Of a stretch of 64,000 nucleotides of DNA, positions 1 through 64,000 are shown piece after piece (position 1 is the first letter of the stretch; the number at the start of each line of letters is the position of its first letter). The notes below the pieces were generated by a model. It saw only the letters and a list, made by a program, of their open reading frames with translations. It was not told where the DNA came from and did no database searches. This stretch comes from a bacterium (GTDB lineage Bacteria > Desulfobacterota > Binatia > Binatales > Binataceae): positions 1 through 64,000 of the forward strand of contig JADBKU010000019.1 of the NCBI GenBank assembly GCA_014896235.1, in the 5' to 3' direction. The translations under genes were made by a program, and so were the position numbers.

Positions 1-471
1 GCGCAGCGCCGCCCGCTTGCGCGCGAGCCCGCCCGGTCTTGAGGCGAGCGCCGCCAGCGTGCGCAGCGGACCGTCGCCCTCGGCGCGCGGCGCCACAATC
101 ATCTCGCGTCCGGATCCGCGTTCCGCGCCGCGCAGGATAATCGGCGGCGCGGCGAAGCCCGAATCCGCAAGCATCCCGACCATCCGCGCCACATGCTCCG
201 CGCGCGGTCCGCGCAACAATCGTTTGATTCGGCCGGACGCGCCGCCCGGTTCGATAATCTTGACGAAGATTTCGAGCGCGACCGGACCGCCGATCCGAAT
301 CTGCCAGGTTGACGCATGGCGCGAACGCCGGCGCGGCGCCCCGAGTTCGCCGCGCGCGGCGGCAAGCGCTTTTTCGAGCACCGCCTCGCGCATGGCTTCG
401 GTCAATCCGCCGTCGGACGCGATCAGGCGCCAGCCGTCCCGCTCGATCTTTCGTTCCGCCTTGAGCGTCAT
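1..471 (-). CDS. lipopolysaccharide kinase-like protein (Kdo kinase/WaaP family), partial, runs off the left edge
   Basis: Reading leftward from an ATG at 471 gives 157 uninterrupted codons to the window edge; the C-terminal part lies outside. The visible part resembles the N-lobe of the WaaP/KdkA lipopolysaccharide kinase family: a short strand with a candidate ATP-binding lysine (EIFVKII), then an Arg-rich helix (RIKRLLRGPRAEHVARM) and a Leu/Pro-rich strand (FAAPPIILRG). Family members phosphorylate Kdo or heptose of the LPS core at the inner membrane face. The ATG overlaps the stop of the upstream GT9 gene by one base (TGATG), so the two are probably translationally coupled, which supports a core-LPS role. 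The catalytic aspartate region is not visible, so an inactive homologue cannot be excluded. Confidence 0.68.
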   Translation of the reverse strand, partial: MTLKAERKIERDGWRLIASDGGLTEAMREAVLEKALAAARGELGAPRRRSRHASTWQIRIGGPVALEIFVKIIEPGGASGRIKRLLRGPRAEHVARMVGMLADSGFAAPPIILRGAERGSGREMIVAPRAEGDGPLRTLAALASRPGGLARKRAALR

Positions 472-1628
472 CAGGAGCGCTCCTGATTTGCGCCAGCAGC
501 AGGCGCGCCAGCCGCCGCTCCATGGTTGCTGGTTGTCGCCAGCCCGGCTGCTCCGCGCGGGCGGCGCCCCTGCAACGCCCGCCGAACCATCGCGGCGACG
601 TCGGCCGGCGCGATTCGGCGCATGCATTCCCTTCCGATCGGACATTCCCGCAGGTAGCACGGATGGCAAGGAATTTCGCCGCGCATCGCCAGATGCGCAT
701 TGCCCCACGGCGCGGATCGTTCCGGCGCGGTCGAGCCCCACAGCGACACGATCGGGCATCCCACGGCGGCCGCGATATGCATCGGCCCGCAGTCCGGCCC
801 GAACGCGGCGGCGCATTCGCCGAAGATCGCGATCAAGTCGCGCAATCCCGTGCGGCCGGTCAGATCGCGCGCGCCCGCCGCGCCCAGTTCGCGCATCACC
901 GCCGCGCCCAGCGCCGCATCTTCCGGTCCGCCGATTAGAATCGGCGTGAGCGGCGCGGCCCCGTTCGCCGTTGTCAATTCGCGGATTGTCGCCGCGACCG
1001 CTTCGGGAAAATAGATCCGGCTGGGCCATGACGATCCTAAGATCACGCCCAGCAGCGGCCGCGGCAGGCCCTCCAGCTGCGCCAGCGCGCGCGCGGCTTC
1101 GTCGGCGCCGAGCTGCAGCCCGAATTCGATCGGCGTCTCGGACAGGCCGAGCGCGTCGCCGAAGGCCTGATACTGCGCGAGCTTAAGGCGCATCCGCGGC
1201 TGCGGCGAAATCTGACGGGTTGAAAACCGATGGTTCCACTCCTTGGCGTTCGCCGCGGCGAAACCGATTCGGTCAGGCGCCCCCGAGACGAGCGAAATCA
1301 GGCCGCTCTTTAGATGGCGCTGCAGGTCGATCGCGAGGTCGAAACGCCCGCGCCGAATCATTCTGAGAAATGGCGCGAAGGACCATGGCGCGCGCCGCCG
1401 CTCGTAAACGATCAACTCGTCGAGCCACGGATGACGCTCCAGAATCGGCCGCGATTTCGGTTCGACCGCCCACGCGATGTGCGCTTCGGGCCATCCGCGG
1501 CGAATCCGTCCGAGCAGCGGCAGCGCGCGGACGACATCGCCGATCGCGCCGAGCAGAATAATCAATACGCGGCGCGGCGCGCGGGCCGCAGATCTATCGT
1601 CGGATTGTGCCATCTGGCGAATAGCCAT
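471..1628 (-). CDS. glycosyltransferase family 9 protein (ADP-heptose:LPS heptosyltransferase type)
   Basis: A 385-residue protein, normal for heptosyltransferases WaaC/WaaF. The N-terminus has the GT9 start pattern (VLIILLGAIGDVV) and the C-terminal half has the donor-site signature GPDCGPMHIAAAVGCP followed by SLWGSTAPERSAPWG. Near the end is a Cys-rich segment (IPCHPCYLRECPIG) common in this family. It should add heptose, or a similar ADP-sugar, to LPS inner core in the cytoplasm. I chose the ATG at 1628 because the frame further upstream is antisense-like sequence overlapping the VWA gene; an ATG at 1613 is also possible. The stop overlaps the start of the LPS kinase-like gene. The exact acceptor sugar cannot be read from sequence. 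Confidence 0.88.
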   Translation of the reverse strand: MAIRQMAQSDDRSAARAPRRVLIILLGAIGDVVRALPLLGRIRRGWPEAHIAWAVEPKSRPILERHPWLDELIVYERRRAPWSFAPFLRMIRRGRFDLAIDLQRHLKSGLISLVSGAPDRIGFAAANAKEWNHRFSTRQISPQPRMRLKLAQYQAFGDALGLSETPIEFGLQLGADEAARALAQLEGLPRPLLGVILGSSWPSRIYFPEAVAATIRELTTANGAAPLTPILIGGPEDAALGAAVMRELGAAGARDLTGRTGLRDLIAIFGECAAAFGPDCGPMHIAAAVGCPIVSLWGSTAPERSAPWGNAHLAMRGEIPCHPCYLRECPIGRECMRRIAPADVAAMVRRALQGRRPRGAAGLATTSNHGAAAGAPAAGANQERS

Positions 1629-1714
1629 GGATGATAACGACGCGGCGCGCGGCGGCAAAGCCCGTTCAGGCTGGGTTTCCGGCCCGAATCGGCGATTTCG
1701 CGCCGAAACGCCGC

Positions 1715-3328
1715 TCAGACGCGCAGGAAGATCTCGCGGGTTTTCGGATCGCTCAGCCGCGTGACCGAAGTCACCCGATCGCTGAATTGCGCGAGGGTCG
1801 AGGTTTCGCTCGACCCCAAATCGACCAGCACCGAATAAATCGAGAACTGAAGATCGTCCTTGCGCCGCCGCAACTCCGCGAGCCATTCCGGGGCCACGGA
1901 ACATTCGCCGTCGGTGATGATCACAATGTCGGCGCGCTTGAGTTTGCGCTCCTCGATCAACGCGACGGCGGCGTCGAGCGGGGCCTGAAAATCGGTGCCG
2001 CCGCCGGGAAAATATTCCGCCATTTCCAGCACCTTCGGCAGTTCGGGCTGATAACGGCGCTCGCGATTCAGGTCCAGCACCTTGAGCGTCTCCGCGCTCG
2101 ACGCGAAGAGCACGGCGCGGAAGAGGCGGCGTTGCCGGCGTGCGATATCCATCAGAGTCAGGCTGACCGCCTTCGCCCACAGTTCCTTTTCGCCCTGCAT
2201 CGACGAGCTTACGTCGATACAGACGACCATCGGGCCTTTTCCTTTCTGTTCGTCGTCGCGTAGCCGGTATTGCAGCAATTCGCCTTCGAGCATCCGGCGG
2301 CGGAAATCGCGGACGAGCATGGGATGTTTCAGCGCGACCATTTCCGACGGCACGAGCCGGCCGATGTCGCCGCCACGCTCGACGTCGTAGGTTTCGGCCA
2401 CGCCGCGATCGAGCGTGCGGCGTCGCAGGGCGCGCGCCTCCTGCTTAAGCCGTCCGACCAGCCGGGCCAGTTCGCCCAACCGACGGTTGCGCGCGAGCCG
2501 TTTGCCCAGCTCCAGCCGTTCGCTCGCCGACATCCGGCCGCCCTGCCCGAATTCGCGGCTGAAATCGTGGCTGTCCTGCGCGACCCGGTCGATCTCCTCG
2601 GCCAGCCGCGCGGCGTTCAGCTCCATCCGCTTGAGTTCGGTGCGATCGCTGTGGCGCATCCGCTCCTCGAGCATCCGCGCCTTTTGATTCATCCGCGCCT
2701 CCGAGACTTTGGCGGCGCGCGCGGCGGCTTCGCGCAGTTCCGCGATTTTCTTTTCGATTGCGGCGGCGTCTTTGGCCTGCTCGGGCGCGGCGTCAGCAGG
2801 CGCGGGTTCCGGTTTAAGGTCGGCCGCGTTCTTGAGCGTCGCGGCCTGCTGTTCGAGGTCCCGCTCCTGATGCTCAAGGTCCCAGAGATCGAGCATTTCC
2901 GCCCGATTCATCAATTTTTCAGAGCGCAGCATCTCCAGCGCCTGTTCGCCGAGCACGATTGCGCCGAGGACGGCCTTGTCTTCCTCAAGCAGCGTGCGTT
3001 CCTTGAGCATCGCGAAGGCGGGCGAGGGCAGTAGATGCTCCAGAATCGTGCGATTCAGGATCGCGCTGCGGCGCACCGCGTCGGGTTTGAGCCAGACCAG
3101 GTTGTATTTGAACAGTCCGAGGAAGAAGTCCTGCAGGAGCGCTCCGAAGTGCGGCGCGAGGCGTTCGCCGGATTCCGCAAGCGCGCGAATCGAATCGGCG
3201 CCGGCGCCAAGCTCGTGCCATGCGCGGCGGTCGTAGCGGTCGCTTTCGAGCCACGACGCGCTTTCCGGAACGGCTGGAATATAAACCTGCCGGGGCTTCT
3301 TCGCCGCTTTACGCCGCGCCGTCGCCAT
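1715..3328 (-). CDS. VWA-domain protein, ViaA-like (CoxE/von Willebrand factor type A)
   Basis: A 537-residue cytoplasmic protein with no signal peptide. The first 150 residues are helical, residues about 150-310 are a charged, Arg/Glu-rich coiled-coil-like stretch, and the C-terminal 200 residues form a VWA domain. The metal-ion-dependent adhesion site is complete: DVSSSM (DxSxS), the threonine in GGGTDF and the aspartate in IITDGE. This arrangement matches ViaA, which works with the MoxR-type AAA+ ATPase RavA in a chaperone-like complex. No MoxR/RavA gene lies within this window, so the partner must be elsewhere, possibly with a different ATPase. It sits 86 bases upstream of the GT9 gene on the same strand, but a shared transcript is not evident. 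Confidence 0.82.
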   Translation of the reverse strand: MATARRKAAKKPRQVYIPAVPESASWLESDRYDRRAWHELGAGADSIRALAESGERLAPHFGALLQDFFLGLFKYNLVWLKPDAVRRSAILNRTILEHLLPSPAFAMLKERTLLEEDKAVLGAIVLGEQALEMLRSEKLMNRAEMLDLWDLEHQERDLEQQAATLKNAADLKPEPAPADAAPEQAKDAAAIEKKIAELREAAARAAKVSEARMNQKARMLEERMRHSDRTELKRMELNAARLAEEIDRVAQDSHDFSREFGQGGRMSASERLELGKRLARNRRLGELARLVGRLKQEARALRRRTLDRGVAETYDVERGGDIGRLVPSEMVALKHPMLVRDFRRRMLEGELLQYRLRDDEQKGKGPMVVCIDVSSSMQGEKELWAKAVSLTLMDIARRQRRLFRAVLFASSAETLKVLDLNRERRYQPELPKVLEMAEYFPGGGTDFQAPLDAAVALIEERKLKRADIVIITDGECSVAPEWLAELRRRKDDLQFSIYSVLVDLGSSETSTLAQFSDRVTSVTRLSDPKTREIFLRV

Positions 3329-3421
3329 CGTTCTTCGAGCTTATCAATCCGGTCGAAATCGTGACAGCAAGCGGCCGCGGCGCTTGCGCAACGCGCCCGC
3401 GCCGGGCAGATTTCTCGGGCG

Positions 3422-4033
3422 ATGCATCCGATTTTGTGGCGGCTCCGCTTCGCCGTACGGCGTCCCGAACGCGAGCAGGTGCGCGAGTTTATTCTGGCGC
3501 GGATGCCGCACGGCGGCGTCGTCGCCGAGATCGGCGTCGATTTGGGCGATTTTTCCGTCAAAATCCTGAAGATTAATCGTCCGCATGCGCTGCATTTGAT
3601 CGATCCGTGGGCGGCCGAAGGCGGCGAATATGGACAGTTCGCCGGCGCTGGACGCGCGTCCGCGGCAGGCGCGGCGCGCGCCCTGAAAGCGCCCGAGCGT
3701 TACGATTTCGTGCGCCAGCGCCTCGCGCGCGAAATCGCAAGCGGACAAGCGATCATCCATCGCGGCGATTCGCGCGTGGTTGCCGCGACCTTTGCGGACG
3801 CAAGCCTCGATTGGGTCTATATCGACGGCAATCACTCCTACGAGTACGTGAAGGCTGACCTCGAAGGCTATTTCCCTAAGGTCAGGCCGGGCGGCTACAT
3901 CGTCTGCGACGACTATCACTACGCGGGCTTCTGGAATGACGGCGTGACGCGCGCGGTGGACGAATTTGTCGCGGCCGGCGCGGTGCGGCCGATCTTCAAG
4001 CGCCGTTCGCAGTTCGTGATGCGCAAGCGATAG
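3422..4033 (+). CDS. class I SAM-dependent methyltransferase (Methyltransf_24-like)
   Basis: A 203-residue single-domain protein. Motif I is VVAEIGVDLGDFS at about residue 33, which fits the glycine-rich SAM-binding loop in a slightly altered form (E-I-G-V-D-L-G). It is followed by HLIDPW, then LDWVYIDGNHSYEYVKADL and PGGYIVCDDYHY, which are typical of the class often found near glycan and LPS genes. The IDG-H-Y and DDY segments are probably metal or substrate contacts, as in catechol-methyltransferase-like relatives. The substrate is unknown. It is divergent from the VWA gene (93-base gap) and may be transcribed alone. Confidence 0.8.
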   Translation: MHPILWRLRFAVRRPEREQVREFILARMPHGGVVAEIGVDLGDFSVKILKINRPHALHLIDPWAAEGGEYGQFAGAGRASAAGAARALKAPERYDFVRQRLAREIASGQAIIHRGDSRVVAATFADASLDWVYIDGNHSYEYVKADLEGYFPKVRPGGYIVCDDYHYAGFWNDGVTRAVDEFVAAGAVRPIFKRRSQFVMRKR

Positions 4034-4173
4034 GCTGGGGAAAGCCTTTGCTTGCCATTGTGATATCTGAATTGAGCGCTTGAACCCGACCGTGCCGTCG
4101 TAACAATAATGTAAGAGGGTGGCGGATCCACGAATTTGAAGAGATTCGCCGCGACGACGACTCGTTGCGAACG

Positions 4174-5223
4174 ATGGCTGTCGGCGAAGGAAATAGCGAG
4201 CTTACGCGGCGGCAGCACGCGCTGCTGATGGCGATGTTGCAGGAGTTTATCGCGACCGCGGAGCCGGTCGGATCGCATCAGTTGGCCGCGCGGCATCCCT
4301 TGGGCGTTCGGGCTGCGATGGTACGGAACCTGATGGGAGAGCTGGAGGATTCCGGCTTTCTGCACCAGCCGCACACGTCGGCCGGCCGGGTCCCAACCGA
4401 AAAAGCCTTTCGCTACTACGTCGATCAACTGATTCCGCCGCCGCCGATCACGCATGAGGACCGCACTCAGATCGAGCTGCACTATTCCGTCACCTCAGGC
4501 GACGTGAACGCGATAATCCGCGACACCTCGCGCTTGCTGGCCCTGATGACCGGACAGGCGGCGCTGGTGACGGCCCCGCGCCTTGAGGCGGCTCGGCTCG
4601 AGCGCGTGACGTTTATCCGGATGCGCGAGCGGACGGTGCTGGCGATTTTTATCGCCGCGGCCGGCGGAGTGCATCATCGGCTGATCGACGCCGATGCCGA
4701 CCATACGCAGGACGAACTCGATCGGATGGCCGCGTACCTGAATGAATCACTGAGCGGCCGCACGCTCGAACAGGCCCGCCATTGGATCGAAGAGCGTCTG
4801 CACGAAGAACGGGTGAGATACGATGGTTTTGTCCGCGCGGCATTGATATTAGGCGGCGCGATCGCGCAATCATGGAATCCCGCCGAAGTTTATATCGAAG
4901 GCAGCAGCAAGGCCGTGGAACAGCCGGAGTTCGCGAATGCGTCGCGGATGCGGGAGTTGCTGCGGGCGCTTGAAGACAAAACCGCGCTGCTGGATTTGCT
5001 CGAACGCACGCTGACGGGGGAGCGGCGCACGATGGTGTCGATCGGGTCGGAGAATATCGATGGCCGGTTGGCGGCCCTCAGCGTGGTCGCGGCGCCCTAT
5101 GCCAGCGGCGTGATGCCGCTCGGGAGCGTCGCGGTCGTTGGCCCGGTCAGGATGGACTATGAGCGGGTGATTCCGTTGGTCGAATACACGGCGCGGCGGC
5201 TGTCCCGCGTGCTTGAAGATTAG
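4174..5223 (+). CDS. hrcA: heat-inducible transcription repressor HrcA
   Basis: A 349-residue protein. The N-terminal winged helix is recognisable (LTRRQHALLMAMLQEF, then EPVGSHQLA and a recognition helix region ending RNLMGELEDSGFL), followed by HTSAGRVPTEKAFRYYVD, a hallmark of HrcA. A GAF-like domain and inserted dimerisation domain follow; YASGVMPLGSVAVVGPVRMDYERVIPLVEY near the C-terminus is conserved in the family. HrcA represses groE and dnaK operons through CIRCE operators. I could not see a CIRCE palindrome upstream of this gene, grpE or dnaK. The ATG at 4174 is chosen over a TTG at 4165. It is first in the hrcA-grpE-dnaK-dnaJ order. Confidence 0.95.
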   Translation: MAVGEGNSELTRRQHALLMAMLQEFIATAEPVGSHQLAARHPLGVRAAMVRNLMGELEDSGFLHQPHTSAGRVPTEKAFRYYVDQLIPPPPITHEDRTQIELHYSVTSGDVNAIIRDTSRLLALMTGQAALVTAPRLEAARLERVTFIRMRERTVLAIFIAAAGGVHHRLIDADADHTQDELDRMAAYLNESLSGRTLEQARHWIEERLHEERVRYDGFVRAALILGGAIAQSWNPAEVYIEGSSKAVEQPEFANASRMRELLRALEDKTALLDLLERTLTGERRTMVSIGSENIDGRLAALSVVAAPYASGVMPLGSVAVVGPVRMDYERVIPLVEYTARRLSRVLED

Positions 5224-5389
5224 GCGCGCTTCGCAATTTTCCCTCCGGCGCGGACAGCGCACGATAATTTCGCATATGTACGGTAAATGGCGCCAAGTGG
5301 CGCCCTTGCGCGCCATCAGGCGCGATCGCGGTTGTATAGCGGGCGGTGCGCAACTCGCGTATATCATCGGCGGGGAGGAAAAAACCCGC

Positions 5390-5740
5390 ATGAAAACGAT
5401 CGTTTTTGCGACCGTCGCCGCTTTGGTTCTAGCCTTGGCCGGTCCTGGAACGGCGCACGCGATACGGCTGAACTGTCCGCAGGTGCTGCGCGTCAAGGCG
5501 GTCGCGCCGCCCTATCCGTGGGAAGATGTTCCTTATAGCGAAGCTGTACTGCATTTTGCCGAAGCTTCTTATAGCTGCTCCAATGGCACCTGCACGCTTA
5601 GCTGTGCATATTCAACTCCCAGCAGCATTTACACGCTAATCAAGCTCAAAGTTCCGCCGGGAACCTGCCATTATACGAACGAAGGCAACAGTTTCGATTG
5701 CACCTCGTTGCCGCCGGAGCACGCCCGGCGACGCCGCTAG
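5390..5740 (+). CDS. small secreted cysteine-rich protein of unknown function
   Basis: A 116-residue product with a strong ribosome-binding site (GGGAGGAA at 5373-5380). The N-terminus is a clear Sec signal peptide: MKTIV, a hydrophobic core of Ala/Leu/Val, and a probable cleavage after GTAHA at residue 24. The mature part has six cysteines, four of them in the middle and spaced like two disulphides (YSCSNGTCTLSC), and ends in a basic tail (ARRRR). I do not recognise a family. It lies between hrcA and grpE on the same strand with 166 bases before and 131 after, so it is probably a separate transcription unit. Six cysteines fit an exported, oxidised protein. Confidence 0.6.
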   Translation: MKTIVFATVAALVLALAGPGTAHAIRLNCPQVLRVKAVAPPYPWEDVPYSEAVLHFAEASYSCSNGTCTLSCAYSTPSSIYTLIKLKVPPGTCHYTNEGNSFDCTSLPPEHARRRR

Positions 5741-5871
5741 GCGACCGAGTCGGAGCGCTTGCGACGGCAGCGGCGGTTTCGTCGCCGAAGCGCGCGTCCG
5801 GGCGTCGATTTGGCGAAATTGCCACTATGGCCTCTTGGCGGCGCGACAGATGATGCTTAGTTTCTTTGCGG

Positions 5872-6483
5872 ATGGATTCTTCGCCAATGCATAAACATTC
5901 GAAATCTGCGGAGCAGGAACGGCATGAGGACGGAACCGCCGAGGCGGCTAAGGATGTCGCCGGCGAAGTCGAACGCCTTACCGCGGCCTTGGCCGATAAA
6001 GAAAAAGAAATCTCCGAACTGAAAGACAAATATTTGCGGGTGCTCGCAGATTCTGAAAACGCGCGCAAACGAATCCGCCAGCAGAGCGAGGATTCTATAC
6101 GTATTCAACGCGAGAATTTCCTGCGCGACCTGTTGCCGATCGCGGATAACCTTGAACGCGCGGTTGAAGCGGCGCGCACATCCGGCGACAGCCAATCGAT
6201 CGTTGCCGGCGTCGAGATGGTGCTGCGCGCGATGCTGGATTTTTTGAAGGGGCATGGCGTGACCCAGATCAACGCCGTCGGCCAGCCCTTCGATCCGCAG
6301 CTGCACGAAGCGGTCGATCACGCGCCGACCGAGGCGCATCCGCCAAACACGGTTATCAGCGAGCACCATCGCGGATATCAGATCGGCGACCGCATGCTGC
6401 GGCCGGCGCGAGTGACGGTCGCGCGGCGGCCGGAGGGCGGCTCGTCGCAAAACGACGAAAATAATGGCGGCGCGGCCCATTGA
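5872..6483 (+). CDS. grpE: nucleotide exchange factor GrpE
   Basis: About 203 residues. A long N-terminal coiled coil (VERLTAALADKEKEISELKDK) is followed by the GrpE core: LADSENARKRI, ENFLRDLLPIADNLERAV, and the beta-domain signature with FDPQLHEAVDH and YQIGDRMLRPARVTVA. GrpE accelerates ADP release from DnaK in the cytoplasm. The start could be the TTG at 5866, the ATG at 5872 or the ATG at 5887; I took the ATG giving the longer product. dnaK begins 46 bases after the stop, so the pair is likely co-transcribed. Confidence 0.96.
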   Translation: MDSSPMHKHSKSAEQERHEDGTAEAAKDVAGEVERLTAALADKEKEISELKDKYLRVLADSENARKRIRQQSEDSIRIQRENFLRDLLPIADNLERAVEAARTSGDSQSIVAGVEMVLRAMLDFLKGHGVTQINAVGQPFDPQLHEAVDHAPTEAHPPNTVISEHHRGYQIGDRMLRPARVTVARRPEGGSSQNDENNGGAAH

Positions 6484-6529
6484 AATGCGCCAAAACGTGA
6501 TTATCGATTTGATCGAGGATCTTTAAAAA

Positions 6530-8461
<1,932 letters not shown>

Positions 8462-8498
8462 GCCGCATGGGCCGAGCCCGATGCGGATCAAAAACCGG

Positions 8499-8540
8499 CT
8501 TCGGCGCGAGAAGTCTTACTTCCCGCGCCGAAGTTTATTA
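8499..8540 (+). terminator. hairpin between dnaK and dnaJ, possible attenuator or terminator
   Basis: Two 10-base arms, CTTCGGCGCG (8499-8508) and CGCGCCGAAG (8524-8533), pair perfectly. A second inner stem, GAAGT with ACTTC, sits inside the loop. The stem is followed by TTTATTA, a weak T tract. It lies 12 bases before the dnaJ start region, so it would either partially terminate after dnaK or act as a processing or stability element. Confidence 0.6.
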
Positions 8541-8553
8541 GGATAGTTGCGCC

Positions 8554-9687
8554 ATGGCGGCCGCGAAGAAGCGCGACTATTACGAGGTCTTGGGGCTTGG
8601 GCGGGGCGCCGCCGAGGACGAAATCAAAAAAGCCTACCGGAGGCTGGCCGTCCAGTACCATCCGGATCGCAATCCGGGCGACAAACAGTCTGAAGAGCGC
8701 TTCAAGGAAATCAACGAAGCGTATCAAGTCCTTTCCGATCCCGAAAAGCGCGCGCAATACGACCGCTTCGGCCATTCGGCCTTTCAAGGCCAGCAAGGAC
8801 CCGGCGGATTCGGGGGCTTCGATTTCACGCAGGGCTTCGAGGAAGTCTTTTCGGATATTTTCGGCGATTTCTTTGGCGCCGGCCGGGGCCGTTCGCGCTC
8901 GCGCAGCCGCCGCGGCGACGATCTTCGCTACGACCTTGAGATTGAATTCGAGGAGGCCGCGCGCGGCGCCGAAAAGGTCATCAAATTCCAACGGCTCACG
9001 GTATGCGACGCCTGCAACGGCACGCGGGCGCGCGGCGGGGGCGAGGGCGTCAAGACCTGTCCGAACTGCCGCGGCGCCGGCCAAGTGCGCACGCAACAGG
9101 GCTTTTTCTCGATCGCGACGACCTGCGGACAATGCCGCGGCGAAGGGACGATAATCGCCGACCCCTGCACGAAATGCCAGGGGCAGGGGCGGGTGCGCAA
9201 GGCGGTTTCACTGTCAGTGCGGATTCCGCCGGGCGTGGACAATGGCTCGCGCCTGAAGCTGCGCAACGAAGGCGAAGCGGGCTTCGGCGGGGGCCCGAGC
9301 GGCGACCTTTACGTGGTTGTCCATGTGAAGGAGCATCCGCTGTTCGTCCGTCAGGACAACGACGTGGTGATCGAAGCGCCGATCAGCTTCCCGCAGGCGG
9401 CGCTTGGCGCGGAAATCGAAGTGCCGACGCTCGACGGTAAAATCAAGCTGAAAATTCCCGCCGGAACTCAATCGGGCAAGGTGTTCCGCCTCAAGGGGAA
9501 GGGCTTCGTCGATTTGCATGGCTACGGTCGCGGCGATCATCTGGTGCGCATCGTTGTGGAAACGCCCCGCCGCCTGAGCAGCCGCCAGCGCGAATTGCTC
9601 GAAGAGTTCGCCAAGGCTTCGGGCGAAGACGTGAACCATCCGATGGCCAAGGGGTTCGTCGACAAGCTGAAAGAGATGTTCGGCTGA
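8554..9687 (+). CDS. dnaJ: molecular chaperone DnaJ (Hsp40, type I)
   Basis: A 377-residue type I DnaJ. The J domain has the HPD motif ([10 protein letters not shown], about residue 33). It is followed by a G/F-rich region ([21 protein letters not shown]), four zinc-binding repeats (CDACNG, CPNCRG, CGQCRG, CTKCQG), and the C-terminal peptide-binding domains with [18 protein letters not shown]. It stimulates DnaK ATPase activity and delivers substrates. The gene is followed by a strong terminator, so it ends the hrcA-to-dnaJ block. Confidence 0.98.
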
Positions 9688-9723
9688 CCGCGCGGCGCCG
9701 GGCGAAGAATTCACGCCGGATTG

Positions 9724-9758
9724 ACGGCGCGCCGATGCGGCGCGCCGTTTTCATTTTT
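9724..9758 (+). terminator. rho-independent terminator after dnaJ
   Basis: A perfect 10-base stem, ACGGCGCGCC (9724-9733) with GGCGCGCCGT (9739-9748), closes a five-base loop and is followed by TTTTCATTTTTG. It separates the dnaK/dnaJ transcript from the small heat shock genes that follow. Confidence 0.85.
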
Positions 9759-9883
9759 GTTGAAATAAATATATCGCACGCGCACAGGCGTTTTTCGTAT
9801 TTGCCGGCCTTGACGCCGCGGCGAGCGTGATTAATTTCCGCTCAGAGCGGCCGCTCGAAAATCTTTCGAACAGGAGGCTAGCG

Positions 9884-10327
9884 ATGGCGCTGATTCGTTG
9901 GGAAGAGTTCGATCCGGTCGGCAGCATGCTGGCGTTGCAGGAAGAGCTGAGCCGGGTGTTGCGCAATCCCGCATTCAATTTGGGTCTTTCGGGTTATGGC
10001 GCCTATCCGCCGATCAACGTCTTCGACAGCGGCGACGGATTGGCGATTGTGGCCGAATTGCCGGGAGTGGAGCCGGCGAACGTCAACCTCGTCGCTCAAC
10101 GGAATACGCTTACGCTGCGCGGAAACCGCGTGCGCGAGGAGGCGAAGGCGCCCGGCGCGTTCCATAGGCGGGAACGTGAATTCGGCGAGTTCTCGCGTTC
10201 CATCCAGTTGCCCGAGGGGTTGGATCTCGAAAAGGCCGCGGCGCGGTTCGAGTCGGGCGTGCTGACCGTGAAGATTCCGAAGTCGCCGGAGGCGAAGCCG
10301 CGGCAGATTGCGGTCGAATCCGCGTGA
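9884..10327 (+). CDS. Hsp20/alpha-crystallin family small heat shock protein
   Basis: 147 residues starting at the ATG at 9884, which has an ideal AGGAGG at 9872-9877. The alpha-crystallin domain is complete: YPPINVFDSGDGLAIVAELPGV begins the core strands, NTLTLRGNR is the dimer-contact region and FESGVLTVKIPKS is the A-x-x-x-n-G-v-L signature. The C-terminal tail has an I-x-V anchor (RQIAVES). It holds unfolding proteins in oligomers for later refolding by DnaK. The next gene encodes a second Hsp20 35 bases downstream, so the two may form hetero-oligomers. Confidence 0.95.
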   Translation: MALIRWEEFDPVGSMLALQEELSRVLRNPAFNLGLSGYGAYPPINVFDSGDGLAIVAELPGVEPANVNLVAQRNTLTLRGNRVREEAKAPGAFHRREREFGEFSRSIQLPEGLDLEKAAARFESGVLTVKIPKSPEAKPRQIAVESA

Positions 10328-10362
10328 TAAGGCGCGAAGAACACGTGAAGGAGGGAGTCGCC

Positions 10363-10764
10363 ATGATGCCTGAGCAGGAAATCGCCACGCGCGAAAAGCA
10401 GGAAGTTCAAGGCGCGGAAAAGACGCGGCCGGGCCGCTATTTCGTGCCCCAGGTCGATATTGTGGAGAACGAGAACGAGCTGACGCTGTGGGCCGACATG
10501 CCGGGCGTATCGGATAAAGACGCCACGGTCTCGCTCAATGACGGCGTGCTCACGATCGTCGGCAAGGTTTCGCTCGCCGCGTATGACAAGCTCTCGCCGC
10601 TTTATACCGAATACAACGTCGGCAATTATTTCCGTCAGTTCGAGCTCAACGAGGACATCGACGAGGAGAAGATCAAGGCTCGGATGCGCAACGGCGTGCT
10701 CACTGTCGAACTGCCCAAACGCGAACATGCCCGTCCGCGGCGAATTGAGGTGAGCGCGGGCTGA
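10363..10764 (+). CDS. second Hsp20/alpha-crystallin family small heat shock protein
   Basis: 133 residues from the ATG at 10363, preceded by GAAGGAGGG (10347-10355). The N-terminal arm is short and very charged (EQEIATREKQEVQGAEKTR). The alpha-crystallin core is clear (FVPQVDIVENENELTLWADMPGV and MRNGVLTVELPK), with a final I-x-V anchor (RRIEVSAG). It differs strongly from the preceding Hsp20, as expected of class A/B paralogue pairs. It belongs to the operon hsp20-hsp20-J-protein. Confidence 0.94.
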   Translation: MMPEQEIATREKQEVQGAEKTRPGRYFVPQVDIVENENELTLWADMPGVSDKDATVSLNDGVLTIVGKVSLAAYDKLSPLYTEYNVGNYFRQFELNEDIDEEKIKARMRNGVLTVELPKREHARPRRIEVSAG

Positions 10765-10796
10765 CGCCGATTTCGGGGCCGGGCGGAGGACGCGCG

Positions 10797-11471
10797 ATGG
10801 CCACGAAGGAATGGCATGCAATTCTGGGCGTCGAGCCGGGCGCTGACGATGAGACTATCCGGCGCGCGTATCGGCGGATCGCCTTTGCATCCCATCCGGA
10901 TGTCGGAGAGCCGCCGAACGCGGAACGGTTCCGGGAAGCGCATGACGCATATCAAGGATTGATCGTCGCGCGCGAAAGGCGCGCCGTCGCGGCCGCGCCG
11001 GAGCATTCGGTTGCGCTGAACAAATGGATGCGCGCGCCCGCCGGAGGGACGAGAGCGCCGGAACCGCTGCGGGCGCGCGCAATCAACTTTCCCGGCGATT
11101 TTCTGAGCGTCGCGCCTTCGCTTGGCGAAATATTAGACCATATCGCGCAAAACTTCTTCGGTTTTCATCAAAAGAGCGCCGGTCCATGGCGGCGGCTTGC
11201 CGTTGAAATCGTGCTTGACCCCGAAGAGCGGCGATGGGGTTGCCGGGCGCCGCTGGAGTTGCCGGTTTATGCGCGCTGCCAGCGTTGCGGCGGTTACGAA
11301 TCGGGATGGTTGAGATGCCCGGAATGCCACGGCTATGGGATGGTGGAGACGAAGGCGAGGCTGGTGCTCGAAGTGCCGCCCGGCGTGCGTGTTGGCGATC
11401 GATTCGAAATCGGGCTTGAGCCGCTCGGAATTTCGAATCTGAGGCTTGAAGCTCGGATCGTCGCCGAATAA
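10797..11471 (+). CDS. J-domain protein with a single CxxC-CxxC zinc centre
   Basis: 224 residues, third gene of the small heat shock operon and 32 bases after it. The J domain is present with HPD at residues 33-35 (ASHPDVG) but lacks the G/F region of DnaJ. Residues 161-177 have CQRCGG and CPECHG, only two of the four CxxC repeats of DnaJ, so one zinc centre at most. The C-terminal strand segment (LEVPPGVRVGDRFEIGL) mirrors part of the DnaJ peptide-binding domain but the rest is missing. It is probably a specialised DnaK co-chaperone serving the neighbouring Hsp20s. It could also be a degenerate DnaJ copy, although its open frame is intact. Confidence 0.85.
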   Translation: MATKEWHAILGVEPGADDETIRRAYRRIAFASHPDVGEPPNAERFREAHDAYQGLIVARERRAVAAAPEHSVALNKWMRAPAGGTRAPEPLRARAINFPGDFLSVAPSLGEILDHIAQNFFGFHQKSAGPWRRLAVEIVLDPEERRWGCRAPLELPVYARCQRCGGYESGWLRCPECHGYGMVETKARLVLEVPPGVRVGDRFEIGLEPLGISNLRLEARIVAE

Positions 11472-11486
11472 TCAGCCCGCCGAGGT

Positions 11487-12377
11487 TCAAGCGCGGCCGA
11501 GCCGTTTCATCAGCGTGCGGCGCATCAGGCCCGCCGGCGGTTTTACTCCGTTGAACAATTCGAAGGCGAGTTCGCCCTGATTCGCCAGCATCCCCGCGCC
11601 GTCGAGCGCGCGGCGGCCGAGGGCCAGCGCGGGCGCAAGAAACGGCGTCGGTTCGCGGGCGTAGACCATGTCGTAAAACATGCAATCGGCGGCCGTCGCC
11701 TCGTACGCGAGCGGCGCGAAGCCGCCGGTCTTGAGGCCCATCGGGGTGGCGTTGACGATCAGCGCCGCCGCGCGGACGGTCGCGGCATCGGTTAGCGCGG
11801 AGAGGCCGCGCGCCTCGATCGTTTCGCGCGGACGACCGCCGCCGCGGCGGGCGACGTGGCGCGCGAAACGCTGCGCCAGACGATTTGCCCGCTCCACCGT
11901 GCGATTGCAGATCACGACCCGACCGGCGCCCATCCGGATGCAGGCGAGGATGGCCGATGGCGCCGCGCCGCCCGCGCCGACGATTATCGCCGTGCGGCCG
12001 TTCAGCTCGACGCGGTTTTCGCGCAGGTCGGCTTCGAGGCCGCGCGCGTCGGTGTTGTCGCCGTGCAGCTCGCCCGCGCGATTGATAACGCAATTGACGG
12101 CCGCGAGCAGGCGGGCCTCGTCGCTCAAATAGGCCATCATCCGGAGCGCGCGTACCTTGTGCGGCACGGTCAGGTTCACGCCCAGAATTCCGAGCGCCGG
12201 AATCGCGCGAATCGCGTCGCGCAAGCGCTCGGGCGTGACGTGAAACGCGGCGTATGCGCGATCGAGGCCGAGCGCGGCGTAGGCGGCGTTATGCATCGCG
12301 GGCGACAGCGAATGTTCGACCGGATCGCCGTAAACCGCGCTGAGCCTCGTGCGCCCGCTGATCGCCGTCGCGGTCAT
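11487..12377 (-). CDS. aroE: shikimate dehydrogenase AroE
   Basis: 296 residues. The substrate domain has VYGDPVEHSLSPAMHNAAY, with the serines that bind shikimate, and GVNLTVPHKVRAL, with the catalytic lysine; CVINRAGELHGDNTDARGL carries the catalytic aspartate. The NADP domain has AIIVGAGGAAPSAILA and VICNRTVERANRLAQ. NATPMGL and the C-terminal GMLANQGELAFELFNG are family signatures. It reduces 3-dehydroshikimate to shikimate in aromatic amino acid synthesis. The ATG at 12377 overlaps the pyrE stop by four bases (ATGA), so the two genes are translationally coupled despite belonging to different pathways. Confidence 0.96.
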   Translation of the reverse strand: MTATAISGRTRLSAVYGDPVEHSLSPAMHNAAYAALGLDRAYAAFHVTPERLRDAIRAIPALGILGVNLTVPHKVRALRMMAYLSDEARLLAAVNCVINRAGELHGDNTDARGLEADLRENRVELNGRTAIIVGAGGAAPSAILACIRMGAGRVVICNRTVERANRLAQRFARHVARRGGGRPRETIEARGLSALTDAATVRAAALIVNATPMGLKTGGFAPLAYEATAADCMFYDMVYAREPTPFLAPALALGRRALDGAGMLANQGELAFELFNGVKPPAGLMRRTLMKRLGRA

Positions 12378-12949
12378 GCCGATCCGGAACGGCCGGGGCG
12401 CGCGGCGGCGCGCACCTCTTCGGCGGTGTAAAGGTAGCGATAGGCAAGGCCGGCGGCGGCGAAGGCCTGTGCGGCGCCTTCGCCGCGTTCGACGAGCGCG
12501 AAAGCATGCGTGACGGCGGCGCCGGCCGCGCGCATCGCCGCGACCGCCTGCAGGCTGGAGCCGCCGGTGGTGATGGTATCGTCGATCACGCCGGTCGCGC
12601 GATCTTTGCGGAAGGCGCCCTCGATTTGCTGTTGCAGGCCGTGCGCCTTCATCTCTTTGCGCACAAAGAAGCCGGTGAGGTCGTAGCCATGGCGCCACGC
12701 GGCGGCGACGATCGCGTCGGTCACGGGCAGCGCTCCGGCGGCCATCCCGCCGATTTGTTCGATGCGCTCCGCGCGCACCAGCTCGAGCATCAGTTCGCCC
12801 GCGAGATGGGCGCCGCGCGGCAGATAGAGCGTGCGCTTGCAATCGATGTAGTAGTTCGAGGCGCGGCCGGAGGCGAGCGTCAGTTCGCGTTCGAAATAGG
12901 ATTCGCGCGCCAGCAACTGGAGGAGTTCGTCGCGTTCGTTCGAGTTCAT
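12374..12949 (-). CDS. pyrE: orotate phosphoribosyltransferase PyrE
   Basis: 191 residues from the ATG at 12949. Recognisable segments are FERELTLASGRASNYYIDCKRTLY (orotate-binding loop), GGMAAGALPVTDAIVAAAW, FFVRKEMKAHG (mobile catalytic loop) and the PRPP signature VIDDTITTGGSSLQAV. It makes OMP from orotate and PRPP in pyrimidine biosynthesis. It is first in a two-gene operon with aroE. The PRPP motif reads IDDTITTGGS, where E-D-V-[IV]-T-T-G-G is more usual; this is a conservative change. Confidence 0.94.
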   Translation of the reverse strand: MNSNERDELLQLLARESYFERELTLASGRASNYYIDCKRTLYLPRGAHLAGELMLELVRAERIEQIGGMAAGALPVTDAIVAAAWRHGYDLTGFFVRKEMKAHGLQQQIEGAFRKDRATGVIDDTITTGGSSLQAVAAMRAAGAAVTHAFALVERGEGAAQAFAAAGLAYRYLYTAEEVRAAARPGRSGSA

Positions 12950-13041
12950 CGGGCACCCGCGATCATGATGGCGCAATCATAACCGGGGAATCGCGCCGTT
13001 CAACAGGAAGAGGCCGCTACATCGTGCGGCGCCCGCGTGAT

Positions 13042-13740
13042 ATGCTGCGCGCGATGTTCTTCGGGCCGTTCCTGGCGTTGTACGCCATCCTGTTTTTTGT
13101 CCTGTTGGCGTTCGTTTTCGTTTTGCTGGAGATTGGCGTGATTCATTACGCCTTCCAGATGGTCGGATTGCCGCCTGAACTCGCCCTGCTCGCGCTGCTG
13201 GTGAGCCTGATCGGCAGCTACATCAACATACCGATTACAAAAATCGAATCCGGCTCGGTCCATCAGGTCGAAATTGTGAACAGTTTCGGCGTGCGTTATC
13301 GCGTGCCGATGCGTTACGCCGGCGGAGGCACGACGATCGCGGTGAACGTGGGCGGCGCGATCGTGCCGGTGCTGATCTCGATTTACGTGCTGGGACGGCA
13401 ACCCGAGGCGATTCTGCCGGCGATCTTAGGCGCGGCGATCGTGGCGATGGTGGTGAACCGTTTCGCGCGGCCGGTGCCGGGCCTGGGAATCGCGACGCCG
13501 ATGCTGATACCGCCAATCGTGGCCGCGCTGGTCGCGATCGCGTTCGCTGGCATTTTCCACGTCGCCGCGCACGTTGACGCCGTCGCGTACGTAAGCGGCG
13601 TAATCGGCACGCTGGTCGGGGCCGACCTCGTCAATCTGAACAAGCTTGGAGACCTGGGCGCGCCGGTGGCGTCGATCGGCGGCGCCGGCACGTTCGACGG
13701 CGTCTTTCTGACCGGAATCGTCGCGGTGCTGCTCGCGTGA
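13042..13740 (+). CDS. DUF1614 family integral membrane protein
   Basis: About 232 residues, highly hydrophobic with seven or eight predicted membrane segments. The second helix is followed by the conserved LIGSYINIPITKIES, which with the later GLGIATPMLIPPIVAAL and IGGAGTFDGVFLTGIVAVLLA typifies the DUF1614 family. Function is unknown; the family is membrane-embedded, and a permease or sensor role has not been shown. A GTG at 13024 and an ATG at 13054 are alternative starts. It is divergent from pyrE and convergent with the M24 peptidase. Confidence 0.82.
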   Translation: MLRAMFFGPFLALYAILFFVLLAFVFVLLEIGVIHYAFQMVGLPPELALLALLVSLIGSYINIPITKIESGSVHQVEIVNSFGVRYRVPMRYAGGGTTIAVNVGGAIVPVLISIYVLGRQPEAILPAILGAAIVAMVVNRFARPVPGLGIATPMLIPPIVAALVAIAFAGIFHVAAHVDAVAYVSGVIGTLVGADLVNLNKLGDLGAPVASIGGAGTFDGVFLTGIVAVLLA

Positions 13741-13762
13741 ACTGAATAACCGGCGGCGCGGA

Positions 13763-14959
13763 TCAGGCGTAGCGGGCCAGAATCGGCACGATTTCGCGTT
13801 GCGGAGGCGCGGCGCTGATTTCGGCGCGCCCGTCCTCGATCGTCATGTCGAGTTCGCTGCGGACGCCGAAGCGGCCAGCAAGATAGACGCCGGGTTCGAC
13901 CGAGAAACAGGTGCGATCGATCAGGCGGCGATGATCGCGAGTTTCGAGCGAATCGAGATTGGCGCCGGTTCCGTGGACCTCGCGGCCGATCGAGTGGCCC
14001 GTCCGATGCAGGAAGGCGTCGCCAAAGCCGGCGGCTTCGATTACGGCGCGGGCGGCGCGGTCGGCTTCGGCGCCGCTAATCGGATCGCCCGCTGCCACCC
14101 GCTGCCGGATCAGCGCGACGGCCGCGTCGCGGGCGTCGGCGACAACGCGGAAAACGCGCGCGTGCTCGTCGGCCGGACGCTCGCCGACCGCACCCATCCA
14201 TGTGAGATCGCCGTAAATCGCATCTTCGCCGAGTTCCTTGGCGAAAAGATCGAGCAGAACCAAATCGCCGCGGCGAATCGGGGTGTCGCGTTCCTCGGCG
14301 GGGCTGTAATGAGGATTCGCCGCGTTGGCGTTGGCCGCGACGATCGGCGCTTCGTCGGTGCGCAGGCGATGGGCCGCGATGCGCCCGAGCACGAATTTTT
14401 GAATCGTGAATTCGGTGCATGGAATCTGGCCGCGCACGCGCCTTGCGATTTCCGCGAAGGTCTCGTTGACGATTAGCCGCAATGCGGCGGCGGCGCGGCG
14501 ATGGCCGGCGAGTTGCGCCGGCGTGAGCGTGGCCTCGAAGCGCTGAATCAGGTCGGCCGCCGTGACCACGTCAACTCCCGTCGCGCGCACCAGCTCCAAA
14601 GTTCCCGCATCGACGCGTGAAACATAGGGAATCGCGCACTCCGGCGAATAGTTCATCGCGATCGCGCGGGCGGCGCCGAGGACCGACCCCAACGCAGCCG
14701 TCATTTCGTCGATGGATCGATAGACGATGCGGCGGGCGACGGGCAGCGCGTCGAGGCGGTGCGCCTCGACCGCTGAAACGATCGCGCACGGCTCGCCTTC
14801 GGCCGGGATAAAGTAGAACCAGCGTCGGGTTGTGATGCCGCGGTCCGGAAGGCCGAGGATGCGATAGGCGAGCGGATCGCTGAGCCGGAAGTCGTAGAAC
14901 AGCCATCCGTCCAGTCCGGATTCGCGAAGAGCTTCGGCGATCTGCGCGGCGCGAGTCAT
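13763..14959 (-). CDS. M24 family metallopeptidase (Xaa-Pro aminopeptidase-like)
   Basis: 398 residues from the ATG at 14959. A creatinase-type N-terminal domain (about residues 1-150) precedes a pita-bread M24 domain with all five metal ligands: LLDLFAK (Asp), YGDLTW (Asp), TGHSIG (His), FSVEPGVY (Glu) and VRSELDMTI (Glu). It should be an intracellular proline-specific or related aminopeptidase; creatinase-like enzymes share the fold, so the substrate is uncertain. It follows the F420-type PPOX gene by 29 bases on the same strand and may share the lptF-lptG transcript. Confidence 0.92.
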   Translation of the reverse strand: MTRAAQIAEALRESGLDGWLFYDFRLSDPLAYRILGLPDRGITTRRWFYFIPAEGEPCAIVSAVEAHRLDALPVARRIVYRSIDEMTAALGSVLGAARAIAMNYSPECAIPYVSRVDAGTLELVRATGVDVVTAADLIQRFEATLTPAQLAGHRRAAAALRLIVNETFAEIARRVRGQIPCTEFTIQKFVLGRIAAHRLRTDEAPIVAANANAANPHYSPAEERDTPIRRGDLVLLDLFAKELGEDAIYGDLTWMGAVGERPADEHARVFRVVADARDAAVALIRQRVAAGDPISGAEADRAARAVIEAAGFGDAFLHRTGHSIGREVHGTGANLDSLETRDHRRLIDRTCFSVEPGVYLAGRFGVRSELDMTIEDGRAEISAAPPQREIVPILARYA

Positions 14960-14988
14960 CGATGAAGATCCTGGCGCGGGCCGTTCGG

Positions 14989-15468
14989 TCAGGCCGGTTT
15001 GGCGGGCGGCGGCGCGAATCGTTCGCCCCATACGTGAACGCGTTCGGCGTCGATGCGGACCATCGGATTGTTCGCAAAACTTAGCGCCATCGCGCGATAC
15101 TGCGGATACTTGTCGCGAAGATTGCGCAGCGCGAGCATGTATTCGTTGGCGTCTTCGACCATCCGCGCCGAGCCATGTACGAGGACGTAGGCCAAATAAG
15201 ACCAGTCCTCTTCGTAATGATCGATGATCAGGGCGACCCTTGCGTTAGCGGCGATGTTGCGCATCCGCTTCATTTCAAGGCCCGCGCGGCGCTTGGGTTT
15301 CTGATCGATCACGAAATAGAAATGGCCCGCGCCGTCGAACCAGAAACAGAGCGGAACGTTGTGCGGGTTGGCATCGCCGTCTGCGGTCGCGAGATGACCA
15401 ACGCGGGCGAGTTTGAGAAACTCCGAGACGCGATCGTCGTAAAGCGGCGCAATCGACAACTCCGGCAT
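14989..15468 (-). CDS. F420-binding PPOX-fold oxidoreductase-like protein (Rv0121-type)
   Basis: 159 residues from the ATG at 15468, preceded by GGGAG. The split beta-barrel fold is seen in LKLARVGHLATADGDANPHNVPLCFWF and VIDQKPKRRAGLEMKRMRNIA. The DHYEEDWSYLAYVLVHGSA segment is characteristic of the TIGR03668 (Rv0121) PPOX class, whose relatives bind the deazaflavin F420 rather than FMN. The F420 pathway genes about 6 kb away make this cofactor use plausible. The substrate is unknown. It sits between lptG and the M24 peptidase on the same strand. Confidence 0.85.
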   Translation of the reverse strand: MPELSIAPLYDDRVSEFLKLARVGHLATADGDANPHNVPLCFWFDGAGHFYFVIDQKPKRRAGLEMKRMRNIAANARVALIIDHYEEDWSYLAYVLVHGSARMVEDANEYMLALRNLRDKYPQYRAMALSFANNPMVRIDAERVHVWGERFAPPPAKPA

Positions 15469-15565
15469 CGCGGAACTCCCTTTGAGCGGCGGCAAGGCCG
15501 TCTCTCAGCGCTACCTTGAGCATGTCGCGCCGGACGGGTCCACTCAAGCGCCGGCGCTCGCATCG

Positions 15566-16669
15566 TCAGCGCTCCTCGCCGAACAGGAAGATCGATAACG
15601 CAAGAATGGTAAATATAGCGTTCGGCGTCCATGCCGCGATCCACGCCGGAATCGAGCCCGATTCGCCGAGCGACGAGGTCAGACCCAGAGCAAACCAGTA
15701 AACAAATCCGATGCCGATTGCGAGGCCAAAGCTGCGGCCAAGGGTAGAGCTGCGCGGCAAAGGGTCGAGGCTGAGCGCCATTCCGAGCGCGACCATGATC
15801 AAACACGACAGCGGCATCGCAAATTTAAGATCGCGATTGACGATATAGCCGCCCGGATCGAGACCCTTGCTGCGCAGATCGGCGATATAGCGATCGAGTT
15901 CGCGCAGGCTGAATTCATCGGGATCGAGCATCACGATGCCGAGGTCGGCGGGCTTGACCGACGGAGCAAAACGATAATTTCGTACTTCGCTCGAGACGTG
16001 GCCGCGGCTGTCCAGCGTGAGCAGAGTGGCGTCGTCGGCCGTCCATGAGGAACCGTTCCAGTGCGCCTGATGGGCGCGAAGAATTGTGCGAAGCGAAAAG
16101 TCGGCGCCGGTCGTGTAGAGCGTGACGTTGCGCATGGTCTTGGTGCGATGGTCATAGGAATTGGCTGAAAGAAAACCGTCGCGGGTTCGCACCCAAGTTC
16201 GTTGGGCGAAAAATACGCCGCGAATTTGACGTTTTTTGAGCGTCACTTCGTAGAGATAACGCGCCTTGCGCATCGATTGTGGCACGACGCCCTCGCTGAT
16301 CGCGAAGTTAAAAATCGATATTCCGACCGCGACCACCAGCACCGGTATGCCCATTTCGAGCCGGCTGATGCCAAGCTGCTGGCAGGCCAGCACCTCGCCG
16401 GAACGGTTGAGCAGGGCGAAGCCGAGCAATACGCCGGCCAGACAGGCGACCGGCAACAATTGCGAGACGATCATCGGCACTTTGAGCGCGAAATACTCGA
16501 GTCCGATCATTCCAAAGCCGCCGTAACGGACCAGATCCTTGAAGCGATCGAAGACGTCGCCGAGCAGGTAGGCGATTGTGAACGCGCCCAGACAAACCAG
16601 AAAAGGCCCAAAGAACTGGATCGCGAGAAAGCGATCCATCGTCGGCGAAAGGCGCGGCCGGCCGTTCAT
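15566..16669 (-). CDS. lptG: LPS export ABC transporter permease LptG
   Basis: 367 residues with the YjgP/YjgQ permease layout: three N-terminal membrane segments (LAIQFFGPFLVCLGAFTIAYLL is the first), a large periplasmic beta-jellyroll of about 170 residues, and three C-terminal helices. The conserved NRSGEVLACQQLGISRLEMG loop marks the coupling helix region. With LptF and cytosolic LptB it moves LPS from the inner membrane to the bridge proteins. Its ATG overlaps the lptF stop by four bases (ATGA at 16669-16666), so I chose this start over an upstream in-frame ATG at 16711. Confidence 0.93.
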   Translation of the reverse strand: MNGRPRLSPTMDRFLAIQFFGPFLVCLGAFTIAYLLGDVFDRFKDLVRYGGFGMIGLEYFALKVPMIVSQLLPVACLAGVLLGFALLNRSGEVLACQQLGISRLEMGIPVLVVAVGISIFNFAISEGVVPQSMRKARYLYEVTLKKRQIRGVFFAQRTWVRTRDGFLSANSYDHRTKTMRNVTLYTTGADFSLRTILRAHQAHWNGSSWTADDATLLTLDSRGHVSSEVRNYRFAPSVKPADLGIVMLDPDEFSLRELDRYIADLRSKGLDPGGYIVNRDLKFAMPLSCLIMVALGMALSLDPLPRSSTLGRSFGLAIGIGFVYWFALGLTSSLGESGSIPAWIAAWTPNAIFTILALSIFLFGEER

Positions 16670-17844
16670 GCCGCCTCCCGCGCATGCCCGATGCGCTCGA
16701 ACCACTGCCAAAGCATATCGGTGGGTCCGCGACCCTGATCGCCACGGTCGGCCGCGCTGCGCAGGAACAGGACCAGCGCGAGCGCCAGAAAGACGATGTC
16801 CGGGATGCTCATGGCGGCGAAGGCGTTCAAGCGGCCGCGTTGCGCAAGGCCTTCGCCGGCGCGCATCAGCGAGTAATAGACGAAGAAAAGCGCAATCGCC
16901 ACGCCGAATCGTTCGCCCTGCCCACCGCGGGCCGGTTTCAGTCCCAGCGGGATGCCGATTGCGGCGAAAAGAATCGTCGTAACGGGCAGCGTGAATTTGC
17001 TGGCCATCTCGGTTTCGGCGAGATAATCGGGTTTGCCGGCCGCGCGCGCCGCCGCGATTCGAGCTTCGAGTTCGCCGTAGCTTAATTCGCCGGCGTCGCG
17101 TTCCTGGGTTTCCAAATCGGCGTCGGGCCGCACGTTCAGATCGTAAATTTTGAATCGCGTCAGATGGCTTGACGATCCATGCGCTTCCAATCCGAACATC
17201 GAACCGTCGTAAAGCCTGACCATGATCGAATGATTGGCGCGGTCGGGAACGATTTTCCCGGTGCGCGCTATCACCGTGTTCTGGGCCGGCGGATTGCGCG
17301 CGTCGGAAATCAACACGCCGTGCAGCATGCCGTCGCGCGGCGAAATATGATCGACGTAGATCACCAATCCGGGCAGATTGCGATTGAACACTTTGTCCTT
17401 CAGGCCGGCGGTCGAGCGTGTTTGCGTCAGGGTGAACAGCCGCTCGCGCAAATGTTCATTGGCCCAAGGCCGGACTGAAAACGCGAGCCAGCTCGACAGC
17501 GCCCAAACCACGATGGCGAATCCAAAGACCGGCGCCGAGATTCGATACAGGCTGATACCGCATGCGCGCGCCGCGATAATTTCGCGATCGCCCGACATCC
17601 GCCCGAACCCCATCAGCACTCCGATCAAAACGGCCATCGGAAAGGTCAGTTCGAGAAAAGCCGGCATGATGAAGCCGAGCAGGCTGGCGACGTCCGCGAG
17701 CGTCACGCCGCGGTTAACCACCATTTCGATCAGTTTGAGCAGTCTTCCGGTGACCAGGGCGAAAGTAAGCAACAAGACGCCAAACAGGAACGGGACGGCG
17801 ACTTCGGCCATGATGTAGCGGTCGATAATTTTCGTCCGGATCAT
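16666..17844 (-). CDS. lptF: LPS export ABC transporter permease LptF
   Basis: 392 residues, same three-plus-three membrane helix architecture as the next gene. The N-terminal segment IIDRYIMAEVAVPFLFGVLLL is typical. FGRMSGDREIIAARACGISLYR is the cytoplasmic coupling segment that contacts LptB. The periplasmic domain spans about residues 130-270. It is the first gene of a probable operon lptF-lptG, followed by the F420-type PPOX and M24 genes. No lptB, lptC or lptA gene is visible in this window. Confidence 0.94.
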   Translation of the reverse strand: MIRTKIIDRYIMAEVAVPFLFGVLLLTFALVTGRLLKLIEMVVNRGVTLADVASLLGFIMPAFLELTFPMAVLIGVLMGFGRMSGDREIIAARACGISLYRISAPVFGFAIVVWALSSWLAFSVRPWANEHLRERLFTLTQTRSTAGLKDKVFNRNLPGLVIYVDHISPRDGMLHGVLISDARNPPAQNTVIARTGKIVPDRANHSIMVRLYDGSMFGLEAHGSSSHLTRFKIYDLNVRPDADLETQERDAGELSYGELEARIAAARAAGKPDYLAETEMASKFTLPVTTILFAAIGIPLGLKPARGGQGERFGVAIALFFVYYSLMRAGEGLAQRGRLNAFAAMSIPDIVFLALALVLFLRSAADRGDQGRGPTDMLWQWFERIGHAREAA

Positions 17845-17984
17845 CCGAATGGTTAGACGGAGGTCCCTCCCAGCCGTTTCAGTTTAAGCGCCGGGTTTCG
17901 CAAAGAAAATCTCAACGGCGCGGGTAGGAAAAAGATTTTCCGTGGCTCGGCCGCGCGCCGTTCGCACCTGATGCCCTCCCGCGC

Positions 17985-18980
17985 ATGGGCCGCTACAATT
18001 CCCAGACGATGCGCAAGAGACCGACCGGCGATCGGCTCCCTGAAACGCCGCGCCACGCTCCTGATGAGTTCGCGGATATGAAAAAGCGAAACGAGTTTCG
18101 CCACACGCACGCTTCCCGCGCGATAAACGGGGGGATCCGGCACACCGGCGGCGAAGTTGCCGCGCCGCCGCATCAGGCGGCGGTTCCGGCAGCCCATCGC
18201 CAGCGAAGCTCGAACCCCTTCGCGCGTCGCGAGCGGACGCGGAACGACCTGATTTTTGGCGCGGAACCGGTGCGCGAGTTGATTGCGGCGGCGCCGGGCG
18301 CCGTACGCACGCTTTACGTCAAAAAGGGCGGTGAAATGCGCTTCGCCGCCGAGATCGACGCGGTTCGCGAGGCCGGCGCCGCGATCGTCCCCGCCGACGC
18401 CGAAGCGCTCGCGCGGATGGCGGGCTCGGAAGCGCGGCATCAGGGGGTCGTCGCGCTGATTCGGGAATATCAATATGCTGCGCTCGAAGATCTGCTCGCC
18501 GCCGGCCGCGATCCCTTGGTTATCGTTGACGGAGTGACCGATCCGCGCAATCTGGGCGCGATTATCCGGTCGGCGGAATGCGCTGGCGCGGGCGGCGTGA
18601 TCGTGGCTCGCGATCGCACGGTAGGGGTGACGCCCGCCGCCATCAAAGCGTCGGCGGGCGCGTGGACGCATCTGCCGATCGCGCGTTGCGGGAACGTCGC
18701 GCAAGCCCTGGAATTGCTCAAACGCGCCGGATATTGGATTGTCGCCCTGGCGCCGAACGGCGCTACCGATATCTACGCGCTGGACGCGGCGCGGCGGCTT
18801 GTGTTCGTGGTCGGTTCGGAAGGCGCTGGCGTGCGCGAGCTTGTGCGTAAGCGGGCCGATTTCGTCGCGCGAATTCCGATGCGCGGGCGAATAGATTCGC
18901 TGAACGTTTCGGTGGCCGCCGCTGTCGCGCTCTTCGAGATCGTCCGTCGGCGTGCGGCCGTGCCCGTGTCATCCAAATAA
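17985..18980 (+). CDS. rlmB: TrmH/SpoU family RNA 2'-O-ribose methyltransferase (RlmB-like)
   Basis: 331 residues if started at 17985. The first 75 residues are basic and low in structure, so later ATGs at 18009 or 18078 are equally possible. NDLIFGAEPVRELI opens the substrate-binding domain. The SPOUT knot motifs follow: VDGVTDPRNLGAIIRSAECAG (motif 1, with Asn and Arg), VVGSEGAGVREL (motif 2) and IPMRGRIDSLNVSVAAAVALFE (motif 3). RlmB methylates G2251 of 23S rRNA; other TrmH-like enzymes act on other RNA sites, so the exact target is inferred. It is divergent from lptF. Confidence 0.9.
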   Translation: MGRYNSQTMRKRPTGDRLPETPRHAPDEFADMKKRNEFRHTHASRAINGGIRHTGGEVAAPPHQAAVPAAHRQRSSNPFARRERTRNDLIFGAEPVRELIAAAPGAVRTLYVKKGGEMRFAAEIDAVREAGAAIVPADAEALARMAGSEARHQGVVALIREYQYAALEDLLAAGRDPLVIVDGVTDPRNLGAIIRSAECAGAGGVIVARDRTVGVTPAAIKASAGAWTHLPIARCGNVAQALELLKRAGYWIVALAPNGATDIYALDAARRLVFVVGSEGAGVRELVRKRADFVARIPMRGRIDSLNVSVAAAVALFEIVRRRAAVPVSSK

Positions 18981-19338
18981 AAACGTATGCATCGCGGCCG
19001 ATCGTCGCCCGGAATCGACGGCGGCGATTCGCGGCGCGGGCCGGTCGCACGATCGCGGCTGGCGCGGCGCCAACGCTGGCAGCGCTTAATTTAGATCCAT
19101 CCTTTCAGCGGCAGCGCTGAATTCGAGCGGCCTGCTCGGCGCCGCGCCTGTTGGCCTCGTCGATCGTTTTCCCTACGCGCAAAAAAGCTCGGCTGACTTT
19201 CCCGGCAGTCAATCGGACTGTGATCTTGGAATTTAATGAACAATTTTTTTTCTTATAATCAAATCACGACTTGCGGGCAAAACGATCATACGCAGCGAAA
19301 CGGCGCGCGCGTTCTTCGCGCGGTGCGGAGCTTACGTG
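18981..19338. other. non-coding stretch upstream of the conserved hypothetical gene
   Basis: No credible coding frame is seen. The right part is markedly AT-rich compared with the contig (19222-19265) and contains a perfect TATAAT at 19254-19259, without a convincing -35 box at the right distance. It could hold a promoter for the gene at 19339. A short direct repeat GGCAGCGCT occurs near 19078 and 19111, without clear meaning. Confidence 0.4.
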
Positions 19339-19761
19339 ATGGAATGGCGTCACACCTTGCTCGACTCGATTTTTCAACCGGACGTGATTACGCCCGCCCA
19401 GTTCTTCGGCGAGCGACGGGAAACTTCCGCCAATCCCGCCGTCCGGCGGCTCATGTACGCGGTGCTGGAAGACGCCGTGCGCACGTTTCAGAGCAATGCG
19501 CATTTGCGCGGAGGGCCGCGCTACCGGTTGTATCGGGAGGCCGAGATGTGGCTGCTGGATGCGCGCGCGGACGGAATCTTTTCGTGCGAAAGCGTATGCG
19601 CGGCGCTGGGTATCGACGCGGCGTTCCTGCGGCGCGGCATCCGCGAATGGCGTCGGCGTGAATGCGCCGGAGAAAAGCAGGGCCGGCTTACCCGGCGCAC
19701 CCCCGTGCTGCCGGACAACCGGATAAAGCCGCCGGCGAAACGCCGCCGCGCCCGGGCGTGA
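19339..19761 (+). CDS. conserved hypothetical protein
   Basis: 140 residues, soluble, with no signal peptide. The sequence has a compact, conserved-looking central part: RRLMYAVLEDAVRTFQ, RYRLYREAEMWLL and FSCESVCAALGIDAAFLRRGIREWRRR, the last being helix-turn-helix-like. The C-terminal 35 residues are basic (PPAKRRRARA). Deltaproteobacterial genomes often carry such short proteins without assigned function; this is recollection rather than a search. A GTG three bases upstream is an alternative start. It is convergent with the FMN-type PPOX gene. DNA binding is conceivable but not shown. Confidence 0.6.
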   Translation: MEWRHTLLDSIFQPDVITPAQFFGERRETSANPAVRRLMYAVLEDAVRTFQSNAHLRGGPRYRLYREAEMWLLDARADGIFSCESVCAALGIDAAFLRRGIREWRRRECAGEKQGRLTRRTPVLPDNRIKPPAKRRRARA

Positions 19762-19780
19762 ATACGCGCCGCGGCGACGG

Positions 19781-20413
19781 TCAGAGATTGGTCTTGTAAT
19801 CCTGCTCGACCGCCGCGTCGATCCGGCGCGCGTCGTCCTCGCTGCCGCCCATTTTGCCGGCCAGATACTTGCCGAAGGAGATCTTTTGCGCGGCCGGCCA
19901 TTTTTCGTAATTCCACAACTCCGAACGAATAAACGCCTTCGCGCAGTGGAAGAAGCATTCGCGCACGTGCACGCGCACCGCGATTTGGGCCGGTTTCCCA
20001 CGCGCCGCCAACGACTCCAGAATCGACGGATCGCAGGTCAGTTCCGCCGATCCATTGACCCGCAACGTCTCGTTTGTGGGCGGCGCGATGAACAGGATTC
20101 CGATCCGCGGATTGGCGAGGATATTCTCAAGGCCGAACAGCAGTTTATTGCCCTGCCGATCCGGGATGAGCAGCGTCGAGCGATCCACGACTTCCACGAA
20201 TCCCGGCGCATCGCCCTTCGGCGAGACATCCAGATTTCCGTCAGCATCGGCGGTGCCAAGCGCGATAAATGGCGCGCGGCGGATGAAATCGGCCGCCGTG
20301 TCGTCGATCTCCTTGAGCAATTTGAGCGGCGTCACACGATTCGGATATCCCATCCGTTCGCGCAATTGTTCGACGGTCGTGATTCGATAATCTTGAGAAT
20401 TCGCGCTCGCCAT
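19781..20413 (-). CDS. PPOX-type flavoprotein (pyridoxamine 5'-phosphate oxidase-like, MSMEG_1061 family)
   Basis: 210 residues. The conserved split-barrel run FIALGTADADGNLDVSPKGDAPGFV and TLLIPDRQGNKLLFGLENILANPRIGILF matches pyridoxamine phosphate oxidase-like FMN-binding proteins of the MSMEG_1061 (TIGR04025) type. NETLRVNGSAEL and VHVRECFFHCAKAFIRSELW are further family signatures. It likely binds FMN and dimerises in the cytoplasm; the substrate is unknown. It differs from the F420-type PPOX gene at 14989. A promoter or operon partner is not evident. Confidence 0.88.
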   Translation of the reverse strand: MASANSQDYRITTVEQLRERMGYPNRVTPLKLLKEIDDTAADFIRRAPFIALGTADADGNLDVSPKGDAPGFVEVVDRSTLLIPDRQGNKLLFGLENILANPRIGILFIAPPTNETLRVNGSAELTCDPSILESLAARGKPAQIAVRVHVRECFFHCAKAFIRSELWNYEKWPAAQKISFGKYLAGKMGGSEDDARRIDAAVEQDYKTNL

Positions 20414-20498
20414 CGTCCCGCGCCTCCGGCGCAGCTTCAGGCTAGCTATCCGCAGGGAAAATCGAAAGCGCGGCGCGGCCGGACGGAGAACCCGGCGG

Positions 20499-21509
20499 CT
20501 AGAAATCGCGTTCGATCTGTTCGTCGATCAACGAGGCCAGCGCGTCGCGATAAGGCGATGGCTTCAGGCTCCGCAGCAGCTTGTGCGCCGCGTCGATTTG
20601 GGCCATGGCCAGCGCGCGGCCGCGATCGATGAGCGCCGGATCGCGCATTATCGCGAGCGCCCGGTCGAACGCCGCGCCCTCCAGCGCCGCGCCCGGCCGG
20701 AAATCTCCCGAGGCCGCGCCGCGGTCGCCGCAGGCCAGCACGACCGGCAGCGAGAGCACGCCCGCGCGCAAATCCGAGCCGACCGGCTTGCCGATTTTTT
20801 CCTCCGGCCCAATCACGTCGAGCAAATCGTCGACCATCTGGAAGGCGAGGCCGAAAGTTCTTCCGAGCTTGTCCATCGCGGCTATTGTTGCCGCGTCGGC
20901 GCCTGCCAGGTCGGCAGCAACCCGGCCGCCAGCGGCGAACAGCGACGCTGTTTTCCGTTCGATCACGCCGAGGTAGTCATCGAGCATGGCGGTCGCGTTC
21001 TGGCGCATCCGCCCCTCCATCACCTCGCCCTCCGTCAACTGGATACAAGCCTGAGCGGCGACCCGCACCAGCCGCTCTTCGAACCGTCCGCACAACTCGA
21101 ACGCGCGGCAAAAGAGAAAATCGCCCGCGACCAGCGACGGCGCGAAACCATAGCGAGCGAAGGCCGACGGCTTGCCGCGGCGCAGCACGCCGCCGTCGAT
21201 GATGTCGTCGTGCAGGAGGGTAGCCGAATGAATCAGTTCGAGCGCGATCGCGGCGTCGATCGCGTCCTCGACTTTTTCGTCGGGGCCGCCGCAACTCCGG
21301 AACGCCAGCATGATGAACAGCGGGCGCAGGCGCTTGCCCGAACCGTCGACCAGGTAGTGGCAAATTTCGCCGATCAGCGCTTCATTGGAATCAAGCAGCC
21401 GGGTCAGTTTGTTTTCGACTGCGAGCAATTCGCTGCGCACGAGGTCAGCCGGATTCGCCGGAGCGGCGGCGAGTGCGCGCGCAACGCCTGATGGTCTGGA
21501 GGGCTTCAC
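20499..21509 (-). CDS. polyprenyl diphosphate synthase (IspB/IspA-type)
   Basis: 336 residues with both aspartate-rich motifs of trans-prenyltransferases: LLHDDIID (first) and QMVDDLLD (second). GSGKRLRPLFIMLA, LRRGKPSAFARYG and GKPVGSDLRAGVLSLPVVLA are conserved substrate contacts. It condenses isopentenyl diphosphate with allylic diphosphates to give quinone side chains or similar. Chain length is not readable with confidence. It lies nine bases after cofE on the same strand, so it may be expressed with the F420 genes, which is odd since F420 has no prenyl group. Confidence 0.9.
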   Translation of the reverse strand: MKPSRPSGVARALAAAPANPADLVRSELLAVENKLTRLLDSNEALIGEICHYLVDGSGKRLRPLFIMLAFRSCGGPDEKVEDAIDAAIALELIHSATLLHDDIIDGGVLRRGKPSAFARYGFAPSLVAGDFLFCRAFELCGRFEERLVRVAAQACIQLTEGEVMEGRMRQNATAMLDDYLGVIERKTASLFAAGGRVAADLAGADAATIAAMDKLGRTFGLAFQMVDDLLDVIGPEEKIGKPVGSDLRAGVLSLPVVLACGDRGAASGDFRPGAALEGAAFDRALAIMRDPALIDRGRALAMAQIDAAHKLLRSLKPSPYRDALASLIDEQIERDF

Positions 21510-21518
21510 CAGCGCCGC

Positions 21519-22271
21519 CTACCGGAAGAGATCCGAAGCTGCTGGCCGAATCAGCGCGCGCGCGCTGCCCGCGGCCGGCCGATAACTGTAACCGCGTATC
21601 AGTACTGCGGGAATCGCTCCAGCTTTTGGCATCAGCAGACCGGCTGCGGCGGCCAATTCGTCGGCGGCGGCGATTACGGTGTGATGCAGCTCGCGTCCGC
21701 CTAAATCGCGGGTGCCGCGCAGATCGAGCATAGGGTCCATGCCGGCCACGCCGATACACACTTCCGTCAGTCCGTCGCGCCAGGGCCGGCCGAACGTGTC
21801 GGTGATCAGCACTGCCAGATCCACGCCGCGGAGTTCCCTGATCGCGGTTCGAATCCGCGTGGCGGAAGCGTCGGCGTCCTCGGGCAGCAGGATCGCGCGA
21901 TCGTCCTCAAGGCTGTTCGATTCGTCGATTCCCGCGTTTGCGCAGACCCATCCGGGGCCGGTTTCAACGATCAGCACGCCGTTGTCCATTCTGACGATCC
22001 GGCTGGTTTGGCGAAGCGCCAGTTCGACGGCGCGCGGGTCCTTGTCCCAGCGGGCCGCGAAACTTACCGCCAGCGGCGACGGCTCGATTTCCGCCAGATC
22101 GACCAGCCGGCCCTCCGCTTTGGAAACTATTTTCTGGCATACAACCAGGATATCGCCGCGCTCGAAGCGCAAATTCATCCGTTCCGCGGCGTTCACGATC
22201 AGCTCGGCAAGATTGTCGCCGGGCATGATCATCGGGATGCCTTCAATCGCGGTCAGCGTAAGCGAGGCCAT
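21519..22271 (-). CDS. cofE: coenzyme F420-0:L-glutamate ligase CofE
   Basis: 250 residues, the length of the monofunctional CofE rather than the longer mycobacterial FbiB, which carries a nitroreductase-like domain. Signatures include GIPMIMPGDNLAELI, RGDILVVCQKIVSKAEGR, VLIVETGPGWVCANAGIDESN and ITDTFGRPWRDGLTEVCIGVAG. It adds glutamates to F420-0 with GTP, forming the side chain of F420. It follows cofD with a 12-base gap and precedes the polyprenyl synthase. The absence of the C-terminal domain means the dehydro-F420 reductase function must be supplied elsewhere or be unneeded. Confidence 0.94.
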   Translation of the reverse strand: MASLTLTAIEGIPMIMPGDNLAELIVNAAERMNLRFERGDILVVCQKIVSKAEGRLVDLAEIEPSPLAVSFAARWDKDPRAVELALRQTSRIVRMDNGVLIVETGPGWVCANAGIDESNSLEDDRAILLPEDADASATRIRTAIRELRGVDLAVLITDTFGRPWRDGLTEVCIGVAGMDPMLDLRGTRDLGGRELHHTVIAAADELAAAAGLLMPKAGAIPAVLIRGYSYRPAAGSARALIRPAASDLFR

Positions 22272-22283
22272 GGGAAGACAAGA

Positions 22284-23249
22284 TTACACGCTAAGCGCGC
22301 GGCTCACCACGGCCGCGAGCGCCGCGGCGCGGTCCGGATCGGACATGATCGTATCGGTCGCGATCGCGCGCATCCCGAGCGCGCGGATCGGTTCGAGATA
22401 GCGGTGGTCAACCACGTCAACCACGAAGAGCCCCGCGATTTCGCGATAGAGGCGAGCCACGCCGAGCGGCGAGACTTCGTGGCCCAGCCCTCGCATCATT
22501 TTGTCCGCCGGCCCCTTGATCGTCTTGCCGCCGACGATTGGGCTAATCGCGGCCACGCGCTCGCGGACCGCGGCCAGCGCCTCGCGGACGCCGGCGAGCG
22601 CCAGAATCGGCCCGATCGAGACGAACGGATTGGAGGGGGCGATCACGATCGCGCGCGCCCGCTGGATAGCGGCGAGCGCGGCCGGCGTGACGCGCGCTTC
22701 CTGCGCGCCGCGCAATTCAATTTTCTCGACCGCTCCGCGCGCGCGCCCGCGGACGAAATATTCCTGGAACGGCAGCGGCGCTTTGCCTTTGAGTTTGACG
22801 AAGGTCCGCACCGGCTCGTCGCTCATCGGCAGAATCGCCGCTTTAACCTTGAAGCGCTGCGCCAGTTCCGCCGTGATTTGCGTGAGCGTGGCGCCTTGGG
22901 CGAGCCGCTCGGTGCGGTAAAGATGAGTCGCGAGATCGCGATCGCCGAGATTGAACCACGGCTTGCCGTAAAGACGGCCGAGCGCATCCAGCGCGTTGAA
23001 GGTCTCGCCCACAAGGCCCCATCCGGTGGCGGGATTCACAACCCCCGCCAGCGTATAGATCACCGTGTCCACATCCGGCGAGACGTGCAGGCCATAAAAG
23101 CGCTCGTCGTCGCCGGTGTTGACGACGACGGCGAGGCGGCTTTGATCGAACTTCCGGGCGAGTCCGCGCAGGAATTTAGCCGCACCCACTCCCCCCGCCA
23201 GCGTGGTGATCAGCGGAGAGCTGGATGGATGCGATCGGCCGCGCGCCAT
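22284..23249 (-). CDS. cofD: 2-phospho-L-lactate transferase CofD (LPPG:Fo transferase)
   Basis: 321 residues. ITTLAGGVGAAKFLRGLA and VVVNTGDDERFYGLHVSPDVDTVIYTLAG are the canonical N-terminal signatures; the middle has LGDRDLATHLYRTE and APSNPFVSIGPILAL. It transfers the phospholactyl (or phosphoenolpyruvyl) group from the guanylylated donor to Fo, making F420-0 or dehydro-F420-0. The ATG at 23249 lies inside the 3' end of cofH, giving a 74-base overlap; I see no good later start before the first strand, so the overlap is probably real. Confidence 0.95.
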   Translation of the reverse strand: MARGRSHPSSSPLITTLAGGVGAAKFLRGLARKFDQSRLAVVVNTGDDERFYGLHVSPDVDTVIYTLAGVVNPATGWGLVGETFNALDALGRLYGKPWFNLGDRDLATHLYRTERLAQGATLTQITAELAQRFKVKAAILPMSDEPVRTFVKLKGKAPLPFQEYFVRGRARGAVEKIELRGAQEARVTPAALAAIQRARAIVIAPSNPFVSIGPILALAGVREALAAVRERVAAISPIVGGKTIKGPADKMMRGLGHEVSPLGVARLYREIAGLFVVDVVDHRYLEPIRALGMRAIATDTIMSDPDRAAALAAVVSRALSV

Positions 23250-24429
23250 TGGGAGCCTTTCTGCCGTACAGTTTTTTATACAGGGTCGAACGCTCGACCG
23301 CGACGCGGCCGGCCGCGCGCGCCTTTTCCTCGATCAGATCGACCGGAACGAACTCGCCCGCCGTCCCGCCGGCCTGCGCGGTGATGCTTTCTTCCATCAG
23401 CGTGCCGGAAAAATCGTTGCATCCGGCCTTGAGCGTCACTGCGGCGAAATCGACGCCGAGCTTGACCCACGAAGTCTGGATGTTGTCGATCAGCCCGCGC
23501 AGATAGAGCCGCGAAAAGGCGTACATCCGAAAATCCGGGAAACCCAGTTCGGTCGGACGAACCAGGCCCCTGCGGTAGAGCACGGTATTTTCGTGGATGA
23601 AGCGCAGCGGCACGAATTCCGTAAAACCGCCGGTGCGCTTCTGGATCGAACGAATCAAATCCAGATGATTGACGACCTGGCGCGGGCTTTCGAGATGTCC
23701 GTACATGATCGTCGACGTGGTCGGCACGCCGAGACTGTGGGCGGTGGTGATGATATCGACCCACGCGGCGACATCGACTTTCTTGTGGCTCAGGATTTCG
23801 CGGACGCTGTCGTCGAGGATTTCGGCCGCCGTACCGGGAATCGAGCCCAGGCCGGCCTCGCGCAGCATCGCGATATATTCCTGGTATTCCATCCGCGTCC
23901 GCCGGGCGCCGTACATGATTTCCATCGGCGAGAATGCGTGGACGTGAATCTCCGGGAAGCGCGTCTTAATCGCGACCAGCAGGTCGCGATATTTGAACGC
24001 CGGCATGTCGGGATTGATTCCGCCCTGCATGCAGATTTCGGTCGCGCCGCGGGCGATCGCGTCGCCGACCTTGGCGAGAATCGTTTCGTCCGAATGGTCG
24101 TACGCGTCGGATTCCCATTTCTGCCGCTTGAAGCCGCAAAACTGGCATCCGACGAAGCAGATGTTGGTGAAGTTGATATTCCGATTGACTACGTAGGTGA
24201 CTTCTTCGCCGACGTCTTCGGCGCGGGCGAGATCGGCGGCCTTGACGACGGCGCGCAAATCGTCGCCGTCGGCGGTGTAAACCATCAGGCCCTCTTCAGG
24301 AGTCAGTTCTCCGTAATCGAGCGCTTTGAGCAGCGCCGCGCGCATCGGGCTTGACGCCCGATTCATCAATACATTCAGCGGCGTCGCTTCGATTTCGTCG
24401 GCGAACGCGCGCATCTCGTCGAGGTTCAC
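23176..24429 (-). CDS. cofH: 7,8-didemethyl-8-hydroxy-5-deazariboflavin synthase subunit CofH
   Basis: 417 residues from the GTG at 24429, which begins two bases after the cofG stop (TAA). Radical SAM cysteines are in ICFVGCQFCGF (CxxxCxxC). NINFTN, EICMQGGINPD, HAFSPMEIMYGARRT and GTAAEILDDSVREI are CofH/MqnC-type signatures. It forms the tyrosine adduct, the first half of Fo synthesis, with CofG completing ring closure. The C-terminus is extended by about 24 residues that overlap cofD. Related menaquinone enzymes (MqnE/MqnC) are similar, but adjacency to CofG, CofD and CofE settles the function. Confidence 0.93.
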   Translation of the reverse strand: MNLDEMRAFADEIEATPLNVLMNRASSPMRAALLKALDYGELTPEEGLMVYTADGDDLRAVVKAADLARAEDVGEEVTYVVNRNINFTNICFVGCQFCGFKRQKWESDAYDHSDETILAKVGDAIARGATEICMQGGINPDMPAFKYRDLLVAIKTRFPEIHVHAFSPMEIMYGARRTRMEYQEYIAMLREAGLGSIPGTAAEILDDSVREILSHKKVDVAAWVDIITTAHSLGVPTTSTIMYGHLESPRQVVNHLDLIRSIQKRTGGFTEFVPLRFIHENTVLYRRGLVRPTELGFPDFRMYAFSRLYLRGLIDNIQTSWVKLGVDFAAVTLKAGCNDFSGTLMEESITAQAGGTAGEFVPVDLIEEKARAAGRVAVERSTLYKKLYGRKAPNGARPIASIQLSADHHAGGGSGCG

Positions 24430-24431
24430 GC

Positions 24432-25616
24432 TTAGACCTCCGCGGAAATCCAATCGCTGAGCCGGTCGATCGCCGGGCGAATCGCCGGATCGACCCACTC
24501 GTCATTGATGAATTCGGGGTAAATCGCAAGCCGCCGTTTTAGGTGAAAGCCGGCTCGCGCACATCGTTCCTTGAGCCGCTCGAGATGCGGCCATGGAGCT
24601 TCGGGGTTCACATAATCGCGGCTGAGCGGGGAGATTCCGCCCCAATCGTTGATTCCGGCCGCGAGGAACAATTCGATTTCATGCGGCGAAAGATTCGGCG
24701 GCGCCTGCACGTTCATCGCGCCGCCCAGCACCAGCCGCGCCGTCGCGATCGCCCGCGCCATCTCCATCGCGCCCGGCTCGGGCGCGTCTTCGAGCGGAAG
24801 GCCCGGCTTGGCGCGGAAATTCTGGATGATCACTTCCTGAATATGGCCGTGCCGCTCATGGCTCGCGCGAATCGCGAGCAGGCTTTGCGCGCGCTCCGCG
24901 GGCGTGTCGCCGATGCCGATCAGGATTCCGGTGGTGAAAGGGATGCGCAATTCGCCCGCTTCGTAGATCATCCTGAGCCGCACCGCGGGATCCTTGTCCG
25001 GCGCCCACTGATGCACTCCGCCGCGCGCGCGCAGCCGCGGCGAGATGCTTTCCAGCATCAAACCCATGCTGGCGTTGAGCGGCCGGAGCATCGTCATCTC
25101 GTCCGGCGTCATGATTCCAGCGTTGGTGTGCGGCAGCAGACCTGCTTCGAGCGCGGTCGCGCAGGCGCGCGCGACATGCTCGATCGTGCTCCGAGCGCCC
25201 AGCGCCGCGAGCGTCTGGCGATATTCGCGAAACGCCAACTCTGGCTTGTCGCCGAGGCACATCAGCGCTTCGATACATCCCTCCTCGCGGCCCCGCCGCG
25301 ACCATTCCGCGACTTCCGCGAGCGTCATCGTCCACGCGCCCGGGTCGCCCGGATCCTTGCGGAACGTGCAGTAGCTGCAGCGATCGCGGCACAGATTCGT
25401 AATCGGCAGGAAGACTTTCGGCGAATAGGTTACGTCACGGCCTTTGGCGCGATCGCGCAGTTCCGCCGCGGCGGCCATCACGCGCGGCAGCTCGGCGTCG
25501 CCGCATTCGATCAGCGCGATCGCTTCCGCTTCGCCCAGCCGATCGCCGGCGAGCGCCCGCGCCAGAATCGCATCGATTCGGTTCTCGCGCGCCGCGTATG
25601 ATTCCAACTCCGCCAT
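24432..25616 (-). CDS. cofG: 7,8-didemethyl-8-hydroxy-5-deazariboflavin synthase subunit CofG
   Basis: 394 residues from the ATG at 25616, which has AAGGGG about 12 bases upstream; an ATG at 25643 with no visible ribosome-binding site is the alternative. Radical SAM cysteines are NLCRDRCSYCTF. GCIEALMCLGDKPE, HTNAGIMTPDEMTMLRPLNASMGLMLES and IGIGDTPAERAQSLLAIRA are CofG signatures. It converts the CofH product to Fo. It is the first gene of the F420 operon, with CofG and CofH as two proteins rather than the fused FbiC. The divergent 2-oxoacid dehydrogenase operon starts about 250 bases away. Confidence 0.94.
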   Translation of the reverse strand: MAELESYAARENRIDAILARALAGDRLGEAEAIALIECGDAELPRVMAAAAELRDRAKGRDVTYSPKVFLPITNLCRDRCSYCTFRKDPGDPGAWTMTLAEVAEWSRRGREEGCIEALMCLGDKPELAFREYRQTLAALGARSTIEHVARACATALEAGLLPHTNAGIMTPDEMTMLRPLNASMGLMLESISPRLRARGGVHQWAPDKDPAVRLRMIYEAGELRIPFTTGILIGIGDTPAERAQSLLAIRASHERHGHIQEVIIQNFRAKPGLPLEDAPEPGAMEMARAIATARLVLGGAMNVQAPPNLSPHEIELFLAAGINDWGGISPLSRDYVNPEAPWPHLERLKERCARAGFHLKRRLAIYPEFINDEWVDPAIRPAIDRLSDWISAEV

Positions 25617-25863
25617 GCTAATCCAGCGCCCCTTATAAGCCATCGAAATGACAGAGGCAACCTGACCCCTCGGACAGACGCGCGGAGTCCGGTCCGGCAC
25701 GGCGGAAAATTCCGGATGCGGGGAAATCCGGCAAATCAGTCGCCCCGGCGACGAAAACTCGCGCTCGCGGCGGCAGTTCCGGGCAAATCGCTTGGGCGTG
25801 CGCCGCCTTCAAGTGTAGGATTAATTTACGCCAACGACTTCCTTGCCACGGAGAATCGCTGCG

Positions 25864-26895
25864 ATGGCACACGCTGAAACCACGGCCGCCTCAGCCGAGA
25901 CCGCCCAGCGCGTCGAATATGAACTCCAGCTTTATTACTGGATGAAGCTGATTCGCGCGTTCGAGGAGCGGGTGTCGCGGCTCCATCGGCAGAACAAAAT
26001 CCTCGGCGGCGTCTATTCCGGCGCGGGCCAGGAGGCGGTTGTGACCGGCGTCTGCGCGCCGCTGCAGCCGGGCGATTTCGTCGCGCCGCTCCATCGCGAC
26101 CTCGGGGTCTTTCTGGTGCGCGGCGTCGATCCAGGGCGGCTGATGGCGCAACTGATGGGCAAGGAGACCGGACTGTCGCGCGGGAAAGATTCGTTTCTGC
26201 ACGGCGGCGACCTTGAACATTGCGTCTTCGGCTCGACCTCGATGCTGGGGTCGTCGCTGCCGGTGGCCGCTGGCGCCGCGCTGAAATTCCAGATCAAAAA
26301 GGAACCGAGAGTCGCCGTCGCCTTCTTCGGGGAGGGTGCGTCGTCACGCGGCGACGTGCACGAAGCGATGAACTTCGCCGGCGTGCGCAAATTGCCGGTG
26401 GTCTTCGTGTGCGAGAACAACCGCTACGCCTATTCGACGCCGCTGGACAAGCAGATGGCGATCGAGAACGTAGCCGATCGCGCGCCCGCATACGGATTCA
26501 AGGGCCACGTGGTTTCCGGCAACGATTTGCTGGCGGTCGTCCAGCTCGCCGAAAAAGTGGTGCGGCGCGTGCGCGCGGGCGGAGGGCCGGAATTGATCGA
26601 GTGCAAGACCTACCGTTACCGCGGCCACAGCGAGCACGACGCCGCGCTCTATCGCGACAAGGAAGAACTGCTCGAGTGGCAAAGCCGCGATCCGATTCCC
26701 CGCTACGAATTTTATCTCGAAAAGAAGGGGCATGACATGAAGCGTATCCGCGAGGAGATCGACGAGCGCGTGCGCGCCGTGGTGCAGCAAGCCGTCGAGT
26801 TCGCGGAACAAAGCCCGCTGCCCGCTCCCGGCGAAGCGCTCGAGGATTTGTACGCGCCCGCGCCATTGAATCCCGCCGGCGACGGCCGCGCCTGA
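25864..26895 (+). CDS. 2-oxoacid dehydrogenase E1 component, alpha subunit
   Basis: 343 residues from the ATG at 25864. The thiamine diphosphate motif is FFGEGASSRGDVHEAMNFAGV ending in CENN (the GDG is GEG here, seen in many E1 alpha proteins). GVYSGAGQEAVVTGV, FVAPLHRDLGVFLVRG, HVVSGNDLLAVVQ and YRYRGHSEHDAALYRDKEEL complete the PF00676 fold. With the beta subunit next door it decarboxylates a 2-oxoacid (pyruvate, 2-oxoisovalerate or acetoin are the family options) and passes the acyl group to lipoyl-E2. The substrate cannot be fixed from sequence. Confidence 0.92.
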   Translation: MAHAETTAASAETAQRVEYELQLYYWMKLIRAFEERVSRLHRQNKILGGVYSGAGQEAVVTGVCAPLQPGDFVAPLHRDLGVFLVRGVDPGRLMAQLMGKETGLSRGKDSFLHGGDLEHCVFGSTSMLGSSLPVAAGAALKFQIKKEPRVAVAFFGEGASSRGDVHEAMNFAGVRKLPVVFVCENNRYAYSTPLDKQMAIENVADRAPAYGFKGHVVSGNDLLAVVQLAEKVVRRVRAGGGPELIECKTYRYRGHSEHDAALYRDKEELLEWQSRDPIPRYEFYLEKKGHDMKRIREEIDERVRAVVQQAVEFAEQSPLPAPGEALEDLYAPAPLNPAGDGRA

Positions 26896-26912
26896 AGCGC
26901 GAGAGGCGTCAG

Positions 26913-27893
26913 ATGGAAGCGACCTACCTCGCCGCGATCAACCAGGCTCTGCACGAAGAGATGCGCCGCGATGAAAACGTCATCGTGATGGGCGAAGACG
27001 TGGCTGAACTTGGCGGCGCTTTCAAAGTGACCGACGGATTGCTTGCCGCCTACGGCGAGGACCGCGTAATCGACACGCCGATTTCCGAAGCGCTGATCGT
27101 GGGCGCCGGCGTCGGCGCGGCGATCCTCGGAATGCGGCCGGTGGTCGAGATGCAATTCGGCGACTTCATCTCGTGCGCCTTCGATCAGATCGTTAACACC
27201 GCCGCGACGCTGCGCTACCGGCACGGCGGCCGCGCCGCCTGCCCGCTCGTGATTCGCGCGCCCTCGGGCGCGGGCGTGCACGGCGCGCTCTTTCATTCGC
27301 AAAATCCCGAAGCCTGGTTCACGCGCGTGCCCGGCTTGAAGGTGGTCGCGCCCGCCACCCCATACGACGCCAAGGGCCTTTTGAAAAGCGCGATCCGCGA
27401 TGACAATCCGGTCGTCTATTTCGAACACAAGCGGCTCTATCGCAGCGTCAAGGAGGACCTGCCCGACGGCGAATTCACCGTTCCGATCGGCGTCGCCGAA
27501 CTGCGCCAGACTGGGCGCGACCTGTCGATTATCACCTACGGCGGCACGCTCCATCAGTGCCTCGACGCCGCCAGCATCGTCTCGCGCGAAGACGGGCTGT
27601 CGATCGAAGTGCTCGACCTGCGGACGCTGCTGCCGCTCGATCGCGAGGCGATCCTCGCGACCGCGCGCAAAACCGGAAAGGTGTTGATCGTTCACGAAGA
27701 TCGGCTGACCGGCGGGATCGGCGGCGAAGTGGCCGCGATAATCGCCGAGCACGCCTTCGATTCGCTCGACGGCCCAATCCGGCGCCTCGCCGCGCTGGAT
27801 ACGCACACCGCTTTCAGTCCGCCGCTTGAGGAATTCATTCTTCCCAACGTCAACAAGATTGTCGAAGCGATCCGCGGCCTCGCCGCGTACTGA
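26913..27893 (+). CDS. 2-oxoacid dehydrogenase E1 component, beta subunit
   Basis: 326 residues, 17 bases after the alpha gene. NVIVMGEDVAELGGAFKVT, RVIDTPISEALIVGAGVGAA, VEMQFGDFISCAFDQIVN and HGALFHSQNPEAWFTRVPGLKVVAPATPYDAKGLL are transketolase-fold E1 beta signatures. It forms the alpha2-beta2 E1 with the preceding gene and provides the second half of the thiamine diphosphate site. The stop TGA (27891-27893) is followed two bases later by the E2 start. Confidence 0.94.
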   Translation: MEATYLAAINQALHEEMRRDENVIVMGEDVAELGGAFKVTDGLLAAYGEDRVIDTPISEALIVGAGVGAAILGMRPVVEMQFGDFISCAFDQIVNTAATLRYRHGGRAACPLVIRAPSGAGVHGALFHSQNPEAWFTRVPGLKVVAPATPYDAKGLLKSAIRDDNPVVYFEHKRLYRSVKEDLPDGEFTVPIGVAELRQTGRDLSIITYGGTLHQCLDAASIVSREDGLSIEVLDLRTLLPLDREAILATARKTGKVLIVHEDRLTGGIGGEVAAIIAEHAFDSLDGPIRRLAALDTHTAFSPPLEEFILPNVNKIVEAIRGLAAY

Positions 27894-27895
27894 TT

Positions 27896-29287
27896 ATGGA
27901 AATCGATGTGATCATGCCCCAGATGGGGGAAAGCGTCGTCGAAGGCGTCATCACCAAATGGCTCGTGCGCGAGGGCGACGCCGTAACCGAAGACCAGCCG
28001 CTCTGCGAGATTTCAACCGACAAGGTCGATACCGAAATTCCCTCGCCCGCCGCGGGCGTAATCACGCGCATCGTCGCGCCCGAGGGCCAAACGCTGCCGA
28101 TCGGCGCCCTGCTCGCGGTAATCGGCGAACCCGGCGCCGCCGCTCGGCCGGCCGCCGCCGCGCCGCCCCCGCCCAAACCAGCTCCGACGCCCGAGCCGCA
28201 GCCTGCGGCCAAATCATCGGCCGCGCCCCGGGCGGACGCTGTCGCCAAGCCCGCGGCGACCCCGGCCGAAGCGGAAACGGCGGGCGCGCCGCGCCGCTAT
28301 TCGCCGGTGGTAATCCGGATGGCCGAAGAGCATCGCATCGATCTCGCAGGTGTGCCCGGAACCGGAATCGGCGGTCGCGTCACCAAGCGCGACGTGGAAC
28401 GCTACCTCGAATCGCTCCGGCCCGCGAATCAGCGCGGGGCGGCTCCGGCAGGGAACGGCGCCGCGACGGCGGTCGCCTCGTCCCGTCCGCTCACGCCGCC
28501 CTCCGCCGCGCCGCCCTCTGTCGCGCCGCCGCCGATCGCACCTGCGGCGAGCGCGGTTTTCAAGCCGCCCGTTTACCAGCCGCGCGAGGGCGACGTCGTC
28601 GAGCCGTTCACCCGCCGCCGCAAACTGATCGCTGAGCACATGGTTTTTTCGAAAACCCATTCGCCCCATGTGCCGACCGTGGCCGAAGTCGATCTGACCC
28701 GCGTTGCCGCGCTGCGCGACGCCCGCAAGGCCGAATTCGCCGCGCGCGAGGGTTTCGCGCTCACGCTTTTGCCGTTCGCGGCGATGGCGACAATCCGGGC
28801 GCTCAAGGAATTTCCCCGGATGAACGCGTCGGTCGTAGGCGACTCGCTGGTGATCCGCAAAGAGATCAATTTGGGCATCGCGATGGACGCGGAAGAAGGC
28901 CTGCTGGTTCCGGTAATCAGGCGCGCCGAGGAAATGTCGGTGACCGGGCTGGCGCGCGAAATCGAACGGCTGCGGCGCAAAGTGCAGGAAAAAACCATCG
29001 CCGCCGACGATCTTGCCGGCGGCAGTTTCACGCTTTCCAATCCGGGCCGCGAGGGCAATCTCTACGGCTTCGCGATCATCAACCAGCCGCAGGTCGGGAT
29101 TCTCCGGATGGGCGAGGTGAAGAAGCGGCCGGTCGTGATCGAAGTCGAGGGCGCGGACGCGATCGCGATTCGCACGATGATGTATCTCGCGCTCTCGTAC
29201 GACCATCGCGTGATCGACGGCGTGCTCGGCAACCGGTTCCTCTATCGCACGGCGCGCATCCTCGAAGCCGCCGATTTTGAATTGTGA
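27896..29287 (+). CDS. 2-oxoacid dehydrogenase E2 component (lipoamide acyltransferase)
   Basis: 463 residues with the full E2 layout. Residues 1-80 are a lipoyl domain (IMPQMGESVVEGVITKWLV, lipoylated Lys in ISTDKVDTEI). An Ala/Pro-rich linker follows, then a peripheral-subunit binding domain (YSPVVIRMAEEHRIDL, GIGGRVTKRDVERYL), a second Ala/Pro linker and the catalytic domain, which ends with the HRxxDG active-site motif (SYDHRVIDGVLG). It transfers acyl groups to CoA. No E3 (dihydrolipoyl dehydrogenase) gene is in the window, so E3 must come from elsewhere. The linkers make residues 85-240 hard to align. Confidence 0.93.
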   Translation: MEIDVIMPQMGESVVEGVITKWLVREGDAVTEDQPLCEISTDKVDTEIPSPAAGVITRIVAPEGQTLPIGALLAVIGEPGAAARPAAAAPPPPKPAPTPEPQPAAKSSAAPRADAVAKPAATPAEAETAGAPRRYSPVVIRMAEEHRIDLAGVPGTGIGGRVTKRDVERYLESLRPANQRGAAPAGNGAATAVASSRPLTPPSAAPPSVAPPPIAPAASAVFKPPVYQPREGDVVEPFTRRRKLIAEHMVFSKTHSPHVPTVAEVDLTRVAALRDARKAEFAAREGFALTLLPFAAMATIRALKEFPRMNASVVGDSLVIRKEINLGIAMDAEEGLLVPVIRRAEEMSVTGLAREIERLRRKVQEKTIAADDLAGGSFTLSNPGREGNLYGFAIINQPQVGILRMGEVKKRPVVIEVEGADAIAIRTMMYLALSYDHRVIDGVLGNRFLYRTARILEAADFEL

Positions 29288-29340
29288 CCGCGGCCGATCC
29301 GGTTTCATTTCCGGTCGCGCGGGGTCGAAAATAGGCTGTC

Positions 29341-30348
29341 ATGCGCGCGATGGTTGTGAGGGCGCCGGCGGCGATCGAGTCCGCGCCGCTCGCCGCCGCC
29401 GAGCTTGAAATTCCCGTTCCCGGCGCCGGCGAAATTTTGGTCCGGGTCCGGCGCTGCGGCGTATGCCGCACCGATCTGCATGTCGCCGAGGGCGATCTTG
29501 CGCCGAAGCATCCGCAGATCGTTCCCGGCCATGAAATAGTTGGAACGGTGGAGAAGTCCGGCCCCGGATGCCGCCGATTCCCGCCCGGCGCGCGCGTCGG
29601 TATCGCGTGGCTGCGCGAAACTTGCGGCGCTTGCGCCTACTGCCGGCGTGAGCGCGAGAATCTCTGCCCGAACGCTCGCTTCACCGGATGGGACGCCGAC
29701 GGCGGCTACGCCGAATTCACGGTCGTGCGCGAGGATTTCGCCTATGCGATTCCGGCCGCGCTCGCCGACGACGCGGCCGCTCCGTTGCTGTGCGCCGGAA
29801 TAATCGGCTATCGCGCGATCAAGCGGGCCGCCGTCGCGCCGGGCGCGACCGTTGGCCTCTACGGATTCGGCGGCTCGGCCCATCTCGCGCTGCAGGTCCT
29901 CAAACATTGGCGATGCCGCGTATTCGTGATGAGCCGCGGCGGAGTGCATCGCGATTTGGCGCGCGAACTCGGCGCCGACTGGATTGGCGCGGCCGAAGAG
30001 CCGCCGCCCGCGCCGCTCGACGCCGCGATCCTGTTCGCGCCCGCCGGCGGTCTGGTCCTGCCGGCGCTCGAAGCTCTAGATCGCAGCGGCGTGCTGGCCG
30101 TAGCCGGAATCCACCTGACGCCGATTCCGCCGCTCGACTACGAGCGCCATCTGTTTTACGAAAAGGAGCTGCGCAGCGTCACCGCCAACACCCGCGCGGA
30201 CGGTCAGGAGTTTCTCGATCTCGCGGCGCAAATCCCGATCGTCAGCCACACGATTCCGCTCGAACTCGCGGATGCGAATCGCGCGCTGAGGATGCTCAAG
30301 CACGATGAATTGAAAGGCGCGGCGGTCTTGCGCGTCTCGGCCGATTGA
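29341..30348 (+). CDS. zinc-dependent alcohol dehydrogenase, medium-chain (MDR) family
   Basis: 335 residues. Catalytic zinc ligands are in RRCGVCRTDLH (Cys) and VPGHEIVG (His-Glu). The structural zinc site has four cysteines in TCGACAYCRRERENLCPNA. A candidate third catalytic ligand is the Cys in LLCAGIIGYRA. The nucleotide-binding segment GLYGFGGSAHLALQVLKHW is glycine-rich, followed by VFVMSRGGVH. It oxidises alcohols or reduces aldehydes with NAD(P). It follows the E2 gene by 53 bases; a functional link with acyl-CoA chemistry is possible but not shown. Confidence 0.9.
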   Translation: MRAMVVRAPAAIESAPLAAAELEIPVPGAGEILVRVRRCGVCRTDLHVAEGDLAPKHPQIVPGHEIVGTVEKSGPGCRRFPPGARVGIAWLRETCGACAYCRRERENLCPNARFTGWDADGGYAEFTVVREDFAYAIPAALADDAAAPLLCAGIIGYRAIKRAAVAPGATVGLYGFGGSAHLALQVLKHWRCRVFVMSRGGVHRDLARELGADWIGAAEEPPPAPLDAAILFAPAGGLVLPALEALDRSGVLAVAGIHLTPIPPLDYERHLFYEKELRSVTANTRADGQEFLDLAAQIPIVSHTIPLELADANRALRMLKHDELKGAAVLRVSAD

Positions 30349-30351
30349 AAA

Positions 30352-30381
30352 CGCCGCGCCGGGCTGTCGTCCGGCGCGGCG
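30352..30381 (-). terminator. rho-independent terminator of the tannase-type gene (minus strand)
   Basis: An 11-base perfect inverted repeat, CGCCGCGCCGG (30352-30362) with CCGGCGCGGCG (30371-30381), has an eight-base loop. On the minus strand it is followed by GTTTTCAATC, the T tract expected for transcription ending downstream of the gene at 30404-32056. It lies between two convergent genes and could also affect the alcohol dehydrogenase transcript. Confidence 0.78.
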
Positions 30382-30403
30382 TCGCGCGGTCGTGTACGTT
30401 GAA

Positions 30404-32056
30404 CTATCTGCCGTTGTTGTTGCTCGATTTGAGGTGATCGCGGCAGACCCAGTTGGAGGCGTCGTCGACGCTGCCCGAACCGGTGTACACCGCGATTTGC
30501 GGATAAGCGCAGAGCGGGAAAGTGCGCCCGGTGCCGGGATTCTCGCCAATGATGGATTTAGGGGCCTGGTCGCCTTCAACCCACTCGATCAACGGCGTCA
30601 GCGGATCGAATTCGTACGGCCCCGGCCCTCCGGTGCAGTGATGCATCCCCGGCACCATGAACAGCCGCGCATGCTTGCGCAGTTTATTGAAATCGCCATG
30701 CAGGGCTTTGCGCGCCGCCTCGTAATAATCGACGCTGACGAACGGCGTCAACGCCGGATCGGCCCATCCGTGGTACATCAGGAGTTTTCCGCCGGCTTTG
30801 AAGAATGGCCTCAGGTCCGGATTCTCGCCGTCCGAGCCGTATTCGCGGACGATTTTGTCCAGCGTCCGGATGTCGCCAATCTTGTGGAAGTCGAAGCTGA
30901 GCGAGTCGTAATTCGGATCCTGGAAGGCGAAATACTTCATGAACTGGTCTTGGAACGAAAACTGGTAGGGAGCGGTTAAGAATGAAGTCGGTACGGTTCC
31001 CCATGGATTGGCGCTGTCGAACGTCGGCGTGGTTGTGCCGGTAATCCATGCCGTCCAACCATCGGCGCCGCCGGGATTGCTCGGTGTGTAGCCGGGATAA
31101 AGCTGGCCGCCCACGCCTTGCGCGCCGTGCAGAATCGCCTTGACGGTCTTGACCTGCGCCGCGGTCAGGCAATTGGTGGTCGCGCCATTTTTGCACTCGA
31201 TGCTTTTCGGATCGAAATGGCAGAGCCGCGGATCTTCGATCATCCCGTCAATCAACCCGTCCGACCCGTCGCATTGCTGAGTGACCGCCGCGTCCAAAGT
31301 CGCGATCGTGGTCGGGTCGAGGTAGCCGTCAGGGCTTTGCAGCAATGCCTGGTCGTTCCAGTTGAAGCCGGCGATCGGATTGCCGATCGCCGGGTCGCCG
31401 GCGATGATGCCGTTGAAGTCCATCGGGAACTTTTGCGCTTCGACCAGCGCTTGGCGTCCGCCCGTCGAACAGCCGTCGAAATACGAGAACATTGACGATT
31501 GGTAATACGAGGTCGTAAGAGTTTCCGCCGTGACCGCGCTCAGATGCACGGCGCGATAGGCGAAATCCTCGATCGCCGGAAGATTCGGATCGCCGGCCTG
31601 TCCGTTGATCAGGCCGAAACTGCCGTCCAATGAGCCAAGCGCCGGCCCATATGGCGATTCGTGGCCGGTGTCGGTCGCGGCCGCGGCGAAGTGGTTGCTG
31701 ATTGCCGCCGCGTATTCGCCGCCAAGCACGCCTTGTAAGCTTCCCGCGAAACCGCCGTTGCCGATAAATACGAAATTGCCGTTCCACGACTCAGGCAGGC
31801 CCAGCGCGAACAGCACCGAATTATTTTCGTTGTCGGTCGTGGTGGTGATCGTGCCGCGGATGTCGCAAAAGATCGGCGCGGTCGTGGTCATGCTTGCCGA
31901 AGTAATAGTGACGTTGGCGGGTGCGACCGATTGAAAATACGCAACGGTACATGAGGGCGTCGTCCCAGCCTGGCCGTTGCCGGCGAAGACGGCTATCGCC
32001 AGGGCGATTATTGCGATTGCGATTGACGGCTTGGCGGCCGTTCGATTGGTCTTCAC
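30404..32056 (-). CDS. tannase/feruloyl esterase family protein, secreted
   Basis: 550 residues, with a GTG start at 32056 and a good ribosome-binding site (GGGGGAG six bases upstream). A signal peptide is present (IAIAIIALAIAVFAGNGQA). The serine esterase nucleophile is in FDGCSTGGRQALVEAQ (G-x-S-x-G). The acid residue is in MYHGWADPALTP and the His in GMHHCTGGPGP, with the paired cysteines of the CS-D-HC motif of this family (C-S and H-C). Members hydrolyse gallate, ferulate or related aromatic esters outside the cytoplasm. It is followed by a strong terminator and has no obvious partners. Confidence 0.92.
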   Translation of the reverse strand: MKTNRTAAKPSIAIAIIALAIAVFAGNGQAGTTPSCTVAYFQSVAPANVTITSASMTTTAPIFCDIRGTITTTTDNENNSVLFALGLPESWNGNFVFIGNGGFAGSLQGVLGGEYAAAISNHFAAAATDTGHESPYGPALGSLDGSFGLINGQAGDPNLPAIEDFAYRAVHLSAVTAETLTTSYYQSSMFSYFDGCSTGGRQALVEAQKFPMDFNGIIAGDPAIGNPIAGFNWNDQALLQSPDGYLDPTTIATLDAAVTQQCDGSDGLIDGMIEDPRLCHFDPKSIECKNGATTNCLTAAQVKTVKAILHGAQGVGGQLYPGYTPSNPGGADGWTAWITGTTTPTFDSANPWGTVPTSFLTAPYQFSFQDQFMKYFAFQDPNYDSLSFDFHKIGDIRTLDKIVREYGSDGENPDLRPFFKAGGKLLMYHGWADPALTPFVSVDYYEAARKALHGDFNKLRKHARLFMVPGMHHCTGGPGPYEFDPLTPLIEWVEGDQAPKSIIGENPGTGRTFPLCAYPQIAVYTGSGSVDDASNWVCRDHLKSSNNNGR

Positions 32057-32344
32057 GGTTTTCTCCCCCAGAAGGTTGGTCGCCGCGCCTCCCGCGATCC
32101 GAATCTTAAACTCAAGCGCTCGCGACGCTTGTTCCGCTGCAATCCAATGGTGATTGCCGATTCGATATCAATGAAATCGCTATCCGTCAATCGCCGCTGC
32201 GCACGTCGACGCGATATTGGATGCTATATCTATTAATTACGCAGTATTGCGAAAAAATGCGTGACTGTGGGGCGGCTTTACGGAACAGCGTTGAATCTTT
32301 AACTTCTAGCGAGGGGAGCCAGATCGCGTATCGAATTACCATCG

Positions 32345-33076
32345 ATGGATCGCGAACCGACAATGCGGGAGGAGCCAACTTCCTCGAATCGGCGGCAAAG
32401 CCCGGAAAATCGAGCCGAGGATGATCGCCGGACGCTTGAAATGGACTTCGCGAACGGGCCAGGCCTGAGCCGCGGCGAGCAAACGCTGGTCAGCCGTTTC
32501 GCGCGCGTACTGCGATTTAATGACTTCATGACGGCCCTGATGGTGGCCGCGACCGCATTCAGCGCCTTTGCAACGTGGAGAACGGCCAAAGTCACTAATT
32601 TGCTTTTTAACGTTGCCGAACGTCCGTACATTGGCGTTCTGGACGTCAGGCTCGAACGCCCAGGTATGACCTGGGATAGTGCTGAACGGTCCGCTCTGAC
32701 CGGTCAAAAGGACAACGACGCGCACGTGATCGTGGATTGCCGGAATTTCGGTCATGTACAGGCGTCCGACGGCGTCGCGCGCGTTCAGGTGCTGATTGAC
32801 GGCCGCCTCCTGCCGCATCAGGAGGGTTCTCTGTCCACGAACAATATCGGGATCGTTTCGCCGAACGTTCCGCATCTGCTCTATCGGTTCATTCCTCTGG
32901 AGGTTTTCAAGGCGGTGCTTAGCGGCAAGTCGCGCATGGTCGTTCACGTGATGATCAACTATCGCGGTCCCGCCGGTCAGGCGTTTTGTTACAATGAACT
33001 GATGACTTACGAACCGCATTCCGACCGCTTTATCGCGAGCGGCGGCAGCGATCGCTGCGACGGCGAAATTTATTGA
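32345..33076 (+). CDS. hypothetical protein with one membrane segment
   Basis: 243 residues. A charged N-terminal stretch of about 55 residues (RRQSPENRAEDDRRTLEMDF) precedes a single hydrophobic segment near residues 60-80 (FMTALMVAATAFSAFATW). The remaining 150 residues look like a beta-rich domain (ERPYIGVLDVRL, HVIVDCRNFGHVQAS, YRFIPLEVFKAVLSGKSRMVVHVMINYRGPAGQ). I do not recognise a family. The segment is preceded by about 290 bases without a gene, also downstream of the tannase start, in which I see nothing. A membrane anchor with an outward domain is a fair reading. Confidence 0.55.
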   Translation: MDREPTMREEPTSSNRRQSPENRAEDDRRTLEMDFANGPGLSRGEQTLVSRFARVLRFNDFMTALMVAATAFSAFATWRTAKVTNLLFNVAERPYIGVLDVRLERPGMTWDSAERSALTGQKDNDAHVIVDCRNFGHVQASDGVARVQVLIDGRLLPHQEGSLSTNNIGIVSPNVPHLLYRFIPLEVFKAVLSGKSRMVVHVMINYRGPAGQAFCYNELMTYEPHSDRFIASGGSDRCDGEIY

Positions 33077-33164
33077 CGCCGATTCGCGTTTCGGTGCAGG
33101 CTGCCTCCTCCGCGGCCATTGCGCCGGATGCTGGCATTTGTCAATTCTGATCGGAGGGTTCGCG

Positions 33165-33356
33165 ATGCGCTGTCCGATCTGCCGAAAAGAGACCGACGCC
33201 TCTCCGGCGAACCGCTTCCGTCCGTTTTGTTCGGAACGCTGCCGCACTCGCGATTTGGGCGCGTGGGCGGGCGAGAACTATCGCGTCGCCGGACGCGAAA
33301 CCGAAGACGTCGAACATCCCGATGATTGTCCGGCGCCAAAGAAAATCATCCATTGA
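33165..33356 (+). CDS. yacG: DNA gyrase inhibitor YacG
   Basis: 63 residues. The ATG at 33165 has a good CGGAGGG (33152-33158), which decides it over the ATG at 33138. The zinc site has CPIC near the start and FCSERCRTRDLGAWA later, with the YRVAG segment that follows in YacG proteins. In E. coli YacG binds GyrB and inhibits gyrase. The usual neighbours coaE and yacF are absent; lpxA follows 30 bases later, perhaps in one transcript. The C-terminal 20 residues are acidic and variable. Confidence 0.86.
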   Translation: MRCPICRKETDASPANRFRPFCSERCRTRDLGAWAGENYRVAGRETEDVEHPDDCPAPKKIIH

Positions 33357-33386
33357 TAAATCTTCAGCCTTCTCCGAGCGCTCACG

Positions 33387-34214
33387 ATGAGCGGTGACTC
33401 GCCGGCGCCGAAAGTCCATCCGAGCGCGGTCGTCGGTCCTGACGTGGAACTCGCGCCCGGCGTCGAGATCGGACCTTTTTGCCTGCTCGACGGCAGGATT
33501 CGGATTGGGCCGCGCACGCGATTGATCGGCCACGTGACGGTATTGGGCGACACTGAAATCGGCGCCGGGAACGTACTCCATCCCAACGTGGTCATCGGTG
33601 ACGAGCCGCAGGATCTTGGCTACACGGGCGGTCCGCGGCGGGTCCGGATCGGCGATCGCAATGTTTTTCGCGAGGGCGTGACGATCCATCGCGGCAGCGA
33701 ACACGGCGAGATCACGATCGTCGGCGACGGCAACTTTTTCATGCAGAATGCGCACGCCGCGCACGATTGCCGTATTGGCAATTCCGCGATCATCGCGGGC
33801 GGTGCGCTGCTGGCCGGATGGGTCGAGGTGGGCGATCGAGCGCTGGTCTCGGGCAATTGCGTCGTTCATCAGTACGTGCGGATCGGACGGCTCGCGATGA
33901 TGCGCGGGCTGAGCCGCACCAGCCGCGATGTTCCGCCGTTTTGCCTGATGGACCTGACGCACACGCTGCGCGGAATCAATGTGGTCGGATTGCGACGCGC
34001 AGGCGTGAGCGCCAGCGCGATTCAGGCCTTGCGGCGCGCTTTCGCGGCGCTGTTTGGCCAGCGCCACAACCTCAAGGCAGCGCTCGCGGAGTTGGATGCG
34101 GCTGGACCGCCGAAATTTCCCGAGGTCGCCGAGATGGTCGCGTTTATCCGTTCGAGCAAGCGCGGCGTGGCGTTTGGTCCGCGCCACGACGCGCCCGCGG
34201 ACGACGGAGAATAA
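33387..34214 (+). CDS. lpxA: acyl-ACP--UDP-N-acetylglucosamine O-acyltransferase LpxA
   Basis: 275 residues, normal length. A left-handed beta-helix of isoleucine-patch hexapeptides (VGPDVELAPGVEIGPFC onward) includes the LpxA signatures GDEPQDLGYTG, REGVTIHRGSEHGE and NAHAAHDC, which contains the catalytic His. VHQYVRIGRLAMMRGLSRTSRDVPPF and the helical C-terminal domain (FPEVAEMVAFIRSSKRG) complete the match. It acylates UDP-GlcNAc, the first step of lipid A synthesis. LpxD is encoded 10 kb away; FabZ, LpxB and LpxC are not seen here. Confidence 0.95.
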   Translation: MSGDSPAPKVHPSAVVGPDVELAPGVEIGPFCLLDGRIRIGPRTRLIGHVTVLGDTEIGAGNVLHPNVVIGDEPQDLGYTGGPRRVRIGDRNVFREGVTIHRGSEHGEITIVGDGNFFMQNAHAAHDCRIGNSAIIAGGALLAGWVEVGDRALVSGNCVVHQYVRIGRLAMMRGLSRTSRDVPPFCLMDLTHTLRGINVVGLRRAGVSASAIQALRRAFAALFGQRHNLKAALAELDAAGPPKFPEVAEMVAFIRSSKRGVAFGPRHDAPADDGE

Positions 34215-34339
34215 CGGCGGTTGGCTTGCCGGATTTGCGCGACTGCGATGTGGGTGTGATGCCAAAGCGTATCGAAGATCATTCGGCGACGTATCTTGAA
34301 TCGTTGGGATGAGCGGGGGCTGAGAGGGCGGATAATTGA

Positions 34340-36022
34340 TTGTTGAATCGACTTAGACTCCAAACGATCGCGGCGGCGGGTCTGATAGCCGCGATTCTCT
34401 CGGCCGCATCATGCGCAACGATCAAGCAAATCTGGACGACCAAAGGCGTCGAGCCTTTGCGTAAGCCTGAGGTCGCTCCAGCGTCCCCAACCCGGATGAT
34501 CATCTTCGCGCTCGACGGCGCCGGCTATAATCAGTTCATGGGGGCGGTCCGGTCCGGCGATGCGCCGAATATCGCCGGAGTACTGGGACGGGAAGGCGCG
34601 GGCGGCCTGTTCGAGCATGCTTACGCAGCCCCGAACGCGCTCAGTATGCTGCCGTCAAGCACGGTCGCCGATTGGTCGGCGGTCTTCACGGGCGATCCAC
34701 CCGCATGGGATGGCGTTACCGGCGACGAGTGGTTCGAGCGGCGGCAGATGGCTTTCCACGCGCCGGTGCCGATTTCGACTCGCGACCTGACGGATCTTAA
34801 TCGCGCCATCGCGGATGACTTGGTCGGACGGCAGTTGCGCGTACCGACGCTCTACGAGCTGCTCGGCGTGGACAGCTACGTCTCGCTGATGTTTGTTTAT
34901 CGCGGCGCCAACATTTATACGACGGTCGGTCCGCTCACGATTTTCGACGTCTTCAGCGATTTCTTGAGGGCGAAGGTCGAAGACAAACAGCCCGAACGAA
35001 CCGTCGCCGCATCAGTCGATCGTAACTCTATTCCGAAATTAATCGCCGCGATCGAGCGCTACGGCGTGCCCAATTTGCAGGTAGTCTATTTTCCTGGCAT
35101 CGACGCCTACACCCACGGCTCACCGCATCCGCTGGCAGCGCAAACCCGATATATCGAACGCGTCACCGACCCGCTGGTTGGCCAGGTGCTCGACGAATAT
35201 CGGAAGAAAAATGCGCTTGACGGAACTTACATCGTCTTTATCGCCGACCACGGTCATATTCCAACCATCTCCGACGATCGCCATGCGCTTGGCGCCGGCC
35301 CCGATTCGCCGTTTGGAGTCGTGAATGATGTGGGCTTCCGCGTGCGGCCGCCCCAGGTTGATGTCTCCGCACAGCAGGAGGATTTTCAAGCGGTTCTCGG
35401 CTACCAGGGTTTTATGGCCTATATCTATCTGGCCGACCGCTCGACTTGTCCGAATCGCGGCGAGCAATGCGACTGGAGCCGGCCGCCACGAGTGAAGGAA
35501 GACCTGATGCCGGTTTTGCGCGCGCTTTACCGGGCCAATCGCCCGGGCAGCCGATATCCCCGTCTCGTCGGCACGATCGATCTTATTTTCTCGCGGCCAC
35601 CCGCTGTGCCCGGACACGTCGCGCCGCCGTTTGAAATCTTCGACGGCCGCCGCCTTGTGCCGATTCCGGAATATCTCCGCCGCCATCCGCGGCCCGACCT
35701 GATCGAACTGGATCGCCGCATGAAATGGCTGGGTTTCGGCAAATATGGCGACCGCGCCGGCGATATCGTGCTGCTGGCCCGGACCGGCAGCGCTGTGCCG
35801 ATCGAGCAGCGTTATTATTTTGCGGTCGTGCCGCATTACTCATGGCATGGCAGCGCCAGCGCCATGGACAGCAATATCACCTTCGTGCTCGCGCGTGAGG
35901 GCGGGAGCGGAGCCAGTATGCGTCGAATCGTGCAACAGACCGCCATCAAAGACGGCGACGACGACGGCTATATTTACGAAAAGGACCTGACGCCGATGGT
36001 CCGCGCGATTTTCCATCGCTGA
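34340..36022 (+). CDS. alkaline phosphatase-superfamily phosphodiesterase/nucleotide pyrophosphatase, probable lipoprotein
   Basis: About 560 residues from a TTG at 34340 (a second TTG follows). The N-terminus looks like a lipoprotein signal with LSAASC as the lipobox, so the protein should be anchored to a membrane and exposed to the periplasm. Superfamily metal sites are visible: ALDGAG, the nucleophile region PSSTVADWSAVFTG, FPGIDAYTHG, FIADHGH and HYSWHGSAS. The family hydrolyses phosphodiester or pyrophosphate bonds; the substrate is unknown. It follows lpxA by 125 bases, so a role in cell-surface lipid or nucleotide turnover is conceivable. No ATG gives a signal peptide. Confidence 0.84.
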   Translation: MLNRLRLQTIAAAGLIAAILSAASCATIKQIWTTKGVEPLRKPEVAPASPTRMIIFALDGAGYNQFMGAVRSGDAPNIAGVLGREGAGGLFEHAYAAPNALSMLPSSTVADWSAVFTGDPPAWDGVTGDEWFERRQMAFHAPVPISTRDLTDLNRAIADDLVGRQLRVPTLYELLGVDSYVSLMFVYRGANIYTTVGPLTIFDVFSDFLRAKVEDKQPERTVAASVDRNSIPKLIAAIERYGVPNLQVVYFPGIDAYTHGSPHPLAAQTRYIERVTDPLVGQVLDEYRKKNALDGTYIVFIADHGHIPTISDDRHALGAGPDSPFGVVNDVGFRVRPPQVDVSAQQEDFQAVLGYQGFMAYIYLADRSTCPNRGEQCDWSRPPRVKEDLMPVLRALYRANRPGSRYPRLVGTIDLIFSRPPAVPGHVAPPFEIFDGRRLVPIPEYLRRHPRPDLIELDRRMKWLGFGKYGDRAGDIVLLARTGSAVPIEQRYYFAVVPHYSWHGSASAMDSNITFVLAREGGSGASMRRIVQQTAIKDGDDDGYIYEKDLTPMVRAIFHR

Positions 36023-36147
36023 TGTACGCCGGCCAGCGCCATGGCGCAGCCGAAGGCGTCCCTTGCTGAACCGTGCTCAGGCTGGCAAGAATGGAATGAT
36101 CCGCTGCCGCCCGTCTCGGGCCGCGCCGGACGCCCGGTAAAGCCGCT

Positions 36148-36612
36148 ATGCCGAAAAAGCTCCGTTTTGCGATTGGCGCCGGCCTGATGGTCGCGGCGAT
36201 CGCATATCTAATCGTGACCGCGGTGCGCAACACCGCCGAATATTATCTGACCGTCAGCGAAGTGAAGGCGCAACAGGCCGCGCTCGACGGCCAGATGCTG
36301 CGGGTTGCCGGACGCGTCGTGCCCGGTACGATCGCGTGGAATCCGGCGACCCTTACGCTCGCTTTCGGAATCACCCAGCCGCCCGCGCAGGACGCCGCGC
36401 CCTCCGGCGTGCGCCCGGTCGCGATTACCGCGGGCGGCGCCGTCTTTCACGTGATTTGCCGCGGTCAGCCCAAGCCCGACATGTTCGCCCCCGGCCGCGA
36501 CGTTATCGTCGAAGGACGCCTCGACCGCGACGGCGTGATCGAGGCGCGGCAGGTGCTGACCAGTTGTCCGTCGAAGTACGCGCCCAAGCAGCCCGGCGCG
36601 GCTGCGCAATAG
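36148..36612 (+). CDS. ccmE: cytochrome c maturation heme chaperone CcmE, CxxxY variant
   Basis: 154 residues. One N-terminal membrane helix (FAIGAGLMVAAIAYLIVTAV) anchors the protein, followed by a beta-barrel OB fold with YLTVSEV, LRVAGRVVPGTI and VIVEGRLDRDGVIEARQVL. In the canonical family the heme-binding residue is a histidine in HxxxY; here residue 140 is a cysteine in CPSKY (Cys140, Tyr144). CxxxY CcmE occurs in some archaea and sulfate reducers (System I*), where the cysteine replaces the histidine. It carries heme from CcmC to CcmF in the periplasm. First gene of the ccm operon. Confidence 0.93.
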   Translation: MPKKLRFAIGAGLMVAAIAYLIVTAVRNTAEYYLTVSEVKAQQAALDGQMLRVAGRVVPGTIAWNPATLTLAFGITQPPAQDAAPSGVRPVAITAGGAVFHVICRGQPKPDMFAPGRDVIVEGRLDRDGVIEARQVLTSCPSKYAPKQPGAAAQ

Positions 36613-36628
36613 TCACGGTGGGTTTGCG

Positions 36629-38644
36629 ATGCCGCTGATTGGTCAACTCGCCCTCGCTCTCGCGCTGATTCTCGCCGTCTATTCCATTATCGCCAATGTG
36701 GTTGGCGCGCGCCGGTCGATTCCGACGCTGCTCGCCAGCGCCCGCCATGCGATTTGGGCGTATTGCGCGATGGTCACGGTCGCCGTCGCCGCGCTCGTGA
36801 TTTCACTGCTGCGCAGCGATTTTTCGCTTGAATACGTCGCTTCCTACACCAGCTATTCGCTGCCGACTTTTTACAAAATCACCGCGCTATGGGGCGGCCA
36901 GCAAGGCTCGCTGTTGCTCTGGACGTGGCTGCTCTCGCTCTTCACGGCGATCGCCGCTTTTCAGAACCGCCGGCGCAATCCCGAAATCGCGCCTTACGCG
37001 CTCGCGACGCTCGCCGCGGTCGCGATCTTTTTCCTCGGGATGCTGAATTTCGTCACGCGCCCGTTCGACATGCTGGCTGCGGTCGCGCGCGACGGCCAGG
37101 ACCTCAATCCGCTGCTGCAAAATTACTGGATGGCGATCCATCCGCCGTCCCTCTATACCGGCTACGTCAGCGCGAGCGTGCCGTTCGCCTTCGCCTCCGG
37201 CGCGCTGATCACCGGCCGCCTCGACGACGCTTGGATCCGCTCGACCCGCCGCTGGGCGATTTTCTCGTGGTTCTTTCTGACGCTCGGCAATCTCTTCGGC
37301 GCGCGATGGGCCTATGAAGTCCTCGGATGGGGCGGGTACTGGGCGTGGGACCCGGTCGAAAACGCCGCCTTCATGCCGTGGCTGGTGATGACCGCCTATC
37401 TGCATTCGGTGATGATCCAGGAGCGCAAGGACATGCTCAAAGTATGGAACCTTGCGCTGATCGGGATGGCTTTCGGACTGACGCTGTTCGGCACCTTTAT
37501 CACGCGCAGCGGCGTGATTTCCTCGGTCCATTCCTTCACGCAATCGGGCCTTGGCCCTTACTTCCTCACCTTCCTGATCGTGGTTGTGGCGGTCTACGCC
37601 GCGCTCTTGATCTGGCGGCTGCCGAAATTGCGGTCGCCCGCCGAATTCGAGTCGTATCTCTCGCGCGAGGCCGCGTTCCTTTTCAACAACCTGATTCTGG
37701 TCGGAATCGCGTTTGCGGTGTTCTGGGGCACGCTGTTTCCGGTGCTCTCGGAGGCCGTGCGCGGCGTCAAGATTACCGTCGGCCCGCCGTTTTTCGACAC
37801 GGTGAACGCGCCGCTGGCGCTCGGCCTGATCTTCCTGATGGGTTTCGGACCGCTGATCGCCTGGCGCCGCTCGTCGCTCGACAGCCTCGCCAAAACCTTC
37901 GCCTCGCCGGCGATTTTCGGCCTCGTCACCGGCGCCTGCGCGTTCGTCGCCGGGTTGCGCCAATGGTACGTGCTGGCCGCGCTTTCGCTGGGCGCGTTCG
38001 TGCTCGGCACGATCGTCGTCGAATTCCGCCGCGGCGTCGGCGCGCGGCGCCATCTGGTGCACGAATCCGCTCCGGCCGCGCTGGTCAATCTGGTCGCGAA
38101 GAACAATCGCCGTTACGGCGGCTACATCATTCACATTGGGGTGGTGATGGCTTTCGTCGGCATCGTCGCTTCGTCGTTCTTCCGCACCGAGATCAAAAAG
38201 AGCGTGCACGAGGGCGAATTCTTCCAGGTCGGTCCTTACAGCCTCCAGTATCTCGGAATCGAAACCACCGAGACGCCGCATGTCGAAACCTCGCGCGCGC
38301 GTATCGAGGTCCGCCGCGACGGCAAGCCGATCGCGATGATGTTGCCAGCCAAGCTTTTCTTCAAACGCAACCAGCAGCCCGCGACCGCCGTCGCAATTCG
38401 TTCCACTCCCGCAGCCGACCTCTACGTCGTGCTCGCGGGCATGGACGATCAGACCGGCCTCGTCACCTTTCAGGTTTTCCTTACGCCGCTGGTCTTTTGG
38501 CTCTGGGCGGGCGGCGTCGTGATGGCGTTCGGCACGGTGATAGCGATGTGGCCGAACGTGCGCGAACGCGCCGCGATCGCTGCGTCGCTTCGCGCTGCCG
38601 CCGAAACTCCGGCGGTTGACGAACCGCTCCGGAGGCGCGCCTGA
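36629..38644 (+). CDS. ccmF: cytochrome c heme lyase subunit CcmF
   Basis: 671 residues with about 14-15 membrane helices. The heme-handling WWD segment is VLGWGGYWAWDPVENAAFMPWL, and the CcmF-specific signature includes KMT-like YKITALWGGQQGSLLLWTW and FGTFITRSGVISSVHSFTQSGLG. A periplasmic loop near the C-terminus (FFRTEIKKSVHEGEFFQVGPYSLQYLGIE) is conserved. It receives heme from CcmE and attaches it to apocytochrome c with CcmH. It lies 16 bases after ccmE. The long 618-codon antisense frame opposite is a compositional shadow. Confidence 0.96.
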   Translation: MPLIGQLALALALILAVYSIIANVVGARRSIPTLLASARHAIWAYCAMVTVAVAALVISLLRSDFSLEYVASYTSYSLPTFYKITALWGGQQGSLLLWTWLLSLFTAIAAFQNRRRNPEIAPYALATLAAVAIFFLGMLNFVTRPFDMLAAVARDGQDLNPLLQNYWMAIHPPSLYTGYVSASVPFAFASGALITGRLDDAWIRSTRRWAIFSWFFLTLGNLFGARWAYEVLGWGGYWAWDPVENAAFMPWLVMTAYLHSVMIQERKDMLKVWNLALIGMAFGLTLFGTFITRSGVISSVHSFTQSGLGPYFLTFLIVVVAVYAALLIWRLPKLRSPAEFESYLSREAAFLFNNLILVGIAFAVFWGTLFPVLSEAVRGVKITVGPPFFDTVNAPLALGLIFLMGFGPLIAWRRSSLDSLAKTFASPAIFGLVTGACAFVAGLRQWYVLAALSLGAFVLGTIVVEFRRGVGARRHLVHESAPAALVNLVAKNNRRYGGYIIHIGVVMAFVGIVASSFFRTEIKKSVHEGEFFQVGPYSLQYLGIETTETPHVETSRARIEVRRDGKPIAMMLPAKLFFKRNQQPATAVAIRSTPAADLYVVLAGMDDQTGLVTFQVFLTPLVFWLWAGGVVMAFGTVIAMWPNVRERAAIAASLRAAAETPAVDEPLRRRA

Positions 38645-38646
38645 TC

Positions 38647-39150
38647 GTGTCACGGCTGAATTCCGGCCGGCCGCTGGCGCGCGCCGCTCTGCTGGTCGCG
38701 CTTGCGCTCGCGCTGGCGGTTCCGATCGCCGTCCGCGCCGCATCCACCGTCACCGCGCAGGAGGTCGAGGAAGGTTTGACCTGCCAGTGCGGATGCGGCC
38801 TGACGGTTGCGAACTGCAACCATCCGAATTGCGAATTTTCCGTGCCGGCGCGCGATCAGATCGAGGCGATGCTCCATCGCGGGATGACCGGCCCGCAGGT
38901 AATCGCGTTCTTCCGTCACAAGTACGGCGAAAAAATTCTTTCCGCTCCAACCACCACCGGCTTCAATCTGCTCGCCTGGGTGATGCCGTTCGCGGCGCTC
39001 CTCGGCGGCGGAATCTTCGTCGCCGTCGCGCTCGGCCGCTGGCGCGCCCATCCGGACATTCCGGCGCCTGCGCCTGAGCCAAACACCGCGAGCGGCGGCG
39101 ATGACGAGCTGCGGCGGCGGCTCGAACGCGACTTGCGCGAGGGTTTTTGA
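38647..39150 (+). CDS. ccmH: cytochrome c maturation thiol-redox protein CcmH, CxCxC variant
   Basis: 167 residues starting at a GTG two bases after the ccmF stop. A signal-like helix (residues 10-31) precedes the short helical domain and a second helix near residues 105-128 (LLAWVMPFAALLGGGIFVAVA). The canonical LRCxxC motif is replaced by LTCQCGCG with further cysteines at NCNHPNC, five cysteines at residues 46, 48, 50, 57 and 62. Relatives with this pattern occur in Gram-positive and deltaproteobacterial Ccm systems, from memory. It should reduce or present the apocytochrome CxxCH. The redox pair is not the classical one. Confidence 0.87.
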   Translation: MSRLNSGRPLARAALLVALALALAVPIAVRAASTVTAQEVEEGLTCQCGCGLTVANCNHPNCEFSVPARDQIEAMLHRGMTGPQVIAFFRHKYGEKILSAPTTTGFNLLAWVMPFAALLGGGIFVAVALGRWRAHPDIPAPAPEPNTASGGDDELRRRLERDLREGF

Positions 39151-39153
39151 CCT

Positions 39154-39678
39154 GTGGCGCTCAACACCGCGATCTATCTCGCCGCGATTTTGATCGTCGC
39201 CGCGGCCGCGCTCTTCGTCGCCGCGCCATTGATTGAAGGCGTGCGCCCCCGCCGCCGCGCCGCCGCGTCCGAACGCGAACGGCTGGAGCATCAGCGCGCC
39301 CTCGCCGTACAGGGCCTGCGCGAATTGGAATTCGATCACGAGATGGGCAAGCTCGACGAGGGCGATTACGCCGCGTTGAAACGCACGCTCGAAGAGCGCG
39401 CGCTGGCGGCGATGGCCGCGCTGGAGCGGCTTGCCGCGCCAGCCGCAACCAACGGCGCCGCGCCTGTTTCGCCCAACCCCGGCGGCGCCGCCCAACCGGG
39501 GTCGTTCGCCGGGAACGGGACTGCCGCTGTCACGCCCGAGTTTGACTCGAGCATCCCGCACAAGGACGGCGTGCGCTTTTGTCCGCAATGCGGCGGCCGT
39601 CTCGACCGGGACGCCCGCGCCTGTTCCGCCTGCGGAGCCGCCGTGACTCCCGCCGCCGGGCGCGCGACGGAAGCATGA
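39154..39678 (+). CDS. CcmI-like cytochrome c maturation protein with C-terminal zinc ribbon
   Basis: 174 residues from a GTG. Residues 5-30 form an N-terminal membrane helix, then a CcmI-like coiled region (RALAVQGLRELEFDHEMGKLDEGDYAALK) that resembles the first part of the apocytochrome chaperone CcmI. An Ala/Pro-rich linker follows, and residues about 140-165 contain two CxxC pairs (RFCPQCGGRLDRDARACSACG) that look like a zinc ribbon. The TPR domain of classical CcmI is missing. Its stop overlaps the ccmA start. Function is inferred from the gene position. Confidence 0.75.
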   Translation: MALNTAIYLAAILIVAAAALFVAAPLIEGVRPRRRAAASERERLEHQRALAVQGLRELEFDHEMGKLDEGDYAALKRTLEERALAAMAALERLAAPAATNGAAPVSPNPGGAAQPGSFAGNGTAAVTPEFDSSIPHKDGVRFCPQCGGRLDRDARACSACGAAVTPAAGRATEA

Positions 39679-40391
39679 TGGACGCGCCGGCGATCGAGGC
39701 GCGCGGGCTGTTCAAGAGCTTCGGCGCGGCTCCCGTCCTGCGCGGAATCGATCTGGCGATCGCTCCGGGCCGCGCGCTGATGATTATCGGGCGCAACGGC
39801 GCCGGAAAATCCACGCTGCTCCGGCTGCTCGCGGGACTCGGCGCTCCAAATGACGGCGAGGTCCGGCTTTTCGGAACGCCCAGCCGAAAACTCGAAGCCG
39901 CGGACCGCCGGCGCCTGGGCATGCTGACGCATCAGAGTTTCCTCTATCCGAATCTGACCGCGCGCGAGAATCTTGAGTTCTATTGCGCGCTCTATCGCGT
40001 CGCCGATTCCGCCGCCGCGATCGGGCGTTGGCTCGAACGCGTCGGCCTGGCGCGCTTCGCCGCCGAGCGGGTGCGCGCATTTTCGCGCGGCATGGAGCAG
40101 CGGCTCGCGCTGGCGCGCGCGCTGATTCATCGCCCGGACGCGCTGCTTATGGACGAGCCGTTCGCGGCGCTCGATCCCGACGGCGCCGAACTCGCCGCAA
40201 CCTTGATTCGCGAAGCGCTCGCCCGCGGCTGCGCCGTCGCGCTCACGGCCCATCGCGCGTTCGATCTCGATGCGGGTCGCTGCACGGCGCGCGAACTCGT
40301 GCGCGGCCGGCTGCTCGACGCGCCCGCCAACGCGGCCTCCGCCGAACGCGCAGAATATCCGCCTGCGCATCCCGGCGTCGGGGCGCGCTGA
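39675..40391 (+). CDS. ccmA: heme exporter ATP-binding protein CcmA
   Basis: 238 residues from an ATG that overlaps the preceding stop (ATGA). Walker A is GRNGAGKST, the Q-loop is LGMLTHQSFLYPNLT, the ABC signature is the altered AFSRGMEQRLALARAL rather than LSGGQ, and Walker B is ALLMDEPFAALDPDG. The H-loop is LTAHRAF. It powers CcmABCD-mediated release of holo-CcmE. The relaxed signature is common in CcmA-like ABC proteins. Coupling with CcmB, eight bases downstream, is expected. Confidence 0.9.
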   Translation: MMDAPAIEARGLFKSFGAAPVLRGIDLAIAPGRALMIIGRNGAGKSTLLRLLAGLGAPNDGEVRLFGTPSRKLEAADRRRLGMLTHQSFLYPNLTARENLEFYCALYRVADSAAAIGRWLERVGLARFAAERVRAFSRGMEQRLALARALIHRPDALLMDEPFAALDPDGAELAATLIREALARGCAVALTAHRAFDLDAGRCTARELVRGRLLDAPANAASAERAEYPPAHPGVGAR

Positions 40392-40398
40392 TCCGCCG

Positions 40399-41073
40399 AT
40401 GGCCGGTTTCGTCGCCGTATTGCGCAAAGACCTCACGCTCGAACTGCGCGGCGGCGAAAGCACGCTCGCGCTGGTGGCGCTGTCGATCCTGATCCTGATC
40501 GTGATGGTCTTCGCGCTGAATCCGGCCGGCGGCGCCGCCGACGCGCCGATCGCGGCGGGCGCGCTCTGGGTCGCGATGATCTTCGCCGGGATGGCGGGCG
40601 CGGCCCGCACCGTGCTCGCGGAGCGCGACAACGGATGCCTGCGCGCGCTCTACCTGAGCCCGCTCGATCGCGGCGCCATCTTTCTCGCCAAACTCGCGGC
40701 CGCCTCGATCTTCATGGTCGTCGCCGAGGCGGCGGTGGTCCTGATGCTGGTGCTGTTTTTCAATCTGGATTTCGATTTGCGGCTGGTCCGGATGCTGCCG
40801 GCGCTCGCGCTCGGCCTGATCGGTTTCGCCGCGCTCGCCACGCTGCTGGCGGCGATTTCCGGCCGCGTGCATGCGGGCGACCTGCTGATGCCGCTGCTCG
40901 CGGTGCCGATGTATGTGCCGGCGCTGATCGCCGGGGTCAAAGCCAGCGCCGCCGCGCTGGGCGGCGCGCAGTGGAGCGCGATGGGCCAGTGGCTGCGCAT
41001 AATGATCGCGTTCGACGTGCTCTTCGTCGCCGCCGGCTTTATCCTGTTCGAACATCTGCTGGGTGAGGATTGA
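40399..41073 (+). CDS. ccmB: heme exporter membrane protein CcmB
   Basis: 224 residues, six membrane helices with short loops. FVAVLRKDLTLELRGGESTLALVALSILILIVMVFAL and LAERDNGCLRALYLSPLDRGAIFLAKLAAASIFMVVAEA are CcmB-like. It pairs with CcmA as an ABC-type complex that works on holo-CcmE. The stop is nine bases before ccmC. The ATG at 40399 is preferred over upstream starts that would extend into ccmA. Confidence 0.9.
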   Translation: MAGFVAVLRKDLTLELRGGESTLALVALSILILIVMVFALNPAGGAADAPIAAGALWVAMIFAGMAGAARTVLAERDNGCLRALYLSPLDRGAIFLAKLAAASIFMVVAEAAVVLMLVLFFNLDFDLRLVRMLPALALGLIGFAALATLLAAISGRVHAGDLLMPLLAVPMYVPALIAGVKASAAALGGAQWSAMGQWLRIMIAFDVLFVAAGFILFEHLLGED

Positions 41074-41082
41074 TCGCCGCCG

Positions 41083-41790
41083 ATGGCCAACACGTTCACG
41101 CGCACGCTCGCCGCCCTGACCGGCCTGCTGATGTTCGCCGCGATCTACATGACCTTCGTCTTTGTGCCGACCGAAGCGGAGCAGGGCATCGTGCAGCGAA
41201 TCTTCTATTTCCACGTGCCCTGCGCGTGGGTCGCCTTCGCCGCGTTCGGAATCGTCGCGATCTCGGGAATCTTCTATCTCTGGCTGGGCGGGCAGATCTG
41301 GGACGACCTTGGTTACACCTGCGCTGAAATCGGAATGGTCTTCTGCACGCTGGTCCTGGTCACCGGCTCAATCTGGGCGCGCCCGATCTGGGGCGTCTGG
41401 TGGACGTGGGATTCGCGCCTCACCACGACGCTGATCCTGTGGCTGCTGTACGGCGGCTACCTGATGCTGCGCGCGATGGCCGGCGATTCGCCGCAGGTGG
41501 CGCGCTTCGCCGCAGTGATCGGAATCGTCGCGGCGGCCGACGTTCCGGTGATCGTCGTTTCGGTCCGGCTCTGGCGCACGATCCATCCGGCGGTGCTGAT
41601 CACCAAACAGGGACAGCACGGGCTGACCGATCCGCGGATGGTCGCGACGCTGCTGGTCGCGCTCGCCGCCTTCACCGCACTCTTTGCATTGCTGCTGCTG
41701 ATCCGGTTCGCGAGCCTGCGCACGCGCTCGCGGCTCGCCGCGCTCGAGCGCGAACTTAATCTGATCGATGCGGCGGCGGGAGACCTGTGA
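41083..41790 (+). CDS. ccmC: heme handling protein CcmC
   Basis: 235 residues with six membrane helices. QRIFYFHVPCAWVAFAAF contains the first heme-axial His, the tryptophan-rich periplasmic WWD loop is PIWGVWWTWDSRLTTTLILWLLY, and a second periplasmic His lies in LWRTIHPAVL. It loads heme onto CcmE with CcmD. The ccmC stop TGA shares its last base with the ccmD start (TGATG), so both are coupled. Confidence 0.96.
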   Translation: MANTFTRTLAALTGLLMFAAIYMTFVFVPTEAEQGIVQRIFYFHVPCAWVAFAAFGIVAISGIFYLWLGGQIWDDLGYTCAEIGMVFCTLVLVTGSIWARPIWGVWWTWDSRLTTTLILWLLYGGYLMLRAMAGDSPQVARFAAVIGIVAAADVPVIVVSVRLWRTIHPAVLITKQGQHGLTDPRMVATLLVALAAFTALFALLLLIRFASLRTRSRLAALERELNLIDAAAGDL

Positions 41791-41960
41791 TGGAGAATCT
41801 TGGCTATCTCGGCGCGGCCTACGCGATAATCTTCGGCGTGATTTTCCTCTACGTGATTTTCATCCAGCGCCGGCAGGCGAAACTCGACGAGCGGATGCGC
41901 GCGATGGAGGCGCGCCTGGCCGAGGTGCGCGACCATCTGCGGCGCCGCTCCGCCGACTGA
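41790..41960 (+). CDS. ccmD: CcmD-like small membrane protein
   Basis: A 56-residue frame. The N-terminal half is a single membrane helix (YLGAAYAIIFGVIFLYVIFI) with a tyrosine near its start and a basic RR at its end, and the C-terminal half is a charged amphipathic helix (MEARLAEVRDHLRRRSAD). Such short peptides help release holo-CcmE from CcmABC. It follows ccmC with a one-base overlap and is the last ccm gene. Homology is inferred from size, topology and position because CcmD sequences are very divergent. Confidence 0.75.
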   Translation: MENLGYLGAAYAIIFGVIFLYVIFIQRRQAKLDERMRAMEARLAEVRDHLRRRSAD

Positions 41961-42032
41961 AGCATCCCCGCCGCCGTCCTTTTTATTTATGTCAAGCCTG
42001 GGCATGACTTGCGGGTTCGTTGCGGCGCGCGT

Positions 42033-42629
42033 TCAATGCTTGGATCGGCCGGACGTGGATGCGCTCCCGCGTTTCTTGCGGCGGCGCTTGCGTTTGCGGC
42101 GGACGCCTCCCGCCCCCGCATTCGGCGGCGGATCGGCGGGCCGTTCGGCCGCTTTCGTTGGCGGCGTCGGCGACGCCGGCGCGCCCGGCAGTTCGGCGAT
42201 ATCCGGAATCACCCGCGTGGTCCAAAGACCAAAGCCGCCGATCGCCACGAACAGAATCCCGATCGGAAACATCATCCGGCCCAGCACCGCCATCCCGACG
42301 CTGAACGCGATCAGGCTCGCGCCGCAAGTTAGGATGCTCGAAATTTCGAGCGCGCGCCGATTCCGTTCCCGCCATGCGATCCATTCCGCAATCGCAAGGC
42401 CGATCGCGCCGAGCAGGAACGACGCTCCCGTCAACATCCCTCCGCGCGCGGTGGTATAGACTGCGTGCGGCGTGATCGATCCCATCGCGAGCGCGATCGC
42501 CGCGACCGGATTGAACGAGCAGATGAGAAAGGCCGCCGCGAGCAGCGCGTACCATCCGCCGCTTCCCGCGCCAAGGATTCCGCCGCTCGCGCGTGCCGGA
42601 GCGGACGATTGTGCCTGCGTTTCAGCCAT
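42033..42629 (-). CDS. hypothetical integral membrane protein with basic tail
   Basis: 198 residues with four membrane segments in residues 25-135 (WYALLAAAFLICSFNPVAAIALAMG, MLTGASFLLGAIGLAIAEWIA, ISSILTCGASLIAFSVGMAVLG, MMFPIGILFVAIGGFGLW). After residue 150 it has a Pro/Ala linker and a strongly basic C-terminus (RRKRKRRRKKRG) typical of nucleic-acid or phosphate-binding tails, or simply of low complexity. I recognise no family. It is antiparallel to the ccm operon and convergent with it. Confidence 0.55.
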   Translation of the reverse strand: MAETQAQSSAPARASGGILGAGSGGWYALLAAAFLICSFNPVAAIALAMGSITPHAVYTTARGGMLTGASFLLGAIGLAIAEWIAWRERNRRALEISSILTCGASLIAFSVGMAVLGRMMFPIGILFVAIGGFGLWTTRVIPDIAELPGAPASPTPPTKAAERPADPPPNAGAGGVRRKRKRRRKKRGSASTSGRSKH

Positions 42630-42760
42630 CGATGCGAAGCGCCATGGTTTTGCCGGGCGCCTTGCGCCTGCCAGATTGATTCAATTTACTGGATCGGAAT
42701 GGCGCGGCGAATAGCGCCACGCGGCGTTCGCGCGGCGAGGCGCACGCCAAACTTCAAGTG

Positions 42761-43870
42761 ATGGTTGAAAATGCCTCCGCGGCGCAGGGCGCTCGCATCC
42801 CGGCCGGAATCCACGGCGCGGCCGGGCGTATATTGGTCAAAGAGGTCAACTGGCTGGGCGATCTCGTGATCAGCCTGCCTGCCTTGCGCGCGATTCGCGC
42901 CGGCTTTCCGCTGGCGAAGCTGGCGGTGATGGTCAAGCGGGAACTGGCCGGTTTTTTCGACGGAATGGCCTGGGTGGACGAGGTGATCCCGTACACGATC
43001 CGCCGGGGATGGCCGGGCGTGCGCGACCGGCTGCGCGCGATCGGGAAAATCCGCGCCGGCAAATTCGATTTGGCGGTGCTGTTTCCCAACAGTTTCGAGT
43101 CGGCGCTGTGGGCCACCCTCGCGGGCGTGCCGCGGCGGGCTGGATTTATTGCCGACGGGCGCGGCCGGATGCTGACCCATGGCGCGCGGCCCGACGCCGC
43201 CGCGATGAGCGGCCATCAGAGCGCCTGGTGGCTCGGGATGGTCCGCGCGACGCTCGGAATCGCGCCGCCGCCGGAGCCGGAGGTTCCACGGCTCGAAGTC
43301 GCGCGCGCGCATGAAGAAAAAATGCGCGCGTGGCTGGCGGAACGTCGTGTAACGCCCGAGGCGCCGCTGATCGCGCTCGCGCCGGCGGCGGCCTATGGTC
43401 CCGCGAAGGAATGGCCGGAGGTGCGCTTCACCGGACTCATCGAAACGCCGCAGCGCTTCGGCGCGGAATGCGTGATGGTGGGCGCGCCCGGCGAGCGCGG
43501 ACTGTGCGAAAAGATCGCGATAGCCAGCCGCCCCGGAGCGATAGTCGCCGCGGGCGAGACAGGAATCGGCGAACTGATCGCGCTGCTTTCGCTGTGCGAC
43601 GGATTCATCGGCAACGATTCCGGCGCGATGCATCTGTCGGCCGCGCTCGGCATCCCCGCGATCGGCATCTTCGGTTCGACCAATCCCGATCGTACCGGAC
43701 CGCGCGGTCCGCGCGCCGGCTTCGTGTATCATCGCGTGCGATGCAGTCCGTGCCTCGCCCGCACCTGCCGCTATGGCCATTACGATTGCCTGCGCGGCGT
43801 CACGGTCGAGGAAGTCGCGGGCGCGCTGATGGCGGCGGGCGCGTTTGCCGGAGTCGCCGGCAAAAACTAA
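42761..43870 (+). CDS. lipopolysaccharide heptosyltransferase (GT9 family, WaaF-like)
   Basis: 369 residues from the ATG at 42761; a GTG is adjacent. N-terminus KEVNWLGDLVISLPALRAIR, the donor-site signature FIGNDSGAMHLSAALGIPAIGIFGSTNPDRTGP, and C-terminal cysteines (VRCSPCLARTCRYGHYDCL) mark a WaaF-type ADP-heptose transferase. It would add the second heptose of the inner core. It is distinct from the GT9 at 471-1628. It precedes lpxD, so it is part of an LPS gene group. Confidence 0.9.
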   Translation: MVENASAAQGARIPAGIHGAAGRILVKEVNWLGDLVISLPALRAIRAGFPLAKLAVMVKRELAGFFDGMAWVDEVIPYTIRRGWPGVRDRLRAIGKIRAGKFDLAVLFPNSFESALWATLAGVPRRAGFIADGRGRMLTHGARPDAAAMSGHQSAWWLGMVRATLGIAPPPEPEVPRLEVARAHEEKMRAWLAERRVTPEAPLIALAPAAAYGPAKEWPEVRFTGLIETPQRFGAECVMVGAPGERGLCEKIAIASRPGAIVAAGETGIGELIALLSLCDGFIGNDSGAMHLSAALGIPAIGIFGSTNPDRTGPRGPRAGFVYHRVRCSPCLARTCRYGHYDCLRGVTVEEVAGALMAAGAFAGVAGKN

Positions 43871-43927
43871 AGCGCTACTTTAGATTGGACGGAACGCGGA
43901 TGCGGCGCCGTCCGGGAGCATCGACGG

Positions 43928-44953
43928 ATGAAGCTGGGTGAGATTGCGGCGCGGCTGGGACTGGAACTCGACGGCGACGGCGAAATCGAAATCACGATGC
44001 CGGCGCCGATCGAGGCGGCGGGACCGGGCACGATAACCTTCGCGGTCGGACCGAAATACGCGGCGGCGCTCAAGGCGAGCGCGGCGGCCTGCGCGATCGT
44101 TCCGCCGGAACTGCGCGCGGCGGCGCCGGGCGCGGCGATCGTGAGCGGCAATCCGGCGTTTGACTTCGCGCGCGTGCTCGGCTTGTTCTTTCCGCCCTAC
44201 CGGCCGGCGCCCGGAATCGACCGGACGGCCGTGATCGCCCCTGACGCGAAAATCGGCGCGGACGCTTCGATCGGCGCCTATTGCGTGATCGGCGCGGGCG
44301 CGACAATCGGCCGCAACGCCGTGCTCCATCCGCACGTGACGATCTATCCCGGCGTGCGAATCGGCGCCGACTTCGTCGCGCATAGCGGCGTTGCGATTCG
44401 CGAGGGCGTGACGATCGGCGACCGTGTGACGATTCTGAACGGCGCGGTGATCGGCGCGGACGGATTCGGCTTCGTCGAGCATAACGGCGACCTGGTGAAG
44501 GTGCCGCAGGTCGGGAGCGTGATCATCGAGGACGACGTTGAGATTGGCGCGAACACCACGATCGATCGCGCGACGATGGGCGCGACGATCGTGCGTCGCG
44601 GCGTGAAGCTCGATAACCTGATCCAGATTGGCCACAACTGCGAACTTGGCGAGTACTCGCGGATGGCGGCCCAAGCGGGACTGGCCGGCTCGGTGCGAAT
44701 CGGCAAGTGGTGCCAGTTCGGCGGCCAGTCGGGTTCGGCCGATCATGTCCGGGTCGGCGACCGGGCGCGGGTAATCGCGCAGGCGGGCGTGCATAACGAC
44801 CTGCCCGACGACGCGCTGGTGGGAGGCGCGCCGGCGATCGATATGAAGGTGTTCCGCCGGATGGTCGCGGTCGAGCCGCGGCTGCCGGAAATCGCGCGGC
44901 GTTTGCGCGCGATCGAGCAGCGGCTTGGCATTCGCGGCCGAAGCGGCGATTGA
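43928..44953 (+). CDS. lpxD: UDP-3-O-(3-hydroxyacyl)glucosamine N-acyltransferase LpxD
   Basis: 341 residues. An N-terminal uridine-binding domain (LGEIAARLGLELDGDGEIEIT) precedes a long beta-helix of hexapeptides. GVTIGDRVTILNGAVIGADGFGF, NTTIDRATMGATIV and LIQIGHNCELGE (with the catalytic His) are LpxD signatures, followed by GLAGSVRIGKWCQFGGQSG and HNDLPDDALVGGAPA. It adds the second acyl chain in lipid A synthesis. It follows the WaaF-like gene by 57 bases; LpxA, which acts before it, is at 33387. Confidence 0.95.
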   Translation: MKLGEIAARLGLELDGDGEIEITMPAPIEAAGPGTITFAVGPKYAAALKASAAACAIVPPELRAAAPGAAIVSGNPAFDFARVLGLFFPPYRPAPGIDRTAVIAPDAKIGADASIGAYCVIGAGATIGRNAVLHPHVTIYPGVRIGADFVAHSGVAIREGVTIGDRVTILNGAVIGADGFGFVEHNGDLVKVPQVGSVIIEDDVEIGANTTIDRATMGATIVRRGVKLDNLIQIGHNCELGEYSRMAAQAGLAGSVRIGKWCQFGGQSGSADHVRVGDRARVIAQAGVHNDLPDDALVGGAPAIDMKVFRRMVAVEPRLPEIARRLRAIEQRLGIRGRSGD

Positions 44954-44989
44954 GCGGACGGACACGGCTGGAACTCAAGTGGGGAGGGG

Positions 44990-45256
44990 ATGGCGGTACG
45001 CAGGATGGCGGTTAGGGTACGGATATGGGCGCGAGACGGCGGCAGATGGCTGCTGATGGCGGCGGTGGCGGTCGGGATGGCGACGTCGTGCGCTGGATGT
45101 ATCTGGCTGGCGATTCCGAGCCTCGCCTATCAGGGCTACAAGTATGAGCACGGCGGCGGGTCGCAGACGACTTCGAGCCAGCAAAACACGTCGAAGCAGT
45201 CCAAATCGTCGCACACGGCCGCGGCCGTGACGCCGAACAGTTCGAACACGGAGTGA
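44990..45256 (+). CDS. small hypothetical protein with N-terminal hydrophobic segment
   Basis: 88 residues, with ATGs at 44990 and 45005 as alternatives and GGGGAGGGG just upstream. A hydrophobic stretch (WLLMAAVAVGMATSCAGCIWLAIP) resembles a signal or lipoprotein signal (a Cys follows a TSCAG run), then a short YQGYKYEHGG and a Ser/Thr/Gln-rich tail with SKQSKSSHTAAA. No family recognised. It follows lpxD by 36 bases and is convergent with the uracil-DNA glycosylase. It could be a lipoprotein. Confidence 0.5.
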   Translation: MAVRRMAVRVRIWARDGGRWLLMAAVAVGMATSCAGCIWLAIPSLAYQGYKYEHGGGSQTTSSQQNTSKQSKSSHTAAAVTPNSSNTE

Positions 45257-45264
45257 CGCCCGGT

Positions 45265-46143
45265 CTAGCGGCGGGCGCCGCGGGAAGGCAACGGACGCCC
45301 CAGTTCGCGCATCACTTCCTGGATATCCGCCCAGACCAGGCGCTTGTCGGCAGGATTGCGCAGCAGGTAGGCCGGATGGAACGTCGGCATCATCCGGATA
45401 CGCCTGAACTCCTGCCAATTGCCGCGAAGCTTGCTGATCGGCGTCTTTACCTTCAACAACGCCTGTACCGCGAACGTGCCAAGGCCGACGATCACGCGCG
45501 GCCGGACCAGATCGATTTGCCGGAACAGGAACGGTTCGCAGGCGGCGACTTCGTCAGGCTCGGGATTGCGGTTTTCCGGCGGCCGGCATTTGATCACATT
45601 GCAGATGTAAACCTCAGACCGCGCCATGCCCATCCCGCGCTCGATGATGTCGGTCAGGAGTTGGCCGGCCCGGCCTACGAACGGTTCGCCGCGCGCGTCT
45701 TCGTCCGCGCCGGGCGCCTCGCCGACGAACATCAGCTCGGCGGACGGATTGCCCGCGCCAAAAACCAGATTGGTGCGCATTGGCGCAAGCTTGCATCGCG
45801 TGCAATCGCCGATAAACTCGCGCAGCGCGGCGAGGTCAGCGGTTTTTTCGAGTCCCGGATAGCGGTAGAACAACTCATCCGGCGCCGAGCGCGGAGCAGC
45901 ATCTGGCGCGCTGGCGATGCGGGGCGGCTGCGCCTGACGATCATTGACGGCGGCCCTGGATGGCGCCGCGGGGGCAGCCTGCGGCGTCTCGATGACCACG
46001 TGGACGCGCGGGCTTTCGCGCGGCGCGACGGATGGTTCCGCGGCGGGCAGACCTTCGAGTCCTTCCTCGCGAAGCTGTTCGACATAATCGCGAAGCGAAG
46101 CGAGGATCAGCTCGCGATCTGGCGGGTTCGTGCGCGCGCTCAT
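45265..46143 (-). CDS. uracil-DNA glycosylase, family 4 (4Fe-4S, Udg-like)
   Basis: 292 residues from the ATG at 46143 (the in-frame ATG at 46284 lies in the overlapping upstream region). The C-terminal 180 residues hold the family 4 signatures: CTRCKL near the domain start, [23 protein letters not shown] (motif A), [19 protein letters not shown] and TFHPAYLLR (motif B). The four cysteines fit the 4Fe-4S cluster of this family. It removes uracil from DNA. The first 110 residues are Ala/Pro-rich and variable, longer than in typical family members. Confidence 0.92.
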
Positions 46144-46201
46144 AGGATCGGCTTGAGGATAGCCGATTGGCGAGAGAGGGCGCGAGCGGCGCGGCGGTTG
46201 G

Positions 46202-47098
46202 ATGATTATTGCGGCGATAGTTACGGTTGCACTGGCGATGATCGCGCTCGACCCGTCGCCGGCGTTGGCATGGGGTCCGGTCACGCACGTTGTTCTTGGC
46301 GTGCAAACGTTGGCTTCGATATCCGACGGAGCGCCGGTCTATGCGGCGCTGGCGAATTTGCCGGAGGCGTTCCTGTACGGCGGATTGGCGCCAGATATCG
46401 TCCAGGGGCGCCGTTTGCAGAGCCGGCTGCGCCGCCATTCGCACAACTGGACGACCGGAACCGGCCTGCTCGACGCGGCGCGCAACGATCGTGAGCGCGC
46501 CTTCGCGTTCGGCTACCTGGCGCATCTGGCGGCCGACGTGGTCGCGCACAATTATTATCTGCCGGCCCGATTCGTCGGTTATTTCCGGCACGGTATCGGC
46601 AGCCATATTCTTGAAGAAGCGCGCTTCGATAGCCTGCATGCGGCGGATTATCGAGAACTGCTGCTGCGGCTGCTCGACCTCGATTTTCGGCCGCTCGACC
46701 GCATGCTGAAACGGGCGGTCGATTCGCCGCTGGTCGGCTTTGAGGCGCATCGGATGGTTTTCGACGGCGGTTTGAGGCGGATTCGCGAATGGCATCGCGC
46801 GCTCCGCGCGGTTGGCGCCGACGCGGGCGTGCCGCCGCGCGAGGCCCGCCTGTTTCTTGACGCATCGGCGGGCGCGATCGATGAAGTGCTGGCCGAGCAT
46901 GGCGCCGCGCGCTGCTGCCGTTACGATCCGATGGGCGCGGCGGCGATCGCCGCGGCGGCGGATTCGCGGCGCAACCTTCAGAAGCTGACGCGAATGGGAG
47001 GCCAGGCGGAAAACTCCGCCGATTCGTTGGCTGCGGCGATGCTCGCCGACCTGTTGTCGCATCTGGAGCGCAACCCGTTCGGCCGGACCAGGCGTTGA
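46202..47098 (+). CDS. zinc-dependent phospholipase C-like protein (PF00882 type)
   Basis: 298 residues with an N-terminal signal peptide ending near SPALAWGPV. Metal-binding motifs of the zinc phospholipase C/S1-P1 nuclease-like family are visible: the N-terminal AWGPVTHVVLG after cleavage, the HSHNW pair, FGYLAHLAADVVAHNYYLP, and HILEEARFDSLHAADY. It probably acts outside the cytoplasm. The substrate is not determined; some members are phospholipases and others act on unknown targets. It is divergent from the uracil-DNA glycosylase (58 bases apart). Confidence 0.82.
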   Translation: MIIAAIVTVALAMIALDPSPALAWGPVTHVVLGVQTLASISDGAPVYAALANLPEAFLYGGLAPDIVQGRRLQSRLRRHSHNWTTGTGLLDAARNDRERAFAFGYLAHLAADVVAHNYYLPARFVGYFRHGIGSHILEEARFDSLHAADYRELLLRLLDLDFRPLDRMLKRAVDSPLVGFEAHRMVFDGGLRRIREWHRALRAVGADAGVPPREARLFLDASAGAIDEVLAEHGAARCCRYDPMGAAAIAAAADSRRNLQKLTRMGGQAENSADSLAAAMLADLLSHLERNPFGRTRR

Positions 47099-47185
47099 TT
47101 TCTTGTGCGAACGGAGCGCCACATGCGCCTCGAGCGAACGGGCGAAACCGTGCAGCGCGCCGCGGAAGCGCCGGAATATTTCCGT

Positions 47186-48416
47186 TCAGCGGGAGACGCG
47201 CAACGCGGTGGAGCGGGTTTTGCCGGCGCGCCGGGCCACGAGCCGGTCGAGAATCACGTCGGCGACTTCATCCTTGCTGAGTTTCGGCGTGGTTTCGATG
47301 TGTCCGTCGGCGTCGAGAATCGTAACGATATTGGTATCGACCGCGAAGCCGGCGTCGGATCGCGACACGTCGTTGCCGACGATCATGTCGAGCCGCTTGC
47401 GCCGGAGCTTGTCGAGCGCATTGACTTCGAGGTCCTCGGTTTCGGCGGCGAAGCCGATCAGGATTCTGCCGGCTTTGCGCGCCGCGAGGCGCGGCAATTC
47501 GTCGGCGATCGGTGCCAGATCGAGCGCGAGGCCGCGCGAGTTTTTCTTGAGTTTCTGCGCCGCAGGCTCGCGCGGGCGGAAATCCGCGACGGCGGCCGCC
47601 ATGATCAACGAAGAACACCAGGGGAAATTGCGCGAGGTCGCGCTCAACATCTCCGCCGCGCTCACGGTATCGATCCGTTCGACGCCGCGCGGCGTCGCCA
47701 GCGCCGAGGGACCGGCGACCAGACGCACCGCCGCGCCGCGCCGCCACGCCGCCCGCGCGATCGCGAAGCCCATCTTGCCGGTCGAGCGGTTCGACACGAA
47801 GCGCACTGGATCGATCGCTTCCTGGGTCGGGCCGGCAGTGATCAGAATGCGCTCGGCGGCGAGGTCCTTGCGCGAGAGCATCCGTTCGAGTTCCTCGACG
47901 ATCGCGGTCGGCTCCGCGAGCCGACCGCGGCCCTCGTAGCCGCAGGCGAGCGCGCCCTCGGCCGGTTCGATTATCGTCGCGCCGCGCGCGCAGCTTGTCC
48001 AGATTTTCGGCGACGGTCGGATGCTCGTACATGTGCACGTTCATCGCGGGCGCGAACGCGATCGGGCATCTTGCCGCGAGCAGGACGGTCGTGACGAGCG
48101 TGTCCGCGATGCCGGCGGCGGCCTTGGCGATGAGGTCGGCGGTCGCAGGCGCGATGACGATCGCGTCGGCGGAGTCGGCGAGCCGTATATGGCCGATTTC
48201 GGATTCGTGCGTGAGATCGAAAGTGTCGATTGAAACCGGATTCAGACTGAGCGTTTGCAGCGTGAGCGGAGTGACGAAATGCGCCGCGTTCGGAGTCATC
48301 ATCACGCGCACGCGAGCCTCGCGGGCGGTCAGCAGGCGCACCAGCTCGCACGCTTTGTACGCGGCGATTCCGCCGCCGACGCCAAGCAAGACCGTCTTGT
48401 TCCGAAGCGCGGACAT
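47186..48416 (-). pseudogene. coaBC: coaBC (phosphopantothenoylcysteine decarboxylase/synthetase) with a two-base frameshift
   Basis: The ATG at 48416 opens the flavoprotein decarboxylase domain (VLLGVGGGIAAYKACELVR, EIGHIRLADSADAIVIAPATADL, APAMNVHMYEHPTVAENLDKLRA). The frame then breaks near 47980-47992 in a GC dinucleotide run (GCGCGCGCGGCGCG). Continuing in the other frame restores conserved text: ATIIEPAEGALACGYEGRGRLAEP, then the synthetase domain with ILITAGPTQEAIDPVRFVSN, STGKMGFAIARAA and SSLIMAAAVADFRP. The total length equals a normal 410-codon gene if two bases are restored, so an indel in the run is the likely cause. CoaBC is essential, so a sequencing or assembly error is as likely as a true mutation. 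Confidence 0.85.
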
Positions 48417-48579
48417 ACGCGAATTGTAGCGAGGGGGGCGCGGAAAATGAAAGGGCGGGGCGGCGCGGCGAAAGTCGGACAAGCGTGGCGCATTCGTCAC
48501 GACACAGAGTCGGACCGATGCTATTATCAATCGATAACGGACGGCGAATGACGCCGCCGTATCGAGAAGAGGTTGATGC

Positions 48580-49713
48580 ATGGAATCGAATCGATCGCTT
48601 GACGCCTGCGCAAGACTCCGATCGCTTTCGCGAGCATGGCTCGCGGCGTGCGCGGTGAGCCTGGCATGCGCATTGATGGCGGCGCCGGCGGCCGCGGCAA
48701 ATTCGAGCCATGGCGCCGATCCGGTGCTTGCGACGGTCGATGGCCATCCGATTACCCAGAGCGAAGTTGACGCCCACGTGATCGACGAGATCAGCCCGAA
48801 CCAGCGCTACGAACTGCGCAAACGCGCGCTCGATTCGATGGTGGACCAGTATTTGATCGATCGCGCGGCGAAAAAGGCGCACATGACGCCCGCCGCCTAT
48901 CTCGACCATGAGCTTCATCCCAAAGGATCGACGGTGACGGAGGCGGACGCGCGCAAATATTACAACGCGCACAAGGCGGCGCTCGACGCGCAGACGGGGC
49001 ACAAGCCGTACGAACAGATACAAGCTCCGCTGATTTCGGCGTTGCAGCGGCATTACGACTCGCAACGGCGCGACGCGCTGATGGACAAGCTGCGCGCCGA
49101 CAACCACGTCAAAGTGATGCTCGAAGCGCCGCGCGAGCAGGTCGCCAGCGCCGGCCATCCGTGGACGGGCGGCAAGGACGCGCCGGTAACGGTCGTCGAG
49201 TTTTCCGATTTCCAGTGTCCGTTTTGCCGGGCGGCGGAACCTACGCTCAAACAGATTCGCGCCAAATACGGCGACCGGATCAAGTTCGTATACATGGACT
49301 TTCCGCTCGGGATGCATCCGCATGCGCTCGACGCCGCGGTGGCGGGGCGCTGCGCGGCGCAGCAGGACAAATTCTGGCAGTTTCACGACGCGATGTTCGC
49401 GGATCAGGGCAAGCTCGATCCCGCGTCGCTGAAACAGACAGCCGCCAAGCTGGGGCTTGACGCCAAAAAATTCGACGCCTGTTTCGACGAGAAAAAAGTC
49501 GTTGCGGGCATTCGCGCCGATCAGGCCGAAGGCGAGCGGCTCGGCGTGACCGGCACGCCCACCTTCTTTATCAACGGCCGCCAGATGGTCGGTGTCGAGT
49601 CGCAGGCGAGCATGGCGGCGGTGATCGACGAGGAATTGGCGCGCGCGGAGGGCGCGGAAAAAACCGCGTCCACGGCCGCGACGGCCCATCCGGCGAAGAC
49701 CGCCGAACAATAG
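48580..49713 (+). CDS. periplasmic DsbA-type thioredoxin-fold protein with SurA-like N-terminal domain
   Basis: 377 residues. A signal peptide (residues 15-40, ACALMAAPAAAA) is followed by a helical SurA_N-like segment (DPVLATVDGHPITQSEVDAHVIDE, RKRALDSMVDQYLIDRAAKK). The C-terminal domain, from about residue 200, is a DsbA-type thioredoxin fold with the active site VVEFSDFQCPFCRAAEP, YMDFPLGMHPHALDAA and VTGTPTFFINGR (cis-proline loop). It should oxidise or isomerise disulphides of exported proteins, with the N-terminal half perhaps binding substrate. It could serve the cysteine-rich and cytochrome proteins of this window. Confidence 0.85.
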   Translation: MESNRSLDACARLRSLSRAWLAACAVSLACALMAAPAAAANSSHGADPVLATVDGHPITQSEVDAHVIDEISPNQRYELRKRALDSMVDQYLIDRAAKKAHMTPAAYLDHELHPKGSTVTEADARKYYNAHKAALDAQTGHKPYEQIQAPLISALQRHYDSQRRDALMDKLRADNHVKVMLEAPREQVASAGHPWTGGKDAPVTVVEFSDFQCPFCRAAEPTLKQIRAKYGDRIKFVYMDFPLGMHPHALDAAVAGRCAAQQDKFWQFHDAMFADQGKLDPASLKQTAAKLGLDAKKFDACFDEKKVVAGIRADQAEGERLGVTGTPTFFINGRQMVGVESQASMAAVIDEELARAEGAEKTASTAATAHPAKTAEQ

Positions 49714-49786
49714 GAAAATGCGCGGCGCGGCTGGAAACGGCCGCGCCTGCGCAGACTCGACCGGAGATTCATCGGGCCGCGACGCG

Positions 49787-51148
49787 ATGGTGCAGAAATA
49801 CGACTACGATCTATTCGTGATTGGCGCCGGATCGGGCGGCGTGCGGGCGAGCCGGGTCGCGGCGCAGCTTGGCGCGCGCGTCGCCGTGGCCGAGGAGCGC
49901 TATCTCGGCGGGACCTGCGTCAATGTGGGTTGTATCCCGAAAAAACTCCTGGTGTACGCATCCGAGTTCAGCGACGCATTCGCCGACGCCGCCGGGTTTG
50001 GCTGGACGATCGGCGCGAGCCGCTTCGATTGGGGCGCGCTAATCGCGAACAAGGACAAGGAGATCGCGCGGCTCAACGGAGTTTACGAACGGCTTTTGAC
50101 CACCGCCGGCGTGACGATAATCGATGGCCGCGCGACGCTGCTTGACGCGCACACAGTGGCGATCGGCTCCGAGCGGATCACCGCCAGATATATACTGGTG
50201 GCCGTCGGCGGATGGCCGGCCGCGCCGCGCATCCCCGGCGCGGAGTTGGCGATCAGCTCGAACGAGGCGTTCCATCTGCACGCGATGCCGGAGCGGGTGA
50301 TCGTCGTCGGCGGCGGTTATATCGGCGTGGAATTCGCGGGAATTTTCCGCGGACTTGGCGCCGAAGTTACGCTGGTTCATCGCGGCGACCTGTTCCTGCG
50401 CGGCTTCGACGACGATCTGCGCGCAGCGCTGGCCGACGAGATGCGGAAGCGGGGCGTCGCGCTGCGCTTCAACACGCTGCTCGAACGAATTGAAAAGCGC
50501 GGCGCGGGTGTGCGCGCGACGCTTACCAACGGCGAAACGATCGATGCGGCGCTAGTCCTGCTGGCGACGGGCCGCCGGCCGAACACGCACGGACTCGGCC
50601 TTGAAGCGGCGGGGGTAAAGATGGACGGTGCGGGCGCGATCGTGGTCGATCGGCATTCGCGCACTTCGGTCGAGAATATCTTCGCCGTCGGCGACGTGAC
50701 GAATCGGCGCAATCTGACGCCGGTCGCGATCGCCGAAGGGCGCGCCGCGGCGGAGACGATGTTCGGAAAGCGCGCGATGGCGGTCGATTACGAGAATGTG
50801 CCATCCGCCGTGTTCAGCCATCCGCCGATCGCGACCGTGGGATTGACCGAAATGGAAGCGCGGGCGCGGTTCGGCGCGGTGGACATCTACAAGTCGTCAT
50901 TTCGGCCGCTGAAACATACCCTGAGCGGGCGCGACGAGCGCACGCTGATGAAGCTGGTCGTTGAGCCGAAAAGCGAGCGCGTGCTGGGCTGCCACATGAT
51001 CGGCGCGGACGCGGGCGAGATAATCCAGGGGCTGGCGGTGGCGCTGCAGTGCGGGGCGACCAAGCGGCAATTCGACGCGACGATCGGGATCCATCCCACG
51101 GCGGCGGAAGAATTCGTCACGATGCGCGAGAAAGCCGCTTCGCAATAA
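49787..51148 (+). CDS. gor: glutathione-disulfide reductase (Gor-like, class I pyridine nucleotide-disulfide oxidoreductase)
   Basis: 453 residues from the ATG at 49787. FAD site LFVIGAGSGGVRAS, redox-active GGTCVNVGCIPKKLL, NAD(P)H site VVGGGYIGVEFAGIFRGLGAEVTLVHRGD, second FAD site IFAVGDVTN, and C-terminal IHPTAAEEFVTM with the catalytic His-Glu pair are all visible. The basic HRGDLFLRGFD after the nucleotide motif is typical of NADPH-specific glutathione reductases. It keeps glutathione or a similar disulphide reduced. The related mycothione/trypanothione reductases cannot be fully ruled out. Confidence 0.92.
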   Translation: MVQKYDYDLFVIGAGSGGVRASRVAAQLGARVAVAEERYLGGTCVNVGCIPKKLLVYASEFSDAFADAAGFGWTIGASRFDWGALIANKDKEIARLNGVYERLLTTAGVTIIDGRATLLDAHTVAIGSERITARYILVAVGGWPAAPRIPGAELAISSNEAFHLHAMPERVIVVGGGYIGVEFAGIFRGLGAEVTLVHRGDLFLRGFDDDLRAALADEMRKRGVALRFNTLLERIEKRGAGVRATLTNGETIDAALVLLATGRRPNTHGLGLEAAGVKMDGAGAIVVDRHSRTSVENIFAVGDVTNRRNLTPVAIAEGRAAAETMFGKRAMAVDYENVPSAVFSHPPIATVGLTEMEARARFGAVDIYKSSFRPLKHTLSGRDERTLMKLVVEPKSERVLGCHMIGADAGEIIQGLAVALQCGATKRQFDATIGIHPTAAEEFVTMREKAASQ

Positions 51149-51248
51149 CGCGCCCCAATGATGCGGGTGGAAGAGAAAGAACAAGGCCGACAGTCCGGCC
51201 AAGAGCATAGTCCGGACGGGATTTCGCCGGTTTTATCCACCGCGGTTT

Positions 51249-51458
51249 GCATAACGCATCGAGTATGAAACCGGCGGCGATGCCGATGCCGATATTGTAG
51301 GTGCACGCCATCAGGGCGATGACCGCGAACGCCGGAAGCGATTCCACATAATTCGCAAAATCTGTTTTCACGATCGGCGCGGGGCTCATCGCGCCATTCG
51401 CGATCAGCGTCGAGCCGCCCGCCGCCGAAATCGCGGCGACGAAGGCCATGCTAACCAA
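51249..51458 (-). pseudogene. remnant of an NCS2 (AzgA-type) purine/uracil permease, C-terminal part
   Basis: A 113-codon frame on the minus strand begins with about 70 residues that resemble the last transmembrane portion of the AzgA/NCS2 permeases: FVAAISAAGGSTLIANGAMSPAPIV, DFANYVESLPAFAVIALMACTYNIGIGIAAGFILDAL. It then continues into unrelated basic sequence overlapping the gor end. The substrate-binding first ten helices are missing, so this is a truncated leftover. Confidence 0.6.
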
Positions 51459-51785
51459 GGGCGCCGTAGTTTCGTCTATTAAATAATGAAGGGGTTGATG
51501 GATTATAAGTTGGTCGTGGAATTTCGCTCAATGTGTCAGCTCTCTGCCTTATATGAGGAGTTATAACGCTCCTGAACGATAGCGAAAATTCGTGCGATTC
51601 GAGTCTGTGCGGGCTGCAAATCGACCACTTGGCTGGACGATTGCCGCGCGTCATGCTGGACAGGTCGCGTTTCGATGTCGGTCTGACGCGAGGGCCGGAC
51701 GAACCGAATCTTCGACGATTTTCAGGCAAATAGCGCTATAGCATCGTCAAGAAAGCTGTACGATCTGACAGCGACTAGAGATGCG
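51459..51785. other. non-coding stretch between the permease remnant and the RND adaptor
   Basis: 327 bases without a credible gene. The composition is more AT-rich than the contig around 51470-51560. A minus-strand 92-codon frame is present but shows no recognisable protein features. It may hold the promoter of the RND operon, though I can point to no clear -10/-35 pair. Confidence 0.35.
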
Positions 51786-51815
51786 GTGTCAACGCGGGTT
51801 TGGCGGTTGGGACTG

Positions 51816-53084
51816 ATGATGGGCATAGGCGAGCATAACGTTAATCCGGAGTCGCCGCTGAGCGCGCAATCCGCCACGGCGGCGTTCGACCTATCGACGC
51901 CAGGCGTGAGGCGTCGCACCTCAAAAAACCAGTGGAAATGGTGGTCCGGGTTAATCGTATTGACGATAAGCGGCTATTGGGCGGCGACGCGGATATTTGC
52001 AACGCCCGCGCCGACGGCCGCGACCGCGTCGGCTCAAGCTGATCGGGGTGTGCCGGTAAGCGTGGCGAAAACCACGCTGGGCAGCCTGAACATTTATTTA
52101 AGCGGCCTTGGTTCAGTGAACGCATTTTACACGGTGACGCTCAAAACCCGCGTCGAGGGCGAATTGGTCAAGGTCGCGTTCAAGGAAGGCCAAAACGTCA
52201 AAGCCGGGCAGTTGCTGGCGGAGATCGATCCGCGTCCCTACCGGGTGCAGTTGGAGCAGGCGGAGGGTCAGCTCGAAAAGGATCGGGCGGCGCTGGCGGA
52301 CGCGCAAATCACGCTGGCGCGCTACGAGAAGCTTTACGCGGACAGCGTTATCGCGCGACAGGATTTGGATAACCAGCGTGCGTCGATGATCGAAGATCGC
52401 GGCGCGGTCATGGCGGACGAAGGCGCGGTCGCGAGCGCCCGGCTCAATCTCGATTATTGCGAAATAACGGCGCCAATCACGGGCCGGATCGGCTTGCGGC
52501 TGGTCGATCCGGGCAACATGGTCTATCCCACGGATACTCAGGGGCTGGCCGTGATTACGCAGCTTCAGCCGATCGCGGTGCTGTTCAGCTTGCCCGAGGA
52601 CAATCTGCCGCAAATCGAGCGTGCGATGCGGCGTGGCGGCCCATTGACCGTCGAGGCCTGGGATCGTTCCTTCACCGACAAGCTGGCGACAGGAACGCTG
52701 CTCACCACCAACAACGAAATCGACCAGAGCACCGGCACGGTCAAGCTCAAGGCCGTATTCGCGAATCCGGACAACCTGCTTTTCCCGAATCAATTCGTCA
52801 ACGTCAAGCTGCTGGTCGGCACGCTGACGAACGCTGTTCTGGCGCCGGTCGCGGCGTTGCAGAAGAGCCCCCAGGGATCATTTGTATATCTGGTCAGGCC
52901 GGACAACACGGTTGCGACCCAGCCGGTCAAAGTCGCCGCGTCGGAAGGCGAAGTCAGCGCGATCGCAAGCGGTCTCAAGCCGGGGGATTCGGTCGTCGTC
53001 GAGGGGGTGGACAAGCTGCGCGAAGGCGTCAAGGTGCGGCCGCGAGTCTTGCGGAGCGCGGCGCAGGATAGCATCGCGCAGTGA
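51816..53084 (+). CDS. RND efflux periplasmic adaptor (MdtA/HlyD family)
   Basis: About 422 residues (a GTG at 51786 would add ten). A cytoplasmic N-tail and one membrane helix ([17 protein letters not shown]) anchor it. The lipoyl-like half is [45 protein letters not shown] coiled-coil hairpin follows ([30 protein letters not shown]), then beta-barrel and membrane-proximal domains ([43 protein letters not shown]). It bridges the RND pumps with an outer membrane TolC partner. Its stop overlaps the GTG of the first pump. No TolC-like gene is visible here. Confidence 0.93.
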
Positions 53085-56000
53085 ATCCGTCGCGCATCTT
53101 TATTCTGCGGCCGGTTGCGACGTCGCTGCTGATGGCGGCGATCCTGCTGACCGGGCTTATCGCATACAAGGAATTGCCGGTATCGGCGTTGCCCGAGGTC
53201 GATTACCCGACTATCGAGGTCGTGACGTTCTATCCGGGCGCGAGCCCGCCGGTGATGGCGTCGTCGGTGACGGCGCCGTTGGAGCGCCAGTTCGGACAGG
53301 TGCCCGGACTGACGCAGATGACGTCGAACAGCTCGTTCGGCAGTTCGATAATCACGCTTCAGTTCACGCTTTCACTGAATATAGACGTGGCCGAGCAGGA
53401 AGTGCAGGCGGCGATTAACGCGGCCGCGAGCTATCTGCCCGCCGACCTTCCAAATCCGCCGATCTACAGCAAAATCAATCCGGCTGACGCGCCGATTCTG
53501 ACGCTGGCGCTCACATCGAAAGACCTGCCGCTCGATCAGGTCGAAGACCTGGCCGATACGCGGCTGGCGGAAAAAATCTCGCAGGTTTCCGGCGTCGGCA
53601 TGGTGAGTATCGGCGGCGGACAAAAGCCGGCCGTGCGGATCGAAGCCAACCCCACCGCGCTCAGTGCGTACGGGATCAGCCTCGAACAGGTGCGAGCCGC
53701 GATCGCCGCGGCGAACGTCGATGAAGCGAAAGGGAATTTCGACGGCCCGCTGCAGGCCTATACGATCGGGGCCAACGACCAACTGCTCACGGCCGCCGAT
53801 TACCGGCCGCTGATCGTCGCCTATCGCAACGGCGCGCCGGTAAATCTGTCGAGCGTGGCGAACGTCGTCGATGCGCCCGAGAACATTCAGCAAGCCGAAT
53901 GGATGAACGGCGCTCCGGCGGTGATTCTGAGCGTCGAGCGCCAGCCCGGCGCGAATATCATCGCGGTAGCCGACCGGGTCAAGGCGCTGCTGCCGCGCCT
54001 GCAAAGCACGCTGCCGCCGTCGGTCCACCTCGCAATACTGACCGACCGCACCACGACGATCCGCGCCTCCGTCGCCGACGTGCAATTCGAGCTGATGCTC
54101 ACCGTCGCGCTGGTCGTGATGGTCATTTTCCTCTTCCTGCGGAAGCTCGAAGCGACCATCATTCCCAGCATCGCCGTGCCGCTCTCGCTGATCGGCACGT
54201 TCGGCGTGATGTATCTGCTGGGCTACAGCCTCGACAACTTGTCATTGATGGCGTTGACGATTTCCACCGGCTTCGTGGTTGACGACGCAATCGTGATGAT
54301 CGAGAACATCACGCGCTTCATCGAAGACGGAATGGCGCCGCTGGAGGCGGCGCTGCGAGGCTCGCGGCAAATCGGCTTCACGATCGTATCGTTGACGGTT
54401 TCGCTGATCGCCGTGTTGATTCCGCTGCTCTTCATGGGCGACATCGTCGGCCGGCTGTTCCGCGAATTCGCGGTGACGCTCGCGGTGACGATTCTGGTTT
54501 CGGCGGTCGTTTCGCTGACGCTCACTCCGATGATGTGCGCGCGGCTGCTGCGGCGCATCAGCAGCGCGGACGAAGGCCGGTGGTACCGCGCATCTGAACG
54601 CGCTTTCGAGTCCACGCTCTCGCTCTATGAGCGAACGCTGAAATGGGTGCTGGCGCATCAGGGACTTACCTTGATCGTCGCCGCTGGGACGCTGGTGCTG
54701 ACGATTATTCTGTACATTATCGCGCCAAAAGGATTTTTCCCGGTCGAGGACACAGGCGTGATCCAGGGCGTCTCGCAGGCGTCGCCTACGATTTCATTCG
54801 ATGCGATGGTGCGGCGGCAGCAGGAACTCGCGCAAGTAGTCCTGAAAGACCCGGCGGTCGAAAGCCTGTCGTCCTTCGTCGGCGTCGATGGAACCAATAC
54901 GACGCTTAACAGCGGCCGGATGCTGATCAATCTGAAGCCGTTGGCGCGGCGGCGCGTCAGCGTCGAGACGGTGATCGACCGCCTTCAACCCGAGCTGGCC
55001 CGCGTGCCGGGAATCAAGCTTTATCTTCAGCCCGTGCAGGACCTGACCGTCGCCGACCGCGTGAGCCGCACCGAATATCAGTACAGTCTTGAAGATCCGA
55101 ATCCCGGCGAACTCAAAATCTGGACGAAGCGGCTGGTGGACAAGCTGGCGACGATGCCGCAGCTCGCCAACGTCGCGACCGATGCGCAGAACGGCGGTCT
55201 TGAAGCACGCCTGGAGATCGATCGGGCGACCGCGTCGCGGCTTGGCGTGACGCCGCAGATGATCGACGACACTCTGTACGACGCCTTTGGGCAGCGGCAG
55301 ATTTCGACGATTTTCACCCAGCTCAACCAGTATCACGTGGTGCTGCAGGCGGAGCCGCGATTCGAGAACGTCCCCGCCGACCTGAGCGACATCTACCTGC
55401 CGACATCGTCCGGCGGAGTCACGCCGCTCGCGGCGTTCACGAAAATCGTGGAGACGACGGCGCCGCTGGTCATCAATCACGAAGGTCAGTTTCCATCGGT
55501 GACGATCTCGTTTGACGTTGCGCCCGGTTATTCGCTGGGAGACGCGGTTGACGCGATTCAACGTGCGACCAGGGAAATCGGGATGCCGGCCAGCATCGCC
55601 GCCAGTTTTCAGGGCACGGCGGCGGCTTTTCGCGCCGCGCTGGTGAACGAACCGCTGCTGATTCTGGCCGCGCTCGTGACGGTCTACATCGTGCTTGGCG
55701 TGTTGTACGAAAGTTATATCCATCCGCTGACGATTCTTTCGACGCTGCCGTCCGCGGGAGTCGGCGCGATTCTCGCCTTGATGATCTGTGGTTTGGATCT
55801 GAACGTGATCGCGCTGATCGGCATCATCCTGCTGATCGGCATCGTCAAGAAAAACGCGATCATGATGATCGATTTCGCGCTCGAGGCGCAGCGCGACGGG
55901 GGCAAGACGGCGCTCGAGGCGATTTATCAAGCCTGCCTGTTGCGGTTTAGGCCGATCATGATGACGACCATGGCGGCGCTGCTGGGCGGACTGCCGCTCG

Positions 56001-56194
56001 CGATGGGCACGGGCGTGGGCGCCGAGTTGCGCCGGCCGCTGGGGGTGGCGATCGTCGGCGGCTTGCTTTTGAGCCAGTTGTTGACGCTTTATACGACGCC
56101 GGTCGTATTCCTCGCGTTCGAGCGATTGGCGGAACGTTTCAAGCGTGCCGATCGCACGGACGCTCCGGGCGCGGCATCGATGCGCGCAGCATGA
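53081..56194 (+). CDS. RND efflux pump inner membrane subunit (MdtB-like)
   Basis: 1037 residues starting at a GTG that overlaps the adaptor stop. N-terminal [50 protein letters not shown] and the repeated topology of 12 membrane helices with two large periplasmic loops are typical. The proton-relay aspartates lie in [16 protein letters not shown]. It exports drugs, bile salts or similar compounds using proton motive force. The MdtB/MdtC heterotrimer suggests hetero-assembly with the next gene. Confidence 0.96.
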
Positions 56195-59100
56195 ACGTTT
56201 CCGAACTTTTCATCCGTAATTCGGTTGGCACTACGCTGCTGACGATCGCGATCGCCCTGGCGGGCGTCGTGGGCTTCCGGATGTTGCCGGTCGCGCCGCT
56301 GCCGGAGGTGGAATTTCCGACGATCATGGTTCAGGCGACGTTGCCCGGCGCGAGTCCCGAAACCATGGCCTCGTCGGTCGCGACGCCGCTCGAGCGCCAA
56401 TTCGGCCGCATCGCGGGCCTGACCGAATTGACCTCGACCAGTTATCTCGGCACGACCGCGATCGTCATGCAGTTCGATCTGAGCCGCGATATCAACGGCG
56501 CCGCGCGCGATGTACAGGCGGCGATCAACGCCGCGCGGAGCAACCTGCCCGCGAATCTGCCCGCGAATCCGACCTACAAGGAAGTCAATCCGGCCGACGC
56601 GCCGATTCTGATCATCGCGCTGACATCGAATACCATCAGCCGCGGCCGGATGTACGACGCGGCGTCTTCGATTCTGGCGCAGAAGATTTCGCAAATCAGC
56701 GGCGTTGGAGAGGTCTTGGTCGGCGGCGGCGCGCTGCCCGCGGTGCGCGTCGATCTGAATCCCACCCAGCTCAACAGCTACGGCATTAGCCTCGAGCAAG
56801 TGCGCATGACGCTCGCGGCGGCCAACGTCAACCGGCCGAAGGGCGAGCTTGAATCCCGCGACCGGTCGGTGGTCCTCGACGCGACCGATCAACTGTTCAA
56901 AGCCGCGCAATACCAGCGGCTGGTCGTCGGCTATCACGACGGCGCCGCCGTGACGCTGGCCGATGTCGGCCGGGTTACGGATTCCGTGCAGGACGTTCGC
57001 ACCTCGGGCATCGTGGACGGCCGTCCCGCGGTGATGCTGATCATCTTCCGCCAGCCCGGCGCCAACATCATCGACGCGGTGGACAATATCCGGGCGGCGC
57101 TGCCGCAACTGCACGCTTTCCTGTCGCCCGCGATCAATCTTTCCGTCGTTCTCGATCGCAGCACCACGATTCGCGCCTCGGTGCGCGACGTCGAACTGAC
57201 GCTGCTGGTCTCGATGGCGCTGGTGGTGCTGGTGGTCTTCGTCTTCCTGCGCAATCTGCGCGCGACGATCATTCCCGGAGTGGCCGTGCCGATCTCGCTG
57301 ATCGGGACCTTCGCGGTGATGTACCTGTGCGGCTACAGCCTCGACAATTTGTCGCTGATGGCGCTGACGATCTCGACCGGATTCGTGGTCGACGACGCGA
57401 TTGTGGTGATCGAGAATATTTCGCGTTACCGGGAACAAGGGCTCTCGCCGCTCGAAGCGGCGCGGCGCGGCGCGGCCGAGATCGGCTTCACAGTGATTTC
57501 GATCAGCGTTTCGCTGATCGCCGTTTTCATCCCGATTTTATTGATGGGCGGAATCGTCGGACGACTGTTCCGCGAGTTCGCCGTGACGCTGTCGGTCGCC
57601 ATCGCCGTCTCGCTCGTGATTTCACTCACGACGACGCCGATGATGTGCGCGAAGCTATTGCGCCCGATCGACGATCATCCCGCCGGAGCCTTCCATCAGT
57701 TGGCGGAGCGGATGTTCGACCGGATGGCCGATGGGTATCGCCGAAGCCTCGCGTGGGCCTTGCGCCATCGGCGGCTGATGCTTGCGGCGACGTTGGCGAC
57801 GGTCGCGTTAAGCGTCTATCTCTACGCCGTAATTCCCAAGGGCTTCTTCCCAGAGCAGGACACCGGCCGCCTGATGGGCATGATTATCGCCGATCAGGAG
57901 ACTTCCTTTCAGTCGATGCGCGCGAAGCTTGCGCGCTATACGGAGCTTGTGAACGCGGATCCGGCGGTGGAGCACGTTATTGCATTCACCGGCGGGGGCG
58001 GCGGCGCCACCAACAATGGTCGCATGTTTATCGCGCTTAAACCGCTGGCGGCGCGCAAAATCAGCGCCGCGCAGGTTATCAGCCGGTTGCGCCGACGCAC
58101 CGCGTCCGTCGCCGGCGCGCGCCTGTATCTTCAAGCGGTGCAGGATCTCCGCATCGGCGGGCGGCTGGAAAACGCGGAATATCAATACACCCTGCAAAGC
58201 CAGGATCTGGCGCTGCTCAATAGATGGGCTCCGCGGTTGCTCGCCGCGATGCGACGATTGCCGGAACTGCGCGACGTAAGCAGCGACCAGCAGAATAGCG
58301 GCCTTGACGCGGCGCTGGATATCGATCGGGATACCGCCGAGCGGCTCGGCGTATCGACGCAGACGATCGACAACACGCTTTACGACGCATTTGGGCAGCG
58401 CGAGGTCTCAACGATGTATACGCAGTTGAATCAGTATTACGTCGTGATGGAGGTCGCGCCGGAGTTCTGGCAGGCCCCGCACTGGCTCAAGGAGATTTAC
58501 GTTCAGGGATCCAATGGCGCGATGACGCCCTTGAGCGCTATTGCGCGCCAGACCAAAACCGTCACGCCGCTCGACGTAAATCATCAGGGGCAATTTCCGG
58601 CGGTGACGATATCGTTCAACCTCACACGTGGCGTGGCGCTTGGCGACGCCGTCAGCGCGATTCAGGCCGCGGAGCGCAAAATCAACCTGCCCAGCGGCAT
58701 CCGCGGCGATTTCGCCGGAACCGCGCAAGCCTTCACGGCTTCGCTGACGAACGAACCGCTGCTGATTCTGGCCGCGCTGGGCGTCGTGTACATCGTGCTC
58801 GGCATTCTCTACGAAAGCTACGTGCATCCGATAACGATTCTTTCGACGCTGCCGTCGGCAGGAGTGGGCGCGCTGCTCGCGCTCATGATCTTCCATACCG
58901 AGCTGAGCATCATCGCGCTGATCGGCATCATCCTGCTGATCGGCATCGTCAAGAAAAACGCGATCATGATGATCGATTTCGCGCTCGAGGCCGAGCGCGG
59001 CGCCGGCGTCGGTCCCAAAGAGGCGATCTATCAGGCGTGCCTGCTGCGCTTCCGGCCAATCATGATGACCACGATGGCCGCGTTGCTGGGCGGCCTGCCG

Positions 59101-59295
59101 CTGGCGCTCGGTACGGGGATGGGATCGGAATTGCGGCGGCCGCTGGGAATCGCGATCGTCGGAGGGCTGGCGGTGAGCCAGGTCCTCACTTTGTACACGA
59201 CTCCGGTTATTTATCTGTACCTCGACGAATTGCGGCTGTGGCTGCAGCGAGTCGCCCGAGAGGGTCAGCGCCGGCTCGGATTCAACGTCGGTTGA
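56191..59295 (+). CDS. RND efflux pump inner membrane subunit (MdtC-like)
   Basis: 1034 residues, with an ATGA overlap with the first pump. N-terminal [42 protein letters not shown] and [19 protein letters not shown] (proton-relay aspartates) are characteristic. The two pumps are similar throughout, as expected of MdtB/MdtC. It should form a mixed trimer with its partner. Together with the adaptor it is a complete three-gene MdtABC-type operon. It ends 135 bases before tRNA-Ser. Confidence 0.96.
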
Positions 59296-59430
59296 GCGCC
59301 GCGCGCTGCGCCGGTTGACGGATTCGGCCAAAGCCTTCCGCATTCGTGCGCGAGGCGCGATGGAACGGCGATCGAACCGCTCATCCTTGCGCCCTTCAGA
59401 TCGTTCAAATACCAATGGAACTCATGACGC

Positions 59431-59521
59431 GGAGGGGTGGCCGAGCGGTTGAAGGCGCCGGTCTTGAAAACCGGAAGCGGCTCACCGTCGCTCGTGGGTT
59501 CGAATCCCACCCCCTCCGCCA
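59431..59521 (+). tRNA. tRNA-Ser (anticodon UGA), with encoded CCA
   Basis: A 91-base tRNA with a long variable arm. The acceptor arm pairs GGAGGGG with CCCCTCC, followed by the G discriminator and an encoded CCA. The anticodon stem is CCGGT/ACCGG around CTTGAAA, so the anticodon is TGA (59465-59467), reading UCA and UCN serine codons. The T-arm loop is GTGGGTTCGAATCCCAC. It is the common kind of integration site for mobile elements, and remnants of a recombinase lie immediately downstream. Confidence 0.97.
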
Positions 59522-59524
59522 CTT

Positions 59525-59652
59525 CCGAACAGAAATGCTAACGCCGGGCGTAACCGGCTTTACGCCGGCCGCGGCGGTCAGCGTCTGAAGCAGGCTGCTT
59601 TTCGAGCCGATGATACGGACCTCGCGGTCTGCGACCTCAACGCGCTGGGCGA
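59525..59652 (-). pseudogene. C-terminal remnant of a site-specific recombinase
   Basis: About 42 codons resembling the last residues of serine-type (resolvase/recombinase) proteins: QRVEVADREVRIIGSKSSLLQTLTAAAG and VRKWRR. It has no stop before the tRNA, and read-through would enter the tRNA sequence. It is fused in frame to the cut 3' end of the DHA2 transporter. I identify it from memory of such tails, which often follow the form RVEV-x5-RI-x-GSK, so it needs confirmation by a search. Confidence 0.55.
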
Positions 59653-60412
59653 GCGCCGACAGGATCGTAGCGTAGACCACCCACGGCGACGCGAACCAGT
59701 CGGCCCGCTGGCCGCGATCGAGCACGATCTGGAGCGCGCCGAGGCTCAGAACCAGCAACAGGATGCCGGCGTAATCGACCGCGCCCCGCGCCTTTTCGTG
59801 GTTGCGCAAATACGGCGGATCGTGAACGAACGCCGCCGCCATCGCGAACGCGGCCACGCCGACCGGCACGTTGATATAGAAGTTCCAGCGCCAGTTCCAG
59901 TTGTCGGTGATCCATCCGCCGAGCGTGGGACCGAGAATCGGCGCGACCATCAGGCCCACGCCCCACAGCGCCATCGCCATCTGCTGCTCTTCGGGCGGAA
60001 AGGTCTCCATCAGTATCGCCTGCGACGACGGAATCATGGCGGCGCCGGCCGCGCCCTGCAGCAGGCGAAAAATAATCATCTGGCTTAACGATTGGGCCGC
60101 GCCGCACAGCGCCGACGCCGTCACGAAAGTGAAGACCGAGAGCAGGAAATAACGCTTGCGGCCGAAGCGCGACGAAATCCACGCGGTCATCGGGATGACG
60201 ATTCCGTTGGCGACCAGGTAACTGGTCACCACCCACGCGATTTCGTCGACGCTGGCGGAAAATGCGCCCTGCATGTGCGGCAGCGCGACGTTGACGATCG
60301 AGGTGTCGAGCACTTCGAGCGTCGTGCCGAGCATCACCGCGAGCGCGATCAGCCACTTGTGCGCGTGGAGATCATACGCGGCGTCGGGATGCGCTTCCGG
60401 GATGTCCGCCAT
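59650..60412 (-). pseudogene. DHA2 (EmrB/QacA) MFS transporter, 3' half missing
   Basis: About 254 codons of a 14-helix multidrug transporter whose normal length is about 500 residues. The N-terminal half is intact: HKWLIALAVMLGTTLEVLDTSIVNVALPHMQG, SSRFGRKRYFLLS, AILMETFPPEEQQMAMALWG and GPTLGGWITDNWNWRW. After WVVYATILSAL the frame joins the recombinase tail. The ATG at 60412 abuts a reverse-transcriptase fragment, so its native promoter region is also replaced. As it stands it should be non-functional, although it could be expressed as a short membrane protein. Confidence 0.8.
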
Positions 60413-60417
60413 CGATA

Positions 60418-60690
60418 GTGCGCTTTCAGCGATTGGAGCGCCAGATGCGGACTTCGCTTCGGCCGAAAGCCATAGGAGAAGCCGAGGAAGTCCACCTCGT
60501 AGATGGCACTCAGGACTTCGGCGACCGCGCCTTGGACGATTTTATCTTCCAGCGCAGGTAGACCGAGCGGTCGCTGTCCGCCGTCGGACTTCGGTATATA
60601 GACCCGCTTTACCGGCAGTGGCCGATACCGGCCCAAGTGAATCCGCGCATGAAGTCGCTCCAGATTTTGCGCAAGTGGCCTGCACCCCGC
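60418..60690 (-). pseudogene. fragment of a group II intron reverse transcriptase/maturase
   Basis: About 90 codons in a 141-codon frame: LAQNLERLHARIHLGRYRPLPVKRVYIPKSDG, then RPLGLPALEDKIVQGAVAEVLSAIYEVDFLGFSYGFRPKRSPHLALQSL. These match the N-terminal RT region of LtrA-type proteins (before the YADD box). The 3' end continues into the MFS start and the 5' end meets the IS3 element. No intron RNA domain V could be recognised around it. Only this piece is left. Confidence 0.82.
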
Positions 60691-60739
60691 CAGCCCGACA
60701 GGTTTGAGGTAGAGTCCGTCACGAAAAGGAGACGGACGG

Positions 60740-61006
60740 ATGAAGGGCAGCCGGTTCAACGAGGAGCAAATCATTGGGATCCTGCGCGAGCAGGAAGCGG
60801 GAGCGAAGACCCAGGAGGTGTGTCGGCGCCACGGGATCTCGGACGCGACCTTCTACAAATGGAAGGCTAAGTACGGCGGGCTCGAGGTGTCGGAGGCGCG
60901 CCGGCTGAAGTCGCTGGAGGACGAGAACCGGCGGCTGAAGAAGCTGTTGGCCGAGGCCATGCTCGACAACGCTGCGCTCAAGGACCTGCTCGGAAAAAAC
61001 GCTTAG
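60740..61006 (+). CDS. IS3-family transposase OrfA
   Basis: 88 residues from an ATG with AGGAG upstream. The N-terminal helix-turn-helix is [43 protein letters not shown] leucine-zipper-like heptad follows: [27 protein letters not shown]. It binds the element ends. The 3' end contains a run of six A's (60994-60999) at codons GGA AAA AAC, before the stop, suited to a -1 ribosomal frameshift into orfB, which yields the active OrfAB fusion. Confidence 0.92.
60994..61003 (+). other. probable programmed -1 frameshift site of the IS
   Basis: Six adenines at 60994-60999 followed by CGC. Shifting by -1 here leaves the OrfA frame and continues as [10 protein letters not shown] through a run of open codons to the [11 protein letters not shown] start region of OrfB at 61057 without a stop. 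This matches the A6-type slippery sites known in IS3-family elements. Confidence 0.6.
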
Positions 61007-61056
61007 CGCCTGCGGCGCGACGGGCAGCCGCGGCACAGCTCATCGAGCAGTATCGC

Positions 61057-61869
61057 TTGAGCCGGGTGCGCGCCTGCAGGCTGGTGGGACTCAATCGGTC
61101 GAGCCTGAGCTACAGGGCCCGACGGCCCGATGATTCGACCGTACGGGAACGACTGCGCGAGCTGGCGGCGGAGCGGCGCCGTTTCGGCTATCGGCGGCTG
61201 GGCTGGCTGCTGGCGCGGGAAGGTCATGTGATGAATCGCAAGAAGCTCTATCGCATCTATCGCGAGGAAAGGCTCATGGTGCGCCGGCGCGGACGGCGCA
61301 AGCGTGCGATCGGCACGCGCGCTCCGCTCGCTCTGCCCGACGCGATCAATCGACGCTGGTCGCTCGACTTCGTCTCGGACGCGCTGGGCGACGGCCGGCG
61401 CTTCCGCATCCTGTGCGTGGTCGACGACTTCAGCCGCGAATGCCTGGCCTGCGTGGTCGATACCTCCATCGGCGGCGTGCGCGTGGTGCGCGAACTGGAG
61501 CGCCTGGCGCTGGAGCGTGGCCTACCAGGAGTGATCGTCAGCGATAACGGCTGCGAGCTGACCAGCACGGCGGTGCTGCGCTGGTCGCTCGGCCGACTCG
61601 ACTGGCGCTACATCGCGCCGGGCAAGCCCGTGCAAAATGCCTTCGTCGAATCCTTCAACAGCCGCTTGCGCGATGAATGCCTTAACGAGCATGTATTCCT
61701 GAGCCTGGCCGAGGCGCGGGCGACCATCGCAGCCTGGCGCGACGATTACAACCATTGCCGCCCGCATTCGAGCCTCGGCGCGCTGACGCCATTCGAGTTC
61801 GCGCGGCTCAAAACGGAGAGACAGATTCCGCCCCCTGCGGGGGAAAATGAACCAGGACTCTACTTATGA
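61057..61869 (+). CDS. IS3-family transposase OrfB (DDE integrase)
   Basis: 270 residues as an independent frame; the real product is probably the OrfAB fusion. [17 protein letters not shown] and [41 protein letters not shown] precede the integrase core. Catalytic residues are visible in RWSLDFVSD (Asp), [10 protein letters not shown] (Asp) and [14 protein letters not shown] (Glu). The C-terminal [17 protein letters not shown] is typical. It cuts and joins DNA at the IS ends. Its stop lies inside the right terminal sequence. Confidence 0.95.
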
Positions 61870-61962
61870 ACTGATGGGCATCGGGGAGCAGGCCATGCTT
61901 CCGTGAATCTGCGCCGGCACGATGATATCGCAGAAGGGTAACTTTCCTGATCAAAGGCGCCA

Positions 61963-62253
61963 TCATCGACCTTTAGGCTCCTCATTCGGTAGCTCAAGCT
62001 CCCGCTTTAACCGTTCAGCCACGAACATCTTCAGCAGGGACTGGTAGGGCACGTCGCGCTTGTTAGCGAGAAGTTTAAGGCGGGCGAGCATCGGCTTCGG
62101 CAGGCGCAGCGAGATCGTTTGCGATGAAGGCCGAAGGTTCGGGAGCGTTACCCGCTTCGCCCGGCGCCAATCGATGAAATCGGCCGAGTCGTGTTTGGCC
62201 CAGAACTCGCGCTCAGCCTCCTCGTTCTTGAATCGCGGTATCGGCTTTTTCAT
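61963..62253 (-). CDS. CopG/BrnA-type antitoxin
   Basis: 96 residues. Conserved KPIPRFKNEEAEREFWAKHDSADFIDW leads to a ribbon-helix-helix at the end: TISLRLPKPMLARLKLLANKRDVPYQSLLKMFVAERL. This is the antitoxin layout that pairs with BrnT-type toxins. Its ATG overlaps the toxin stop by four bases (62253-62250), so toxin is translated first. The ribbon-helix-helix probably autoregulates the operon. It lies within the mobile zone. Confidence 0.85.
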   Translation of the reverse strand: MKKPIPRFKNEEAEREFWAKHDSADFIDWRRAKRVTLPNLRPSSQTISLRLPKPMLARLKLLANKRDVPYQSLLKMFVAERLKRELELPNEEPKGR

Positions 62254-62552
62254 GATTCTTTGTAAACCTTCCGCTCCTTTCGGCTCATGTCGCGGGCTGA
62301 AATCACGCGAATTCGCCGCGCCCGGACAGTGAACGCCACGAAAAGCTGCCGGCCAGCGTCGGTCTGGCCAAGCGCATAAAATCGGTCTTCGTGCTCCGAA
62401 TGCCTTTCGTCCTCACCGACGATCAGCGGCCGGTTAAAAAACAACTCTTCGCACTCAGTTGGCGTCACTCCATGGCGTTCCCAGATCTTGGCCGAGTTGC
62501 CAGCATCCCATTGGAAGCCCTCGCACTCGCCCAGTCTCTCCTCCCAGCCCAT
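62250..62552 (-). CDS. BrnT family toxin (RelE-fold ribonuclease)
   Basis: 100 residues. FQWDAGNSAKIWERHGVTPTECEELFFNRPLIV and DERFYALG-like EDRFYALGQTDAGRQLFVAFTVRARRIRVISARDMSRKERKVY are the BrnT signatures (conserved R-V-I-S-A-R-D). It would cleave RNA when free of the antitoxin encoded next. The pair forms an operon, toxin first. It lies between the IS3 element and the integrase-core transposase. Confidence 0.9.
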   Translation of the reverse strand: MGWEERLGECEGFQWDAGNSAKIWERHGVTPTECEELFFNRPLIVGEDERHSEHEDRFYALGQTDAGRQLFVAFTVRARRIRVISARDMSRKERKVYKES

Positions 62553-62793
62553 TCAAAAGCCTAATGTATATTATGCGAACATACGCTGGAAGAGCCACCA
62601 AATCCGTTTGTTAACAGACGCCGCGCCGCCCCGCCGTTGCGCGGCTGCGCTCAAGGCCGCCGCGCCATCCCTGAGCGGGACCGCTGACGCTTGTCACGGC
62701 GCCTGCTCGGCGTCAACTATTCTTGCCGGTCGTGTTGCCTCAACCAAGAATGTTACCCCTCGATAATAGTCGCGCTTGCACCTGGGGTGGAGC

Positions 62794-62818
62794 GCGAGGA
62801 GGGGCTTCCCCTCCTCGC
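62794..62818. repeat. perfect 11-base GC-rich inverted repeat
   Basis: GCGAGGAGGGG (62794-62804) pairs with CCCCTCCTCGC (62808-62818), with a three-base loop CTT. No T run follows on either strand. It could be a structural element or a terminal repeat relic. Confidence 0.6.
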
Positions 62819-62895
62819 CGCTGCGCGTGAAAGGGCCACCGTCATTGAGAGGGCGGATCCATTTTGTCTTCGTGCCGCTGTGGATCGCGGTCATC

Positions 62896-62934
62896 AATTC
62901 CTGTCTCCTTTCTGATTTTTCGGAGTCAGGAATT
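62896..62934. repeat. inverted repeat at the 3' end of the transposase
   Basis: AATTCCTG (62896-62903) pairs with CAGGAATT (62927-62934), and CTCC (62905-62908) pairs with GGAG (62922-62925), with one mismatch between the two stems. It sits a few bases downstream of the transposase stop on the minus strand, flanked on one side by TTTTAATT, and may act as a terminator or an end of the element. Confidence 0.5.
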
Positions 62935-62940
62935 TTAATT

Positions 62941-64000
62941 TCAGCTTGATGAACCAATAGTCACGGTCTTCTCCCCTTCCGTGGTGGCGATCGCAGCGAA
63001 CACCAGCCGGCGGGCTCGCTCCGCACGCCAGGCTCTAACGCGCCGCTGCAAGGTCCGGAGCTGGGCGCCAGTTGGGTAGAGGTCGGGCAAGCGATGGCGC
63101 AACCGCATCAGCAGTTCGCTGGCGGCGAGGTTAGGTTCCGCCGTCAGCCAACCTTCCACCAGCGGCCAACTGTCGGCGAACGGATCGGCGCGGTTTCTCC
63201 ACCAGTGTTTGGTCGTGTTTTTTCTTCGCCCTTTGGGCGCGCGGTAATCGCTATGCCATGCCGTCGCGAATGCAGTTAGGTACTGCGGCTGGTCCGGGGA
63301 GCCAACGGCGCCGGCATCACGATTGGAAAGAGACGACAACTCTCGCTGCGCTGCGCGGATGGTCGTTAGCAGCGCGACCGGATCGAGCGCCGCGAATCGC
63401 TCGTGCAGGCCTTGCTTAACGGTTTCGTCGATCCGCTCGGAGGCGAGCAGACGCTGATACGGGGTGAGTGGCCGATGATAGCGTTTACGCACCAGCGCGC
63501 CGTCGCGCTGTTTACTCGCCAGCTTGAACGATGGCTGGAAGAAGTTGACGTAGAGCCGGGCGCTCTCATACAGGTGCTGGAGCGCGGCGGCCGCAGCGAG
63601 CCCGCTCAGTCGCCCGTATCCGGCTAAACGCCGCACCACCGCGCCGTTCTTCTGCTCGACCCAGGCTTGGTCGTTCTTGAGATAAGCGCGCGAGCGGGTC
63701 CATTCAATCCGATGCTGGTTGCAATAGCCCTGCAGGGTCTCGTTCATGAATGCGCTGTCGTTGTCGGTATCGAGCCCGCGCAACGCAAAAGGCAGACGCC
63801 GGGAGACCGCACTGATTCCTTCCACCACCAAACTTTGTTCGCGCACCGCCAGAGCTGCGCATTCGGTCCAGCCGCTGTGAATGTCGGTCAGCGTGAGGGT
63901 ATGGACGAAGTTGCCGCCCTCCTTGACTCCGCCGCAGTGCTCGACCAGATCGCATTCGAAATATCCCGGCGGCGGATCGCCCCAGTCAGCGAAAGTCCGC
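62941..64000 (-). CDS. integrase-core transposase (ISNCY/IS481-like), partial, runs off the right edge
   Basis: About 353 codons are open to the window end; the stop is at 62941 and the true start lies outside. The integrase core is visible: TFADWGDPPPGYFECDLVEHCG (first Asp), RGLDTDNDSAFMNETLQGYC (second Asp) and KNDQAWVEQKNG (Glu), roughly 35 residues after the second Asp. LYESARLYVNFFQPSFKLASKQRDG and a charged C-terminal domain (RRLVFAAIATTEGEKTV) follow. An internal GTG at 63846 begins a shorter version. It moves DNA by a DDE reaction. The element's ends are not seen. Confidence 0.85.
   Translation of the reverse strand, partial: RTFADWGDPPPGYFECDLVEHCGGVKEGGNFVHTLTLTDIHSGWTECAALAVREQSLVVEGISAVSRRLPFALRGLDTDNDSAFMNETLQGYCNQHRIEWTRSRAYLKNDQAWVEQKNGAVVRRLAGYGRLSGLAAAAALQHLYESARLYVNFFQPSFKLASKQRDGALVRKRYHRPLTPYQRLLASERIDETVKQGLHERFAALDPVALLTTIRAAQRELSSLSNRDAGAVGSPDQPQYLTAFATAWHSDYRAPKGRRKNTTKHWWRNRADPFADSWPLVEGWLTAEPNLAASELLMRLRHRLPDLYPTGAQLRTLQRRVRAWRAERARRLVFAAIATTEGEKTVTIGSSS

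Follow-up and report, generated by a model that had tools for sequence, protein, structure and literature searches.

A large serine recombinase remnant at a tRNA-Ser gene in a Binataceae genome and its relatives at tRNA gene 3′ ends

The window, as we call the 64,000-nucleotide stretch of Binataceae DNA that was analysed, contains an uninterrupted minus-strand open reading frame of 335 amino acids (60412-59405 in an ORF scan of the window) in which half of an MFS transporter, the tail of a recombinase and the antisense strand of a tRNA gene follow one another, and this raises the question of how three such parts came to be read as one. In profile searches, residues 27-245 match MFS_1 (Pfam, 7e-46) and residues 22-255 match TIGR00711 (DHA2 EmrB, 8e-85), the latter at profile positions 3-231 of 485 and thus over the N-terminal half only. 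An earlier note on this DNA had placed a break in the transporter at about residue 254, and the transporter homology ends at about residue 252-255. The 44 residues that follow match the C-termini of genes annotated as ‘recombinase family protein’, after which the frame passes antisense through tRNA-Ser(UGA). The same note had the frame running into the tRNA without a stop, which is correct as to the antisense entry and incorrect as to the stop, since the frame closes 26 bp after it has passed the 5′ end of the tRNA.

The transporter part (59657..60434, minus strand) reproduces only a portion of an MFS gene of the DHA2/EmrB type, comprising a short 5′ leader and about the first 252 codons. An intact version encoding 532 amino acids is located on contig C45 of the window's genome, and comparison with it gave 98.7% identity over 786 bp (59649-60434), with an exact match of 716 bp at 59670-60385, about 10 mismatches clustered at 60386-60405 and identity again in the terminal 29 bp. 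Since the copy in the congener G003 has the same leader as that of C45, C45 is taken as the native place of the transporter. The fragment in the window is a partial second copy and the transporter was not split by an insertion, so the other half of the gene, which had been expected further to the right, is not to be sought there. In the start region, the window contig (C11) reads MADIPEAHPDAAYDL and the congener G001 reads EAHPDAAHDL, while C45 and G003 have MAAIL-type starts. The mismatch patch at 60386-60405 is an allele difference, and it suggests a short recombination patch; a mutagenic cause for it was considered and dropped, as a congener has the same allele type. At the other end, comparison of the window, C45 and L054 sequences (L054 being a locus with an intact recombinase, described below) revealed an 8-bp microhomology common to both parents (59649..59656; GCGCTCGC on the coding strand), and the join lies somewhere within it.

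A partial repeat of this kind invites the explanation that a metagenome contig was misjoined, in assembly or binning, through the repeated transporter sequence and that the chimera existed in no cell. The 716-bp exact repeat common to C11 and C45 is a classic place for a misjoin, and the window contig ends at 64559, 559 bp beyond the window. We nevertheless consider an artefact unlikely, given that the fragment breaks are sharp at both ends, that the patch of ~10 mismatches near the start codon matches a congener allele (EAHPDAA), unlike a collapsed repeat, and that the assembly also holds two exact 1,220-bp IS copies inside contigs. Moreover, the junction of recombinase tail and tRNA, which is the main point, is independently present in many genomes.

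The recombinase part (59522..59656, minus strand; about residues 253-298 of the frame, with a W codon in the tRNA CCA) matches an intact large serine recombinase (LSR) of 578 amino acids at L054 with 82% over 57 amino acids (E 1e-22) and 84% at the DNA level. The L054 protein contains PF00239 (1.5e-29) together with PF07508 and PF13408. Similarity to recombinases was thus found in the residues past the transporter, where the earlier note had supposed the C-terminus of a site-specific recombinase. A Pfam search of the window found no Resolvase catalytic domain, no Recombinase domain (PF07508) and no zinc ribbon (PF13408), and the window piece is a C-terminal LSR remnant and not a working member. 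As the catalytic domain and the other element end are lost, its membership in the family is based on 44 residues and on position.

To find relatives, a 74-residue query of tail plus antisense tRNA was searched against 57 genomes, the window's own included, at E 0.001. Matches were obtained in 37 of the 57, most of the weaker ones covering the tRNA-coded part only and looking like antisense-read tRNA genes. Recombinase tails proper were present in the window's genome and in G028, G009, G003 and G033, and each of the latter four adjoins a tRNA-Ser gene (anticodons CGA, TGA, GCT and GCT, respectively). The only intact gene in the window's family is that of G028, which encodes a protein of 578 amino acids containing Resolvase, Recombinase and zinc ribbon domains; its contig may be misbinned, as 5,557 bp of it are 100% identical to a MAG that bears the label Xanthobacteraceae. 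When genome contigs were scanned with the intact protein, 565 relatives were obtained, the best 80 of which were used, a set that favours tRNA-Ser cases because the six search peptides included one derived from the part of the tail encoded by the tRNA.

In 72 of these best 80 of 565, an antisense tRNA was present at a fixed place by the recombinase 3′ end (67 Ser, 4 Glu and 1 Arg), and the 67 tRNA-Ser genes comprised 22 with anticodon CGA, 22 TGA, 18 GGA and 5 GCT. The tRNA starts 67, 76, 78 or 79 bp past a fixed point in the gene (178 in one locus), the recombinase frame enters the tRNA in 71 of the 72 loci, and, of the 79 loci whose WR motif could be read, 70 have the tRNA CCA as the W codon. 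As a control, 657 other open stretches of at least 200 codons in the same loci were inspected, and 2 of them had an antisense tRNA near the stop. These counts agree with the attachment site at a tRNA that the earlier note had proposed. Eight of the 80 recombinases had no called tRNA; by eye, two are cut by contig ends, two run into tRNA-like sequence and four join other sequence. The label Alphaproteobacteria applies to 71 of the 80 loci. On a Paracoccus plasmid (L061:1977-2778), DUF6499 and DUF2285 genes, of a type that we take to be an ICE excision activator, lie upstream of a decayed recombinase copy at tRNA-Ser. A search of phages for recombinase relatives returned a single one (58%), on a human faecal ‘bacteriophage’ scaffold (L216) whose end resembles another tRNA by eye.

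The position of the crossover was approached through an insertion outside tRNA genes. In the plasmid pKPC_CAV1176, a 23.9-kb element with traG and trb genes and an LSR-family recombinase splits istA of IS1326, and an intact istA, representing the empty site, is available in NZ_LT985305.1. The three-way comparison assigns the recombinase end to the element through TGGC and places the crossover within the next GCGCC; the TGGC is also kept at the recombinase end of the non-tRNA insertions that were read. At merA in pBH3a, one junction only was found. The other (left) element end reads (host)TGGNGN/GCC..., the slash marking the boundary, and translation in the recombinase frame gives a peptide of the type ..DDDEHYVYAIAL-stop.

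A search with the left-end pattern took in 50 genomes of LSR loci (50 of the 80 loci) and matched in 31, with no match in the other 19, 2 matches for the reversed control and 0 in viral contigs. It also gave 0 matches in the window's own genome, consistent with the earlier view that one side only of the element survives. All 22 left ends that share a contig with their recombinase lie upstream of it on the same strand (21 computed, L094 from coordinates); several others are on contigs other than the recombinase's. The core dinucleotide is equal at both ends in 21 of 21 readable pairs (19 GG at tRNA-Ser and 2 GT at tRNA-Glu), and the paired ends delimit elements of 2.6-48 kb, plus one doubtful case of 197 kb. 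A few left ends on contigs without a paired recombinase have no TGGCG on the host side, as expected if host sequence extends to the core. Very small elements, with 2.6-4.7 kb between paired ends and little room besides the recombinase gene, were seen at L076, L075, L078, L134 and L074. At G122:C33:29768-31421, L225 and L134:213, several left ends fall within 1.7 kb and one left end is preceded by recombinase-tail-like sequence, which suggests tandem insertion at one tRNA-Glu site.

Transferred to the window, the 21 end pairs and the istA comparison would put the 2-bp core, GG on the recombinase strand, at 59516..59517, which we take to be tRNA nucleotides 71-72. The window has one element end only, so the equality of the core is known from the relatives. 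The next four bases, G73-C-C-A of the tRNA (59518..59521), would be supplied by the element, in keeping with the TGGC retained in non-tRNA insertions. Because the element would supply only G73-CCA, the tRNA would survive and no displaced fragment would be produced. The earlier note had suggested looking to the right for another copy of the tRNA 3′ end, and none is to be expected, since the recombinase would move only the last few tRNA bases. The island of Bradyrhizobium BTAi1, which is 43,861 bp long, illustrates this: a search with the last 18 tRNA bases (up to 3 mismatches, that strand, 400 kb) found no displaced 3′ fragment and matched only another tRNA-Ser, although the far end of the island is at 476,892. 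The core position explains the absence.

The same evidence bears on whether the site is the work of a tyrosine integrase, the recombinase tail being a passenger. It is usually tyrosine integrases that use tRNA genes, an Arm-DNA-bind_3 integrase fragment follows the same tRNA in G003, and the window's genome has 14 Phage_integrase matches. Even so, this is very unlikely, as 70 loci have the recombinase end meeting the tRNA at one and the same base, the paired ends have a common 2-bp core and not a long tRNA fragment, and the insertion in istA, for which an empty site is available, has the same ends. The G003 fragment itself (P4-type tyrosine integrase, after the same tRNA-Ser(UGA); L157:1447-1860, minus strand, G003:C80) indicates that two unrelated kinds of integrase have used the tRNA-Ser(UGA) site. 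A further congener has a methyltransferase gene of the Eco57I type just past the same tRNA (L058:1916-3547, minus strand, G006:C49), and the site is possibly a defence hotspot.

On the host side, ARAGORN called an intact tRNA-Ser(UGA), anticodon TGA, at 59431..59521 on the plus strand, which would be the integration target. It is flanked by an RND (AcrB-type) transporter gene (56191..59295, plus strand; PF00873, 1077 bits) that forms the chromosomal flank of the attachment site. The same-genus genome G003 is 93% identical to the window over 55579-59521, that is, to the last base of the tRNA, and diverges after it, again in line with the attachment site proposed earlier. Of 25 Bradyrhizobium relatives compared with BTAi1, 24 match its tRNA and 5′ flank from a point no more than 3 bases from the 3′ end of the tRNA; in one, the match starts earlier. 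By these sequence comparisons, the tRNA is host DNA. An empty chromosomal site was sought in the 25 Bradyrhizobium genomes, none of which matches BTAi1 beyond the element, and the flanks after the tRNA all differ at the 14 loci with a tRNA match at which they were read. A same-site empty chromosome for a tRNA insertion was not found among these relatives, whose downstream flanks all differ.

That the tRNA is cargo of an element whose recombinase inserts elsewhere is highly improbable: mobile elements do carry tRNA genes in general, but here the tRNA and its 5′ flank are chromosomal in G003 and the 25 Bradyrhizobium relatives, the conserved element end does not include the variable tRNA, and the element ends bracket a region that leaves the tRNA outside. 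Highly improbable, too, is a domesticated functional protein consisting of a six-helix transporter half with a new tail, since, despite 335 open codons and the retention of the native start codon and a short leader stretch, half of the DHA2 fold is missing, the tail is accounted for by the attachment site, an intact transporter copy exists elsewhere, and the fusion is absent from the tail loci of G028, G009, G003 and G033, to judge from their similarity to the window in the sequence past the tail.

The in-frame fusion is probably an accident, and a working transporter is unlikely; the fused frame itself is ordinary, dead island debris. It does serve as a warning, because its tail would receive a protein annotation although its end is antisense tRNA. 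The sequence to the right of the fusion is of the same character. A fragment of a group II intron reverse transcriptase, with neither end complete, occupies 60435..60675 on the minus strand (TIGR04416 at residues 34-120 of the ORF at 60349-60774, E 6e-30). It is followed by an IS3-family insertion sequence (60676..61895, plus strand; IS3 model) with ends TGGCCTGCACCCC / GGGGAGCAGGCCA that is 100% identical to C2:67333-68552 and is without a target duplication in the window, the C2 copy having a GTAT duplication. Beside it, a BrnT toxin / CopG-type antitoxin pair (61963..62552, minus strand; PF04365, PF12441) is probably cargo or a later arrival, and an rve (DDE) transposase-like gene (62941..63999, minus strand; PF00665) runs off the window. 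The transporter piece, the intron fragment, the IS3 element and what lies further right are ordinary island debris.

Taken together, the locus is very probably the scar of an LSR-family integrative element that used the tRNA-Ser 3′ end as its attachment site and later decayed. As judged from intact relatives, the recombinase gene would have stood at one end of the element with its last codons running into the tRNA antisense, and the recombinase would have catalysed a crossover at the 2-bp core, at tRNA nucleotides 71-72, after which the GCCA of the element would have finished the tRNA. In the circular form, the other element end would complete the recombinase gene with an acidic tail ending AL-stop, and integration would convert this native tail into the antisense-tRNA tail. 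The element in the window would subsequently have lost all but about 45 recombinase codons, and the partial DHA2 copy would then have been joined by microhomology, beside the intron fragment and the IS elements.

The proposed change of tail draws on 45 distinct left ends, in which the stop falls right after the AL codons in 33, one codon later in 7 and two codons later in 1, with none nearby in 4. The stops differ in letters and lay outside the search pattern, which argues that the left-end peptide is under coding constraint; in the integrated state, this peptide is cut off from its gene. At L123, the recombinase gene is in one piece, the fused form, and ends KWR-ATTDDDEHYVYAVAL-stop. Because the left end completes the recombinase frame with a conserved acidic AL-stop tail, integration would appear to exchange the native recombinase tail for one encoded by the antisense tRNA.

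Target choice was examined with a quick tree of 70 recombinases, from which the eight without a tRNA and two truncated reads had been left out. The Ser anticodon label was no more clustered than when shuffled (37 changes, all labels, versus a shuffled mean of 37.9), and two sets of identical tree rows carry different tRNA labels. The core label changes once on the tree, and the tRNA-Glu users form one clade with a support of 99. These observations fit a mode of recognition that would use features common to all tRNA-Ser together with a core that must match. We put forward tentatively, as a possible but rather doubtful extension, that a widespread clade may read the tRNA-Ser acceptor/T-arm on one side only and cross at nucleotides 71-72, with the C-terminal swap acting to switch the enzyme from an integrating to a resting state and back.

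The scar is real, and it leads to a family of serine recombinases whose target is unusual and whose attP spans the gene. If a clade of LSRs at tRNA genes is confirmed, it would escape tools built on the displaced-fragment signature, it would provide integrases whose target every bacterium possesses, and it would offer a simple test of one serine integrase accepting four tRNA-Ser genes of differing sequence. The gene-spanning attP likewise makes an integration-dependent switch of tail directly testable.

Genomic islands classically land at tRNA genes, which is credited to tyrosine integrases. To our knowledge, tRNA genes are a kind of target that serine recombinases were said not to use. The intact relative resembles known LSRs (phiC31, Bxb1, TP901-1, Ccr and TnpX types) in its Resolvase-Recombinase-zinc ribbon architecture, and a 2-bp core fits that group; the nearest solved chains include an integrase, YokA, TP901-1 integrase and TnpX. 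It differs from known LSRs in that the target is a tRNA gene 3′ end and attP lies inside the recombinase gene 3′ end. With the Trb/TraG-type ICEs of Proteobacteria, the pKPC_CAV1176 element has traG and trb genes in common, whereas the window shows no conjugation genes and several paired elements measure 2.6-5 kb, so conjugation genes are not general in elements of the family.

Within the open-licence PMC literature searched, no description of a tRNA-Ser LSR family was found, and a term search of Durrant et al. 2022 did not return ‘tRNA’. Mycobacterium papers, in the portions consulted, associate tRNA sites with tyrosine integrases, and a Mesorhizobium survey, in the sections available, reports six elements with serine recombinases (PMC8627217). 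For the Paracoccus phage vB_PamS_Pami6, a serine recombinase is predicted at tRNA-Met as a single case (PMC6536676); going by that description, which was available in part, it is like the present family in that a serine recombinase is predicted at a tRNA gene, the gene there being tRNA-Met. The Islander tyrosine-integrase islands, as far as the excerpted account describes them (PMC4383910), are similar in inserting at a tRNA 3′ end, restoring the target and having the integrase gene beside the tRNA, and differ in enzyme chemistry, the gene that abuts the tRNA in the present family being that of a serine recombinase, and in that the present family leaves no displaced tRNA fragment; because of this, Islander criteria would miss LSR elements. 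Serine integrases of streptococcal ICEs in rumA, again according to the available passages, have a direct repeat in the integrase gene at one end, and their integration exchanges the C-terminal coding part (PMC4701971). They share with the tRNA family, as seen in its left ends and at L123, an att core inside the integrase gene 3′ end and a tail that would be replaced on integration. The difference, within the same partial view of those systems, is that in rumA the partner is a protein gene and both proteins are changed, whereas in the tRNA family the tRNA remains complete and the tail gained is encoded by its antisense strand.
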